From a virus, in the IMG/VR virus record IMGVR_UViG_3300023181_000062, positions 1-33,951 of that record: 33,951 bases of DNA, one strand, 5' to 3'. Under the pieces are notes generated by a model, which searched no databases, was not told the DNA's origin, and worked only from the letters and a program-made list of their open reading frames with translations. Both the position numbers and the translations under genes were made by a program. Below, piece after piece: positions 1 to 33,951 of the stretch; the stretch's first letter is position 1, and the number at the start of each line of letters is the position of its first letter.

Positions 1-1657
1 CGCCACCGCCTCCACCAGCGCCTTTTGCACCAGCACCACCCTGACCACCAACGCCACCTGACCCAGCCCCGGCACCGCCGCCGCCTTCGCCATCAGTAAC
101 GCCGTTTGTGCCTCCAGTGCCATTAACCCCATTCGTCCCAGCTTCGCCACCAGTGCCGCCTGTGTATGTCATTGACGCCCCGCCTCGGCTTGGGCTTGAA
201 CCAACGTTGGCCGACGTGTAGCTGCCACCACTGCCACCACCAGCGCCAGCATGTAATGATGCGCCGCCCGCCACCGTAACCCCGCCAGCAGTAGCGACGT
301 TACCGCCCGCTGCACCGCCATATTCGGCATTTCCCACTGTCGTAATAGAGCAACCAGCACCACCACCGCCCGAATTATTGACGGCAGCGGCAGTAGGGCC
401 GCCGATGCTGGCATTGGCAGGTCGCCCACCTGTAGCGCCGGCCGTAGTCCCTAATGCGCCAGCACCGCCAACGCCACCGCCAGACCCGCCGCCCGTACTA
501 GCAGCGGCGGAACCACCCATCCCCGGACCACCGCTGTAAGCCTCCGTCAGTGTCACGCCGCCTGAAACGAGCGATGTCGTGCCGCCAATACCACCCTGAT
601 TGCCAACTGCTAATGTGCCGCCTGTGCCGCCGATGCCGCCAGCGCCAACCGTGACCGTTGAGGTGGTAGCAAGCGCCTCAGTTGGTATTCTGCGAATCAG
701 TTTTGAGCCGCCACCACCACCCCCTCCACCGCTGCGGGCGGTGCTGGTGGCCCGGCCCTCGCCACCACCACCACCCGCTCCCGGACCTTGAGCAGCGGTG
801 TCAAACGCCAGGTAGCCAGGCGGCTTAATAAAATTACCGGAGGTTTCAAAGCGATATCTGAACGATGCCAAAATTACAGAGTTAAATGACCCTGATGCTG
901 TATCGAAATAGAACATCCGCGATTCCCACGGGTACATAATGTAGCTGGTTTCGCCGTCAATTGGCGCATCACCAGCAATCAGCGTTACCAAAAACTCAGA
1001 TTGGTTGCGCGCAATGAACCAGAAACCGTCTGCATAATCGGCTACATCGCCAAATGTCTGATTGATATCGGCGGCAGGCACGAAAACAACAATCGTTGAC
1101 AGGTTATCCTGAGTGATCGGCGTATCGTCAGCATGCAAGATCGTCTTCATGGTAACCGGCAACTTGATGTCGCCATCACCGAGCAACGACCCGCCATTGA
1201 TAGTCTTAATCGTAATGCCGGATTCCAGCTTCTTCTGCATAGAAACCCAGCCCTCATCCAGATATCCTTCAAACTCGTTATTCTCGATGTTGGCACGGAA
1301 GTAGCCAAGCTCGGCGGGATCGTCTCGCTGACTTGTGGAGCCAGCTGGGATGATGGCGGACCCAGTCTCCGATGTGCGGTATTCGGCGGTTGGCTCGGAC
1401 AATCCTGGTACGCTGTAGATGATGTTGTCCAGCGCATCGGACAGCGTGATATCGTATGACCCGACCCAGAAAATCGTTGCCTCACCACGCTCGTCCAGCA
1501 CCACAGGGTTCGGGTTCTCTACGGTTCCTTCGGCATCTTGGTACGTCGGCTTGGGCGTGAGCGTGCCAGCCTGATAGGTGTACAGCAGGCCGCCGTTCAG
1601 GAACAGGCCGTCATTGCCGAAGTATTGCTGTTTGCCATTTGGAAGTACAGCGGCCAT
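1..1657 (-). CDS. Tail fibre with glycine-rich distal region (partial, C-terminus beyond window)
   Basis: The frame is open from an ATG at 1657 to the window edge (552 complete codons, no stop), preceded by a GAGGAG ribosome site. The first ~85 residues resemble the virion-attachment domain common on podovirus fibres: a 'GGLLYTYQAGT' segment, then 'NPVVLDERGEA' and a 'GSYDITLSDA' strand. The middle (~residues 110-290) contains a 'TINGGSLLGDGDI' fibre motif. From ~residue 290 to the edge the chain is dominated by Gly, Ala, Ser and Thr with runs of GG and GGG, as in glycine-rich receptor-binding tips. It follows the ejection genes and is last in the visible late operon, so host recognition is the likely role. 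The attachment-domain assignment is by resemblance; the tip function is inferred from composition. Confidence 0.85.
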   Translation of the reverse strand, partial: MAAVLPNGKQQYFGNDGLFLNGGLLYTYQAGTLTPKPTYQDAEGTVENPNPVVLDERGEATIFWVGSYDITLSDALDNIIYSVPGLSEPTAEYRTSETGSAIIPAGSTSQRDDPAELGYFRANIENNEFEGYLDEGWVSMQKKLESGITIKTINGGSLLGDGDIKLPVTMKTILHADDTPITQDNLSTIVVFVPAADINQTFGDVADYADGFWFIARNQSEFLVTLIAGDAPIDGETSYIMYPWESRMFYFDTASGSFNSVILASFRYRFETSGNFIKPPGYLAFDTAAQGPGAGGGGGEGRATSTARSGGGGGGGGSKLIRRIPTEALATTSTVTVGAGGIGGTGGTLAVGNQGGIGGTTSLVSGGVTLTEAYSGGPGMGGSAAASTGGGSGGGVGGAGALGTTAGATGGRPANASIGGPTAAAVNNSGGGGAGCSITTVGNAEYGGAAGGNVATAGGVTVAGGASLHAGAGGGSGGSYTSANVGSSPSRGGASMTYTGGTGGEAGTNGVNGTGGTNGVTDGEGGGGAGAGSGGVGGQGGAGAKGAGGGGG

Positions 1658-1659
1658 GG

Positions 1660-3390
1660 TTATTGCTCCTCGTCTAGTTGTTGCAGTTGCGCGGCTGTCA
1701 TGCCAGTAGCGCCCCCGATGATTTGAAGCGCTTGGCTCGGCGGCATATTCATCAGATCGCGTGCCGAAACGCCACGGCTCGTTACCGCTTGGATGACACG
1801 CGGACTATTGATAAGCTTCGTGACCAAACGCCCGGTGCCGACCGTAGTAGCCGCGACCGCCGCCGTTGACATCGGAGCCGTCCACGCACTACCTCCCAGT
1901 ACTCCCATCGATACGGCGCGCGGCACGGTGCCAGAGTTGGCGATAGGGTCACGCACGAACTGGCGCCCGATCTGCCCAAGTTCGCCAAGTTGCCCGCGCG
2001 TACCCATCGCCATCGCTTCTTTTCCGGCCTCGCTATTGTTCAGCGCCGACATCAAGCGCGTTGGCGGGATATTCCCGTTATCTGCATCCTTGGCTACGAT
2101 GTCGCGCACGGCCTTGAGATTCTTGTATTGGCTGCGCGCCTCTTGCCAGGCGCCTTGATCTGCTGCGGATATGGACTGATCAAAAGCACCTTGAATCTCG
2201 TTGCGTAGTCGTTTGGCGAAGAAGCCCTTCTCGCCGCCGCCCTTGATGATGTTCGAAAGCTCGGTATCGATTGACTGATACGTTTTGCCAGGGATGACCA
2301 TTGTTGGCGCGCTGACAGGCTGCCCATTTGGGCCAAGGATGGGCGAACCCTGCGCGGTCTGGTTGCTCAGACGGTCGGAGATATTGCGCACGGCACGCAC
2401 GGTGTCATCGCTACCGGTCGCTTCTGCTTCCTTCAGGATCTGGTCAACGTTCTGCCGGAATTGCGGCGTGACCGTCAGATTGTTCCGGCCTGACAGGTTG
2501 TTGAACTCGCCGCCGATGCGCTTCTTCGCCGCTGCATACACCTCTGGCGTGATGCGGTCCGCGTCCTCGCCAAACGTGCGTGCAACCGCTTGATTGTATG
2601 CCGAGCGCTGCGCATCCACCTTTTTAGCTGCGCCAGTTAGCGGCACTTGCTCGACTGTCGACGCCAGCGTTTTAAGGAACTTACTGTCTCCCAGTTGAGC
2701 CAGGTTGACCGGGATACCGAGTTGTTTGGCGCGCTCGTACAGCGCCATTGCCTCGGGCGTGATCTTTCCAGCCAAGCCCTTGAGCGCGGTCTTGCCAGCG
2801 TTGACGCCCAGTTCCAACGCCTTCGGTACCACCGCGCCGCCAACCACATTGCCCACAGCGCCGATGGCGGCGTTCTCTGCTCGCTCGCCCGCTGTACCAT
2901 ACGACAGCGCTTGCGGAGCAGCGCCAGCAGCGCCCAGCCGCGCCATAGTGCCGCCGACACTGGCAGCAGGAGCCGCCGCAGGAACGACAGCAGCTGGCAG
3001 CGATGCGCCGACAGCGGTAAGCACTGGGCGTTCTTCAACGAATGGCTTGTACAGCTTTTCCTCGCGCTCGGAGCGCTGCTTCAGATTTGCCAGCCCTTCC
3101 TCGTCGCCGATCACCGTGCGGTATGCCTGCTCCAAGCCACGGTTGACCCGGCTGAACATGTTGCCCGCACCCATGGCGATAGCGTCGCCGCCGCCCATTT
3201 CCTGCGCCTGCTTACGCACAGCATCTTGGCCGGCTGCCTCGACATCGACCGGCTCACGCTTTGGACGTGGTGCTGTGCCCCCGAAATCCTGCTGGGAGAT
3301 AAATTGCTGCGCCTGCTCGGGCGTAGTGCCGTCAGGCACCTCAAAGCGCGCAATGCGCCCGTCAGGCAGTTGGAAGCGTGCGATAGGCAT
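1660..3390 (-). CDS. Internal virion / DNA ejection protein (576 aa)
   Basis: It starts with a motif seen at the N-terminus of many phage ejection proteins ('LPDGRIARFEVPDGTTPEQ', residues ~8-26). A long Ala/Gly-rich stretch with possible membrane-interacting segments (~120-205) follows, then a helical middle and another Ala/Gly/Thr-rich hydrophobic stretch near the C-terminus (~485-525). It occupies the place of the P22 gp16/gp20/gp7 group, between other pilot-like proteins and the fibre. Its ATG overlaps the previous stop as TAATG, indicating translational coupling. A role in DNA delivery through the host envelope is inferred from position and composition; no catalytic motif was recognised. 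Confidence 0.75.
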   Translation of the reverse strand: MPIARFQLPDGRIARFEVPDGTTPEQAQQFISQQDFGGTAPRPKREPVDVEAAGQDAVRKQAQEMGGGDAIAMGAGNMFSRVNRGLEQAYRTVIGDEEGLANLKQRSEREEKLYKPFVEERPVLTAVGASLPAAVVPAAAPAASVGGTMARLGAAGAAPQALSYGTAGERAENAAIGAVGNVVGGAVVPKALELGVNAGKTALKGLAGKITPEAMALYERAKQLGIPVNLAQLGDSKFLKTLASTVEQVPLTGAAKKVDAQRSAYNQAVARTFGEDADRITPEVYAAAKKRIGGEFNNLSGRNNLTVTPQFRQNVDQILKEAEATGSDDTVRAVRNISDRLSNQTAQGSPILGPNGQPVSAPTMVIPGKTYQSIDTELSNIIKGGGEKGFFAKRLRNEIQGAFDQSISAADQGAWQEARSQYKNLKAVRDIVAKDADNGNIPPTRLMSALNNSEAGKEAMAMGTRGQLGELGQIGRQFVRDPIANSGTVPRAVSMGVLGGSAWTAPMSTAAVAATTVGTGRLVTKLINSPRVIQAVTSRGVSARDLMNMPPSQALQIIGGATGMTAAQLQQLDEEQ

Positions 3391-4673
3391 TATTCAAACC
3401 CCAGAAATTTGATGCCGCCAGCAGCCGGCGCCGGTTGATCGGTTGCCCGACGTGCTGGGCGCTGCGAAGAAACAACACGTGCGCGTGCCGCCTCCATATC
3501 CCGCATGATCCGAGCAATCGAATCCCGGAAGGCCTTCTCACCCATGTTCGGATCGAGCGCACCGACAGCAGCCGACAGCTTCTTGCCCTCGGCGTCAGAC
3601 AGTGCGCCCATGCCCTTAAGCTGCGCGACAGCTGGGATAAACGCTTGCGACTTGAACGTTTCCAGTTCGGCCTGGAAGTTGGCTGGTTCCGAGCCTGGAA
3701 TGGTCGGCAGCTTGCCGCGTAGGCCGACAGAGCCGGACAGGCCCTTGTGCTTGTCTAGGCGGTCCAGCGTGCCCATCATGGTGTCGAAGCTGGCAATCTG
3801 CCCTGCCTTGGTCATATCCTGATCGCGCACCTGTTGTTCACGCTGATCTTGACGCATGCCTTGAGTGATGCCGTTAGCTTCGCGCGCGCGCTGGTCGGCC
3901 ATGTTCTGACCACGCCGTGCCGTCTCTGCCGACAGTATCGCGCCGGGTTCGGCGGTCTTGCCCACACTGGCGCCGTCCGTGCGTTGGCCGGTCATCTGGT
4001 CAATCGTGCCTTGATTGATCGCGCCGCCCCGGTCCTGCTCGTCGTACTTCGGCAGGCTCAGCTTCAGGCGCTCGGTAGCGTCAGCCACACGGGAGCCTTG
4101 CTGGATCAGCCAGCCGCGCAGCGCCTGCGGGTTGCCTACTGGCATAGTCGATAGCAGACTGCGCGCGTAGGTATCAGGGTCAGTCTTTTGTTGCGCTGCC
4201 TGAGCGTTGAAAGCGCCTGCATTGACCAAATTCCCCATGGCCGCATAAACTTCTCGCTCTGAAGTGCTCGGGTTGGATGCCAGAGAGGCAATCGTGTTAC
4301 CGGTCAGGTCAAGCGCTTTGTAAAGCGTCTCCTGTACGGTCTTCTGTGTGCCGGCGACCTTATCATTGACATCAGCGCGCTCTTTTTGCAGCCCAAGCGA
4401 TGCCTTTTGAATGCCAGGGATATTGGCCCCACCTTCGTTCTGCGCGAGGTATGCCGATAGCCTTCCCTCGTCAACGCTGCCATCCGGATTTGTCGCTGCA
4501 GCATAGGCATCATTGAGTAGCTTTTTTTGGCGCTTCTCCTCTTGCAGCTTATCTCCCTGCAATTGGTGCTGACGAACGGATGCAGCATCGTTGTACATTG
4601 ATGCAAGGCTATTCAATGGAGCAGTTTGTTGAGCTGCCCTCCCGATAATACTTGGGTCAAGTTGAACCGGCAT
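3390..4673 (-). CDS. Internal virion / DNA transfer protein (427 aa)
   Basis: A soluble, Gln/Ala-rich, mostly helical protein with no clear transmembrane segment. The N-terminal ~70 residues ('LNSLASMYNDAASVRQHQLQ') and the charged helix after them resemble the middle ejection protein of P22-like podoviruses. It lies between two other ejection candidates; the start has a GGG-containing ribosome site and the stop overlaps the next start (TAATG). The C-terminal third is helical and ends in a Pro/Ala-rich tail. Function comes from gene order and composition, not a diagnostic motif, so the match to a specific P22 protein is uncertain. Confidence 0.7.
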   Translation of the reverse strand: MPVQLDPSIIGRAAQQTAPLNSLASMYNDAASVRQHQLQGDKLQEEKRQKKLLNDAYAAATNPDGSVDEGRLSAYLAQNEGGANIPGIQKASLGLQKERADVNDKVAGTQKTVQETLYKALDLTGNTIASLASNPSTSEREVYAAMGNLVNAGAFNAQAAQQKTDPDTYARSLLSTMPVGNPQALRGWLIQQGSRVADATERLKLSLPKYDEQDRGGAINQGTIDQMTGQRTDGASVGKTAEPGAILSAETARRGQNMADQRAREANGITQGMRQDQREQQVRDQDMTKAGQIASFDTMMGTLDRLDKHKGLSGSVGLRGKLPTIPGSEPANFQAELETFKSQAFIPAVAQLKGMGALSDAEGKKLSAAVGALDPNMGEKAFRDSIARIMRDMEAARARVVSSQRPARRATDQPAPAAGGIKFLGFE

Positions 4674-4676
4674 GGC

Positions 4677-6068
4677 TTACCCTTTCTTCATTTGGCTGTA
4701 CATATAAGTACTTGATCCTAGGCTTCCTAGACTATTCAATGCCCCGCTCCATATTTGCCCTTGCGCTACGGAATTCGCGCTGTTTGCATTCCCGATAGTC
4801 TTAATCGCATCAGCGGTTGCATTATTTGCATTGGTAAGACCGTCTGCCCTGGCGTTGCCGATAGCCAAAGTACCGTTTGCCGTGAGGTTTGCCGTGTCCG
4901 TGGCATACCCTGCATCATTCCGGCCAAGGCTATTGATCTTGGTCAAGTTCGTGTTGGCGATGTCGGTCACGCGTCCGGCTTCAATCGTGCCCTGCTGATT
5001 GCGCAGATCAGCAGCGGAGGCGCCGGTTAGTATGTCGCGGTTTGCCGTGATATTGCCGATATTTGTAGACGTGTCCGCTTGATAGCCGCCGATTGCATTC
5101 AAGGCGCCCGCAGTCTGAGCGCCATTCGCTACCGTGTTATCAGCGCCATACCGAGCGGCATTAATCGTATTCGCGCCGGCTTGATTAGTGGCATTTGCCC
5201 CGAGTGTGGCAACGGACCCGGTTGCTGACATGCCGCGATCAGCCAAAGAGCTTAGCCTGGTAAAGCGGGTATTCATGTCGTTATTGAAGCGGCTGTAAGC
5301 GTTCTGGTATTCGTTTGACGCGAAGCCCTGGTTATACTCGTTCACGGCCTTCAATGCGTCGCCGCTGAGCAGGCCACCACGCGCAGCCGCCGAGTTCTCG
5401 ACGCCTTCCATTCCCTGCTTTAGGCGGAACTCGTAGCCAGGATCTTTGACAAAATCATTAGCGGTAAAGCTGCGATTGAAGTCGCCGCCAGCCTTCGTAC
5501 CATCGCGCAACTGTGCATTTGCATCCAGCCCGCTATCGATGTAAGGCTGGTACATTTTAGTGTTTGTCGCAAGCCGCTCCATGATCGTCTTGTTGACGGC
5601 CTCGGTACTGGCGCGGAACTGCGCGGATGCTTGGTCCCGCGCCGAATTTGCTGCGTTTGCAGCAGCACTTGCGGCGTCCGTGCGCTGCTTCAGAGCGGCG
5701 TTGGCGGCTTCAATCTGCGCCTGCGAACCTGACTGCAATGCATTCGCATAGATTCCTTGCGCGTCTTTGGCTGCCTTGTCAAGGACCAAAGCACGATCCA
5801 TAATTGCCTTAGCCTGTTCGTCGGCAGCGCTATTGACAGTCGCATTGTTTATGTCACGAGACTTATCAAGGCCGACCTGCGCCTGAGCGCCCGATTCCTT
5901 GATAGCTGCGCTTTTGATATCCGCAGCCTCCAAAGCGGATTCGCGCTGAATTGCTTCAGAATCTTTAGCGGCGTTTATCTGTGCTTTACTTGCGTCCTTT
6001 GCGCCCTTGGAGGAGGCAACAGCGCCGCCCACAGTGGCCGCGCCAACAATAACAGCAGAAACCACCAT
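4677..6068 (-). CDS. DNA transfer / ejection protein with hydrophobic N-terminus (463 aa)
   Basis: I place the start at 6068 because GGGGA sits 6 nt before that ATG; the ATG at 6086 has no ribosome site and would overlap the previous gene. The first ~20 residues are hydrophobic (VVSAVIVGAATVGGAV) and could insert in a membrane. Residues ~20-170 are Ala-rich and predicted coiled coil. A block near residues 205-270 reads 'DPGYEFRLKQGMEGVENSAA', then 'ARGGLLSGDALKAVNEYNQG' and a 'NEYQNAYSRFNNDMNTRF' segment, a signature shared by many phage DNA-transfer proteins. The rest is Asn/Ala/Gly-rich repeat-like sequence. Family confidence is high; exact mechanism is unknown. Confidence 0.85.
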   Translation of the reverse strand: MVVSAVIVGAATVGGAVASSKGAKDASKAQINAAKDSEAIQRESALEAADIKSAAIKESGAQAQVGLDKSRDINNATVNSAADEQAKAIMDRALVLDKAAKDAQGIYANALQSGSQAQIEAANAALKQRTDAASAAANAANSARDQASAQFRASTEAVNKTIMERLATNTKMYQPYIDSGLDANAQLRDGTKAGGDFNRSFTANDFVKDPGYEFRLKQGMEGVENSAAARGGLLSGDALKAVNEYNQGFASNEYQNAYSRFNNDMNTRFTRLSSLADRGMSATGSVATLGANATNQAGANTINAARYGADNTVANGAQTAGALNAIGGYQADTSTNIGNITANRDILTGASAADLRNQQGTIEAGRVTDIANTNLTKINSLGRNDAGYATDTANLTANGTLAIGNARADGLTNANNATADAIKTIGNANSANSVAQGQIWSGALNSLGSLGSSTYMYSQMKKG

Positions 6069-6070
6069 GA

Positions 6071-6529
6071 TTATTCCCCAATCCATTTAGAAAACGTCGT
6101 TTCAATCGGCTCCGCCCCGATGCGCTCAAACAAAGCGCTTGCGTCACGGTGCTTTTTAGAACCCATGACCCAGCGCTGCACTCCCATTTCCTTCAAATGC
6201 ACCTCAACCGCACGGAACAGCTTCAGGCCCAGCATTCCAGCGCCGCGCGCGCCTGGTTTGATAAAGAAAATGTCCATAACACAGGTCAAGCACGTGCGGT
6301 AATGAAGCCCTGGCTGGACAAAGCCGATGAAGTACCCGACCAGTTCGCCATCATCCCGAACGGTGACGAATAGCAGCTTTCCGGCCGACTCCTGGAAATC
6401 ATATAGCTCATAGCATGGATCGAGAGGCACCTTGTCCTTGTTCAGGGCCAACTCCTCATAGTGAAGGTCAAGTATCGGCTTCAGTTCGCCCAAGGTCCGC
6501 ATGAAGATTTCACGCTGTATGGTAATCAT
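6071..6529 (-). CDS. GNAT-family N-acetyltransferase (152 aa)
   Basis: The order of elements fits GNAT: a central strand ('LLFVTVRDDGELVGYFIGF', ~52-70), then 'IFFIKPGARGAGMLGLKLF' (~87-105) containing the R/Q-x-x-G-x-G/A acetyl-CoA pyrophosphate loop, and a C-terminal helix and strand. It starts in an ATGA overlap with the oxygenase gene upstream and has AAGGA 7 nt before the ATG. It sits between tail and ejection genes. Acetyltransferases of this kind are frequent in podovirus late operons but their substrates are generally unknown. Confidence 0.85.
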   Translation of the reverse strand: MITIQREIFMRTLGELKPILDLHYEELALNKDKVPLDPCYELYDFQESAGKLLFVTVRDDGELVGYFIGFVQPGLHYRTCLTCVMDIFFIKPGARGAGMLGLKLFRAVEVHLKEMGVQRWVMGSKKHRDASALFERIGAEPIETTFSKWIGE

Positions 6530-7071
6530 CGGGCGGTCCTTATATCCACAATCAGATGGACGCGGTGATCTGCGCTGTTGTTGACGACTTCATGCTCTTG
6601 CTCGTTATCAAACCACCAGACCTCGCCGGTCGCCATATGCACCTGCTCATCGCCAGCGCGGAAGATGCAGCCCGCCGCCGAGTTCAGCACGATATGGTAG
6701 CGGTCGTAGTAGCTGGCCGGCGCGCCGCCATCAACGTGCGGGGCAATCTTCCCGCCAGGCGCCAGCTTGGTAATCATGACGCGGCCCAGGCGCTCGCCTT
6801 CTACCTTGGACATCAGCGCAAAGATCAACGGCTTTGCCTGAGACAGCACCCACCAGGCCGGATAGTTCACAGCTTCGGTGTCATCAACCACCGCCAAGGT
6901 ATCGGCGCCAACCTCATTGAAGCGCAGCCAGATATCGCTTACTTCCGAATGGGCGCTGTTGGTATGCTGTGTGCGCAGGGTATAGGCATCCCACAATTGC
7001 GGATTGCGCATCACCGCGTTATACAGCGGCACTACATCAACGCCTTGCGCCAGTCGCTGGAAATTATTCAT
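6526..7071 (-). CDS. Fe(II)/2-oxoglutarate dioxygenase, aspartyl/asparaginyl hydroxylase-like (181 aa)
   Basis: I chose the ATG at 7071 (AAAGG upstream) over a start 27 nt earlier that would lengthen overlap with the previous gene. The double-stranded beta-helix metal site is visible: His112-Val-Asp114 in 'APHVDGG', then His160 in 'NEQEHEVVNNS', with an Arg170 in 'DHRVHLIVDIR' suited to bind 2-oxoglutarate. The intervening 'YHIVLNSAAGCIFRAGDE' matches the aspartyl/asparaginyl beta-hydroxylase-like group. Such enzymes hydroxylate protein side chains; the substrate here is unknown. It sits between a small tail-associated protein and a GNAT gene, overlapping both, so it is probably made late. 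Confidence 0.85.
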   Translation of the reverse strand: MNNFQRLAQGVDVVPLYNAVMRNPQLWDAYTLRTQHTNSAHSEVSDIWLRFNEVGADTLAVVDDTEAVNYPAWWVLSQAKPLIFALMSKVEGERLGRVMITKLAPGGKIAPHVDGGAPASYYDRYHIVLNSAAGCIFRAGDEQVHMATGEVWWFDNEQEHEVVNNSADHRVHLIVDIRTAR

Positions 7072-7312
7072 TGTAATAAGGGACCTTTCTTGCCACACCC
7101 TGGTTGTCAGTGATTGTCATGTACCCTGCTGGCGTGGCCGGCAAAGCGCTCGCGCCACCAGCCGTAGCCGAGGTACTGAACACGCCGGAAAGGATGCTCA
7201 TCTTCGCCGACATGGCATCAAAGAAACGGAACCATATGCGCGAGAAGATCTCGGGCCGGCCATCAACAATCGGCGTATTACTGTTGATGTAGCTGCTATC
7301 ATTGGGCGGCAT
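7064..7312 (-). CDS. Small conserved phage protein, tail region (82 aa)
   Basis: A short protein with an aromatic N-terminal segment ('EIFSRIWFRFFDAM', ~21-34), a Gly/Ala/Ser linker, and a C-terminal strand motif 'AGYMTITDNQGVARKVPYY'. Small proteins ending in this kind of 'ARKVPYY' motif are common beside tail-hub genes in podoviruses, but I know of no defined function. It overlaps the end of the gp10-like gene by 14 nt and the start of the oxygenase by 8 nt; AGGAG lies 9 nt before the ATG. Confidence 0.65.
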   Translation of the reverse strand: MPPNDSSYINSNTPIVDGRPEIFSRIWFRFFDAMSAKMSILSGVFSTSATAGGASALPATPAGYMTITDNQGVARKVPYYNE

Positions 7313-8732
7313 TGAGGTGCGCTCCTAAAATGGTGAATGGCACAGGGTCAGAGCAGGACACCTCATACACGCGATCACGCGACAGGCCAAGGCGATTAAA
7401 CTTCACCCTTGTGTTGTATTCGCCCATCTTTCCGATTGGCGCGTACTGCGTGTTTGCAAAGGCGTGACCGCCGTCATCCGACCAGCGCAGCTTGATCTTA
7501 GGGTCGCTGCCTTGACCGATATTCAAGCCGACGCCTGTTTCAATGTCCAACTGCAAGTTTACATGAGCAATCTTCTGGAAACCAGCGGAAATATGCGGCG
7601 AAGCACGCAATCTCACTAAAGGGTTGCCGGCATCAGAGTAAATGTCCGATGACATGCGGTAAATGATGCCATTCTTGAAGTCGCCGACCAGATTATTGCG
7701 CTGAAAGAACACATGGTTATTGCTCCGGTGTCGCCCGAAAGTACCATCTTCCTCAAGGTAGCCACGCTGGTGCCAGGCTGCCGTGGTGGCGTCATAGACA
7801 TGCGTGACATTCGCGCCTGGGAACGACAGCACATAGAAGGTATGGCCGGTCTGCTGGTAGGTGTATGCCACGGCATCGCGGATAGTCGCGTAGGACGAGA
7901 TAGCATCCTCAAGCGAATGCGTGCTGATCCGGCGTGGCAAGCCAAGCCCCTGAGACTGGTACACGATGCCCTGGCCGCGATCATTGGCCGACAGCCAGAT
8001 CAGCGTGCCATCCATCGCTGCGACGCTGTTCTTGGCCGCGCAACCTTGCTCAATAAAGACGCCGGGGATGCGCGAAAACGGGAACCCGGCAGAACCGTCA
8101 TTCACCCACACCTCAATCGTTTCCGTGCCAAATAACCAAACCTCTTGCAGGTTGACGGCCAGTGTCACCAGCGCGTCAGGCGAACCCTCGGCGGTCGCAA
8201 ACCACAGCGGGTCCAGCGTGGTCGAGTAGGGGTTCATCGCCTGGAACTGCGACGTGTTGTATTTGTTGAACACGAATGAACCGGCGATGAAGTACACCGC
8301 ATCAGCGCCTACAAACGACGCGCTGACGTACTCTGTAACCGTATTTGCAACAGGGTTGATGATGTAGCCCTTGGGGCCAGTCACCATGAACATCGTCAGG
8401 CCATTGGAGGCAATCGAAACCGGCTGGTTCGACGGCGCAATCTCGCCCGTCAACTCCAGCACTTCGCCGCCCGATGTGATCTTGAATACCTTCGTTCCAA
8501 CCACTACGAAAATGGTTGACTCATTGAACTTGATCATGCCGCGCACTGGGCGGTCCAAAGTGGCGCGCAGATCCTTCCAAATGGACAGGCCTGGAGCGCT
8601 CACCAACTTGGCAGGCGTCTTTGACGTGCCGCTTGCCGAGATTTCCGGGAACATGTTGACGCAGCGCTGCGCATCGAAATTGAGATTCCGATCCTTATGC
8701 TGGCTACCAACAAAGCCGACGATTTCAGGCAT
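7299..8732 (-). CDS. Packaged-DNA stabilization protein / tail hub, P22 gp10-like
   Basis: The start at 8732 has GGAGG 8 nt upstream and shares TAATG with the previous stop; a longer TTG-initiated reading is less likely. The protein is 477 aa, close to P22 gp10 (about 470). It begins 'GFVGSQHKDRNLNFDAQRCV' followed by 'NMFPEIS', typical of this family, which is required to seal the head after packaging. Repeated beta-strand blocks of ~40-50 residues run through the middle, including 'VWLFGTETIEVWVNDGS'. It directly follows the gp4-like adaptor, as in P22. Confidence 0.9.
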   Translation of the reverse strand: MPEIVGFVGSQHKDRNLNFDAQRCVNMFPEISASGTSKTPAKLVSAPGLSIWKDLRATLDRPVRGMIKFNESTIFVVVGTKVFKITSGGEVLELTGEIAPSNQPVSIASNGLTMFMVTGPKGYIINPVANTVTEYVSASFVGADAVYFIAGSFVFNKYNTSQFQAMNPYSTTLDPLWFATAEGSPDALVTLAVNLQEVWLFGTETIEVWVNDGSAGFPFSRIPGVFIEQGCAAKNSVAAMDGTLIWLSANDRGQGIVYQSQGLGLPRRISTHSLEDAISSYATIRDAVAYTYQQTGHTFYVLSFPGANVTHVYDATTAAWHQRGYLEEDGTFGRHRSNNHVFFQRNNLVGDFKNGIIYRMSSDIYSDAGNPLVRLRASPHISAGFQKIAHVNLQLDIETGVGLNIGQGSDPKIKLRWSDDGGHAFANTQYAPIGKMGEYNTRVKFNRLGLSRDRVYEVSCSDPVPFTILGAHLNAAQ

Positions 8733-9463
8733 TATACGATCCTCCAATTCCAGCAGTCAGCTTCGACGCCTGGAACGTCGTCAAAGCGCGCCAGCGGCGT
8801 ATCGATGTGCGCCACCTTCAGCTTACCCAGCGCTTGCTTGGCGATGGCCTTGATGGCTGCGATATCGGTCGACGGATTCGTGTACTCGGGCCACAGCTCG
8901 ACGGCGAGGCAATAGCGATACATGCGCAGGTAGCCAGGGGGAAGCGCAATCTCTGTTTGCAGAGTGACAGGCCCGCTGATTTGCGTAGCTGTGTTGATGC
9001 TCAACGTGACCGCCTCAGTCGGAACTGGGTACAGCTGCACAATGGCGTTATTGAAGTCGCCGCCGATGAACAGAAGCTTTTCCACTATAGCGGAAGGCGT
9101 CGACTTGATCGGGATCAGATCGTAGTCGTCCTGGCTGATAATCTCGACCGGCGTTGAGATTCCCTGACGAATGCACGTTGCGCTGTTCACCCATACAGGC
9201 TGCTCAGCTATGAAGTCGCCGCTACCTGGCGGCACCGATGCGCCCCAGCGGTAGCGAGACTTGCCAGGCGTCAGGGTGAATGCTTCAGGCTCCAATAGGT
9301 ATCCAACCAGCGACTCAAGTTTCTGGCTGTCGATCATTTCGTTAAACGTCAACAGCGCGTCGTTCAGATCGGCATCCGAAGGCGTCTCGCCGGCCGCGAC
9401 GGCGTTGATCAGCATCATCGAGCGGCGAATCAGGTCATAAGCGGTGATGGTCTGCGTAGTCAT
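8732..9463 (-). CDS. Head completion / tail accessory factor, P22 gp4-like (243 aa)
   Basis: The N-terminus ('ITAYDLIRRSMMLINAVAAG', then 'ETPSDADLNDALLTFNEMID') is characteristic of gp4-type adaptor proteins that bind the portal ring after packaging. A beta-rich middle and a C-terminal helical part ('YRYCLAVELWPEYTNPSTD') complete the pattern. P22 gp4 is ~166 aa; related phages commonly have a longer version of this size. It lies immediately before the gp10-like hub with a TAATG junction. Confidence 0.85.
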   Translation of the reverse strand: MTTQTITAYDLIRRSMMLINAVAAGETPSDADLNDALLTFNEMIDSQKLESLVGYLLEPEAFTLTPGKSRYRWGASVPPGSGDFIAEQPVWVNSATCIRQGISTPVEIISQDDYDLIPIKSTPSAIVEKLLFIGGDFNNAIVQLYPVPTEAVTLSINTATQISGPVTLQTEIALPPGYLRMYRYCLAVELWPEYTNPSTDIAAIKAIAKQALGKLKVAHIDTPLARFDDVPGVEADCWNWRIV

Positions 9464-9475
9464 TGGATTCTCTAA

Positions 9476-11038
9476 TCAAGGGTTTGCAGCATTGAAGCCG
9501 ACAACTTCGCGCAGCACAGGCTTTGCCCAAATCACCGCACCAACTGGCGTACCGGCGCTGAATTTGACGCTGATCGAGAAGCCCAGTGTACCCGTGGCGC
9601 TTGACTTCAAGTACCCAGGGCAACGCAGCGTACCGGATATCGCATCGGTACTCAGGTTGGCCGTCTGGTTGCGATTGGCGGTCACGGCTACGTTGGCGAT
9701 AGAAATCGACGGCGCGCGGATAAGCTGGGAGCCGGCAGGGATCATGAAGTCAACAAACACTTCGTAGACCTTGTTGGCAATGGCCGGAACTGGAGCGATG
9801 TTACTGAACACCACCTCGTTACCTGCTGCTGAAGTGCCACCAAAATCGATGCGCTGGGCCTCTGCGCCGTTCAAGGTCGTCTTAGAGCACAGGCAGGTGA
9901 TCGACGTAGTGCCGCTGTTGACAGTCCAAGTATCGGCCACGTCGCCAGTCGGAGGAACTGTTCCGCTCTTCGTGCCGCCGATACCAGTCAGTTGCGGATT
10001 CTTGGTGCTTAGCAGCAGATTAGTAGAGTCAAGGTACAACTGGCTCATATCGACTTGTTTGATCAGCGAGTTCAACGCCGATCCGATGACCGCCGCAATC
10101 TTCTGCTCCCCTATCCAATTCGGGTGCAACCCATCAATCGCATCCCCTGGAGGTGTGAATACGCTCAAATCGGCCACAACGACATTGCGTCGCGCGGTCG
10201 CCATGACCAGTGCGTTATAGATGTCGAAATCTGCCTTGCGACCTGCGGAAAGAGCATTGTAGGCCGCGTCGGTGCGCTTCATGACCGTGCAGATGACGCA
10301 CTTCTTCGCGCCGTTGGCGAAGTACGAGTCCAGCATCGCCATCAGGTTTGCATAGATTTGCGCCGGCGTGTCCGAGCCAAGAGCAAGGTCATTCGTGCCA
10401 GCCAGGATGGTGACGACATCGGGCTTTTGAGCGTTGACCAACGCGACTTGCGTGAGCATCTGCGCGATGGTTTCGCCAGCAGTCGCTTGGTTGTAATCGC
10501 TTGGGTAGTAGTACCGTACGCCCGTTGCCGTGTACTCGCCAAAGATATGACTTGGCACGGCGGCGCTATTGGTGATGCTGTCGCCCTCGTAGACCAATCG
10601 GCTGTCGACTGCTAGCAACTCATCGGCGATGGAGCTTGCCGCCAGAGGGAGCGGGCCTTGATAGTTGATCAGTGACCACTTGACCGAAACGGCAGCCGTT
10701 GCCGCAGCATTCAGGAAAATGGTAAAGGAGCCAGCCGCCGCCACAACGCGCTCAACGCGCAATGCGGTCGCATCGGCCGCAGCCTGGGAAATGTATGCGT
10801 GGACGAGCGATTGCGCGGCGATATCCGCGTTCGTCACCACAAGCGATGACGCGCCAGGCGCAAAGGCCACGCTGCCTTGGTGCGCGGTGGTCGTCATCGG
10901 GCCAGCGGTCACGGGGCCAGCGGAGGCGATGGCCTGCCCCGATCCGATCAAAGCCGCTTCAGTCGAGGCAGGGAATTCAACGATAGAACCCGAAGGGTAT
11001 CCGCCATATCCAAGATAACCAATCAATTTAACGCTCAT
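9476..11038 (-). CDS. SGNH/GDSL hydrolase fused to a head-associated domain (520 aa)
   Basis: Residues ~1-128 resemble the small protein at 11764-12270: both share 'GYGGY', 'ASTEAALI' and 'LNAAATAAVSV'. Residues ~145-325 are an SGNH hydrolase domain: Gly152-Asp153-Ser154, block II Gly188 in 'ATAGET', 'GTND' at 214-217, and Asp302-Gly-Leu-His305. That gives a complete Ser/His/Asp set with the oxyanion Gly and Asn. The C-terminal ~180 residues look like a beta-sandwich ('TFNEVVFSNI'-type pattern region), possibly carbohydrate-binding. These hydrolases commonly deacetylate or cleave esters on polysaccharides. An AAGGGTG ribosome site precedes the ATG. Virion attachment through the N-terminal domain is inferred. 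Confidence 0.85.
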   Translation of the reverse strand: MSVKLIGYLGYGGYPSGSIVEFPASTEAALIGSGQAIASAGPVTAGPMTTTAHQGSVAFAPGASSLVVTNADIAAQSLVHAYISQAAADATALRVERVVAAAGSFTIFLNAAATAAVSVKWSLINYQGPLPLAASSIADELLAVDSRLVYEGDSITNSAAVPSHIFGEYTATGVRYYYPSDYNQATAGETIAQMLTQVALVNAQKPDVVTILAGTNDLALGSDTPAQIYANLMAMLDSYFANGAKKCVICTVMKRTDAAYNALSAGRKADFDIYNALVMATARRNVVVADLSVFTPPGDAIDGLHPNWIGEQKIAAVIGSALNSLIKQVDMSQLYLDSTNLLLSTKNPQLTGIGGTKSGTVPPTGDVADTWTVNSGTTSITCLCSKTTLNGAEAQRIDFGGTSAAGNEVVFSNIAPVPAIANKVYEVFVDFMIPAGSQLIRAPSISIANVAVTANRNQTANLSTDAISGTLRCPGYLKSSATGTLGFSISVKFSAGTPVGAVIWAKPVLREVVGFNAANP

Positions 11039-11070
11039 GGAAACACCCTTCGGTAATTGCTTCTTCTACT

Positions 11071-11268
11071 TCACTCGGTTGGAACTTGCGCGGATGGAGA
11101 ATCTTCCCAGTCAGAACCCAATGCATCTTCTTCGTCGGCGCTGTTCACCACCTTGTGGTTTGCAACGTCGCCCAGGAGATACAGCATCTTTGGATACTCT
11201 TGGAAGTTAGGGTCAGTCGGAATGACTCGCTTCTCCTTGCGAGGTACGTTCGGGATACCTTTTGGCAC
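11071..11268 (-). CDS. Small conserved phage protein in head gene cluster (65 aa)
   Basis: Initiated at a GTG with TAAGGAG 6 nt upstream. It contains 'YPKMLYL', 'KVVNSADEEDALG' and 'DWEDSP', a pattern found in many short phage proteins encoded near capsid genes. It is acidic at the C-terminus and lacks membrane segments. Function is unknown; context suggests a head or connector-associated role. Confidence 0.6.
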   Translation of the reverse strand: MPKGIPNVPRKEKRVIPTDPNFQEYPKMLYLLGDVANHKVVNSADEEDALGSDWEDSPSAQVPTE

Positions 11269-11277
11269 GATTGCTCC

Positions 11278-11754
11278 TTACATGACGTAGCCGTACAGAT
11301 CGACCGTCACCATCGTATTGCCCAGGCCAACAGCCGGAACAGTCATGGTGATCGCTGCGTTGACAGCGGACGCCGGGATGGGCAGGTCGAATTGCACGTT
11401 AATTGGTTGAATGGGCGACAGAATGTTAGCTGGCGCCGCAACGGTGTATTTCAGATCAGGAACAGACAAGCCGCTCAACGTGGCCTGCACAACATTGCCC
11501 AAGGTCGAACCAGCACCGGTAATCGTAAAGCCGGTGATGTAGTTTCTCTTGCCGGCGACGGCTGGCAGCGTAGCGGTGGTAACCGCATTTGCTGCCGTAG
11601 CCGATACGCCGGCAACTACCGGGCCACTGGCCCCCATGATGAGCGCCGAGACCAAGTACATGGTCACGCCGTCATAAACGTAGGGGCCTGAATTATCGGA
11701 TACCTTGAACCAGTATCCGCTTTCATGCATCGTGTAACCGGTAGGAGTCGGCAT
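11278..11754 (-). CDS. Probable head-associated beta-rich protein (158 aa)
   Basis: The ATG at 11754 has AAGGAG 5 nt upstream. The protein is Thr/Ala/Val-rich with alternating patterns suggesting beta strands ('RNYITGFTITGAGSTLGNVV', ~70-90) and a short aromatic N-terminal motif ('HESGYWFKVSDNSGPYVYDG'). No signal peptide or catalytic motif was seen. Its place between coat-adjacent proteins and the adaptor genes suggests a minor capsid or decoration protein; this is inference. Confidence 0.55.
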   Translation of the reverse strand: MPTPTGYTMHESGYWFKVSDNSGPYVYDGVTMYLVSALIMGASGPVVAGVSATAANAVTTATLPAVAGKRNYITGFTITGAGSTLGNVVQATLSGLSVPDLKYTVAAPANILSPIQPINVQFDLPIPASAVNAAITMTVPAVGLGNTMVTVDLYGYVM

Positions 11755-11763
11755 TGTGACTCC

Positions 11764-12270
11764 TTACTGCGGGTTCGACAGCGAACCGTTAGGGTTCAGG
11801 ATCGCCCAATCGACCGACACAGCAGCGGTAGCCGCAGCGTTCAGGTAGATCGTTGCCGAGCCAGCTGCGACGGATACGCGCGCCACGTAAAGCGCGGTAC
11901 CGTCAGCGGTTGCCTGCGAAATCACCGCCCACAGGATCGATTGCACCGTGAACACGGGATTGGTGATGACTAGCGAACTTGCGGCCGCCGCAAACGTCAC
12001 CGAACCGGAGTTCATGGTGGTGCTTACGGCGCCTGCCGTAGCGGGGCCAGCCGACGAGGTAGCGCCGCCCGATGCGATCAGAGCCGCCTCGGTGGATGCC
12101 GGCAGCTCAACGATGGCGCCAGCGGAATAACCGCCGTAGCCACGCGCCAGCAGCACGAAGCCGCCTTGCTTCAGGCGGTAGCCCATGCCCGAGTCGCGGG
12201 ACAGGTTTGCCATGCCAGCCGAGAAAGCCGAAGCGATCAGGGCTACGATGTGGGTGAAGAACTTTTTCAT
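11764..12270 (-). CDS. Head-associated protein, paralogue of the SGNH protein N-terminus (168 aa)
   Basis: From residue ~37 on it aligns by eye with the N-terminal ~125 residues of the SGNH hydrolase protein (shared 'GYGGY', 'LPASTEAALI'/'FPASTEAALI', 'SSLVITN'/'SSLVVTN', 'LNAAATAAVSV'). The first ~36 residues are different: 'KKFFTHIVALIASAFSAGM' looks like a signal or membrane-targeting segment, odd for a protein in a head cluster. AAAGGA precedes the ATG. It lies just downstream of coat, where decoration proteins often sit. The likely role is capsid-surface or head-associated; not proven. Confidence 0.6.
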   Translation of the reverse strand: MKKFFTHIVALIASAFSAGMANLSRDSGMGYRLKQGGFVLLARGYGGYSAGAIVELPASTEAALIASGGATSSAGPATAGAVSTTMNSGSVTFAAAASSLVITNPVFTVQSILWAVISQATADGTALYVARVSVAAGSATIYLNAAATAAVSVDWAILNPNGSLSNPQ

Positions 12271-12317
12271 GATGTATTCCTTTTAGGTTGAAAGCAGGGG
12301 GCCGAAGCCCCCGAGCA

Positions 12318-13535
12318 TTACAGCGCGTAGCCGACCGACAGTTCCGGATAGGTCGCGGCCCAGCCGTACAGCACGTCAATACGCATGATCGACACGTCGC
12401 CAACCAGATCGTAGCCTTCGGTCACTTTCAGGCGGAAGCCCTTGTACTCCTGCTGCGACACGTCGACGACGCCCTTGCCGCTTGGAGGCGCCCACATTGG
12501 CACCATCGCCAGGGTGAAGGCATCCTTGTGGAAGGCCGGGTTGAAGCTGTACGCGCCGGACGCGGTACCGAAGACCGTGATGACAGCGGCATTGGCTGGC
12601 GAGTTGGTGACGTTCTGGAACGCGCCAGAGGTGACCAGTGCAGGCGACACAGGAATGGTAGTCGCGGCGGCTGCCACGTCTGCGGTCACGGTGAACTGTG
12701 CCAGGGTGCCGGTGGACTGGCGCGATTGCGGGTTGACCGCGAACACGCCTGCGAAGGTGATCTTCGAACCCCGGGTGATCGTGCCGGTGATCGTGCCGCC
12801 GTTGACGGTGATCGAAGCGCCCGACTGGCCGGCGCCGTTGACCGTACCACCAGCCACCGGCTGGGTGCCGTTGGTGTGGGTTTGCACGTTCTGGTCCATC
12901 GCGTAGGCGATACCCAGCGAGTCGACCATCTGGCCCTGCTTGAACTGCTTCGACAGGACATCGCCAGCGTTGAACATGCCGGCCATACCGACCACCATGG
13001 AGGCGTTCAGCGCTGGGTTCATGATCAGGCCACGACGCTTATCGCGCGGTGCGGCTGCTTCGTCCAGGCGCTGATTCAACTGCGTGACGGCTTGCAGCGC
13101 CAGCAGCTGAGTGTTTGGCGCGGTGCCAGGAGTGCCGATCACGTTTGGCGAGGTGAAGCGCGCCATTTCCAGGCCGCGACGGTCGATTTCATTGGCGACG
13201 GTCGCGATTGCTGCCTGGATCTTGTCTTGCAGGCGCGACAGCGACAGGGTGCGCTCACCAGCGGTGAACTGGATGTCGCAACCGCCTTGGGTCAGCGTCA
13301 GCGGCGTGGTGGTTTCCACGGTCGCTTGTGGCACTGCGATGCGGCCTTCGCGGTAGGTGTAGCGCGGTGGGCGCTTGATGTTGATCGTGGTGCCAGGGCT
13401 GTAGCCGCGCGACATGTTCGACGTGAATTCGTCTTCCCAGTCACGGTTGACCATGCCGGAGAACGACAGCATGTTCTCCAGGATCGCCAGCGCCTCCTTG
13501 GCGACGATGCTGCTAGTTGCGAGTACGTTAGACAT
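12318..13535 (-). CDS. Major coat protein, P22 gp5-like (405 aa)
   Basis: Length and layout fit the P22 coat family (430 aa in P22). The N-terminus ('SIVAKEALAILENMLSFSGM' then 'VNRDWEDEFT') and the 'GTTINIKRPPRYTYREGRIA' strand resemble the N-arm and E-loop region of that family. An inserted Gly/Thr-rich domain (~245-300) corresponds to the place of an insertion domain in HK97-fold coats, and the C-terminus ends in a strand-rich P-domain. Scaffold and portal lie upstream in the standard order. Confidence 0.9.
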   Translation of the reverse strand: MSNVLATSSIVAKEALAILENMLSFSGMVNRDWEDEFTSNMSRGYSPGTTINIKRPPRYTYREGRIAVPQATVETTTPLTLTQGGCDIQFTAGERTLSLSRLQDKIQAAIATVANEIDRRGLEMARFTSPNVIGTPGTAPNTQLLALQAVTQLNQRLDEAAAPRDKRRGLIMNPALNASMVVGMAGMFNAGDVLSKQFKQGQMVDSLGIAYAMDQNVQTHTNGTQPVAGGTVNGAGQSGASITVNGGTITGTITRGSKITFAGVFAVNPQSRQSTGTLAQFTVTADVAAAATTIPVSPALVTSGAFQNVTNSPANAAVITVFGTASGAYSFNPAFHKDAFTLAMVPMWAPPSGKGVVDVSQQEYKGFRLKVTEGYDLVGDVSIMRIDVLYGWAATYPELSVGYAL

Positions 13536-13571
13536 TTTTCGTAGTCCTATAAAGAAATGGTGATACCTGGC

Positions 13572-14408
13572 TTAGCGCGCGCCGTGGGTCCGGCGCCACT
13601 CAACGTACTGCTCCATCGACATTTCTTCCGGCGATGGCGCTGTTGAACGGCTGGAACCTACTTTGCTTGCTGCTGGCGCAGGTGCTTTTGACACCGCAGC
13701 CGGTTTGGGAGAAGGAGTAGCGGACTCAGGAGCCTTGTCGAACTTCGCGCCCATCTTGGCAACTTCAAACGCCGCTTGCGTAGGCGTCATGCCGTTGAGC
13801 TTTTCGATCAGAGCAGGATTTTTGGCCATGTCGTAAGCCACTTTCGCGCCATGCTCATGCTCCATGAGTGCAGCGCCAACGTGACCGGCAACTTCCGCTT
13901 CGCATGCGTCGAGTACCGCGCTGTGGTCCGGGATTTCAGCCCGTGCCGCTTCCAGCTTGGTATTCCACGTATTTGCTTGCGCCTGGCTAGCTTGTTGGCT
14001 GGCCGCCTGAGCTTCTTTCTGGCTCAAGCGCTGGTCCAGCTTCCAATCTAGAACCGCTTCCTGGTGATCTTCGTCCGAATGGTAGGCATCGCGCAAAGGA
14101 CGACCATCAGGAGCCTTGTCAGCCGGCTTATCCGATGCTTTTGCGCGTGCTCGCCAGTATTCCGCTTCTCGTTCAGCCTCCCGGCGCGCACGGGTGATTT
14201 CGTCCATGCGCTCCTGCATGCCGTTTTTCGCCGGCTTTGCATCGGGTTGCTTCTCTTCTTCTTCCAAACCAGCCGCTTCAGTCTCGGGTTTGGCTTCGGG
14301 CGCTGCCGTCTCGACCGCTTGTTCCTGCTGGTCAAACACGATTTCGCGCGGGCCTTCTTCAACTGGTGCCGCTTCTTGCGTTGCGTCTGCTACGTTGTCG
14401 CCTGACAT
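13572..14408 (-). CDS. Scaffolding protein (278 aa)
   Basis: Start taken at 14408, where GGAG lies 6 nt upstream; an ATG 12 nt earlier has a ribosome site too close to use. The protein is highly charged and low in hydrophobics: Glu/Gln/Ala-rich N-terminus, a predicted coiled coil at ~65-95 ('DEITRARREAEREAEYWRAR'), a Gln/Ala helical middle, and a Pro/Ala/Ser-rich tail. Size and position directly between portal and coat are those of P22 gp8. Assignment is by position and composition because scaffolds diverge quickly. Confidence 0.8.
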   Translation of the reverse strand: MSGDNVADATQEAAPVEEGPREIVFDQQEQAVETAAPEAKPETEAAGLEEEEKQPDAKPAKNGMQERMDEITRARREAEREAEYWRARAKASDKPADKAPDGRPLRDAYHSDEDHQEAVLDWKLDQRLSQKEAQAASQQASQAQANTWNTKLEAARAEIPDHSAVLDACEAEVAGHVGAALMEHEHGAKVAYDMAKNPALIEKLNGMTPTQAAFEVAKMGAKFDKAPESATPSPKPAAVSKAPAPAASKVGSSRSTAPSPEEMSMEQYVEWRRTHGAR

Positions 14409-14453
14409 GGGATTCTCCATCGCCTCAGATTAACCGCTGAGTACGGCTTTCCC

Positions 14454-16613
14454 CTATTGCGCAGGTATCCCGGCTGGGGAGCCGGGCTGCGAGTAATCCT
14501 GTTGCTGTTCTGGTGCTGCCTGTTGCGGCTGCGCGCGCTCGTCGTCCTTGGCCTGGTCGCCGACCACTTCTCCGACAAGCATAGGAGGCGGCTGCATACG
14601 ATCCAGCAGCATGCCGATCATGCCCTTCAGTTCTTCAACATCAAGCTTGCCTTCGTTCTGAATCAGCGTCTGCTCAAGGGTGGTCTTCGAACGGCTTTCC
14701 TCGATCATCAGCTTGACCTCGTTGGCGTCGGCGGCTTTCTGCGCCTCTTGCAGTTGCTCCTTGAGCTGTGCAATTTCTTGCTGCACCTCTGGCGGCAACT
14801 CAGGCTTGCCCTCGAAGCCTTCCTCACCCTCGCGCAGATTTGCAGGGATGGTCTTAGCCAGGCGCTCAGCGATGATGTCTGAGCCAGGGAACGACATTGC
14901 GCCGATCACCTTGTCGCCGGCTACCTTCATGATGTCCGGGTTGGCCTGCACCAGCTTAACCAGCGCTTCAGCAGCTTCTGCGCGCATGGACGACACGGAC
15001 GGACCTGGATCGACGGCGATGTCGTAGCGGCCAACGCTGATGTCGTTGATGTAGCGCTGCGCGGCCTCGTCCCACTTGTTGATCGTGGCCGGCTTCGCTT
15101 CGCCATCCATGCCGCGACAGGTAACTATGCGCTCGGCGTCGTAGTAGTTGCGCACCATATCGAGCATGACGCGGCCAGCCTGACGCAGCGTGCGATACAG
15201 GTTGTCGGTGTAGTGGAAATTGGTCACGTTACCCTGGCGCTGCTGGGCAAGCTCCTGCCGGCCGCTCGTGGCGTTACCGGATGCGCCCAGTGAGCTATCA
15301 AACAGGCCCGTAGTCTGCTTGATGTTGTCCGACGCATGCGCAGCCATCGACAGCACGCCGACAGGCACATCGGCCATTTGCTGGCGCTGTGGTGGCGGCG
15401 CCATTTGATCATCAACCGTCGTCGGCTTGTACTCCAGATACGGGAACGTGCGCGAGTTGGCCTGGTTCCACTTGCGCTCATGCCCCTCAAGCTGGCCTTC
15501 AGCGACGATCCACGGCGTTTTCGTGCGCATCGAGACTTCTTCGGTCGCGCTCGTCATCCAGAAGTTGTACATCATCGCCGGGTCTTTGGCGTTGCGGATC
15601 AGGCCGGCGCGATAGACCTTGCCGTCGACATCAATTTCAGTGCCATAAACCGGGAAAACGGGAATCCAGCGCGATTTGATCTCGGTCTGCTCCAGAATCT
15701 CGTAGGGCGTCAGCAGATACCACATGATCTTACGCTGCACCGAGTCACGCTCGGCAATCACTTCGCCGCGCTGGGCGGCTTCTGGTGCTTCTGGCGCCTC
15801 ATCCTTGCCCTCTGCATCGGCGCCGACAAACTCAGTCGACCCGTCAGCGTACTTGCGCAGCTTGCCAGGCGTGAACTCGACGCGGTAATACTCGGCCACG
15901 CGCACTTCGTTGTCGTAGACCCAATCCTTGTTCAGGTTGTCGCCGATTCCGCCAGCAGCGAAGCCGGTCGTCGTGGCCGTCGCCTTCGGATACTTGGCCT
16001 TGAACTCGTCCTTCGCCATGCGCTCACTGAGCAGCCACCATAGCGAATCCGATCCGTCCGGCTCAACGCTGCCCGGGTCACCATGCACAGTGAAAATGTT
16101 GCGAATGCGCTTGATGCGGATCACTTGGTCGAATGAATCGTCGCTCTCATACTCTGTGACGAAGCGGAAATAGCCCAGACCGACAGCGGCAGCAGAGTTC
16201 GCGGCGGTGTCATAGGCCGATTCAGCCGACGAGGCGTATTCGATGTGCTTGATGACGCCTTGCAGAATCTCGGCCATCTCCATGCTGGCTTCTTCGCTGA
16301 CTGGCGACACCTTCATATTCACGCCGTTCTGGCGCTGCTCGTTGGTTACCTGCTGGAGGAACGTTGGTATCTTGTTGATGGTCAGGCAAACGCGGCCCTC
16401 AGACTCGCGCTGGAGGCGCTGACGCTCGGGCCATTGCTCACCCTTCAGGAAGTTCAGGTCGTCAGCCATCATCTTGTAGTTCTCAGACTCGGCCGACTGC
16501 GCGATAGCGAAGCGCTTCTTGGCCTCGCAAATGATGTCGTCGCTTTCCTTGCCGCCTTCGCTGGTCAGCGGCTTAGCCATCGGGCCAGGTTGTGGCGTGC
16601 CGTCGTCGTTCAT
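14454..16613 (-). CDS. Portal protein, P22 gp1-like (719 aa)
   Basis: Size matches P22 portal (725 aa). Recognisable segments include 'DDLNFLKGEQWPERQRLQRE' near the N-terminus, 'LTINKIPTFLQQVTNEQRQN' and 'AYDTAANSAAAVGLGYFRF' in the wing and clip region, and a long Gln/Glu coiled-coil C-terminus resembling the P22 barrel. It starts in an ATGA overlap with the GNAT gene and has GGAGG upstream. It forms the dodecameric packaging and ejection vertex with the terminase and gp4-like protein. Confidence 0.92.
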   Translation of the reverse strand: MNDDGTPQPGPMAKPLTSEGGKESDDIICEAKKRFAIAQSAESENYKMMADDLNFLKGEQWPERQRLQRESEGRVCLTINKIPTFLQQVTNEQRQNGVNMKVSPVSEEASMEMAEILQGVIKHIEYASSAESAYDTAANSAAAVGLGYFRFVTEYESDDSFDQVIRIKRIRNIFTVHGDPGSVEPDGSDSLWWLLSERMAKDEFKAKYPKATATTTGFAAGGIGDNLNKDWVYDNEVRVAEYYRVEFTPGKLRKYADGSTEFVGADAEGKDEAPEAPEAAQRGEVIAERDSVQRKIMWYLLTPYEILEQTEIKSRWIPVFPVYGTEIDVDGKVYRAGLIRNAKDPAMMYNFWMTSATEEVSMRTKTPWIVAEGQLEGHERKWNQANSRTFPYLEYKPTTVDDQMAPPPQRQQMADVPVGVLSMAAHASDNIKQTTGLFDSSLGASGNATSGRQELAQQRQGNVTNFHYTDNLYRTLRQAGRVMLDMVRNYYDAERIVTCRGMDGEAKPATINKWDEAAQRYINDISVGRYDIAVDPGPSVSSMRAEAAEALVKLVQANPDIMKVAGDKVIGAMSFPGSDIIAERLAKTIPANLREGEEGFEGKPELPPEVQQEIAQLKEQLQEAQKAADANEVKLMIEESRSKTTLEQTLIQNEGKLDVEELKGMIGMLLDRMQPPPMLVGEVVGDQAKDDERAQPQQAAPEQQQDYSQPGSPAGIPAQ

Positions 16614-16984
16614 GCCGACACCTCCTCAATTGCTTGCGACAGAGGACGCTTGATGTAGATCGAGAACATGCGCGCCATCAGGCCAGGAGAGCCAGGAAGC
16701 TCATGGAAATTGAACGTGGTGGCGTACCACTCGGCCAGTTCTTCGCGGCTCATGGTGCCATCCCCGAACGGCTCAACGGTCAGGATCAGCACCATCTTGA
16801 ACTTGTCAGCCTCGCGGCACACCGACTCCATCAGCGCGGTCGCCAAGCCACGGCGGCGCAGCTCAGCTGGCACCTCGACCTTGGTAATCTCGCGGATATC
16901 TTTGTGCATGTGCTGCGGAAGCGCGGTCGGCTTCAGCACCTTGCAGCTTGCTCCGTTCAGTTCGCGTGTACCGTATTTCATCAT
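16610..16984 (-). CDS. GNAT-like acetyltransferase between terminase and portal (124 aa)
   Basis: A single-domain protein with the GNAT acetyl-CoA loop: 'VEVPAELRRRGLATALME' (~36-53) carries R-R-x-G-x-A. The helix after it ('SVCREADKFKMVLILTVEPF') and a late 'EWYATTFNFHELPG' segment also match GNAT motif B. It overlaps the terminase stop and the portal start (ATGA at both ends), so it is built into the packaging operon rather than loosely inserted. The substrate is unknown. Confidence 0.8.
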   Translation of the reverse strand: MMKYGTRELNGASCKVLKPTALPQHMHKDIREITKVEVPAELRRRGLATALMESVCREADKFKMVLILTVEPFGDGTMSREELAEWYATTFNFHELPGSPGLMARMFSIYIKRPLSQAIEEVSA

Positions 16985-18210
16985 CCCATCCAGTCAAAAG
17001 CTTCGGCTTGGAGTTCGTCGTCCTGCGACTTCGGAACAATCTTGCGCGCTCGCCTGGCTGCTTCACAGGCGTAGCGCAACGCGTCAATTACGTGGTTCTT
17101 CTTGTCCTCAAGGATCGGCAGCACCAATCCCGTCAGCGGGTCCGTCTTGTAGCTGTACATCGTCAGTTCATCAATCGTATGCACGCATCGCGGGTGGACA
17201 ACGATGTCATACGACTTGAGGAACTCGACACCTTCCTCTAGCGACTTTGCCCCCTTGATCGCTGCATTGATCTTCGGGAAGCCATGACGCCGCATGTAAC
17301 TGATCGTCTCGGGCCTGGCACTGTCTGCCGTGATGAACCACTTGCGCGAATCAGGTACACGGTCAAACAGGTCCGGCAACTGGTCAATCTCACAGCCCAC
17401 CATGTAGGCCTCGTAATCCACGTACAGGCGGCGCCCATCGATGTCACAACGTACCAACACCGACGGATCGACCGAGAACCCCCAATCCGCGCCCAGCCTG
17501 TGAACCGTTCCAGACGGCCGCTCAAACTCCTCGACCGTCCAGTTGCGAAACACACGCGCCTCGCTGTTCGTCTCGTACTGCCCAAGCCAGATGTGCCGAT
17601 ACTTCTCGGGGTCTCGCTTGCGGTCGTACGCCATTTCGTCAAGCAACTCTTGCGGACACCATGGGTTGTCCATGTAGTTCGCCTCGACAATCATCGCGTT
17701 CGGCGGCGGATTCTCGCCTCTCAGCAACACATCAACCGGATCAGTCGAATAGCGCGGGTTCCAGCTGAACCACAACTCACTCCCCGGCGCGCGGATCGTC
17801 GGCCTCAGCAAGTCCAGGCTGCGCTGTGTTGCTGTCTGCGCTTCCTCAAACCATGCCCGCTTGAACCCTTCCAGCGACTTAATCGAATCAGAGGTGTGAT
17901 CCTGCATCCCCTGAAACATGATCACGCCGCCGTTCTTCGCCTTGATCACCGTGTCTTGCACTTCGAAGTACGCGCCGGCGTTCATCGCCTCAATCTTCGC
18001 TTCCAGCAGCTTCTTGACCGAGAACTTGAGCGACTTCTGAATCTCGCGCAAGCAGACCGAATCAATCTTCTCGCGTATGTGATCCTCAATCAGTAGCTCA
18101 GCGAAGAAGTGCGACTTGCCGCTACCTCGCCCGCCGTGGCAACCCTTGTAGCGCGCTGGGTGGAGCAATGGCTCAAACACTTCAGCGGTCTGCAAGATTA
18201 GTTCGCTCAC
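16981..18210 (-). CDS. Terminase large subunit (409 aa)
   Basis: ATPase: Walker A GGRGSGKS at residues 26-33 and Walker B 'AWFEEA' at ~119-124. Nuclease: acidic residues Asp242 ('GADWG'), Asp296 ('TADSARPE') and Asp376 ('NHVIDALRY') form the RNase H-like site. The layout is that of PBSX/Terminase_3-type large subunits. It starts at a GTG in a GTGA overlap with the small-subunit gene and ends in an ATGA overlap. It cuts concatemeric DNA and drives it into the prohead. All expected motifs are present. Confidence 0.95.
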   Translation of the reverse strand: MSELILQTAEVFEPLLHPARYKGCHGGRGSGKSHFFAELLIEDHIREKIDSVCLREIQKSLKFSVKKLLEAKIEAMNAGAYFEVQDTVIKAKNGGVIMFQGMQDHTSDSIKSLEGFKRAWFEEAQTATQRSLDLLRPTIRAPGSELWFSWNPRYSTDPVDVLLRGENPPPNAMIVEANYMDNPWCPQELLDEMAYDRKRDPEKYRHIWLGQYETNSEARVFRNWTVEEFERPSGTVHRLGADWGFSVDPSVLVRCDIDGRRLYVDYEAYMVGCEIDQLPDLFDRVPDSRKWFITADSARPETISYMRRHGFPKINAAIKGAKSLEEGVEFLKSYDIVVHPRCVHTIDELTMYSYKTDPLTGLVLPILEDKKNHVIDALRYACEAARRARKIVPKSQDDELQAEAFDWMG

Positions 18211-18497
18211 TTGTCGGCCTTAATGATCTTGCGAGTAATCACAGTGAACTCAAGCGGGCCGTCATCCTTTCCTGTCACTTGAAGCGGCAGCAGCTTCGGG
18301 TAGATCGTCCCCCAAAACACGCGCTCGTTCGCCGGATCCTCTTGTACCCACTCGGTCAAGCGCTTAGCACCGCCGAGCGCTTCCGCTGCTTCCTCGATAG
18401 CATCCTTTGCGGCACGGGTGGATTTGTTCGTGGCACCCTTCGGCTTGCCTGGGTTGCCCTTTCCGAATCGCCCCGTATTTTTCGGTGTTTCTTCCAT
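18207..18497 (-). CDS. Terminase small-subunit-like protein (96 aa)
   Basis: A short basic protein. 'GRFGKGNPGKPKGATNKSTR' near the N-terminus resembles the N-terminal motif of DUF5681-type phage DNA-binding proteins, followed by a helical stretch 'AAKDAIEEAAEALGGAKRL'. Its position directly before the large terminase, translationally coupled to it, supports the small subunit role. It is shorter than most small terminases (P22 gp3 is 162 aa) and no full HTH could be recognised, so family assignment is moderate. It is the first gene after the leader/terminator region. Confidence 0.7.
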   Translation of the reverse strand: MEETPKNTGRFGKGNPGKPKGATNKSTRAAKDAIEEAAEALGGAKRLTEWVQEDPANERVFWGTIYPKLLPLQVTGKDDGPLEFTVITRKIIKADK

Positions 18498-18544
18498 GTA
18501 ATCTTCTGGACATCGCCTAAGCGATTATTCCGCCTTGTAAACGC

Positions 18545-18580
18545 AAAAAAGCCGCGCTGCCCTAGTTAAGGGCGCGCGGC
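18545..18580 (-). terminator. Strong intrinsic terminator upstream of the terminase genes
   Basis: Arms 18569-18580 and 18551-18563 form a 12-bp GC-rich stem with one bulged base and a 5-nt loop; six U residues (18545-18550) follow on the minus strand. It faces transcripts coming from the right, so it would stop RNA from the promoter at 18809-18836 before the late genes unless antiterminated. Confidence 0.85.
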
Positions 18581-18803
18581 AAGGCTTTGTGCACTACCGG
18601 TGCTCTGCTCCATCTCAATCCTTTTGACTGCGTACGCCAGTCGCTGCGTGATGCTAGTTTATCTTGCTGGGATTTCCACCCCAGCGGGTGGGCCTGTACA
18701 ACGCCATCGCAGGCTTGACGGCCTTCTCTACTGCAAACTTCGCCGCTCTGCGCTCTCATCCTCTGCCGAAGCCTCGGGATTACCGCAAATGTGGACTTAA
18801 CGT
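18545..18803 (-). ncRNA. Late-leader RNA, about 260 nt (6S-like)
   Basis: Between a strong promoter and a strong terminator there is no convincing gene on either strand; the one open frame on the minus strand starts inside the preceding gene in the wrong frame. The predicted transcript has several local hairpins: GCTGGG/CCCAGC around 18670-18690, a GACTG/CAGTC near-palindrome around 18628-18645, GCCTG/CAGGC around 18690-18715, and the terminator at its end. Length and placement match the lambda pR' 6S RNA (194 nt). The RNA start is estimated from the -10 position. Confidence 0.6.
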
Positions 18804-18808
18804 GTGGA

Positions 18809-18836
18809 ATTGTATTCCTTTTGCGCAAAATGTCAA
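18809..18836 (-). promoter_or_regulatory. Predicted late promoter with palindromic spacer
   Basis: The -35 TTGACA (18831-18836) is a full consensus match and the -10 TACAAT (18809-18814) matches at 5 of 6, with a 16-bp spacer. The spacer contains a perfect 12-bp palindrome, TTTTGCGCAAAA (18819-18830). In lambda the Q binding element lies between -35 and -10 of pR', so this palindrome is a natural candidate site for an antiterminator or repressor. A GTGGCG/CGCCAC hairpin (18842-18860) lies just upstream. Confidence 0.75.
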
Positions 18837-18851
18837 TCTTTGTGGCGATTT

Positions 18852-19079
18852 TTACGCCACTGTCCGACCCGGGCGATAGTGAGTAGGTCGATTTACCCTG
18901 ATCCATTCTTCATATGCCATTGCCGGCGTTGTGCCGTAACCAGAGCCCCTATAGAAAGGGTTGATCGGCCATATGGTGCAGCACCAAACAAGCCTATCAA
19001 ACTTGTAAATGCGCGGTTTCTTATATCGCGGAAGCTCAGCCAATTCATGCTTCCCCCACACGTGGTCTAGTGAACTCAT
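18852..19079 (-). CDS. Hypothetical small phage protein (75 aa)
   Basis: The ATG at 19079 has GGGAGG 6 nt upstream; the frame extends further but the upstream part overlaps other signals. Begins 'SSLDHVWGKHELAELPRYKK', resembling the start 'SAFDHVWKRAGGFAFPSEY' of the protein at 19532-19849. The middle is aromatic ('VWCCTIWPINPFYRGSGYG') and the C-terminus basic. It is the last gene of the leftward early operon; its stop is 16 bases before the late promoter. Function unknown. Confidence 0.65.
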   Translation of the reverse strand: MSSLDHVWGKHELAELPRYKKPRIYKFDRLVWCCTIWPINPFYRGSGYGTTPAMAYEEWIRVNRPTHYRPGRTVA

Positions 19080-19140
19080 CGCCCGCCTCCCTTGAAAGGC
19101 CAGCCAAGCTCCCTGCGCGCCCTGTCGTGATCTTCCTGTC

Positions 19141-19326
19141 TCATGACTTCCCCTTTTGCGCGCACAAGATCGCGTACGGCTTGTTGCCAGTTTCACTCTG
19201 CCGCTGTATCTCGGCAGCTGCCGCCCTGCAACTTGCCAGGTCATTGAACTCAACAGCAATAGCCGCTTTCCCCGAACTACTGGACATATAGCTACCCCAT
19301 AGTACGATCAGAATGTAGATCATCAT
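19141..19326 (-). CDS. Small membrane or exported protein (61 aa)
   Basis: Starts in an ATGA overlap with the previous gene. Residues 2-18 ('MIYILIVLWGSYMSSSS') are hydrophobic and could be a signal peptide or N-terminal anchor. The rest is a short soluble domain with 'EFNDLASCRAAAAEIQRQSE' and two cysteines (~33 and ~55), which could pair in the periplasm. Function unknown. Confidence 0.6.
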   Translation of the reverse strand: MMIYILIVLWGSYMSSSSGKAAIAVEFNDLASCRAAAAEIQRQSETGNKPYAILCAQKGKS

Positions 19327-19535
19327 TTCACCCTATCAAAATATTTACCCGAAAGCACGTCGATCTGCTCAAGCGACTTATCCGGCAGGTTGCGGGTGTC
19401 GTAGAGCTGGCCGCATAGCTGGGCAAATCGGCGTACTGCTTCGGCGTCTTGCGGGGCCAGGTCGCCAATGATACGCGCCAAGGCCTGTAGCTGCTGGCCT
19501 CGTAGGCTGTGGAGTAGGTTGGTAGCGGCGTTCAT
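19323..19535 (-). CDS. Hypothetical protein (70 aa)
   Basis: A helical, soluble small protein ('LLHSLRGQQLQALARIIGDL', then 'DAEAVRRFAQLCGQLYDTR'). Both ends overlap neighbours by four bases (ATGA). No known domain recognised; context suggests an accessory early function. Confidence 0.6.
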   Translation of the reverse strand: MNAATNLLHSLRGQQLQALARIIGDLAPQDAEAVRRFAQLCGQLYDTRNLPDKSLEQIDVLSGKYFDRVK

Positions 19536-19849
19536 TCCTTCTCCATCGCGGCAATCATTGCGTCAGCATATTCAACCGCCCAGCGTGCGTCTCTTTCGGC
19601 CCATGTCTCCGTATGGAAAACCTTCTTCGGGCCGCGCAGCCCATTGCCGAGGCTGCCGATTTCTTCGGTTGTCCACTGCTTGATCTTGAACGTTTCCATG
19701 CCGGGCGTTGCGGGAGCATGCGCTGCGAAGTAGTCGCGCCGAGTCATGCCATGATGCGTTACCTTCCCGCTATCAGGACCACCAGACTCATATTCACTTG
19801 GGAAGGCAAAGCCCCCTGCACGTTTCCAAACGTGATCGAAGGCGCTCAT
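19532..19849 (-). CDS. Conserved phage hypothetical protein (105 aa)
   Basis: The N-terminus 'SAFDHVWKRAGGFAFPSEYE' is shared in outline with the protein at 18852-19079. A central 'GMTRRDYFAAHAPATPGM' and a C-terminal 'ERDARWAVEYADAMIAAM' match a pattern common in short phage proteins of betaproteobacteria. Joined to both neighbours by ATGA overlaps. No function known. Confidence 0.65.
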   Translation of the reverse strand: MSAFDHVWKRAGGFAFPSEYESGGPDSGKVTHHGMTRRDYFAAHAPATPGMETFKIKQWTTEEIGSLGNGLRGPKKVFHTETWAERDARWAVEYADAMIAAMEKE

Positions 19850-20034
19850 GGCTTTCTCCAGAATTTCGGAACGTAGTAGACGTACATGCTCATATCGGGG
19901 AACCAGAACAGATTGCGCTGGCGCTTCAACGGCTGCACATGGCCGGCGCTATCCATCGTGTCAACCACCTCGCCGTCAGGTGGGAACGTACTGGGGTCGT
20001 TCGGATTCAGCGGCGTCCAGTCTTGATTGCTCAT
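19846..20034 (-). CDS. Small conserved phage protein, DUF551-like (62 aa)
   Basis: Short protein with 'PPDGEVVDTMDSAGHVQPLK' followed by 'RNLFWFPDMSMYVYYVPKFW', an arrangement seen in small phage proteins of the 'W...P.dG..V...W' type. ATGA overlaps link it on both sides. Function unknown. Confidence 0.6.
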   Translation of the reverse strand: MSNQDWTPLNPNDPSTFPPDGEVVDTMDSAGHVQPLKRQRNLFWFPDMSMYVYYVPKFWRKP

Positions 20035-20336
20035 CGCATCTCCTCCCAGTCACCGTTCCATGTGCTGGCCGGGGCGCTCAGTGGCTTATGCGAAGCCGGC
20101 TGCGTCGGGTTCTTGTAATCGCTCAGAGGCGTGCGCAGGCTTGGCATGGCCTCCAGCGCCTTGCGTGCTGCCTGCTGGGCAGAGTGGCGCTGCTTGCGCA
20201 GTACCTCGGCGTCATAGGCGCGGCGCTCGTGAGCAGCAGTTACGTTCTCGCCAGCTTGGCGGCTCTTATACAGACCGAAGGCACCGAGCAGCACAGCAAT
20301 GACGACGGCTGGCGGGATGAGGTGGAAGTAGTCCAT
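20031..20336 (-). CDS. Single-pass membrane protein (101 aa), spanin-like topology
   Basis: The ATG at 20336 has GGGAGA upstream. Residues ~6-24 ('LIPPAVVIAVLLGAFGLYK') form one transmembrane helix near the N-terminus, followed by a charged helical stretch (~28-65, 'AHERRAYDAEVLRKQRHSAQ') and a Pro-rich tail. This topology resembles an inner-membrane spanin, but no endolysin or outer spanin is visible beside it, so lysis is only a possibility. It overlaps the next gene by four bases. Confidence 0.55.
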   Translation of the reverse strand: MDYFHLIPPAVVIAVLLGAFGLYKSRQAGENVTAAHERRAYDAEVLRKQRHSAQQAARKALEAMPSLRTPLSDYKNPTQPASHKPLSAPASTWNGDWEEMR

Positions 20337-20356
20337 GTATTTCTCCCTAGTGGTGG

Positions 20357-20560
20357 TCAAGCGCCAGAACTGCGGCGAAGTTTCTTGGTCTTCAGCAGGA
20401 ACAATTCCCACAGTTCCTGCGGCATTTTGCGGCCGCCCTCGCGCTCCCAGTCGTTCCACGTCCGCGCCGTGCGGCTTGCTGGGCGAAGCACGCGGATCGC
20501 CTGAAGCTGCGTCAGGCCAGCAGATAGCCGCGCAGCTTTGATTTCTTCGGTTGTTGGCAC
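20357..20560 (-). CDS. Small HTH (XRE-like) regulator (67 aa)
   Basis: Starts at GTG with GGAG 5 nt upstream. 'TTEEIKAARLSAGLTQLQAI' is the first two helices of a XRE-type HTH and 'ARTWNDWEREGGRKMPQELW' the recognition region; such miniature HTH proteins with 'W..WE.G.R.MP..LWE.F' are common in phage. It probably binds DNA as a dimer; the target is not visible, though the palindromes at 18819-18830 and 21132-21170 are candidates. Confidence 0.8.
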   Translation of the reverse strand: MPTTEEIKAARLSAGLTQLQAIRVLRPASRTARTWNDWEREGGRKMPQELWELFLLKTKKLRRSSGA

Positions 20561-20601
20561 AGTATCTCCAGGTTGCGCCGCCTCTTGGGCGGCTGGGGTG
20601 G

Positions 20602-20769
20602 TTAGACCAAGTTACCGAAGTCGTCCACGACAGCAAACCACGTTACGCCTGTCGGCGTGGCGATTGTCTTGCGCGCCTTGCCGGGGTTGAGCCAAACCCG
20701 GAAAGTGCAATCGCGGGTGACGACTTCAAAGTAAGGCGTGGTGCCGAAATTTACGATTTTCGTTTTCAT
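20602..20769 (-). CDS. Hypothetical small protein, first of an MKTKI pair (55 aa)
   Basis: ATG at 20769 with GGAG 9 nt upstream. It opens with MKTKI followed by 'VNFGTTPYFEVVTRDCTFRV' and ends as a compact beta-rich protein. The start region (GGAGAA through ATGAAAACGAAAAT) is nearly the same as that of the gene at 20811-21104. A three-codon ORF (ATG at 20777) overlaps the start. Function unknown. Confidence 0.55.
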   Translation of the reverse strand: MKTKIVNFGTTPYFEVVTRDCTFRVWLNPGKARKTIATPTGVTWFAVVDDFGNLV

Positions 20770-20810
20770 GGTTTCATTCTCCAATCAGATGCCCTTGCGG
20801 GCGGGGTGGT

Positions 20811-21104
20811 TTAACGAAGGCCAACGAGGGTGGCTAAATTGCGCTGCATCGACATATCGACGCGGAAGCTTTTCTTACCCTGCTTGGCCCAGCCGTTCAC
20901 GTTTGCGGCGGCATCTTCTTCCGTGGCGTGCGCCGTACCCGTGCTGGTCTTTGCGCACGCCATCGCTGATTGGGCGGCGGCTTGAGCGGCCTTTTTGTTA
21001 TCGGCACCGAAAACTAAGCAGACGGCAATCATGCTGTTCGACTCCATCGAGCCGTAGACCTTGTTAGCGTTGTAGCCTTTGAATGCGTAGATTTTCGTTT
21101 TCAT
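20811..21104 (-). CDS. Hypothetical small protein, second of an MKTKI pair (97 aa)
   Basis: ATG at 21104 with GGAG upstream; longer in-frame starts lack a ribosome site and run through the promoter. Begins MKTKI, then 'YAFKGYNANKVYGSMESNSM' and an Ala-rich helix ('KKAAQAAAQSAMACAKTS'). First gene after the predicted internal promoter at 21150-21178. No recognisable domain. Confidence 0.6.
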   Translation of the reverse strand: MKTKIYAFKGYNANKVYGSMESNSMIAVCLVFGADNKKAAQAAAQSAMACAKTSTGTAHATEEDAAANVNGWAKQGKKSFRVDMSMQRNLATLVGLR

Positions 21105-21131
21105 GCTCTTCTCCAATTCCGCCGCGCGGTA

Positions 21132-21178
21132 TGCGCTGCCCATGTACGTAATATACGCCACCGCAGCGCATTACGCAA
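21132..21178 (-). promoter_or_regulatory. Predicted internal promoter flanked by an 8-bp inverted repeat
   Basis: On the minus strand: -35 TTGCGT (21173-21178), 17-bp spacer, -10 TATATT (21150-21155). Perfect inverted repeat arms TGCGCTGC (21163-21170) and GCAGCGCA (21132-21139) lie on either side of the -10, one in the spacer and one over the expected start site. This is a typical position for a repressor operator. It would drive the genes from 21104 leftward. Confidence 0.55.
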
Positions 21179-21179
21179 G

Positions 21180-21809
21180 CTATTTTGGCGTATTCTCAAG
21201 TTGTTTCTGCGCTACACCTGGCAATGCCGCCGTGATTACCTGCTTGGCCTTGGTAGCGTTGCCGAGTAGGCGCACCTCAAGCGGCTGCTGGTGGCCGGCG
21301 TGCTGGTTTTGCGATGACGCAATGCCGGTCAGGTATGGCGCATACTCTGGCGTCTCGCCGGTCATCTTGTAAGCCTGATACCGTGTGATGAATTCCTTGC
21401 CAATGAATTGCCAGTCGCGATCATCTTTAATATCTCGGCAGCACAGATGCACCCAGCCGCCCATCTCCTGAATGACGCGGTGGATGATTGGGTCATCGAA
21501 AGCCACGTCAGCGTAAGGCCCGACAGTGCGCACGGCGCGGTCTACCTTACTCCATGCAATCTGCCCTTGATCCGACGTGCGGCCAATCAACATCTTGTTC
21601 AGGTCGCTGACCTTTGGCATCCAGCGTCCGGACTCGTCAGGAAGCTGCGTATGCGCCCATGCAGCCTTCTCGATGGCTTCGTAGTCGTATTGGCGCAATC
21701 CCTCCCAGTAGAGCGCCAGGACGCCCTTGGATAGCGTTTTTTCGTAGTAGTCGGCCAGTGCGGTGATTAGACTGGCGAAGCGGCGCTTCTCGTCAATGCT
21801 GTCAATCAT
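21180..21809 (-). CDS. DUF6475-like phage protein (209 aa)
   Basis: ATG at 21809 in an ATGA overlap with the upstream gene. The N-terminal part ('FASLITALADYYEKTLSKGV', 'YDYEAIEKAAWAHTQLPDES') and the 'GRWMPKVSDLNKMLIGRTSD' segment match a family of phage proteins that lie near replication genes, continuing with 'VFDDPIIHRVIQEMGGW'-type sequence at ~105-120. No catalytic residues known. The C-terminal third is low in conserved features. The role may be replication-associated; unproven. Confidence 0.75.
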   Translation of the reverse strand: MIDSIDEKRRFASLITALADYYEKTLSKGVLALYWEGLRQYDYEAIEKAAWAHTQLPDESGRWMPKVSDLNKMLIGRTSDQGQIAWSKVDRAVRTVGPYADVAFDDPIIHRVIQEMGGWVHLCCRDIKDDRDWQFIGKEFITRYQAYKMTGETPEYAPYLTGIASSQNQHAGHQQPLEVRLLGNATKAKQVITAALPGVAQKQLENTPK

Positions 21810-22096
21810 GATGGCGATTCCGATTTTAATTTGCAAAAATCACTGCAAATAGATCCATCATCTGGACATGCACCGCATGATTGAAATGCAGAAAACATAG
21901 GGTTTAATGCAGTAACCCAATATCCAGCGGCATTTTTTGCCATTTTCTTTGAGGTCATTTCTTCGACACTCATACACCGCCTATCTTTTCCAAAATCCCC
22001 AGTCCGGTGCTTTTCAAAAGATGCTGACGAATTAAATAGCTCATCACAACCAGTACACTGATTACGATCACCACTTACTTTTGCTTTATTTTTCAT
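21806..22096 (-). CDS. Zinc-finger-like phage protein (96 aa)
   Basis: ATG at 22096 with GGAGG upstream, overlapping the previous stop as ATGA. Cys14-x2-Cys17, His30 and Cys41 within 'CTGCDELFNSSASFEKHRTG' form a C2HC-like zinc site known from small phage proteins, followed by 'GYWVTALNP'. A C-terminal cluster of four more cysteines may form a second metal site, which is unusual for this short family. Possibly a nucleic-acid-binding accessory factor. Its base composition is more AT-rich than its neighbours, suggesting separate acquisition. Confidence 0.7.
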   Translation of the reverse strand: MKNKAKVSGDRNQCTGCDELFNSSASFEKHRTGDFGKDRRCMSVEEMTSKKMAKNAAGYWVTALNPMFSAFQSCGACPDDGSICSDFCKLKSESPS

Positions 22097-22401
22097 TTCC
22101 CCTCCAGCCAATCAAGTGCAGCGTTAGCGGTAGCCTGGCCGTGCTTGCCAAGCCGCGAATTGTCGAAGGTTGGCGACTGGCGCGGTGTGGCGCGGCGCTC
22201 CTTCAGCGGGTACAGGTCCGTCCAGCCGTTCGCCGTGGATTGATCGAGGATCGCCGTGATGTCGTCGCCGTTGTCACGGAACGCGGTCAGGTCACGGATG
22301 CGCAGCTCGATAGCGCGGTCAGTCATCGGCTTGCGTTGTTTTTTACGCATGTCAACGTAGCCAGCCCATGCGTCGGCGGGGATCCAGTCAGGGATAATCA
22401 T
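22093..22401 (-). CDS. Small phage protein resembling replication-protein C-terminal domain (102 aa)
   Basis: 'IPADAWAGYVDMRKKQRKPM' followed by 'TDRAIELRIRDLTAFRDNGD' and 'LDQSTANGWTDLYPLKE' matches the domain found at the C-terminus of many phage replication initiators and also as a free protein. The C-terminal ~25 residues are a short tail. It is coupled by ATGA to both neighbours. A partner replication protein is not in the window; no helicase or DnaC/DnaT-like gene was seen. Confidence 0.7.
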   Translation of the reverse strand: MIIPDWIPADAWAGYVDMRKKQRKPMTDRAIELRIRDLTAFRDNGDDITAILDQSTANGWTDLYPLKERRATPRQSPTFDNSRLGKHGQATANAALDWLEGK

Positions 22402-22526
22402 TTAGCGCCCCTTGCTGCCAGTAAAAAGTAGACAGCGATCAAGCCCCAAACTGCTGCTGTCGACGCGCTGCCGAAGATCAGCACACCAATTGAAACCCCT
22501 ATACTGTACTGAGATAGCTTAATCAT
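22398..22526 (-). CDS. Short membrane microprotein (42 aa)
   Basis: Read directly from the sequence: ATG at 22526 with GGGGGA upstream, stop TGA at 22398, overlapping both neighbours as ATGA. The peptide 'YSIGVSIGVLIFGSASTAAV' plus 'WGLIAVYFLLAARGAK' is hydrophobic enough for one or two membrane segments. Exact four-base junctions on both sides are the best evidence that it is translated. Confidence 0.6.
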   Translation of the reverse strand: MIKLSQYSIGVSIGVLIFGSASTAAVWGLIAVYFLLAARGAK

Positions 22527-23212
22527 ACGTCCCCCATAATGTTTGCGTATTTCTTGGCAATGAATACCTGACCAGCGCCAGTAACGCGAGTTGTGAACGT
22601 CGGATGCTGGACGCCTTTAGTATCGGTGTATGGCTCCTGCTCGATCACGGTGAAATATTCGCGGTCGATGTATTTTTGGTACGGAAGATTATTGGCTTGC
22701 AGAATGCCGTCATCACGCATCCGCTTAAACAGCTTGTTGCGGCCGATGCCGATGGTCTTGGCAATCTTCTCGATGCTACACACGCCGTCTACAGCCCTGA
22801 TCGCTTCGGCGAAGGCAACCTTCGGAGCGTCTGCGGCGATTTTTGCGTCCAGCGCAATGACCTTCTCCGAGTAGCCCAGCAAAGCGGCGCGCAGCGCGTG
22901 CGGGTCCATCAGGTCGAATGCTGCCGGCTGTTTGTTTTCCAGTTCCTGCCAGCGGTCAACCAGTCGGGCCGTGAACAGAGGCGACAGTTGCGCCACCACC
23001 ACGTAACTGTCGCGCTTGTTCAGGTAGTAGACGCGCTCAGCGACACCGTTCGCCCCTGGAATCCCATCCACAAACTGTGGGTAGGAAATTGCGGTCTTTT
23101 GGCAGAGGTTCACGATTGTGCGCTTCACACTGTCGTGGCGTTTTTCTGTCAACTCAGCCATTTCCTTACTGGTCATGGTAAGTTCTGTATTGTTTTGGAG
23201 ACTTAGGTTCAT
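22523..23212 (-). CDS. ant: Antirepressor: Rha-type N-terminus with ANT/KilAC C-terminus (229 aa)
   Basis: The N-terminal ~100 residues fit the Rha family ('MTSKEMAELTEKRHDSVKRT', 'YYLNKRDSYVVVAQLSPLF', 'RLVDRWQELE'). The C-terminal ~110 residues are an ANT/KilAC domain ('SIEKIAKTIGIGRNKLFKRM', ending 'TGAGQVFIAKKYANIMG'). Such proteins counter phage repressors. I chose the ATG at 23212, which fits the usual Rha start; the frame opens further upstream (ATG at 23284, no ribosome site). Directly upstream lie a 14-bp palindrome and a C4-like antisense RNA with matching target segments, which would control its expression as in phage P1/P7 immI. Confidence 0.85.
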   Translation of the reverse strand: MNLSLQNNTELTMTSKEMAELTEKRHDSVKRTIVNLCQKTAISYPQFVDGIPGANGVAERVYYLNKRDSYVVVAQLSPLFTARLVDRWQELENKQPAAFDLMDPHALRAALLGYSEKVIALDAKIAADAPKVAFAEAIRAVDGVCSIEKIAKTIGIGRNKLFKRMRDDGILQANNLPYQKYIDREYFTVIEQEPYTDTKGVQHPTFTTRVTGAGQVFIAKKYANIMGDV

Positions 23213-23252
23213 TCTTATCTTTCGTATAATCCAAGAGGCTTGAGCGGACCTA

Positions 23253-23266
23253 GACTTAGCTAAGTC
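23253..23266. repeat. Perfect 14-bp palindrome in the antirepressor leader
   Basis: GACTTAGCTAAGTC is its own reverse complement. It lies 40 bases upstream of the chosen antirepressor start. It may be an operator for a dimeric regulator, or an RNA hairpin that affects translation. It falls within an open frame that continues the antirepressor reading frame, so coding use is possible. Confidence 0.6.
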
Positions 23267-23355
23267 CTTCACATAACTATCCATTGAGGAATCGCTACGA
23301 CCCGACAGCCTTGCGCAAGTGAGGTGCTATCTTCGACGCCTCATTCTGGTGCTTC

Positions 23356-23403
23356 CCTTGCTTTGCCACAGTCCCAGTTCCAGCCCATCACCCTGTTGCT
23401 TGC
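23356..23403 (-). promoter_or_regulatory. Candidate C4 antisense target region in the antirepressor leader
   Basis: On the minus strand GCAAGCAA (23396-23403) and GGTGAT (23387-23392) are complementary to UUGCUUGC and AUCACC in the C4-like RNA, in antiparallel order. A second segment GGCAAAGCAAGG (23356-23367) is complementary to CCUUGCUUGCC of the same RNA with one bulged A. A short ORF with an ATG within the first target (GGGTGATGGGC) would be blocked by pairing. Compare a/b target sites around icd in P1. Confidence 0.65.
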
Positions 23404-23443
23404 AGTCCCGATGATGAGCCGATCAATACAGGCAGTACAGACG

Positions 23444-23560
23444 AAAAAAAGCCCCAAGAATGCTTTGACGGGCCGGCTCTGGCAAGCAAGGAGGAAATGC
23501 GCCGGTGATCCCGCACTTCCAACCTATTTGTCAGCCCGTCAAAAAACTCTTGAGGCTTTT
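23444..23560 (-). ncRNA. c4-like: C4-type antisense RNA upstream of the antirepressor
   Basis: On the minus strand three helices nest: an 11-bp outer stem (23548-23558 with 23449-23459), a perfect 10-bp stem (23534-23543 with 23464-23473) and an 8-bp hairpin (23513-23520 with 23493-23500). Two contain mismatches that become G-U pairs only on the minus strand, which fixes the orientation. A seven-U tract (23444-23450) follows. The hairpin loop AUCACC and unpaired UUGCUUGC are complementary to the leader downstream. Position directly before an ant gene matches P1/P7 c4-icd-ant. Assignment to the C4 family is by structure and context, not a database search. Confidence 0.75.
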
Positions 23561-23619
23561 ACATCACCGGACAACTCGTATTTCTTTCGCATCAGCACTG
23601 CCAGGCACTGATAGGACAA

Positions 23620-23648
23620 ATCCTACATCAAACCGCACATACTCACAA
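23620..23648 (-). promoter_or_regulatory. Weak predicted promoter for the C4-like RNA, with operator-like repeat
   Basis: -35 TTGTGA (23643-23648), 17-bp spacer, -10 TAGGAT (23620-23625). TAGGA/TCCTA arms with a 4-base gap overlap the -10 (23612-23625). Two copies of GCACTG (plus strand, 23595-23610) follow. This is 60 nt upstream of the RNA fold and may be the immI promoter; the -10 is a poor match. Confidence 0.35.
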
Positions 23649-23694
23649 GCAAATTTTTCCAAAATACATTGAGTCTCGGAAAAGCGACATTCCA

Positions 23695-23949
23695 TCACAC
23701 AATGGTCAGTTGCCGCGAGTCGATGGGGACGGCGACGTAAATGTGACCGCTATCACAATCTGGAAGGCCCGCGCGCAGAGCAAGCCGCGCCGCCTCTTTG
23801 CAGACCTTGGAGCGCTGGCCACGGAAGACGCAGCCCGAGCAATCGGGACGGTCAGGGATCGCCGCAGCGGCCTTGTATCGCATCGTGGCGGGGTCTAGCG
23901 GATCGTCAGTGCCGACGATATCGGAGAGTGCTACCATTGCGACGTTCAT
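23695..23949 (-). CDS. Small Cys-containing phage protein (84 aa)
   Basis: The start at 23949 is favoured because it forms an ATGA overlap with the microprotein upstream. It contains 'DCSGCVFRGQRSKVC' followed by 'RAGLPDCDSGHIYV', a conserved Cys spacing (C-x2-C ... C ... C) likely to bind zinc. The family is common in betaproteobacterial phages with unknown function. Confidence 0.7.
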   Translation of the reverse strand: MNVAMVALSDIVGTDDPLDPATMRYKAAAAIPDRPDCSGCVFRGQRSKVCKEAARLALRAGLPDCDSGHIYVAVPIDSRQLTIV

Positions 23950-24056
23950 GGCCGCACCCGCACGCCACATTTACGCAACAGGCCTTTGTAGATAACGAGG
24001 CTCATGCGCCAATAGATGTCGTTCAGGCCGCGAAGGGCGTCGAGGTTGCGGGTCAT
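23946..24056 (-). CDS. Microprotein between NinG and the Cys protein (36 aa)
   Basis: Read directly: ATG at 24056, AAGGAG 8 nt upstream, stop TGA at 23946. ATGA overlaps on both sides. The peptide begins 'TRNLDALRGLNDIYWRMSLV' and ends basic ('KCGVRVRP'). No domain. Confidence 0.6.
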   Translation of the reverse strand: MTRNLDALRGLNDIYWRMSLVIYKGLLRKCGVRVRP

Positions 24057-24700
24057 TTCAGTTGCTCCTTGAGTTCGCGCACACGGCGCTGTAAATCCGT
24101 CTTCATGGCGCGCAGTTCATCATGCGTCCACTTACGGGGGGTGTTGTTTGCTTCCAACGCTTCGACGCGCTCAAGGCCAATGCGGGCGATCAGGCCAATG
24201 CGATAATCGACGGCGTTTCCAGATAGGAAGCGATTATCGTGCTTCGCCTGGGCATGGGCATTGTCGAAGTTGAACCGCAAATGTGGCGCGCTTCCAACAC
24301 TTCGATAATGACCGCAATCAGTCGCATTGCCTGACCAGTCCAACGGCTTTCCGCTCGAGATACACGGCCAGCCGGCGATCTGGTCACGCAAGCGCACGAC
24401 TTGATTAAACGCCTTCTGCGCCTCGCGTATCAATTGCGGGTAGGTCTTCATCCCCTCGCGCTTGGTCTTGTCCTGTGCGCGCTCCTGGCGCTGTTCCTTG
24501 GCCTTTTGCTTCGCCAGCTTCTCCACCGCCAGCGCCGCGCCGCAGTCATCGCTGCACCAGCGAATGAACGGACGCCCAGGAACGAACGGCGTGCGGCACG
24601 TCTTCACAGCGCATTTCTTTGGCTTCGGCCCCTTGGCTGGCTTCGGCTCTGCTGCCTTGAATGCTGTACGGACGAGCGTGGTTTTGCGTACCAGGCTCAT
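24053..24700 (-). CDS. ninG: NinG (Rap-like) recombination protein (215 aa)
   Basis: The N-terminal Cys pattern ('KKCAVKTCRTPFVPGRPFIR', then 'WCSDDCGAALA') and the long basic helix are typical of NinG. The core 'DCGHYRSVGSAPHLRFNFDN' followed by 'AHAQAKHDNRFLSGN' carries the conserved His/Asn residues of the lambda Rap/NinG structure-specific nuclease. Size is close to lambda Rap (204 aa). It acts on recombination intermediates such as D-loops and Holliday junctions. It lies downstream of NinB, the order found in lambdoid nin regions. Confidence 0.92.
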   Translation of the reverse strand: MSLVRKTTLVRTAFKAAEPKPAKGPKPKKCAVKTCRTPFVPGRPFIRWCSDDCGAALAVEKLAKQKAKEQRQERAQDKTKREGMKTYPQLIREAQKAFNQVVRLRDQIAGWPCISSGKPLDWSGNATDCGHYRSVGSAPHLRFNFDNAHAQAKHDNRFLSGNAVDYRIGLIARIGLERVEALEANNTPRKWTHDELRAMKTDLQRRVRELKEQLK

Positions 24701-25149
24701 GCCGGCGCCATCCCGTAGAACATAGCAAGCAGCGGGTCAGGTGCAGGAATGCGCACATGCGGCACGCGCACCTTGACCGGCTCGTCATCGTCGGCAACGT
24801 GGAAGTGCCGCGAAGGATCACGCTGCATGCGCGCCTCCTGCGACATCTTTTGTGGCGGCACTGGGCAGTAGCGCAGCGAATCGAGGAACTTGAATATGTG
24901 CGCCTGAGTAGCGCAGACGGTGTAACGCGAGTACGGGTGCTGGCCCTCAGGTTTGTACTGGCTGCGCGTTATGCAGCCGCCCACCATCAGCTCCTTGAGG
25001 TACGCTTTCCCGGTCGAGTCCGCTATATTCATGGCCTTGTTCAACTGCGCGACGGACAGGCCGCCAGGCGTTGCGCGGATCGTGTCCAGCACCATGCGTA
25101 GGGCGTCGATACGTTTGCGGTTGTTTCCGCTGCTTTTAGCGATTGGCAT
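24697..25149 (-). CDS. Small winged-helix-like phage protein (150 aa)
   Basis: I use ATG 25149, where AAGGAG is 7 nt upstream; another ATG 6 nt earlier overlaps the previous stop (ATGA) but has the ribosome site too close. Residues ~10-75 look like a winged HTH ('RIDALRMVLDTIRATPGGLS', 'NIADSTGKAYLKELMVGGC'). The C-terminal half is unique, with a Pro-rich end. It may be a DNA-binding regulator, and it is one candidate for the missing late antiterminator, but nothing proves that. Confidence 0.65.
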   Translation of the reverse strand: MPIAKSSGNNRKRIDALRMVLDTIRATPGGLSVAQLNKAMNIADSTGKAYLKELMVGGCITRSQYKPEGQHPYSRYTVCATQAHIFKFLDSLRYCPVPPQKMSQEARMQRDPSRHFHVADDDEPVKVRVPHVRIPAPDPLLAMFYGMAPA

Positions 25150-25151
25150 GG

Positions 25152-25394
25152 TCATTCTCCTTTTGGGAATCTGGCGCTGACGACAAGGCAGGCAATCGCC
25201 GAGTCAAGCCCGCGCTCATCGACCTGTACAGCAAGCGCCATCAGAAGCTGGATTTTCTTGTTGCCCATGACTGCTTGTCCGGCGTCGTGGCGCGCTTGAG
25301 TAGCCTCGGCAGCGGCTTGCTGCTCCAGATACGCCTTGTGGTTCTGCTCACTGACGCGGCGCACGCAGTCAATGGTGTCCTGGCTGATTTTCAT
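25152..25394 (-). CDS. Hypothetical protein (80 aa)
   Basis: Helical, Ala/Gln-rich small protein ('AYLEQQAAAEATQARHDAGQ') with a more hydrophobic C-terminal half. Start in an ATGA overlap with NinB and AGAGGA upstream. No domain recognised. Confidence 0.6.
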   Translation of the reverse strand: MKISQDTIDCVRRVSEQNHKAYLEQQAAAEATQARHDAGQAVMGNKKIQLLMALAVQVDERGLDSAIACLVVSARFPKGE

Positions 25395-25867
25395 GATTTC
25401 CTCTTAGGTTCGGACCACTTAATATCCAGCTCGGCGCCAAGTGCGTAGAGCCATTCAACAAAAATTGACGCCAGCTTCATCGGGAACTTGCGGGACTGCG
25501 CGCCCAGCATGACGACACCGGAACCGTCAAACGACGGGGCCATTTCAAGCTGCCCCATGCCAGCCCACAGGGGCGCTATATCGGGGTCTTTGACTGTATC
25601 GCGCTTGAACTGGTCTATCAGGATGCGCTTCATCGAGTCCGCATCCCACTTACGGCCTGCGTGCACGTACTGCTCAGCGATGTCTGCGATCTGGCAGTGG
25701 TAGAGCGCTTCCTGATCCCGGCTTTTGGCTGGCAGCGGATCGTCAAACGTCACGCGGATGGGCCGTTCATCGTCCAGTGGCAAGCGCTCGATGATGTCGC
25801 GTAGCCGTTCTAGCTGTATCACGGAGCGCACCATGAGCACGCGCTTATCGTAGGGCTGGCGTGACAT
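25391..25867 (-). CDS. ninB: NinB recombination protein (158 aa)
   Basis: 'ERPIRVTFDDPLPAKSRDQE' near residue 38, then 'GRKWDADSMKRILIDQFKRD' and 'FPMKLASIFVEWLYALGAEL' match NinB/Orf. Length (158) is close to lambda NinB (146). Orf/NinB binds single-stranded DNA and stands in for RecFOR during phage recombination. It is the second gene of the leftward operon, two bases after the regulator stop. Confidence 0.92.
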   Translation of the reverse strand: MSRQPYDKRVLMVRSVIQLERLRDIIERLPLDDERPIRVTFDDPLPAKSRDQEALYHCQIADIAEQYVHAGRKWDADSMKRILIDQFKRDTVKDPDIAPLWAGMGQLEMAPSFDGSGVVMLGAQSRKFPMKLASIFVEWLYALGAELDIKWSEPKRKS

Positions 25868-25869
25868 GG

Positions 25870-26073
25870 TCAGTCTGCCAGCGCCTTAAAGGCGTCATAC
25901 AAACGCTGCACTGTCGAGCTTTGCGGGTCAGGGTTTTTGCCGCTAGCAATCTCGCTCAACGTTGCCTTGCCCAACCCAGTGCGGCGCGACAGCTCGGAGT
26001 TGTTGTATGCCTTGTCGTTCAGCTTTCGGACCACGTATTGCAGCATGGTTTCCGGGGGATTTTTCACTGTCAT
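25870..26073 (-). CDS. XRE-like HTH regulator, first gene of the leftward operon (67 aa)
   Basis: ATG at 26073 with GAGG 6 nt upstream. A HTH lies at ~25-50 ('SELSRRTGLGKATLSEIASG') with a final helix ('TVQRLYDAFKALAD'). It is close to Cro in size. Position beside the divergent control region suggests a Cro-like or early repressor function that acts on the promoters at 26103-26193. A larger cI-type repressor was not seen in the window. Confidence 0.8.
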   Translation of the reverse strand: MTVKNPPETMLQYVVRKLNDKAYNNSELSRRTGLGKATLSEIASGKNPDPQSSTVQRLYDAFKALAD

Positions 26074-26102
26074 TTCACACCTCATCTGTTTGGAATGATG
26101 TA

Positions 26103-26131
26103 ACTCTACACGATATTTATGCAGCTATCAA
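26103..26131 (-). promoter_or_regulatory. Predicted leftward early promoter
   Basis: On the minus strand TTGATA (26126-26131), 17-bp spacer, TAGAGT (26103-26108), with a transcript start near 26096, about 23 nt before the HTH gene start. It faces away from the rightward promoter. Confidence 0.55.
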
Positions 26132-26164
26132 TAACTATATGTTCGCCACAACGTAAAATAACGC

Positions 26165-26193
26165 TTTACAAATTGTTCGGCGCATGACATGAT
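26165..26193 (+). promoter_or_regulatory. Predicted rightward early promoter
   Basis: TTTACA (26165-26170), 17-bp spacer, CATGAT (26188-26193), upstream of the gene at 26225. A direct repeat TGTTCG-S-C appears at 26140-26147 and 26174-26181, 34 bases apart; the second copy lies in the spacer, a possible operator. Confidence 0.5.
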
Positions 26194-26224
26194 TCTCCCA
26201 TCGACAACGCAACCGGAGAACGAA

Positions 26225-26398
26225 ATGGGCAACTTGAAAGAACAGGGATTCCGCCTCTTGGCCAACAAAGAGCGCAACGAAGTGGAGTGGGTGCATCCTG
26301 CGGAAGTAAGTCAAGCGAAGTACGAGGGCTTCACCGACTGCACGGATATGGACGACGCAGAGTTCGACGCGTTTATCTGCCCTAAGCGCCTGGGTTAA
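26225..26398 (+). CDS. Small acidic phage protein (57 aa)
   Basis: ATG at 26225 with GGAG 6 nt upstream; an in-frame ATG at 26189 lies inside the promoter. Sequence features 'NLKEQGFRLLANKERNEVEW' and an acidic 'DMDDAEFDAFICPKRLG' end. First gene of the rightward operon. Function unknown. Confidence 0.65.
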   Translation: MGNLKEQGFRLLANKERNEVEWVHPAEVSQAKYEGFTDCTDMDDAEFDAFICPKRLG

Positions 26399-26407
26399 GG
26401 AGCCACC

Positions 26408-26527
26408 ATGAAGCAATTTCTAACAGCCGTCGCCCTTGTGCTGACGTTCTTCGCGGTGATCGCGTTGGAAGCGGAGTATCCGGCGGAGCATGCTGTGGAG
26501 CCGGCCTTCCTGACCGCGAACAAATAG
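26408..26527 (+). CDS. Small membrane or exported peptide (39 aa)
   Basis: Read directly: ATG at 26408, AAGGAG 5 nt upstream, stop TAG at 26525-26527. 'FLTAVALVLTFFAVIALEAE' is a single hydrophobic segment near the N-terminus, followed by a short polar tail. Either a signal-anchored peptide or a cleaved one. Function unknown. Confidence 0.6.
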   Translation: MKQFLTAVALVLTFFAVIALEAEYPAEHAVEPAFLTANK

Positions 26528-26534
26528 GCGCGCC

Positions 26535-26696
26535 ATGAAGCCGCTCAGCAAAGCCGCTCAGCAGCGCGCAGCAAGAAACGTCGGAGCCGATCCTGTGCTC
26601 GGCGCAGCGCACCTCAACGGTCAGCGCGTGCCGGTGCGTGATCCGGCGCCAGCCAAACCAATCGCGGCGCTTATTGGCCGCCTGAAGCTGAAGTAA
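26535..26696 (+). CDS. Hypothetical basic protein (53 aa)
   Basis: Read directly: ATG at 26535, stop at 26694-26696. Sequence rich in Ala, Pro and Arg ('KPLSKAAQQRAARNVGADPV', 'PAPAKPIAALIGRLKLK'). The ribosome site is weak (AGG), so this is less certain than its neighbours; spacing fits the operon. Confidence 0.45.
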   Translation: MKPLSKAAQQRAARNVGADPVLGAAHLNGQRVPVRDPAPAKPIAALIGRLKLK

Positions 26697-26715
26697 CCAA
26701 CTACCTGGAGGCGTC

Positions 26716-26871
26716 ATGCACACTTACAAAATCAGCTTTGCCATCGACGGCATCGGCCGCGCCAAGAACTTCACCGCTGAAAGCGACGGCGAGGCAATCG
26801 AGAAGTTCGAAGAGTGGGCGGAGGGCTTCGATCCTGAAATCGAATTCCTGAGCATCAAGGAAGTTTCGTAA
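26716..26871 (+). CDS. Hypothetical small protein (51 aa)
   Basis: Read directly: ATG at 26716 with GGAGG 4 nt upstream, stop TAA at 26869. A compact alternating pattern ('HTYKISFAIDGIGRAKNFTA', 'EAIEKFEEWAEGFDPEIEFL') suggests a beta-alpha-beta fold. Last gene before the TnpB insertion. Confidence 0.6.
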   Translation: MHTYKISFAIDGIGRAKNFTAESDGEAIEKFEEWAEGFDPEIEFLSIKEVS

Positions 26872-26912
26872 CCATCGCCCCTTAGCCGGGGCCGTCTAAC
26901 ACATTGACGTCC

Positions 26913-26936
26913 AAGCCTCCCTATGCGGAGGCTTTT
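26913..26936 (+). terminator. Hairpin with U tract, shared by tnpB 3' end
   Basis: AAGCCTCC (26913-26920) and GGAGGCTT (26927-26934) form an 8-bp stem with a 6-nt loop, followed by TTTTCCTT on the plus strand. It could end transcripts of the preceding rightward genes. On the other strand it overlaps the last tnpB codons and probably belongs to the element's right end or omegaRNA. Confidence 0.5.
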
Positions 26937-27961
26937 CCTTCTGCAAGCATCGAACGTCCTCGATGGAGAATGTTGAGCGCGGCATTCGTGTCACGATCAT
27001 GCTGTGAGCCACATTCGCCGCACTTCCACTCTCTTATTCGTAAGTCTTCCAGCCCGCTAGGGCCGCTGCGAGAACCGCACGCAGAACAGGTTACGGTGGT
27101 AAAACTTTCATTCACTTCTTCATACCATGCGCCATTCCTAATGGACTTGTACGCAAGCATTTGTTTGAAGGAATACCAGCCGGCATCAAAGACAGACTTA
27201 GCCATGCTGGTTTTTGCAAGCGCGGAGGCGCTCACATTGCCTACCGCGATGTAATCAAATTCACGCACCAGGCGAGTTGATAGTTTGTGCTGAAAATCTC
27301 GGCGCTGGGCTGCTGCCTTGGCATGTATAGATTTTGTTCTTCGCTTCTTTTTTGCGCGCTGAGCTATGGCAAGCGCACCCTCAGCCGAGCGATAGATTCT
27401 CTGAGCCTCAATTTTCTCACCAGTGGATAAGGTGGCGAAATCTTTAAGTCCGAGGTCAATTCCGATCCCGCTATCTAGATCACGAACTGGTGCAGACTCA
27501 ACCTAAATCACGATGTTCAGGAACCAGTTACCACGCGAGTCTTGTGAGAAATTAGTCCCATCCTTTATCTTCCCCGCTGGGAGTTCTCGGCTATTGAACA
27601 CGCGGAATGTTTTCTTTGCAAACCTAAAAGAGTCTCCGTCGCGCTTTAGGTCTACCCCCTTTATGGGTATCCAGCCAAGAGAGCGCCTACCCCTATATCG
27701 AAGATAGGGTTTTTTAAGTGTGGCACGAGAGCTAGCATATTGCTGGCATACCGCATTTATAGTATTAGACAGCAAGCCAAGCTCTTTGCTGCTACCGGCT
27801 GTAAGGTAGTTAAGATCAAATCCTGAAAGCCACCTTCTACCGAACCGCAACGCATCCTTTTGTCGATCATTGCAATAATTCCAAACGAAGTTGACCGCAT
27901 GGCTTTGCTTGTTCAGCAAGCCATTCAAGGATTTGACGCGGTATCGGTAAGTAAGAAGCAT
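26921..27961 (-). pseudogene. tnpB: TnpB RNA-guided nuclease gene with one in-frame amber stop
   Basis: One continuous frame of 346 codons plus stop, broken only by TAG at codon 153 (27503-27505), probably from GAG or CAG. Before it: N-terminal wedge/REC region ('RYRVKSLNGLLNKQSHAVNF', 'PYLRYRGRRSLGWIPIKGVD'). After it: RuvC-I Asp169 in 'GIDLGLKDFATLS'; a second block 'FDYIAVGNVSASAL' with Gly241 where canonical TnpB has Glu; CSAC/CGEC zinc finger (292-317); and RuvC-III 'HDRDTNAALNIL' (Asp324). A Glu at 285 ('VNESFTT') may replace the missing one, as in TnpBs with a rearranged active site. Readthrough or suppression could still yield full product. Confidence 0.85.
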
Positions 27962-28049
27962 GGGTAAATTCTACCACACTCATCAATAATCTTTGCATAC
28001 TGTGTTGAATATTTGTGATAGCATGTAATTTCTTACACAGGAGGTAAAA

Positions 28050-28199
28050 ATGGCAGGACGCCCAAGCGCAGCAGCAGAGAAGGCTGCAATCTATCTGAAG
28101 GCAAACCCCGGCACTACAGCGATGGAACTGGCTAGGAAATTTGGCCTGAGTCTTTCGGCTGTTGTGGCCTCTAAATATTGGAAGGAGCGTACGAAATGA
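28050..28199 (+). CDS. Small HTH-like protein (49 aa)
   Basis: Read directly: ATG at 28050, AGGAGGT 5 nt upstream, stop TGA at 28197-28199. 'AIYLKANPGTTAMELARKFG' followed by 'LSLSAVVASKYWKE' has the spacing of a short HTH (helix-turn at ~22-40). Overlaps the next gene as ATGA. A DNA-binding role is plausible but not shown. Confidence 0.6.
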   Translation: MAGRPSAAAEKAAIYLKANPGTTAMELARKFGLSLSAVVASKYWKERTK

Positions 28200-28354
28200 C
28201 GACCCCGCGCCCCTACCGCTTGCGCACGTCGCGCAGCCCTTGGAGCCGCTGGGCTGGCTTCGTGTTCGTTGCTTTCGTCGTCGCGGTCAGTGCTGCGATG
28301 CTGTGGGTTAAAGCGCCTCAGATCGTGGCGGCTGTGTTGGAGGCGCTACCATGA
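28196..28354 (+). CDS. Small single-pass membrane protein (52 aa)
   Basis: Read directly: ATG at 28196 in an ATGA overlap, stop at 28352-28354 overlapping the next start. A basic N-terminus precedes one transmembrane helix ('GFVFVAFVVAVSAAMLWV', ~21-38). Function unknown. Confidence 0.6.
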   Translation: MTTPRPYRLRTSRSPWSRWAGFVFVAFVVAVSAAMLWVKAPQIVAAVLEALP

Positions 28355-28572
28355 TGATCCAGAAGAAGTTCAACAAGCGCAGCGCTGATCTGATTGAGGT
28401 TCAGCCGCCCAGCATGAGAACTGGCAAGTTCCATTCAGCGCTCGGAATCCGCGCCGAGTTTTTCGGCCTGCCGGGGAGTGATGAAGGGACAATCTCTATG
28501 CACATGACGCCGGATGAAGCTTTGGATTTGGCGGCACGTCTGATCCAAGCCGCACGCCAAGTCCAATTCTAA
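28351..28572 (+). CDS. Conserved hypothetical protein (73 aa)
   Basis: Start in an ATGA overlap (two tandem ATG). Ends in a helix 'TPDEALDLAARLIQAARQVQ' after a short beta region ('FHSALGIRAEFFGLPGSDEG'). The pattern resembles small phage proteins with a terminal 'DEALDLAA.LI.AA'. Function unknown. Confidence 0.65.
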   Translation: MMIQKKFNKRSADLIEVQPPSMRTGKFHSALGIRAEFFGLPGSDEGTISMHMTPDEALDLAARLIQAARQVQF

Positions 28573-28608
28573 CCGCTAGCGAATGCTGGCATACAACAAA
28601 GGAATGAT

Positions 28609-29022
28609 ATGAAACTCCCAGAAGGCACACCTATTCTTTCGATGGACTCCCCAACCTTTGCCGAGGATTTGGCTAAGGCTATGGGCATCGCGCCGGGCGA
28701 TACCATCGAAATTATGACTCCGCAGTTTGAGCGCACTGACGGCATCCAGGTGCCAGTGCCAATGTTTTCGCCAAACCAGTGGGCGAACCTTTACCGCATG
28801 GACAAGACGACGCTGCGTGAATTGGGTATCGGCGTCTGGGATGAGTCCGAAGCTGGCACGCACTACCTGTTCCCCAAGGAATGGTACGGCATCATCCCAG
28901 ATGGCTTAATGGTCAAGTTTATCGACGGCGAAGAATCCCCGTTTGAACGTGGCGTGACCGATGACGACTACCGTTTCGGCTGCTTGGCTTTCGGCTTCTT
29001 CAAGAAATCGGAGGCAGTATGA
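28609..29022 (+). CDS. Conserved phage hypothetical protein (137 aa)
   Basis: ATG at 28609 with AAAGGA 5 nt upstream. 'MFSPNQWANLYRMDKTTLRE' and 'LGIGVWDESEAGTHYLFPKE' are typical of a phage protein of unknown role, with 'WYGIIPDGLMVKFIDGEESP' near the C-terminus. Soluble, no membrane segment. Overlaps the next gene as ATGA. Confidence 0.7.
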   Translation: MKLPEGTPILSMDSPTFAEDLAKAMGIAPGDTIEIMTPQFERTDGIQVPVPMFSPNQWANLYRMDKTTLRELGIGVWDESEAGTHYLFPKEWYGIIPDGLMVKFIDGEESPFERGVTDDDYRFGCLAFGFFKKSEAV

Positions 29023-30008
29023 TCCGCAGCAACGTAACCGCCACCGAAGCGCGCTGTGCTGTGTGCCTGGATACGGGCAGCAAGTCGCAGCAAATCGACG
29101 GCTACCTAGACTGCACGCATTGCGACGCCACTGACAAGCGCATCGCGTTGCGTCTGCACCTGTCGCAGTTCACGGCGTGGCCGGATCAGGATACGACCGC
29201 GTGGGCTGCTTACCTGTTCGCACAGCGTCAGGCGGCGCAAGGCGTGGCTGAGGGCGTGCTGCGCGATGGGGAATGTAGTACGCTTGGCGAAAATCGTATT
29301 GACTGGTTGGCAAATTGTGCATGTGCTGGCGGCGTGGCCTATCCGTCGCAAGTAAAGGCCGCTATCCGTAATGCGCTGAGTGAAGCAAAGCCAGTAGCAG
29401 CCCAGCCAGTAGGCGCAGTGCCGCAGGAATTGCGAGACATCGGCGAATTGTTACGCACCCAAAATAACCGCATCACCGATTCGCCTATCTTCATCGTCCA
29501 GCAGAAGCGCGCCTATGTAGCCGCTGAGGGCTACGACCATGATCGTATTGAGTGGAGAGAGTCGGAAAACGGCGACTACATGGAGGCTAGTCCATTGCGC
29601 TCTTCGCGTTTGGAGGCAATCTTTGATAGAACGGGAGATGAACCCAATGGATGGCGGCGATTCGCCATGAAAGACCGCTGGGAATTCGTCACCGCCTGCT
29701 TCACTGAGCAAGGCTGCAAGGATTACATCGCCAGCAATGTACACAACCTGAATGAGCCGCGCATCTACGCTGATGGCAGCTATCGCAACGAGGAATACCG
29801 CGCCGTTCGCAAGTGGCTGATGTCGTTGGACGCCGCGCCGGTTGCCGGTAGCGCTGCGCCTTCTGGCGGGGCCTTGGACCTGAGTAATCTTACCCGCTTC
29901 GGCTGGACAGAGGCATACATAGGCGACTCATCGGAATTGGTCGAAGATCCCCAAGGCCAATACGTGAAATTTGCCGACGTCACCGCCATTACCGCAGTCA
30001 AGGAATAA
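29019..30008 (+). CDS. Ea22-like early protein with N-terminal zinc ribbon-like motif (329 aa)
   Basis: Residues 13-34 hold two Cys pairs (C-x2-C, C-x2-C) in 'CAVCLDTGSKSQQ...DCTHC'-type spacing, like a zinc ribbon. The middle contains 'ELRDIGELLRTQNNRITDSP' and 'IFIVQQKRAYVAAEGYDHD', resembling early-region phage proteins; Ala/Pro-rich linkers connect the parts. These proteins are variable accessory early proteins and their roles are unclear. Coupled to the preceding gene by ATGA. Confidence 0.65.
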   Translation: MIRSNVTATEARCAVCLDTGSKSQQIDGYLDCTHCDATDKRIALRLHLSQFTAWPDQDTTAWAAYLFAQRQAAQGVAEGVLRDGECSTLGENRIDWLANCACAGGVAYPSQVKAAIRNALSEAKPVAAQPVGAVPQELRDIGELLRTQNNRITDSPIFIVQQKRAYVAAEGYDHDRIEWRESENGDYMEASPLRSSRLEAIFDRTGDEPNGWRRFAMKDRWEFVTACFTEQGCKDYIASNVHNLNEPRIYADGSYRNEEYRAVRKWLMSLDAAPVAGSAAPSGGALDLSNLTRFGWTEAYIGDSSELVEDPQGQYVKFADVTAITAVKE

Positions 30009-30010
30009 CC

Positions 30011-30205
30011 ATGGCAAAGAACTGTCACACGTGCAAACACCTTGAATGGGTCGATGGCGAGTGCGAATCAACTACGGGCTGGGACTGCAACAAGCGTCAC
30101 ACCATTCCTATGACGGTCGCCAAGGAGACTGCTTTGCTTGACCAACTCGATAGCGAAGCTTACCGCAACCGCTACAAACGCTGTTTCACTGCAACCAAGG
30201 AATAA
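30011..30205 (+). CDS. Small Cys-rich protein (64 aa)
   Basis: Two Cys near the N-terminus ('NCHTCKHLEWVDGECES'), Cys-x-x... further on and a final Cys; His and Cys spacing suggests metal binding. Starts two bases after the previous stop. Function unknown. Confidence 0.65.
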   Translation: MAKNCHTCKHLEWVDGECESTTGWDCNKRHTIPMTVAKETALLDQLDSEAYRNRYKRCFTATKE

Positions 30206-30208
30206 ACC

Positions 30209-30817
30209 ATGACCAACGAAGATTTCCAAAAACTGGCCAGTAAGCTCAAAGAGTCATTGCGCCCGATCAACGTAAAGGCAGTCAACGTTGACAAGGCAGA
30301 TATCCTCGCCTTGATCGCCAAAGTCGAATCCCTCGCCGCTCCCTCTATCGCCAGCAGTGCGCCAGCCGATGAACTGGCAGCGTTTGAGAAGGCAGCATCC
30401 ATATTGGGCTATTCGTTGCCCAACAAGGATGAAGTTTTCAGCGGCATGTACCATTGCAGCGAACGCACTGAACGGGCGTGGAAACTCTGGCAAACCCGTG
30501 CAGCTATCGCTGCCCAGCAGGCCGCTCCTGCTGCACGGCTGACGGATGAGCAGATCGACGCTATCGCAACTGAATACTGCCCTGATGCCATCGTTACTGC
30601 CGGTTTGCTGCGCAAGCTTTGTCGCGCCATCGAAGCCGCTGCCGCTCCTAATGCAGCGCTGGTGGAAGCGCTTGCGGAAATGGTTAAATGGTTCGGGCGC
30701 TATCCTGAGTGGCTCCCTGCCCCTGAGACATTTGAAAAATACAAAGCAAGCATCGAGAAAGCCCGCGCTGCTCTTGCATCGCTACCAGTACCACCGAAGG
30801 AGGCAGACCGTGGCTGA
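30209..30817 (+). CDS. Ea22-like early protein (202 aa)
   Basis: Helical N-terminus, an Ala-rich linker, then 'AARLTDEQIDAIATEYCPDA' and a C-terminal part with 'MVKWFGRYPEWLPAPETFEK'. The 'LTDEQI..I' phrase recurs in the partial protein at the right edge. Follows the previous gene by 3 bases. Overlaps the next start by 8. Function unknown. Confidence 0.65.
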   Translation: MTNEDFQKLASKLKESLRPINVKAVNVDKADILALIAKVESLAAPSIASSAPADELAAFEKAASILGYSLPNKDEVFSGMYHCSERTERAWKLWQTRAAIAAQQAAPAARLTDEQIDAIATEYCPDAIVTAGLLRKLCRAIEAAAAPNAALVEALAEMVKWFGRYPEWLPAPETFEKYKASIEKARAALASLPVPPKEADRG

Positions 30818-31187
30818 CGAATTCTACTTGCAGGACAGCCGCAGCTACGTCGGCAACGATATGCTGTTTTGGGCCAAGGATGGCAAAGGCTACGTGACCG
30901 ACATCAGCAAGGCCGAAGTCTACACCAAGGAGCAGGCTGTAGCGCAGCATCAGAGCCGCGAAACCGATATTCCCTGGCCTAAGGACTATATCGACGCCAA
31001 GACGCGCCCAGCGGTCGATATGCAGCACGTCAAGCGTGATGAAGCACTAGCCGGGACGGGAATTGTACTGATCGTGCCGAAGAAGTACCGCAAGCCCGTG
31101 GAGCGCTGTTACAAGTGCGGAGGCTTTCTGAGCGAATGGCAAGTGATGTTTGAATGCCCTCGCTGCCATGCGGAGAATCGGCCATGA
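30810..31187 (+). CDS. Conserved phage protein with C-terminal zinc ribbon (125 aa)
   Basis: GTG at 30810 with GGAGG 6 nt upstream; a longer ORF in this frame is only an extension through the previous gene. 'DMLFWAKDGKGYVTDISKAE' and 'PKDYIDAKTRPAVDMQHVKR' match a conserved phage protein, and the C-terminus carries Cys-x2-Cys ... Cys-x2-Cys ('CYKCGGF', 'CPRCH'), a probable zinc ribbon. Overlaps the next gene as ATGA. Confidence 0.75.
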   Translation: MADEFYLQDSRSYVGNDMLFWAKDGKGYVTDISKAEVYTKEQAVAQHQSRETDIPWPKDYIDAKTRPAVDMQHVKRDEALAGTGIVLIVPKKYRKPVERCYKCGGFLSEWQVMFECPRCHAENRP

Positions 31188-31360
31188 ACGAACTCGGAGA
31201 GCGCCGCGACCTGAAGGACGAGGCCGACGCGGAAGCCTGGCAGGCCATGTACGACACTATTTTAGCCGAACGCCAGGCCAAAGGCTTGCCTGACCAGCCT
31301 ATCGTCATCGTCGCAGAAATAGCGCGACGGCAGCGCGTGGCACGGGAGGATGCGGAATAA
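31184..31360 (+). CDS. Hypothetical small charged protein (58 aa)
   Basis: ATG at 31184 with GGAG 8 nt upstream and an ATGA overlap. Helical, Glu/Arg/Ala-rich ('RRDLKDEADAEAWQAMYDTI'). Last gene before the structured region at 31400-31531. Function unknown. Confidence 0.6.
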   Translation: MNELGERRDLKDEADAEAWQAMYDTILAERQAKGLPDQPIVIVAEIARRQRVAREDAE

Positions 31361-31399
31361 TCTGTTGCGCAGGAAATTGATTTGCGGTATTGTGCGAAT

Positions 31400-31531
31400 A
31401 ACGGTGTAGGAACCGGAGTATTGTGGGCTGAGAATTGAACCGAGCCGCTAAGCTTGGATTCCGTTGGCAAGATATGGACTCAGCCCCGTATTTTAGCCTT
31501 CCTACCGGAATCCAGACTTAGCGGCTTTTTC
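31400..31531 (+). ncRNA. Structured RNA with crossing helices and intrinsic terminator
   Basis: Three pairings are visible: A 31406-31412 with 31499-31505 (7 bp), B 31425-31432 with 31479-31486 (8 bp), and C 31443-31463 with 31506-31526 (20 of 21 positions, one mismatch, one G-U), followed by U residues at 31526-31530. C is a strong terminator stem; its left arm lies inside the loop closed by B, so A/B and C cross. This predicts a pseudoknot or two alternative folds. TTGCGC and TATTGT with 17-bp spacing (31365-31393) are a weak candidate promoter. It may be a small RNA, an attenuator, or an elaborate operon terminator. Confidence 0.6.
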
Positions 31532-31823
31532 TATTTCTGGCGCACTCCAGGCGATACCAAGGGCTTATCCGGGCCGCGTGGAAGAATCGGGAAGTGGTAG
31601 CGCAGATCGCCGCGCAAGGTGCAATTCCTACAATCCACCGGTCGGCGTAGATCCTGTGACCGAGGGCATACGGTGCAAACCCGTAGCGACAGGAATCCTC
31701 ATTGCAGGGACAAGCCGGACTTCTTCTACCCCTAGGGGTTAGGGGGCGTTCGACAAACGATACAGAAATAAGCAGTACCTTTGAAGTCTAACAACATCAC
31801 ACGCCCCGAGCGAAAGGCAAACG
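31532..31823 (+). other. Gene-free region before the recombination operon
   Basis: No convincing gene on either strand. Visible structure: a hairpin with arms 31650-31657 and 31689-31697 (8 bp, one bulge) enclosing TACGG/CCGTA (31669-31673, 31681-31685) with a 7-nt loop; a perfect palindrome ACCCCTAGGGGT (31728-31739); and GGGGCGT/ACGCCCC arms (31743-31749, 31801-31807). It ends with AAAGG before the gene at 31824. It may be a regulatory leader. Confidence 0.45.
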
Positions 31824-32321
31824 ATGACAACCGAAGAAACCTTGACCCACTGGAAAAAGTTGGTCGATCCGCGCTACATCGGCGCATACGCACTACCAGA
31901 CGGGAATGACCTGACCGTCACGATTCAAGAGGTCCGGCGCGAAACCATCACCATGATGGGCGGCAAAAAGGAAGACCACAGCATCATGTATCTGGTCGGC
32001 CACAAACCGATGATCCTGAACGCGACCAACTCCAAATCGATCCACAAGCTTTACGGCCCATACATCGAGCACTGGGCCGGCCAGCAGATTACCCTGTTCG
32101 CCAGCACGGCCAAGATGGGCGGCGAGATGGTCGAGTGCTTACGCATCCGCCCTAATGTGCCTACCAAGGCCAAGAAGCCAATCACTGGCGAACGACTCAA
32201 GGCTGCATTTGAGCAAATCCGTGCCGGGGCCTACAGCGTCGGTAAGCTGCGCGGCAATTTCGAGCTCACGCCAGATCAAGAAACCGAGCTTGCAGACTTT
32301 CAGAAGGAGCAACAGCAATGA
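31824..32321 (+). CDS. Conserved phage recombination-module protein (165 aa)
   Basis: 'EETLTHWKKLVDPRYIGAYA' at the N-terminus, 'HKPMILNATNSKSIHKLYGP' and 'WAGQQITLFASTAKMGGEMV' in the middle match a widespread phage protein that is found beside PD-(D/E)XK nuclease and single-strand annealing genes. The C-terminal ~50 residues are helical ('GERLKAAFEQIRAGAYSVGK'). Biochemical role unknown. It overlaps the nuclease start as ATGA. Confidence 0.75.
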   Translation: MTTEETLTHWKKLVDPRYIGAYALPDGNDLTVTIQEVRRETITMMGGKKEDHSIMYLVGHKPMILNATNSKSIHKLYGPYIEHWAGQQITLFASTAKMGGEMVECLRIRPNVPTKAKKPITGERLKAAFEQIRAGAYSVGKLRGNFELTPDQETELADFQKEQQQ

Positions 32322-33049
32322 TTAAATTCCGGTGCTCCATGCTCGGCTTGCTGATGACCGATGCTAAGCAGATCGAGGAGCGTTACCTCACGCCTGAGCT
32401 CATGGTCATCCAGCGCAAGACCAAGAAGACCGACGAGGAAAAGGCCATACTTGCGCCTCTGCTGGAAATGAGTTTGTCGGCCGGCGCTAAAACAGCACTG
32501 AGCAAGATGGCAAAGGAGCTTATGTACGGCTACAAGCTGAACGTCACCGGCAAGTACATGGACAAGGGCCTGATCGTTGAGGATCAGTCGATTGAGCTCT
32601 ACAACTCGGTATTTTTCACTGAGCACGCCAAGAACACGGTACGCCTTACCAATGACTGGATCACAGGCGAATGCGACATTATCGTTCCAGGCAGGAAGGG
32701 GATCGATATCAAGTCTTCGTGGTCGCTGGATACCTTCCCTGCGATCCCTGCCGATGGCGAGGATTCGCTCTACGAATGGCAGTGCAGGGGCTACATGATG
32801 CTATGGGACGTTCCTGAGTGGGACGTAGCCTACTGCATGGTTGACACGCCTGACGAGCTCATAAAGTACGAACAGGAGGAGCTCCATTACGTGGGGCATA
32901 TTGACGAACGCCTTCGCGTGACCGTCGTCAGTTACAAACGAGACATGGCGCTTGAAGAAAAGATCAAGCGGAAAGTCGAGGCGGCGCGCCAGTATATTGA
33001 AAGTGTCATTTTCAATATCAAATCCCACCACGATTTAGAAATGCAATAA
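32318..33049 (+). CDS. PD-(D/E)XK nuclease, phage recombination exonuclease type (243 aa)
   Basis: The active-site signature is present: Glu118/Asp120 in 'WITGECDIIVPG' followed by Asp130-Ile-Lys132 in 'GIDIKSSW', and a downstream helix with Gln ('YEWQCRGYMMLWDVPEWDVA') that fits the exonuclease/Cas4/YqaJ group. The middle 'MDKGLIVEDQSIELYNSVFF' matches the upstream helical segment. It probably resects DNA ends for phage recombination with a partner annealing protein beyond the window. RBS: ATGA overlap with the previous gene. Confidence 0.85.
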   Translation: MIKFRCSMLGLLMTDAKQIEERYLTPELMVIQRKTKKTDEEKAILAPLLEMSLSAGAKTALSKMAKELMYGYKLNVTGKYMDKGLIVEDQSIELYNSVFFTEHAKNTVRLTNDWITGECDIIVPGRKGIDIKSSWSLDTFPAIPADGEDSLYEWQCRGYMMLWDVPEWDVAYCMVDTPDELIKYEQEELHYVGHIDERLRVTVVSYKRDMALEEKIKRKVEAARQYIESVIFNIKSHHDLEMQ

Positions 33050-33064
33050 TCCAAGGAGAAGACC

Positions 33065-33951
33065 ATGAACAGCATTGAAGGCCTCACGCAGCAGATCCAG
33101 GAACTGACCGACTTGGCCGCCGCGCAGGTCGCCACCATCGACACCCTGACGCGGGAGAAGCTGGCAGCGGAGACGCGGGCGGCGCAACTGGCCGACCTGC
33201 TGGTGGTCAGCGAGGCGGCAAAAGGGCACGCCATTCAACAGGCGCAGCAATGGGCTATGGAAGCGCGCACGCAGCGCGGAACGGTGCTGGATATCCTGCG
33301 GCACTTCGGCTGTCCGGAGAACGACTGGGAAGCCCTGAGCCTCATCAAGGCCGCCCAAGCAGCAGCGCCAGTAGCGGCGATGAAGCGCGTTTATCAAGTG
33401 CGGCTTATGCGCAAAATGGAAGACTGGCGCACCATTCCTGACTCCGAGAAGCAACGTTACTTGGATGATCCCGACTATGACGTGAAAATTTCCGATGTCG
33501 CCGATGACGCCGCCCCTCTGCATCCACTACCAGCAGAGCAAGGGGCCGCGCCACAGGTAGTGGTGGATAGCATCGAGAGCAAATATGGTCAGTTCTGGAG
33601 CCTTATGGGCGCATGGGGAAACGCAACGCCCGGCGATGACGCAGATAAAAAAGCGAATGAACTGGTCAAATACATCGACGCCCATATCGCGCAAACTGTG
33701 GTGGCAGCCGTGGAAAATGCGACGAAAGATATGGTGCCACTGAGCGCCGACGCCCGCAGCGTCTTCCTTGATGGCTTCGGGCTGCTCGACATCGCCTATC
33801 CAGCCGCGCCACAGCAGCAGGCGCAAGCGACGCTGAGTGATGAGCAGATCATTTCTCTGATGGCAAAGCTGTGCACTTCCACAGGCAATGAGGGTATTCG
33901 GATTCTCCGCCCGCTGCTCGCCACCAACCAGACCGCGCCTGATATGCCACG
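33065..33951 (+). CDS. Ea22-like early protein (partial, C-terminus beyond window)
   Basis: Read directly: ATG at 33065, AAGGAG 5 nt upstream, open for 295 codons to the window edge. The N-terminal ~70 residues are a coiled coil ('GLTQQIQELTDLAAAQVATI'); later parts include 'MKRVYQVRLMRKMEDWRTIP', Pro/Ala/Gln linkers and 'TLSDEQIISLMAKLC', resembling the 'LTDEQI' phrase at 30209-30817. A modular variable early protein; role unknown. Confidence 0.75.
   Translation, partial: MNSIEGLTQQIQELTDLAAAQVATIDTLTREKLAAETRAAQLADLLVVSEAAKGHAIQQAQQWAMEARTQRGTVLDILRHFGCPENDWEALSLIKAAQAAAPVAAMKRVYQVRLMRKMEDWRTIPDSEKQRYLDDPDYDVKISDVADDAAPLHPLPAEQGAAPQVVVDSIESKYGQFWSLMGAWGNATPGDDADKKANELVKYIDAHIAQTVVAAVENATKDMVPLSADARSVFLDGFGLLDIAYPAAPQQQAQATLSDEQIISLMAKLCTSTGNEGIRILRPLLATNQTAPDMP

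Follow-up and report, generated by a model that had tools for sequence, protein, structure and literature searches.

Genes and predicted RNA elements of the locus

The DNA analysed here, in the following called the window, comprises 33,951 nucleotides of a viral record (IMG/VR IMGVR_UViG_3300023181_000062). An original prediction made from this sequence had described a C4-type antisense RNA in front of a Rha/ANT antirepressor. The antirepressor gene was confirmed, as its product contains both Rha and ANT (KilAC) domains (PF09669, E 1e-9; PF03374, E 3.5e-27). Annotated relatives are Roi-type proteins (of HK022, HK97 and others) encoded next to NinF; NinG and NinB lie upstream in the window, and the Rha/ANT gene is part of a nin-type operon. 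An S24-type repressor was not found in the window record. The presumed immunity region (25870-26400) encodes a 71-aa HTH protein, and the minus strand at 27503-27961 encodes part of an RNA-guided endonuclease of the TnpB-like kind (NF040570, match below cut-off). The features of the locus are, in the direction of transcription:

23620-23648, minus strand: probable sigma-70 promoter, predicted from sequence and pattern score (TTGTGA 23648-23643, 17 nt, TAGGAT 23625-23620)
23598-23604, minus strand: X_out, CUGGCAG, predicted partner of X'_out in the transcript that still lacks Y'
23563-23570, minus strand: X_in, CCGGUGAU, a linear, hypervariable segment lying two bases upstream of the terminator stem and a perfect 8 bp complement of 23509-23502
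23531-23560, minus strand: Y, 5' arm of a terminator-like hairpin of ~25 bp (Y/Y' duplex -43.6 kcal/mol)
23493-23520, minus strand: apical hairpin presenting the recognition loop (predicted structure)
23502-23509, minus strand: X'_in, AUCACCGG, loop segment containing AUCACC, complement of X_in
23479-23485, minus strand: X'_out, UUGCCAG, overlapping the segment UUGCUUGC of the original prediction
23448-23475, minus strand: Y', 3' arm of the terminator-like hairpin (from fold and duplex)
23444-23450, minus strand: U tract, predicted end of a short RNA of ~170 nt
23300-23419, minus strand: Betaproteobacteria-1 RNA (Rfam RF02932), a known orphan structured RNA (59.7 bits, gathering score 49.4, E 8.8e-9)
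23235-23299, minus strand: 3' extension of RF02932, conserved in relatives beyond the Rfam model (alignment of 42 loci)
22523-23212, minus strand: Rha/ANT (Roi-type) gene; a start at 23212 is likelier than that of the open reading frame at 23284, which falls in the RNA extension, and the homologue in locus L002 begins at the equivalent MNL

The predicted nested helices and terminal U tract of the minus strand were borne out. Positions 23565-23440 gave a folding energy of -64.2 kcal/mol, which was matched by none of 200 shuffles (mean -37.2, sd 4.2; z -6.4). The plus strand of the same stretch folded more weakly (-49.7 kcal/mol), consistent with G-U pairs that are usable on the minus strand only. 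Transcription is predicted to start near 23613; the promoter was only moderate in pattern score, and a strict consensus scan disclosed none. In the ensemble of a transcript cut before Y', X_out pairs with a probability of ~0.9 and X_in/X'_in with merely 0.18, although the minimum free energy structure includes the latter; in L002, the corresponding value for X_in/X'_in is ~0. Judged by sequence and fold model, the stretch 23650-23440 (minus) would form a transcription unit of its own, composed of a promoter, a bistable leader and an intrinsic terminator.

RF02932 was the sole Rfam family detected in the whole window at the gathering score. In relatives, about 65 nt of conserved sequence (GTGGCTCCGA..GAAGGC..CTAGGTCTGTCCACC) continue 3' of the model, and on this alignment the Rfam family looks truncated. 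RF02932 and the module are neighbours in the window, yet they are separate elements, each of which occurs without the other. In most records, RF02932 is preceded by a Cro-like gene or primase and followed by a terminase in the same direction (L037, L038, L043, L064, L047 and the window, 23300-23419). Where a terminase was found with it, the gene lay on the same strand and in most records downstream, with G025 as an exception and a few records fitting only if circular. As this position resembles that of nut/put sites, RF02932 might, by analogy, be a cis-acting antitermination RNA.

These data also bear on the proposed pairing of the module with short leader ORFs ahead of the antirepressor. The positions of AUCACC (from 23509), UUGCUUGC (from 23489), GCAAGCAA (23403-23396) and GGTGAT (23392-23387), as well as their antiparallel order, had been given correctly, and in the window the loop and UUGCUUGC are able to pair with 23403-23387. 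However, GCAAGCAA sits in the conserved loop of the first hairpin of RF02932, and GGTGAT makes up the 3' side of this hairpin's stem. Thus, the proposed target is accounted for by another structured RNA, and short ORFs as pairing partners found no support. The pairing itself did not rise demonstrably above chance. Its 8-nt match was equalled by 7% of loop shuffles, and while the best duplex of the window loop and leader exceeded 39 of 40 non-cognate combinations, cognate pairing was not consistently above non-cognate pairing in 20 related loci. Since the window alone, among the 21 loci compared, clearly exceeded the non-cognate combinations and the 8-nt run is so readily equalled, the downstream pairing is most likely incidental, and it was rejected as a target on the strength of the cognate/non-cognate comparison. 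Moreover, the Rfam C4 model (RF01695) did not match at E <= 10 within 23200-23720 on either strand, nor at the gathering score anywhere in the window, by which membership of the C4 family was rejected. The ANT domain, finally, is absent from most loci carrying the module (present in 6 of 27 long records). We therefore consider it extremely improbable that a C4-type RNA targets the antirepressor leader further downstream. What stood was the choice of AUCACC as recognition loop, the conserved partner of which is not the leader but CCGGUGAU, 54 nt upstream on the same transcript. That a regulatory RNA of a phage could silence an operon through base pairing also remained plausible and gained support, whereas the particulars (C4, target and partner) were wrong.

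Related loci and the hypervariable segment

A pattern scan for RF02932 yielded 49 viral loci. Further scans added more modules, some of them before leaders other than RF02932, so that the comparison covered about 60 viral loci, drawn from metagenomic records that are mostly incomplete. Many RF02932 loci have a module like that of the window upstream, while others directly follow a gene or promoter-like sequence. The module also precedes other conserved leaders not known to Rfam, e.g. GGCCGCACTGTCCGCGATAGCAA...GTGTCAGAGAGCG (L186, L187, L191, L195, L198, L071 and L164), which by their conservation are perhaps further structured RNAs. BLAST searches revealed no near relatives of the H- and J-type modules in annotated phages and none of the window module in plasmids, and bacterial genomes scanned with the Roi protein or RF02932 contained no true match. 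RF02932 alone pointed to two phages, of which one, the finished public genome MW202545, carries a module with a perfect TTGACA-17-TATAAT promoter.

Throughout the ~60 loci the order of elements was X-Y-X'-Y'-U tract, often preceded by a recognisable promoter. A crude promoter scan scored at least 9 in 32% of the modules vs 13% of shuffles, a modest enrichment. In 23 modules from ten sequence groups (Y/Y' picked automatically, except in L014, where it was assigned by hand), Y/Y' amounted to ~25 bp with -27 to -46 kcal/mol, followed by a U tract; hairpin loops were roughly 10-55 nt long in all modules examined. The X/X' helix links the 5' end with this loop and thereby crosses Y/Y'. Because the linkers between two helices of such length comprise only about 0-5 nt, their coexistence appears sterically unlikely, making them mutually exclusive on paper. 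Partition functions were in line with this: the probability of X/X' exceeded 0.5 before Y' and fell below 0.1 in the full RNA in 34 of 54 modules, several of the remainder being cases in which the script had chosen a minor helix. In L188 and similar loci of group H, Y alone can make a small hairpin, and RNA in the X/X' state is therefore probably branched. Two additional structural readings were discarded. A tRNA-like X/X' fold with a T-arm-like hairpin (GGGTTNNATCCC, Roi group) has a loop of 6 nt, and ARAGORN detected no tRNA-like gene in the five loci tested; X/X'' pairing around the terminator was strong in the Roi group only and is no general feature.

The hypervariable part of the module is the segment immediately 5' of Y, to which we refer as the code. 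Its distinct versions number 33 among the 34 loci of group H and 19 among the 23 of group J. The 8 nt before Y showed a nearly random pairwise identity of 30% (H) and 26% (J), compared to 84% and 98% for Y and 78% and 91% for the constant 5' part, flank values that are somewhat inflated since the groups were defined by scan patterns fixing flanking bases. This inflation does not affect the pairwise alignments of L019 with L033 and of L039 with L046, which extend well beyond the scan patterns. Over ~370 nt, the former pair diverges only in the code and its complement, apart from some isolated substitutions and a single indel of 13 nt, and the differences of the latter are almost confined to the code region. 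Modules of the Roi group C did not disclose a hypervariable X_in.

Variation of the code is compensated in the loop. Cognate X/X' duplexes had mean energies of -14.6 (H) and -16.3 kcal/mol (J) vs -8.0 and -9.0 kcal/mol for non-cognate ones, and none of 20000 permutations reached the observed sum in either group. The nearest homologue of the window, L002, contains the code GACUCUGU and the complement ACAGAGUC in place of CCGGUGAU and AUCACCGG; the code is wholly different and the pairing is kept. Compensatory changes in homologues were seen in X/X'; pairing with the leader target was not conserved in 20 related loci. A loop that complements an upstream segment of its own leader, a characteristic of P4 CI-type RNAs, is present in the window (8 bp), and it covaries in groups H and J. 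The X' code is located within the apical hairpin loop in 42 of 49 modules, with a mean unpaired probability of 0.87, compared with 0.41 across the remaining loop segment. Copies of the code elsewhere in the records were not in excess (27 vs 22 expected), by which an antisense function against another phage gene was rejected. Outside the module, the record does not repeat the loop segment, so that X_in is its sole consistent partner. Antisense specificity elements, such as plasmid incompatibility loops and phage immunity RNAs, typically show hypervariability that is limited to the segment engaged in pairing and to the complement on display.

Proposed self-recognition and rival explanations

As only the pairing segment and its displayed complement vary, and these partners could meet only in trans, we propose that the module is a self-recognising transcription attenuator under selection for immunity-type specificity, a reading to which we give a somewhat better than even chance. 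In the nascent RNA, X/X' would pair and keep Y in a loop, so that the polymerase would tend to continue into RF02932 and the operon that follows. If Y/Y' paired instead, transcription would stop at the U tract and an RNA of ~170 nt would be released, with X'_in presented in the apical loop that caps the ~25 bp stem. With X_in at the base of this helix and X'_in at its tip, the structural model places the RNA's own X_in out of reach, and the two should be able to meet only in trans. X'_in of the short RNA would then pair with X_in of other nascent transcripts, block X/X' and favour termination, which would silence every transcription unit with the same X_in and result in homotypic immunity or silencing at co-infection. 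Divergence of the code among related phages would permit escape from cross-silencing. The regulation could also have the opposite sign, given that IsrK activates in trans. The low X_in/X'_in probabilities in the window and L002, as well as the lack of a hypervariable X_in in Roi group C, speak against this reading.

Some of the evidence is shared by a mechanism acting in cis only, with X/X' as antiterminator and Y/Y' as terminator, in which a protein, a ribosome or an ion decides and the short RNA is waste. The mutually exclusive helices, the terminator, the promoter-like sequences of the module and its position ahead of large operons including terminase all suit such an attenuator, which would however need neither a hypervariable pairing segment amid fixed flanks nor its display in an apical loop; we regard it as unlikely. 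A short RNA that, like IsrK, activates instead of silencing the operon downstream by binding in trans to the read-through RNA would agree with the layout isrK-terminator-orf45-anrP; an antirepressor-like gene follows in the window too. Downstream pairing with an orf45-like target was not found, though, and the genes downstream vary among the loci, which makes activation of this kind distinctly improbable. The matching changes might even arise without selection if the module were a quasi-palindromic hotspot at which template switching keeps the strands complementary, paired changes being the expected product of quasi-palindrome correction. Yet the variation is confined to a code of 8-12 nt localised in the apical loop, while the longer palindromes alongside, Y/Y' and X_out, are conserved, and we consider a mutational artefact very improbable.

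The distribution of protein repressors among the records is in favour of the self-recognising attenuator. An S24 repressor was encountered in 0 of 24 long module-bearing records but in 10 of 14 RF02932 records without module, a contrast (naive Fisher p 2e-6) in which related records were counted apart and for which phage lineage and the incompleteness of records are confounding factors. Tyrosine integrases are rare (5 of 50 records), so that most carriers may be either temperate phages with no integrase of a known type or virulent ones. If they are virulent, competition at co-infection and not lysogenic immunity would drive code diversity. That the carriers are phage-plasmids was rejected, as no ParA was present in 27 records.

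To our knowledge, very few examples of phage immunity based on RNA have been described (P1/P7 C4 and P4 CI). Here, a specificity element can be compared in dozens of natural versions together with their respective matching partners, which makes recognition rules, cross-talk and the evolution of immunity types directly testable by eight-base swaps. The module also gives context to the orphan family RF02932 and points to a way in which phages devoid of an S24-type repressor might regulate a major operon. Code words in the loop and at the 5' start that change together between phages in nearly constant surroundings are as expected of a self-recognising, self-silencing viral RNA. It is conceivable, albeit at somewhat less than even chances, that this represents a widespread protein-free self-recognition of phages, in which one RNA carries both a code and its displayed complement, copies with the same code are silenced by termination, other codes escape, and RNA replaces the protein repressor where that is absent.

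Comparison with known regulatory RNAs

ColE1 RNAI and R1 CopA recognise their partners through an exposed loop; its sequence determines specificity and differs from one compatibility group to another. The module would share this exposed-loop recognition; the plasmid RNAs are transcribed from the opposite strand, whereas both partners of the module reside on one RNA. P1/P7 C4, a leader RNA of phages as well, complements short stretches within its own operon; an antirepressor lies downstream, as in the window, and C4 has a role in immunity, which the module may have as well. The module differs by the lacking RF01695 match and target pairing and by a long terminator stem in place of the C4 fold.

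Parallels exist to IsrK of the Salmonella prophage Gifsy-1, which is organised as promoter, sRNA and Rho-independent terminator with partial read-through into a leader and an antirepressor gene; IsrK adopts alternative structures, and its short form acts in trans on the longer RNA of the same unit (PMC4825925). A lambdoid phage context is common to both. The module has a predicted promoter, alternative structures in the fold models and a predicted terminator that would release a short RNA, and this RNA would act on its own longer form. The order of promoter-like sequence, short-RNA unit, terminator and antirepressor gene is present in the window, where read-through into that gene would be required for an IsrK-type RNA; as mentioned, the ANT gene is restricted to a minority of the long records. 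IsrK pairs downstream with orf45 and activates translation, a type of target that the module does not have, and the available text describes no hypervariable code for IsrK (PMC4825925). The Rfam isrK model had no match in the window.

The CI RNA of P4 (seqA-seqB-seqC) complements an upstream segment of its own leader and causes premature termination of its own operon and immunity (PMC4825925). Complementarity to an upstream leader segment is also observed in the module, for which termination and immunity would follow by analogy. P4 CI additionally has a downstream site (seqC) and is processed, while the module RNA would end at an intrinsic terminator; a conserved second, seqC-like complementary site was not found in the loop-leader comparison of 20 related loci. 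We propose that the module works in the manner of P4 CI, P1 C4 and IsrK; it may belong to neither the P4 CI nor the IsrK family, and C4 membership was rejected by the tests above.
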